Assembly: GCA_937888925.1 (NCBI GenBank)
Contig: CALARM010000901.1
Location: 1 to 5,673, forward strand
Reading direction: 5' to 3'
DNA: 5,673 nt
Source of the DNA: an uncultured Synergistia bacterium
GTDB lineage: Bacteria; Eremiobacterota; SpSt-956; JAKJGF01
Position numbers and translations under genes: made by a program. Positions 1-5,673 of this stretch are shown piece after piece. Position 1 is the first letter of the stretch. Every line of letters begins with the position of its first letter. The notes under the pieces were generated by a model. It searched no databases. It was not told the DNA's origin and saw only the letters and a program-made list of their open reading frames with translations.

Positions 1-293
1 TATTTCATTTTTTCTATATCATGAAACATGTCTACAATCTCAACTTCATCATCTGTATCAATAAGATTCAGAATTTTAGCAAACATCTGTTCTGCTAAAG
101 TTCCATCGGAAGAAACAAAGGCAATACCAAGTTCGGATTTTTGCCACAGATCATATTCTCCTACCTCTGCAATAGAAACACGAAATTTGTTCCAGATTCT
201 ATCTTTTAAACTCTTAAGTATTTGCCTCTTTCTTTTTAAGGAATTAGGCTCATCAAGAAGATGTATGTCAAACCAGCATTTGCAAATATACAT
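1..293 (-). CDS. YlxP/DUF503 family protein (cut at, or just before, its stop codon by the window edge)
   Basis: Read on the minus strand from the ATG at 293-291, the frame stays open for 97 codons and reaches the window edge with the bases TA, so a TAA or TAG stop may lie one base outside. The product begins MYICKCWFDIHLLDEP and carries the family hallmarks in order: SLKRKRQILKSLKDRI (about residues 18-33), the most diagnostic block VSIAEVGEYDLWQKSELGIAFVSSD (about 39-63, given here only as a landmark), then an amphipathic helix and a final strand DEVEIVDM. Usual family length is about 90-100 residues, so little or nothing is missing. DUF503/YlxP proteins are small cytoplasmic proteins of unsettled function, often found next to ribosome-maturation genes such as rbfA. 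That context is not visible here. The gene is transcribed divergently from argG. No Shine-Dalgarno sequence directly precedes the ATG, because a heptamer array lies there; the nearest good one is upstream of the array. Family assignment is strong; function is unknown. Confidence 0.88.
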   Translation of the reverse strand, partial: MYICKCWFDIHLLDEPNSLKRKRQILKSLKDRIWNKFRVSIAEVGEYDLWQKSELGIAFVSSDGTLAEQMFAKILNLIDTDDEVEIVDMFHDIEKMK

Positions 294-296
294 ATT

Positions 297-359
297 TCAG
301 TGATCAGTGACCAGTGACCAGTTACCAGTTACCACTGATTATTGATTACTGCTCACTAT
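297..359 (-). repeat. Heptamer repeat array A in the leader of the DUF503 gene
   Basis: Read on the minus strand, 63 bases divide into nine consecutive 7-base units in one register. The last six units (338-297) are TCAGTGG, TAACTGG, TAACTGG, TCACTGG, TCACTGA and TCACTGA. The first three (359-339) are ATAGTGA, GCAGTAA and TCAATAA; these include units close to the reverse complement of the later ones. The array ends 3 bases before the ATG. Its outer ends (357-348 and 308-299) are 10-base inverted repeats with one mismatch, so the RNA can fold on itself. The same composite layout recurs before argH. Confidence 0.9.
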
Positions 360-365
360 CTCCTT
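360..365 (-). promoter_or_regulatory. Displaced Shine-Dalgarno sequence (AAGGAG) upstream of array A
   Basis: AAGGAG on the minus strand at 365-360 is the best ribosome-binding sequence near the DUF503 gene, but it lies 66 bases from the ATG, beyond the repeat array. If the 10-base inverted repeats at 357-348 and 308-299 pair, only 2 + 5 = 7 unpaired bases remain between it and the ATG, a normal spacing. Whether it is used is inference. Confidence 0.45.
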
Positions 366-372
366 CTTGCAA

Positions 373-401
373 ATTATAACCAAATAAATCTAACTTTTCA
401 A
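373..401 (-). promoter_or_regulatory. Sigma70-type promoter for the DUF503 gene
   Basis: On the minus strand a TTGAAA -35 box (401-396) and a perfect TATAAT -10 box (378-373) are separated by exactly 17 bases. Transcription would begin near 366, so the heptamer array at 297-359 lies in a 5' leader of roughly 70 nt. The box sequences and spacing equal those of the argG promoter facing the other way. Predicted from sequence only. Confidence 0.75.
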
Positions 402-408
402 TAAAAGA

Positions 409-437
409 TTGAAAAATTTTTCTATTGGCTTTATAAT
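409..437 (+). promoter_or_regulatory. Sigma70-type promoter for argG and the operon
   Basis: TTGAAA (-35, 409-414) and TATAAT (-10, 432-437) are separated by exactly 17 bases. The start site would be near 444, giving a short leader of about 25 nt that contains the AAAGG ribosome-binding sequence at 456-460. The -35 box is only 7 bases from the -35 box of the divergent DUF503 promoter. I see no clear ARG-box palindrome, so arginine-repressor control cannot be claimed. Confidence 0.8.
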
Positions 438-469
438 AAAGGAATCAAAATTTAGAAAGGCGTGTAATT

Positions 470-1699
470 ATGAAAAAAGTAGTACTTGCATACAGCGGTG
501 GACTCGATACATCATGTATACTTAAATGGCTTATAGATGAAGGATTTGAAGTAATAGCCTATCTTGCAGATGTAGGCCAGAATGAAGATTTTAACGAAGC
601 AAAAGAGAAAGCTCTTAAAATAGGAGCAACCAGAGTCTATATTGAGGATTTAAAAGAAGAACTGGTTACGGATTATATATTTCCTGCATTCAGCGCAAAT
701 GCTCTCTATGAAGGAAGATACCTTCTCGGCACATCTCTTGCAAGACCTTTGATTGCAAAAAGACATATAGAGATTGCAGAGAAAGAACAGGCTGAATATG
801 TGTCTCATGGATCAACAGGTAAAGGAAATGATCAGGTCAGATTTGAATTGAGTTATTATGCCTTAAATCCAAAGATAAAAATTATTTCCCCGTGGAAAAA
901 CAAAGATTTTCTTGCAAAATTCAAAGGAAGAACTGATCTGATAAATTATGCGAAAGAAAAAAATATACCTCTCAGCGTAACACTGGAAAAGCCTTACAGT
1001 ATGGATGAAAATCTCCTTCATATAAGCTTTGAATCAGGCATTCTCGAAGATCCTGCCATGCAACCCCATAAGGATATGTTCAAATTAACTGTTGATCCCA
1101 CAGATGCACCTGATAAAGAAACAGGGATAGAAATACACTTTAAAGACGGTATACCTGTAAAGGTCGTAAACCTTGAAGACGGCACAATAAAGACAAAACC
1201 TCTGGAACTATTTACCTATTTAAATCAACTGGGCAGAGAAAACGGAATTGGCAGAATCGATATAGTAGAAAACAGGTTTGTAGGCATAAAATCAAGAGGT
1301 GTATATGAAACTCCGGGAGGAACCATTCTGAGGGCAGCCCATATGGATATTGAAGGAATAGCCATGGACAGAGAAGTCATGAGACTCCGTGATATGCTCA
1401 CACCTAAATTCTCAGAACTTGTTTACAACGGTTTCTGGTTCAGCCCTGAAATGGACTTCCTTATGGCAGCAATAAAGAAAAGTCAGGAAATAATAGACGG
1501 AGTAGTTTATTTAAAACTCTATAAAGGCAATGTTATGATTACGGGACGAACCTCTCCGAGTTCACTGTATGATCAGAATCTTTCCAGCATGGATATTGAA
1601 GGAGGATTCGATCAGACAGATTCAGAAGGATTTATAAAAATAAATGCCATAAGACTTATGGCCCATCATGCAATTACGAAAAGAATGGGGAAAAAGTGA
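470..1699 (+). CDS. argG: Argininosuccinate synthase
   Basis: This cytoplasmic enzyme joins citrulline and aspartate, using ATP, to make argininosuccinate, the seventh step of arginine synthesis. The 409-residue product has the usual family length. The N-type ATP-pyrophosphatase loop AYSGGLDTS is at residues 7-15. Further family blocks are [12 protein letters not shown] (86-97), [14 protein letters not shown] (113-126, nucleotide and substrate binding) and [14 protein letters not shown] (177-190). Later blocks include [25 protein letters not shown] and YNGFWFSPE. These block sequences match the ArgG group found in many proteobacteria and in eukaryotes rather than the E. coli type. The ATG start is supported by AAAGG nine bases upstream and by the motif lying right at the N-terminus. 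A consensus promoter precedes it and argH follows. The TGA stop (1697-1699) lies inside the first unit of heptamer array B. All expected active-site blocks are intact. Confidence 0.97.
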
Positions 1700-1792
1700 A
1701 AAGCGAAAAGTGAGTAGTGAGCAGTGAGCAGAACTTTTACCGGTCACTGCTCACTGGTCACCGGTCACTGGTCACTGATAACTGGTCACTGA
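1695..1792 (+). repeat. Heptamer repeat array B between argG and argH
   Basis: Ninety-eight bases divide into fourteen 7-base units in one unbroken register. The first five are AGTGAAA, AGCGAAA, AGTGAGT, AGTGAGC and AGTGAGC (1695-1729), followed by a divergent AGAACTT (1730-1736). Eight units of the opposite sense follow, TTACCGG, TCACTGC, TCACTGG, TCACCGG, TCACTGG, TCACTGA, TAACTGG and TCACTGA (1737-1792). The array starts inside the last codon of argG, includes its stop codon and ends 2 bases before the argH ATG. Because the two halves are inverted, a strong hairpin is possible (separate entry). Layout and ends match array A. Confidence 0.93.
1717..1761 (+). other. Inverted repeat / potential RNA hairpin in array B
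   Basis: The 15 bases at 1717-1731 (GTGAGCAGTGAGCAG) are the reverse complement of 1747-1761 with one mismatch, leaving a 15-base loop. There is no T-tract after it, so it is not an intrinsic terminator. An outer pairing, 1709-1718 with 1781-1790 (one mismatch, one G-U), is an alternative that would enclose most of the array. The structure could affect argH translation or 3'-end stability of the argG message. Confidence 0.6.
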
Positions 1793-1794
1793 AA

Positions 1795-3081
1795 ATGAAA
1801 CTATGGAATAAAGGAAAAGAACTGAATGACCTTATAGAAGATTTCACCGTAGGAGAAGATTATATTCTTGATAAAGAGCTTCTCTGTTATGACTGCCATG
1901 GCTCTATTGCCCATGCCATGACCCTGGAAAAATCCGGTATATTAACAGGGAAAGAAAGGGAAAAACTTGTAGAAGCACTTAAAGAGATAGAGAGCATTGG
2001 ACTTGAGATAAAAAAAGAGGATGAAGATGTACATACAGCCATAGAAAACTATCTTATAGAAAAACTGGGAGATCTCGGTAGAAAAATTCATACAGGAAGA
2101 TCCAGAAATGACCAGGTCATGGTAGATGTACAGTTATGGTCACGAGATAATATTTTAAAGGTATATACCCTTGGTGTGAACCTGGCAGAAAGAATAAATG
2201 ATTTTTCAAAGGCCAATCCCGCTCTTATGCCCGGCTATACCCATATGCAGAGGGCAATGATCTCTTCTTTACAGCTTCTGACCGGTTCTTATATAGAATC
2301 TATCCTTGATGATCTCCTCTTGCTGGAAACAGCTTTTCAGATAAATAATCGTAATCCCCTGGGAAGTGCTGCCGGATACGGCTCGTCTCTGGGTCTGGAC
2401 AGAGACTACACGGCAGAACTTATGAAATTTAACGGAAACAGAAATCCTATTTATGTCCAATCAAGACCGAAATTAATTTCCACAATTATTTTTCCTCTCT
2501 GTAACTTTATGAAAACACTGGATAAAATTTCATGCGATCTTCTCCTGTTTACCATGGGAGAATTTAATTTCTTTTACCTCCCTGAAGAATTCTGCACAGG
2601 ATCAAGTATAATGCCTCAAAAGAAAAATTATGATCTCCTGGAATTAATCAGAAGCAGTTCGTCACAGATTCACAGTTTACTTTACCGTGTTGATATGACA
2701 GGCAGTAAATTGATAAGCGGATATAACAGGGATTATCAACTTACAAAAGGTCCTCTTATGGAAGCCTTCTCTGTAACATCAAAATGCCTGGAAGTAATGG
2801 AACTCATATTCAGCCATTTAAAGGTCAATAAAGAAGCTATGAACAGAGCTATAACACATGAAATTTTCGCTACCGATAAGGCATATGAACTGGTAAAAAA
2901 TGGAACTCCCTTCAGGGAAGCTTACACTATAGTAGCAAGAAATCTTGATAAAATCGAAATACCTGAACATATATACGATGGAAGAGATTTCCTGAAATTT
3001 AAAGACTATAAAAAGGAGATAGAAGAAAGAAAGGTCTTTCTTACGGGTCACGCTTCACGCGTCACTGGTCACGAATCATGA
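1795..3081 (+). CDS. argH: Argininosuccinate lyase
   Basis: This cytoplasmic enzyme of the fumarase/aspartase superfamily splits argininosuccinate into arginine and fumarate, completing arginine synthesis. From the ATG at 1795 the product has 428 residues. The start MKLWNKG plus IEDFTVGEDY matches the N-terminus of Bacteroidetes-type ArgH. A longer frame opens at GTG 1717, but its 26 extra residues are translated repeat and were rejected. Conserved blocks are KIHTGRSRNDQV (97-108), MPGYTHMQRA (145-154, catalytic His150), NPLGSAAGYGSS (187-198), GSSIMPQKKNYD (269-280, catalytic-loop Ser271) and GYNRDYQL (309-316). The signature loop has NYD where NPD is usual. The last 12-13 residues, ending TGHASRVTGHES, are encoded by heptamer array C. 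There is no good Shine-Dalgarno sequence before the ATG, since array B ends two bases upstream; translation may depend on coupling to argG. The TGA stop overlaps the next ATG as ATGA. Confidence 0.95.
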   Translation: MKLWNKGKELNDLIEDFTVGEDYILDKELLCYDCHGSIAHAMTLEKSGILTGKEREKLVEALKEIESIGLEIKKEDEDVHTAIENYLIEKLGDLGRKIHTGRSRNDQVMVDVQLWSRDNILKVYTLGVNLAERINDFSKANPALMPGYTHMQRAMISSLQLLTGSYIESILDDLLLLETAFQINNRNPLGSAAGYGSSLGLDRDYTAELMKFNGNRNPIYVQSRPKLISTIIFPLCNFMKTLDKISCDLLLFTMGEFNFFYLPEEFCTGSSIMPQKKNYDLLELIRSSSSQIHSLLYRVDMTGSKLISGYNRDYQLTKGPLMEAFSVTSKCLEVMELIFSHLKVNKEAMNRAITHEIFATDKAYELVKNGTPFREAYTIVARNLDKIEIPEHIYDGRDFLKFKDYKKEIEERKVFLTGHASRVTGHES

Positions 3082-3082
3082 A
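3041..3082 (+). repeat. Heptamer repeat array C spanning the argH stop and the next start codon
   Basis: Six 7-base units in register: TTACGGG, TCACGCT, TCACGCG, TCACTGG, TCACGAA and TCATGAA. They belong to the same family as arrays A and B (shared TCAC core and one exact TCACTGG). Unlike those, this array is translated: it encodes the C-terminal tail of ArgH, and its final unit holds both the argH TGA (3079-3081) and the ATG of the next gene (3078-3080). Only the forward-sense half is present, with no inverted AGTGAGC units. Confidence 0.85.
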
Positions 3083-3944
3083 AATAATTACTCTCTTTAT
3101 ATTATTTATTATTACCACAGGAATCATACTGGCAGAAGAACTTCCGGCAACACTGGTTTACAGAGATACAGAAATGGTACTTATTCCGAAGGGAGATTTC
3201 TGGATGGGAAGCGCTGCAAAACAGGGCCAGTTAGATGAATATCCCCAGCATAAAGTCTATATATCTGATTATTATATGGATAAATATGAAGTAAAAAACA
3301 GTGATTTCTGTATTTTTTTAAATGAAAAAAATACTCACAGAGGCAGTAACGGTGAGTGGTGGATTGTAATAGACGATCAAAATTGTCTTATAGAATTTAA
3401 AGAAGGCCTTTACAAACCGAAGTCAGGAAGTGATAATTACCCTGTAACCAGTGTTACATGGGAAGGAGCTTCTGCCTGTGCAACGTGGATGGGAAAAAGA
3501 CTGCCTACAGAAGCAGAATGGGAAAAAGGAGCAAAAGGAACAAGAGGCAATCTATATCCCTGGGGTATGGAATGGTCTCCTGACATGTGTAACAATCAAA
3601 ATATGAATATACCGGTTCTGTTAAGCAATATGATTAATTTTTATCAGGGACGGGGTATTCTTCCGGGAGGTTCCTTTCCGGGCGGAGCAAGTGATTACGG
3701 AATTATGGACATGGCAGGTAATGTAAGGGAGTGGTGTTCAGACTGGTATGATGAAAATTATTACAAATCAAGCCCTTATAAAAATCCTGAAGGGCCAAAA
3801 ACAGGTAAATACAGAACTTTAAGAGGAGGTTCCTGGGAAAACTCAGATCCTCAGGATTTTAGATGTGCCGATCGTTTTATATGCGATAAAGACCGTGCAT
3901 ATTCCATAGGATTTAGATGTGTAATGGATGTGAATAAAAGGTGA
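3078..3944 (+). CDS. Secreted SUMF1/FGE-sulfatase-domain protein, probably not a true formylglycine-generating enzyme
   Basis: The 288-residue product starts with a signal peptide: MK, a hydrophobic stretch at residues 3-18, and likely cleavage after ILA (residue 19). It lacks a lipobox cysteine, so it should be periplasmic or secreted. The rest is one FGE-sulfatase (SUMF1-like, C-type-lectin-like) domain: MVLIPKGDFWMGS (33-45), DEYPQHKVYISDYYMDKYEV (53-72), PVTSVTWEGASACATWMGKR (122-141), LPTEAEWEKGAKG (142-154), LYPWG (159-163), MAGNVREWCSDWY (212-224), LRGGSW (248-253) and GFRCV (278-282). In true formylglycine-generating enzymes two catalytic cysteines follow the GGS motif; here that stretch reads WENSDPQD, so both are absent. 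Many bacterial relatives lacking these cysteines have other or unknown roles, including ligand binding and regulatory or secreted proteins. The start is fixed by the signal peptide; the gene overlaps argH by ATGA with no separate ribosome site, so translational coupling is likely. Substrate and partner are unknown. Confidence 0.88.
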   Translation: MKIITLFILFIITTGIILAEELPATLVYRDTEMVLIPKGDFWMGSAAKQGQLDEYPQHKVYISDYYMDKYEVKNSDFCIFLNEKNTHRGSNGEWWIVIDDQNCLIEFKEGLYKPKSGSDNYPVTSVTWEGASACATWMGKRLPTEAEWEKGAKGTRGNLYPWGMEWSPDMCNNQNMNIPVLLSNMINFYQGRGILPGGSFPGGASDYGIMDMAGNVREWCSDWYDENYYKSSPYKNPEGPKTGKYRTLRGGSWENSDPQDFRCADRFICDKDRAYSIGFRCVMDVNKR

Positions 3945-3975
3945 AGGGTGAGTAGGGGCGTTTTATTAAACGCCC
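3940..3975 (+). repeat. Short intergenic repeat D: two heptamer-like units plus a perfect palindromic hairpin
   Basis: GGTGAAG and GGTGAGT (3940-3953) are related to the AGTGAGT units of array B, and the first contains the TGA stop of the SUMF1-like gene. They run into GGGCGTTT (3956-3963) and AAACGCCC (3968-3975), a perfect 8-bp stem with a TATT loop. The general form AGGGGCG...CGCCC resembles short palindromic intergenic repeats seen in many bacteria (recognition from memory, not a search). No T-tract follows, so a terminator role is unlikely. The 8-base sequence AAGGTGAA occurs on both sides of the region (3938-3945 and 3990-3997). Confidence 0.7.
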
Positions 3976-3979
3976 TGAG

Positions 3980-5410
3980 ATGAAAATAGAAGGTGAAACA
4001 GGGTTGAATCTGATAAATTTAAAATGTGAAACATGTGGTGCCCAGCTTAAAAGAACGGCAAGTATGAGAACCCTTCAATGTGAGTACTGCGGTTCCAAAT
4101 ATCTTGCAGAAATTGACGGACAATCTCAGGGACTTGAAGACAGAACGTTTATACTTCCTGTTAATATTGAAGAAGATAAAGCAAAAAATTATATTCTGAG
4201 AGAAACTCAATTGAGGCAGTTTGTTCATGGCCACACAGAAAAAGAGATTTCCATGATAAATCCCAATGGAGTTATGATCCCCTGTTATACTTTTGAATGT
4301 GACGTAACATCTAACTGGTACGGAGAGAATGCCGTACAAAGAACGAGACAGGTATATAATCAGATGACAGGAATGCTGGAAAATCAGGTTTATGAAGAAT
4401 GGTATCCACAGAACGGTCAACATTACGGAAAACATAATGCCTTTGTATCCGGTTCGGGAGCTCTTAAAGAAAGTGAAGGAAAATGGGGAGAACTCTTCCC
4501 TCTTCCCCTTGAAAAAAAATCTCTTTTCCTGGAAGATAATGAGAACCACCGTTTTTCTCTGGAAATACCAAATATGTCGCCGGAAGAAGCATGGATTAAA
4601 GGTGAAACAGAAGCAAAAAGACTTGAAGAGGAATCCTGTAAAACCCTTGTAGGAAGACTCAAAAGTGTAAATTCAAGAATAGATAAAAAAGAAGTCTCTC
4701 TTATTTATGCTCCTGTCTGGATCTTTAATTATAAAGTAGATAATATACCTTACAGAAATCTGGTCTGCGCAACAAGCGGTAAAGTAATAGGCGAAATGCC
4801 TACCAATTTCGAAGAGCTTTTTGATAAACTCAGAAGTATACAGCAGGAAATGTCAAAGATGTCTAATTATTTCATCATTGCAATTGTAGGTACAGTTCTG
4901 TCGCTTTTACTTCTCTTCGGTACTTTTTTGCTTCCTCTTACAGCATGCGTTATTTACTATTTATATAAGAAAAGAGATGATATGCAAAAGAAATTTGATG
5001 AAGAATTTGAAAAGAATATTTTAACGAATAAATATAATTTATGTTATTATATATTGAGAAAACGTACAGATCTTAAATCTTCTCTTAATCTTTCAACACT
5101 GCCCGGCATATCTGCAGTAGAAAGGTGTCTTGATGAAGAAGAGGGAGGAAAAATTGATAATATAATAGTAAAAGAACTGGTGGCAAGATATCTCCTGGCA
5201 ACAAATCCTGCCGCAGGGGAAACACCGGCAGAAAAAATAGAAAAAATGCTTGGTATGAAAAAGGTTAATATTACAGGTAAAACAGTTTCAAATAATGCAG
5301 TAATACCTTCTTCCGCAACAGCAGAAAAAACATTACCCGGGAAATGTAAATGCGGCCAGATAATTAAAGAGGGCTGGAAAGTGTGTCCGATGTGTGGGAA
5401 TAAATTTTAA
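3980..5410 (+). CDS. Membrane protein with N- and C-terminal zinc ribbons, function unknown
   Basis: From the ATG at 3980 the product has 476 residues. A zinc ribbon opens it: CETCG (Cys16, Cys19) and CEYCG (Cys34, Cys37). A mixed region with two similar-looking blocks follows, IPCYTFECDVTSNWYG (100-115) and YAPVWIFNYKVDNIPYR (243-259). Such blocks (roughly P-x-W/Y-x-F then a polar strand) occur in zinc-ribbon proteins often misannotated as PriA or replication helicases; no helicase motif is present here. Residues 297-329 are strongly hydrophobic with a central Pro, either a tight two-pass hairpin or one long span, followed by a basic stretch (YKKRDD). The end is a second ribbon, CKC (456-458) with CPMCG (469-473). 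A two-pass hairpin would put both ribbons in the cytoplasm. The start is uncertain: TTG at 4004 (residue 9 of this frame) has AAGGTGA at 3990-3996, seven bases upstream, and would start cleanly at NLINLKCETCG. It follows the SUMF1-like gene by 35 bases. Confidence 0.8.
   Translation: MKIEGETGLNLINLKCETCGAQLKRTASMRTLQCEYCGSKYLAEIDGQSQGLEDRTFILPVNIEEDKAKNYILRETQLRQFVHGHTEKEISMINPNGVMIPCYTFECDVTSNWYGENAVQRTRQVYNQMTGMLENQVYEEWYPQNGQHYGKHNAFVSGSGALKESEGKWGELFPLPLEKKSLFLEDNENHRFSLEIPNMSPEEAWIKGETEAKRLEEESCKTLVGRLKSVNSRIDKKEVSLIYAPVWIFNYKVDNIPYRNLVCATSGKVIGEMPTNFEELFDKLRSIQQEMSKMSNYFIIAIVGTVLSLLLLFGTFLLPLTACVIYYLYKKRDDMQKKFDEEFEKNILTNKYNLCYYILRKRTDLKSSLNLSTLPGISAVERCLDEEEGGKIDNIIVKELVARYLLATNPAAGETPAEKIEKMLGMKKVNITGKTVSNNAVIPSSATAEKTLPGKCKCGQIIKEGWKVCPMCGNKF
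3990..4006 (+). promoter_or_regulatory. Shine-Dalgarno AAGGTGA and alternative TTG start for the zinc-ribbon gene
   Basis: AAGGTGA (3990-3996) is seven bases before TTG (4004-4006), ideal spacing, whereas the ATG at 3980 has only a weak CTGAG before it, inside the flank of the hairpin repeat. The partial gene at the right edge also seems to use TTG after GGGAG. I consider the TTG at least as likely as the ATG to be the true start; the difference is eight residues. Confidence 0.5.
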
Positions 5411-5590
5411 AGGAAAATTACAGGAAAAATATTGATTTTATAAAATCTCTAACATATAATTATATATCAATGACCTGGCCCGTGACAGAACTCGCAATAT
5501 AATCGGTGGGCGGTAAAACGTGAAAAGTGTCATTCTTACTTGCAGATGGTTACAGTTCTATAATATAAAAATCAAGGGAGAGTTTATAAA
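5411..5590 (+). other. Intergenic region holding a putative 120-nt 5' leader
   Basis: No gene is convincing in this 180-base gap. The first 50 bases hold the promoter described separately. The rest (about 5467-5590) would be an untranslated leader, more GC-rich in its middle (CCTGGCCCG, GGTGGGCGG) than the surrounding AT-rich sequence. Possible pairings are AGAACT 5487-5492 with AGTTCT 5554-5559, GTGACA 5482-5487 with TGTCAT 5528-5533 (one G-U), and GCCC with GGGC around 5478-5512; the first two share a base and are weak. I cannot match it to a riboswitch class I know. A second TATAAT at 5559-5564 lacks a good -35 box. No heptamer array and no intrinsic terminator are seen after the zinc-ribbon gene. 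Confidence 0.35.
5432..5460 (+). promoter_or_regulatory. Sigma70-type promoter for a leader RNA and the gene at the right edge
   Basis: TTGATT (5432-5437, matching TTGACA at four of six bases) and a perfect TATAAT (5455-5460) are separated by 17 bases, the same spacing as the two promoters near argG. Transcription would start near 5467. A perfect AT-only-core palindrome, GATTTTATAAAATC (5434-5447), overlaps the -35 box and spacer and could be an operator or chance. Confidence 0.6.
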
Positions 5591-5673
5591 TTGAACGAAC
5601 AGAAAGGGCAAGATAAACAACTCTTAAAAGTTTCATCACTGGAAGAGATCAGAAAAAGTTTTAAACTCAGAAT
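5591..5673 (+). CDS. Unrecognised protein, N-terminal fragment (runs off the window)
   Basis: A TTG start at 5591 is preceded by GGGAG (5576-5580), ten bases away, and the frame stays open for 27 codons to the window edge. The upstream in-frame stop TAA is at 5561-5563, and no ATG or GTG lies between, which supports TTG. The fragment begins MNEQKGQDKQLLKVSS and continues LEEIRKSFKLR; it is highly charged, with no signal peptide or membrane segment in the visible part. I do not recognise it. It has its own promoter and a long leader, so it is probably not part of the arg operon. Confidence 0.55.
   Translation, partial: MNEQKGQDKQLLKVSSLEEIRKSFKLR

Follow-up and report, generated by a model that had tools for sequence, protein, structure and literature searches.

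The tandem heptamers in the 5,673-nucleotide stretch of DNA analysed here (the window) probably represent, within its lineage, a general class of bacterial repeats: slippage-prone heptad elements that are tolerated at the edges of genes. Given that a known bacterial repeat class follows gene edges, the window repeats do not appear to be a special signal for start codons; a start-codon link seen in one window can arise from an edge polarity common to starts, stops and other heptamers. Our analysis adds a lineage to the heptamer repeat class, recasts the questions of why seven and why gene edges as rules that can be counted, namely polarity, register with stops and change by whole units, and advises caution to annotators where gene starts or ends are repeat-encoded, as in argH.

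Heptamer arrays and the genes they border

The window, whose nearest named relatives are mostly Eremiobacterota/Vulcanimicrobiota, holds a DUF503 gene (PF04456; 3–293, minus strand, start at 293) that continues past its left end, argG (470–1699, plus strand), argH (1795–3081, plus strand; homologues begin with MKLW at 1795) and an FGE-sulfatase/SUMF1-like gene (3078–3944, plus strand), the ATG of which overlaps the argH stop codon (ATGA). Tandem T-H-A-C-T-G-N heptamers were scored against 300 Markov-1 windows, among which scores peaked at 4 and arrays of 6 or more were absent. Of the four 7-bp arrays that an earlier note had claimed, A, B and C are true T-H-A-C-T-G-N heptamers that exceed this null, which rules out chance as their origin, and self-similarity at their sites is strong at period 7 and at none of periods 5, 6, 8 and 9; D fails the array test.

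Array A has a strong arm of six units (297–338, minus strand, score 13), which points to the DUF503 start and ends 3 nt from it, and a degenerate opposite arm (339–359, plus strand), recognized from sequence, that pairs with it in a predicted RNA hairpin. The left arm of array B (1693–1727 in the array test, units at 1695–1730; minus strand, score 5) reads AGTGAAA, AGCGAAA, AGTGAGT, AGTGAGC, AGTGAGC and a single A, and is directed outward from the argG stop; the right arm (1737–1792, plus strand, score 17) has eight units, the last of which ends 2 nt before the argH ATG. Array C is a single sense arm (3041–3075, plus strand, score 5) within the 3′ end of argH, 2 nt before the next ATG, and site D (3940–3953, minus strand), where the stop of the SUMF1-like gene lies, has at most two degenerate units with GTGA (3940–3951), which as an array do not exceed chance. 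The units of A and B include TCACTGG, TCACTGA, TAACTGG and TCACTGC, all one or two changes from TAACTGA, which is itself absent as an exact unit from the window arrays; array C is more degenerate than A and B. A and B lie in spacers and C in the last argH codons, and the array test detected none elsewhere in the window, in keeping with a repeat class that is intergenic and seldom found in coding sequence. Occupation of every gene junction was overstated: D is weak, and the test found no array in the spacer at 5411–5591. The window gave no Rfam match at gathering scores.

The gaps between arrays and start codons are as first described, at 3 nt for DUF503 (ATG ending at 293, minus strand) and 2 nt each for argH (1795) and the SUMF1-like gene (3078), and all three starts lack an evident Shine-Dalgarno sequence by eye. 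Array B spans its whole spacer from stop to start, so its nearness to both codons is forced; array C lies in the end of argH; and array A, in a 176-nt spacer, is the sole unforced start abutment. One stop codon does fall within an array, as proposed: AGTGAAA, the opening unit of array B, contains the argG TGA (1697–1699). Array C with its edge encodes approximately the last 12–14 argH codons. Fifteen residues follow EERK in ArgH of the window, P0001 and P0002, and eight in P0003; if DNA follows protein, this difference of 7 amino acids would correspond to 21 nt, or three units. ArgG has 409 residues in P0121–P0125, the same as in the window. Among the 80 loci listed for genome contigs with the ArgH alignment motif IMPQKKN, none was titled Eremiobacterota or Xenobia.

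Array B is an inverted pair, as, more weakly, is array A. The core stem of B is 12 bp long, with AGTGAGCAGTGA (1716–1727) perfectly complementary to 1744–1755, and its predicted RNA fold reaches −41.5/−41.9 kcal/mol (z −5.0/−6.1); predicted folds have z −4.2/−3.6 for array A and are weak for array C (z −1.3/−1.6). The argG–argH hairpin may have an incidental influence on the mRNA. Adjoining D and separate from the heptamer arrays, positions 3952–3975 (plus strand) contain, by sequence and predicted fold (z −3.0/−5.3), GTAG followed by an 8-bp hairpin, GGGCGTTT-TATT-AAACGCCC; we label it REP-like for its palindrome and its GTAG, which we take to be the defining head of REP elements. A Pfam scan of five ORFs in the window yielded no RAYT gene.

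Gene-edge polarity in proxy genomes

Proxy genomes, all from other phyla, stand in for the window's lineage. The main proxy, G125, from the cyanobacterial phylum, was sampled as 60 stretches of 20 kb at even steps across the first 2.4 Mb of a 4,294,213-base contig; these 1.2 Mb contain 161 arrays, compared to none in one Markov null, and exclusion of two at locus ends and one inside a called gene left 158 arms. Gene calls in the proxies are our own predictions; the plasmid region L118 has 50 features, and for the 36 used as a check the caller agreed on 31/36 stops and 25/36 starts.

TNACTG points toward the nearest gene edge in 128 of the 158 arms and away from it in 30. The orientation rule put forward in the earlier note is real, yet it tracks the gene edge, start or stop, rather than starts alone (toward:away 57:10 at starts, 71:20 at stops): orientation is set by the side of the spacer and not by gene direction, and all 37 spacers with both orientations share one polarity (“<>” 37, “><” 0). 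Within 25 nt of starts 22 arms are sense and none antisense, and within 10 nt of stops 46 point outward and one does not. Other G125 heptamers share the polarity more weakly, with the G-rich strand outward in 91/130. Neither random orientation nor frequent occurrence inside genes was found in G125, where called genes contain 2 of 287 general 7-bp arrays; in the six other proxies the figure is 14 of 80, for genes that were not checked individually.

Tabulated against 500 random shifts with orientation kept, closeness is weak at starts and strong at stops. Seven arms lie within 3 nt of starts (5.2 expected; reached in 113/500 shifts) and 18 within 10 nt (11.5 expected; reached in 2/500), whereas 45 lie within 3 nt of stops (9.3 expected; maximum 14 among the 500 shifts). 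Removal of 25 edges with a possibly array-supplied stop leaves 20 versus 5.1; as the excess outlasts this removal, arrays may prefer stops as sites or be selected there. Stops are in register with the unit in 27 of 58 arrays within 20 nt (binomial p 4e-9), and in 16 of 44 when only arrays at or past the stop are counted (p 2e-4), although the register is partly true by construction, because a stop supplied by a unit is in register. Our literature search found no published description of a stop-codon register with a heptamer unit.

Stretches of G362, G617, G626, G642, G590 and G444 were picked around pattern hits and are biased to perfect arrays. G362 gave 27 hits, 21 with loci (3 of the 21 near-duplicates), and 24 arrays; without the 2 at locus ends and the 4 inside called genes, 18 arms remain, 15 of them directed toward the nearest edge, with “<>” 3 and “><” 0; the other five pooled give toward:away ratios of 25:6 at stops and 12:3 at starts, with 5 of 14 arms in G617 pointing away. 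In the small G626 sample 4 arms end within 10 nt of a start (1.3 expected, shift maximum 3). Cyanobacterial relatives of ~93% DNA identity retain arrays in all three spacers compared whenever both flanks could be located (spacer 1 is missing in G324 and G335, spacer 3 in G127), and arm indels are largely 7 or 21. Genomes matched the pattern in 5, 16, 9 and 0 cases, versus 6/80, 13/148, 4/101 and 0/131 for a reversed-pattern control, so this unit has no wider spread than its own reverse. The control is unclean: TCACTGG arrays fit both degenerate forms, and in one search the reversed pattern amounts to the same array in shifted phase. An exact 20-mer occurs in 17 stretches of viral contigs, and plasmid records matched at E ≤ 10 number 25 for array B and 14 for array A.

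On the reading we favour, the class comprises short tandem heptamer (T-H-A-C-T-G-N) elements in spacers, often two inverted arms flanking a core. Arm length changes largely by whole units, as seen in cyanobacterial relatives and as protein tails suggest for the window's relatives, with replication slippage the probable cause. The arrays are tolerated at gene ends, almost never fall inside genes of the main proxy, and in the proxies are directed at the nearest edge, start or stop; the TNA of the unit often shares its register with stop codons, so that an array can start on the stop, run across it or provide it. Edge polarity together with spacers filled end to end would make the window's start-codon link mainly a matter of geometry, for which a specific translation effect would be unnecessary. 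The weak G125 start excess within 10 nt, the clear one in the small G626 sample and the preference of the Beggiatoaceae repeats for the start side, which the edge reading does not explain, weigh against that reading.

Alternative explanations

A role in translation, raised in the earlier note, would have THACTGN units just upstream of the AUG act as protein-binding sites (S1, Csp or Csr have been proposed for Beggiatoaceae) in place of Shine-Dalgarno sequences. The three window starts favour it, as do a Bernardetia plasmid match that ends 1 nt upstream of an annotated CDS and the start excess in G626 (weak in G125), and in MacGregor 2015 (PMC4679880) the Beggiatoaceae TAACTGA sets face starts in 147/170 cases and the other side in 12/170, the largest class lying 1 nt upstream of the start, with a Shine-Dalgarno sequence in ~10%. 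However, G125 stops show the same polarity and far stronger closeness, other G125 heptamers show the same polarity, and the number and make-up of arm units vary within a genus. We consider such control unlikely; a translation role tied to the unit, like a start signal specific to TCACTGG, is unsupported in G125.

It is improbable that the inverted arms form a selected RNA hairpin that protects, ends or processes argG–argH mRNA, or juxtaposes stop and start. The fold scores of A and B (z −3.6 to −6.1) and the exclusive hairpin polarity of array pairs in G125 and G362 are consistent with it, and at G-quadruplex-forming GGGAATC repeats transcript starts or ends are more frequent (PMC4692102); but array C folds poorly, 75 of 116 G125 spacers have one arm (with a weak inner-side partner in 8/75 and an outer-side one in 0/75), and the two arms of a G125 element resemble each other less than shuffled partners do (0.780 vs. 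0.839 ± 0.012), so that complementarity kept by selection is not seen there. A site-specific mobile element, a REP/MITE-like hairpin moved in trans with TNA at stop codons as its target, is quite improbable: the stop register agrees with it, as do 36 matches, in 1.2 Mb, to a core sequence that recurs next to arms, and four relatives (L199, L200, L201 and L205) in which one orthologous junction has a short spacer free of arrays. One G125 core agrees with it as well: this core differs from the three other strains aligned at that place and matches, at 39/41 positions, the inverted core of a spacer 1.6 kb off. Yet no target duplication was found, the core is absent from many arms, and recombination between arms could account for the changed G125 core. 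We also regard as unlikely a single edge law for heptamers of unrelated sequence in several phyla, by which the same strand points outward at gene start and end, phased to the stop codon, and one gene-border process (e.g. copying or repair where translation or transcription ends, or stop-phased insertion) lays arrays down, with slippage afterwards. Slippage-prone elements tolerated at gene edges are the reading we prefer.

Relation to known repeats

Elhai is said to have described, in 2008, cyanobacterial STRR heptamers as well as small dispersed repeats embedded in heptamers. By description only, the STRR repeats are like the window in being tandem heptamers in spacers and like G125 in sometimes surrounding a small core. 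REP/REPIN elements (PMC3116915) are small extragenic palindromes, which the hairpin at 3952–3975 resembles; the window arrays differ, being tandem 7-mers with no short fixed palindrome.

The gene-edge rule is already in print for GGGAATC heptamers: PMC4692102 describes GGGAATC and GGGGA(C/T)T repeats of Xanthomonas and Nostoc that, like those of the window, form inverted pairs, overlap stop codons and lie close to ORFs, on the non-coding strand when upstream of them and on the coding strand when downstream, in conserved places but at variable length. The window follows this edge-polar pattern in the left arm of A, both arms of B and array C, and the argG stop lies within an array; the right arm of A, degenerate and far from argG, is the exception. 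The GGGAATC unit is unrelated and G-quadruplex-forming, and the sections of PMC4692102 consulted describe no unit-to-stop register. Closest in unit are the TAACTGA direct repeats of marine Beggiatoaceae, Cyanobacteria and Bacteroidetes (PMC4679880), which share with the window the heptad frame, a mostly intergenic location, some overlap with stops and few Shine-Dalgarno sites. Most of their sets lie forward just upstream of starts, an arrangement that three arms of the window fit, while the main proxy shows edge polarity with stronger closeness at stops. The TAACTGA repeats are mostly pure, single-armed and dominated by the start side, with single-base variants rarely repeated; the window has TCACTGG/TCACTGA mixtures, inverted arms in array B and another lineage.

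Arrays and genes of the window

ORF calls and a Pfam scan give the window five genes: a DUF503 gene (minus strand, cut by the window end), argG, argH, an FGE-sulfatase/SUMF1-like gene and a gene for a 476-aa protein (3980-5410) that carries CxxC pairs close to both ends and one hydrophobic stretch, and that has no Pfam match at E <= 0.001. We detected arrays by a chain score for TCACTGG units, against a maximum of 4 in 300 Markov-1 windows: the right arm of array B (1737-1792) scores 17; the strong arm of array A (297-338, minus) scores 13; and array C (3041-3075) and the left arm of B (1693-1727, minus) score 5 each. Site D (3940-3951) fails this test, and the earlier proposal that the repeat family occupies every junction is not upheld there. 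A REP-like hairpin, GTAG plus GGGCGTTT-TATT-AAACGCCC, lies at 3952-3975; in our main proxy genome, G125, GTAGGG plus a perfect hairpin occurs at 41 sites over 1.2 Mb (a Markov null gave 0), and five of these are of the GTAGGGGCG type. The RNA folds of arrays A and B are strong on either strand, and that of array C is not; as single-stranded DNA, the fold of B is still clear (z −4.2, −3.9) and that of A is not (z −1.2, −2.2).

Array B occupies the argG-argH spacer end to end, and the argG TGA forms positions 3-5 of its unit AGTGAAA. Judged from relatives' proteins, this stop looks native, as ArgG has 409 residues in the window and in P0121-P0125 too. No stop codon interrupts array B in the frame of argH, so that a mechanical ORF call extends the gene to GTG 1717 and gives it a leader encoded by the repeat (1717-1794); argH homologues begin at the position equal to 1795, not at GTG 1717. 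Immediately behind array C, the argH stop and the SUMF1-like start share ATGA (3078-3081).

Named relatives are 'Candidatus Eremiobacteraeota' (73% for ArgH, P0004; 92% for ArgG), Armatimonadota (64%; 87%), 'Candidatus Xenobiia' (58% for ArgH) and Vulcanimicrobiota (80% for ArgG); the closest ArgH relatives are 88-91% identical. The ArgH tail past EERK is 15 residues long in the window as well as in P0001 and P0002, and 8 long in P0003, a difference that would equal 21 nt, or three units with the frame kept, if DNA follows protein. P0002 begins with MSHVSLVMKLW, a repeat-like leader ahead of the usual start, and P0004 has no repeat-like tail. The proteins thus suggest arrays in contact with argH among the closest relatives, but not at 73% identity.

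Polarity and closeness at gene edges

G125 belongs to the phylum of G018, the genome behind a Gastranaerophilales locus; by usage, we take this phylum to be Cyanobacteriota. Our sample comprised 60 stretches (1.2 Mb), with genes called by our own caller, which, for 36 annotated plasmid genes, recovered the stop of 31 and the start of 25. The sample contains 161 arrays, vs. 0 in one Markov null. In G125, 7-bp tandem arrays of any kind number 285 in spacers vs. 2 in called genes.

Arm orientation tracks the side of the spacer: among 158 arrays between genes, 71 on the left are "<" and 14 ">", and 57 on the right are ">" and 16 "<". The lean is present in all four gene arrangements, weakest at divergent genes (20:9). 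The 116 spacers comprise 43 "<", 37 "<>" (inverted pairs), 32 ">", two "<<", one "<<<", one ">>" and no "><". By nearest edge, the ratio of arms pointing toward it to arms pointing away is 57:10 at starts and 71:20 at stops; in G125 the shared orientation is not special to starts.

For closeness, the block of each spacer was shifted randomly 500 times with orientation preserved. At starts (75 edges), the counts are 7 vs. 5.2 expected within 3 nt (113 of 500 shifts as high) and 18 vs. 11.5 within 10 nt (2 of 500). At stops (78 edges), the counts are 45 vs. 9.3 within 3 nt (shift maximum 14) and 50 vs. 16.5 within 10 nt (maximum 25); removal of 25 edges with a possibly array-supplied stop leaves 20 vs. 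5.1 within 3 nt (maximum 12). Of the near-zero distance to starts in the earlier note, a small excess within 10 nt survives, far weaker than that at stops; as geometry, the link to start codons is real, but it is not special to starts in G125. Of 58 arrays that point at an edge and lie no more than 20 nt from a stop, 27 are in register with it, or 16 of 44 if only arrays at or beyond the stop are counted, partly by construction, because a stop supplied by a unit's own TNA is automatically in register. At one junction, of genes we take to be minC-like and minD-like, the upstream protein end differs by 0-9 residues from relatives, and four of these relatives (L199, L200, L201, L205) have short array-free spacers.

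Turnover and breadth

Relatives about 93% identical carry arrays in the same spacers, a comparison that covers 3, 5 and 4 strains for the respective spacers, and arm indels are mostly of 7 or 21 nt, with one of 15 as aligned. One G125 core is 39/41 identical to an inverted core in another spacer, 1.6 kb off, and differs from the three other strains in that alignment. Arm likeness within one element is lower than between shuffled arms. In G127, another heptamer core contains an insert of about 197 nt (L198) that looks like a MITE insertion; it has inverted ends (GGTTCTTCG...CGAAGAACC), is flanked by AGTTTTCAG twice, and its spacer matches L098 8877-9072.

A 19-mer with two mismatches is present in 4 of the 30 genomes from which the first loci come and in 24 of 146 in G018's phylum; another unit matches in 19 of 30 genomes of G125's family. 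Four perfect THACTGN units occur in 5/80, 16/148, 9/101 and 0/131 genomes of the phyla of G022, G015, G028 and G014, vs. 6/80, 13/148, 4/101 and 0/131 for the reversed pattern, although TCACTGG arrays satisfy both patterns alike; a TCACTGG 24-mer is found in 0 of 140 genomes of G014's phylum. Locus titles name Thermodesulfovibrionales, Balneolia and Dehalococcoidia for G022, G015 and G028, whose phyla are presumably Nitrospirota, Bacteroidota and Chloroflexota. As the counts are similar, THACTGN is not singled out, and arrays of its letter content are patchy in either order. Many reversed-pattern matches (GTCAHTN units; e.g. 179 + 179 in G528) in G342, G516, G528, G536 and G551 indicate that other heptamers are abundant there. 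In seven of 17 viral contigs (L084, L085, L090, L093, L095, L096, L097), 3-4 TCACTGG units run into TCACTTT and then into (A or C)GATTTG ACACTAG; this may be a fixed site shared by a single phage group.

Other proxies and known heptamers

Further proxies were stretches picked around pattern hits. In G362, 15 of 18 arms point toward the nearest edge, with three "<>", no "><" and four further arrays within called genes. G617, G626, G642, G590 and G444 together give 25:6 at stops and 12:3 at starts, with one "<>", no "><" and ten further arrays within called genes. Three of the six stop exceptions (L271, L272, L286) are sense arms that start at a possibly self-supplied stop and head to the next start, as does array C. 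Closeness varies among these genomes: within 10 nt, stops exceed expectation in G642 (6 vs. 1.4), G444 (4 vs. 0.5) and G626 (6 vs. 2.5; starts 4 vs. 1.3), and G617 and G590 show no clear-cut edge closeness. G125 arrays without two adjacent THACTGN units are G-rich outward in 91 cases and C-rich outward in 39.

Among the papers listed in the literature searched, with most subscription journals outside its coverage, and in passages of PMC2700814, PMC3116915, PMC3542288 and PMC4853749, none described stop register, or arrays of this kind in Eremiobacterota. GGGAATC heptamers follow the same edge rule, with inverted pairs and stop overlap (PMC4692102), and Beggiatoaceae TAACTGA heptamers are placed at the start side (PMC4679880). 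Our verdict is that the window arrays are a striking but ordinary case of a known repeat class.
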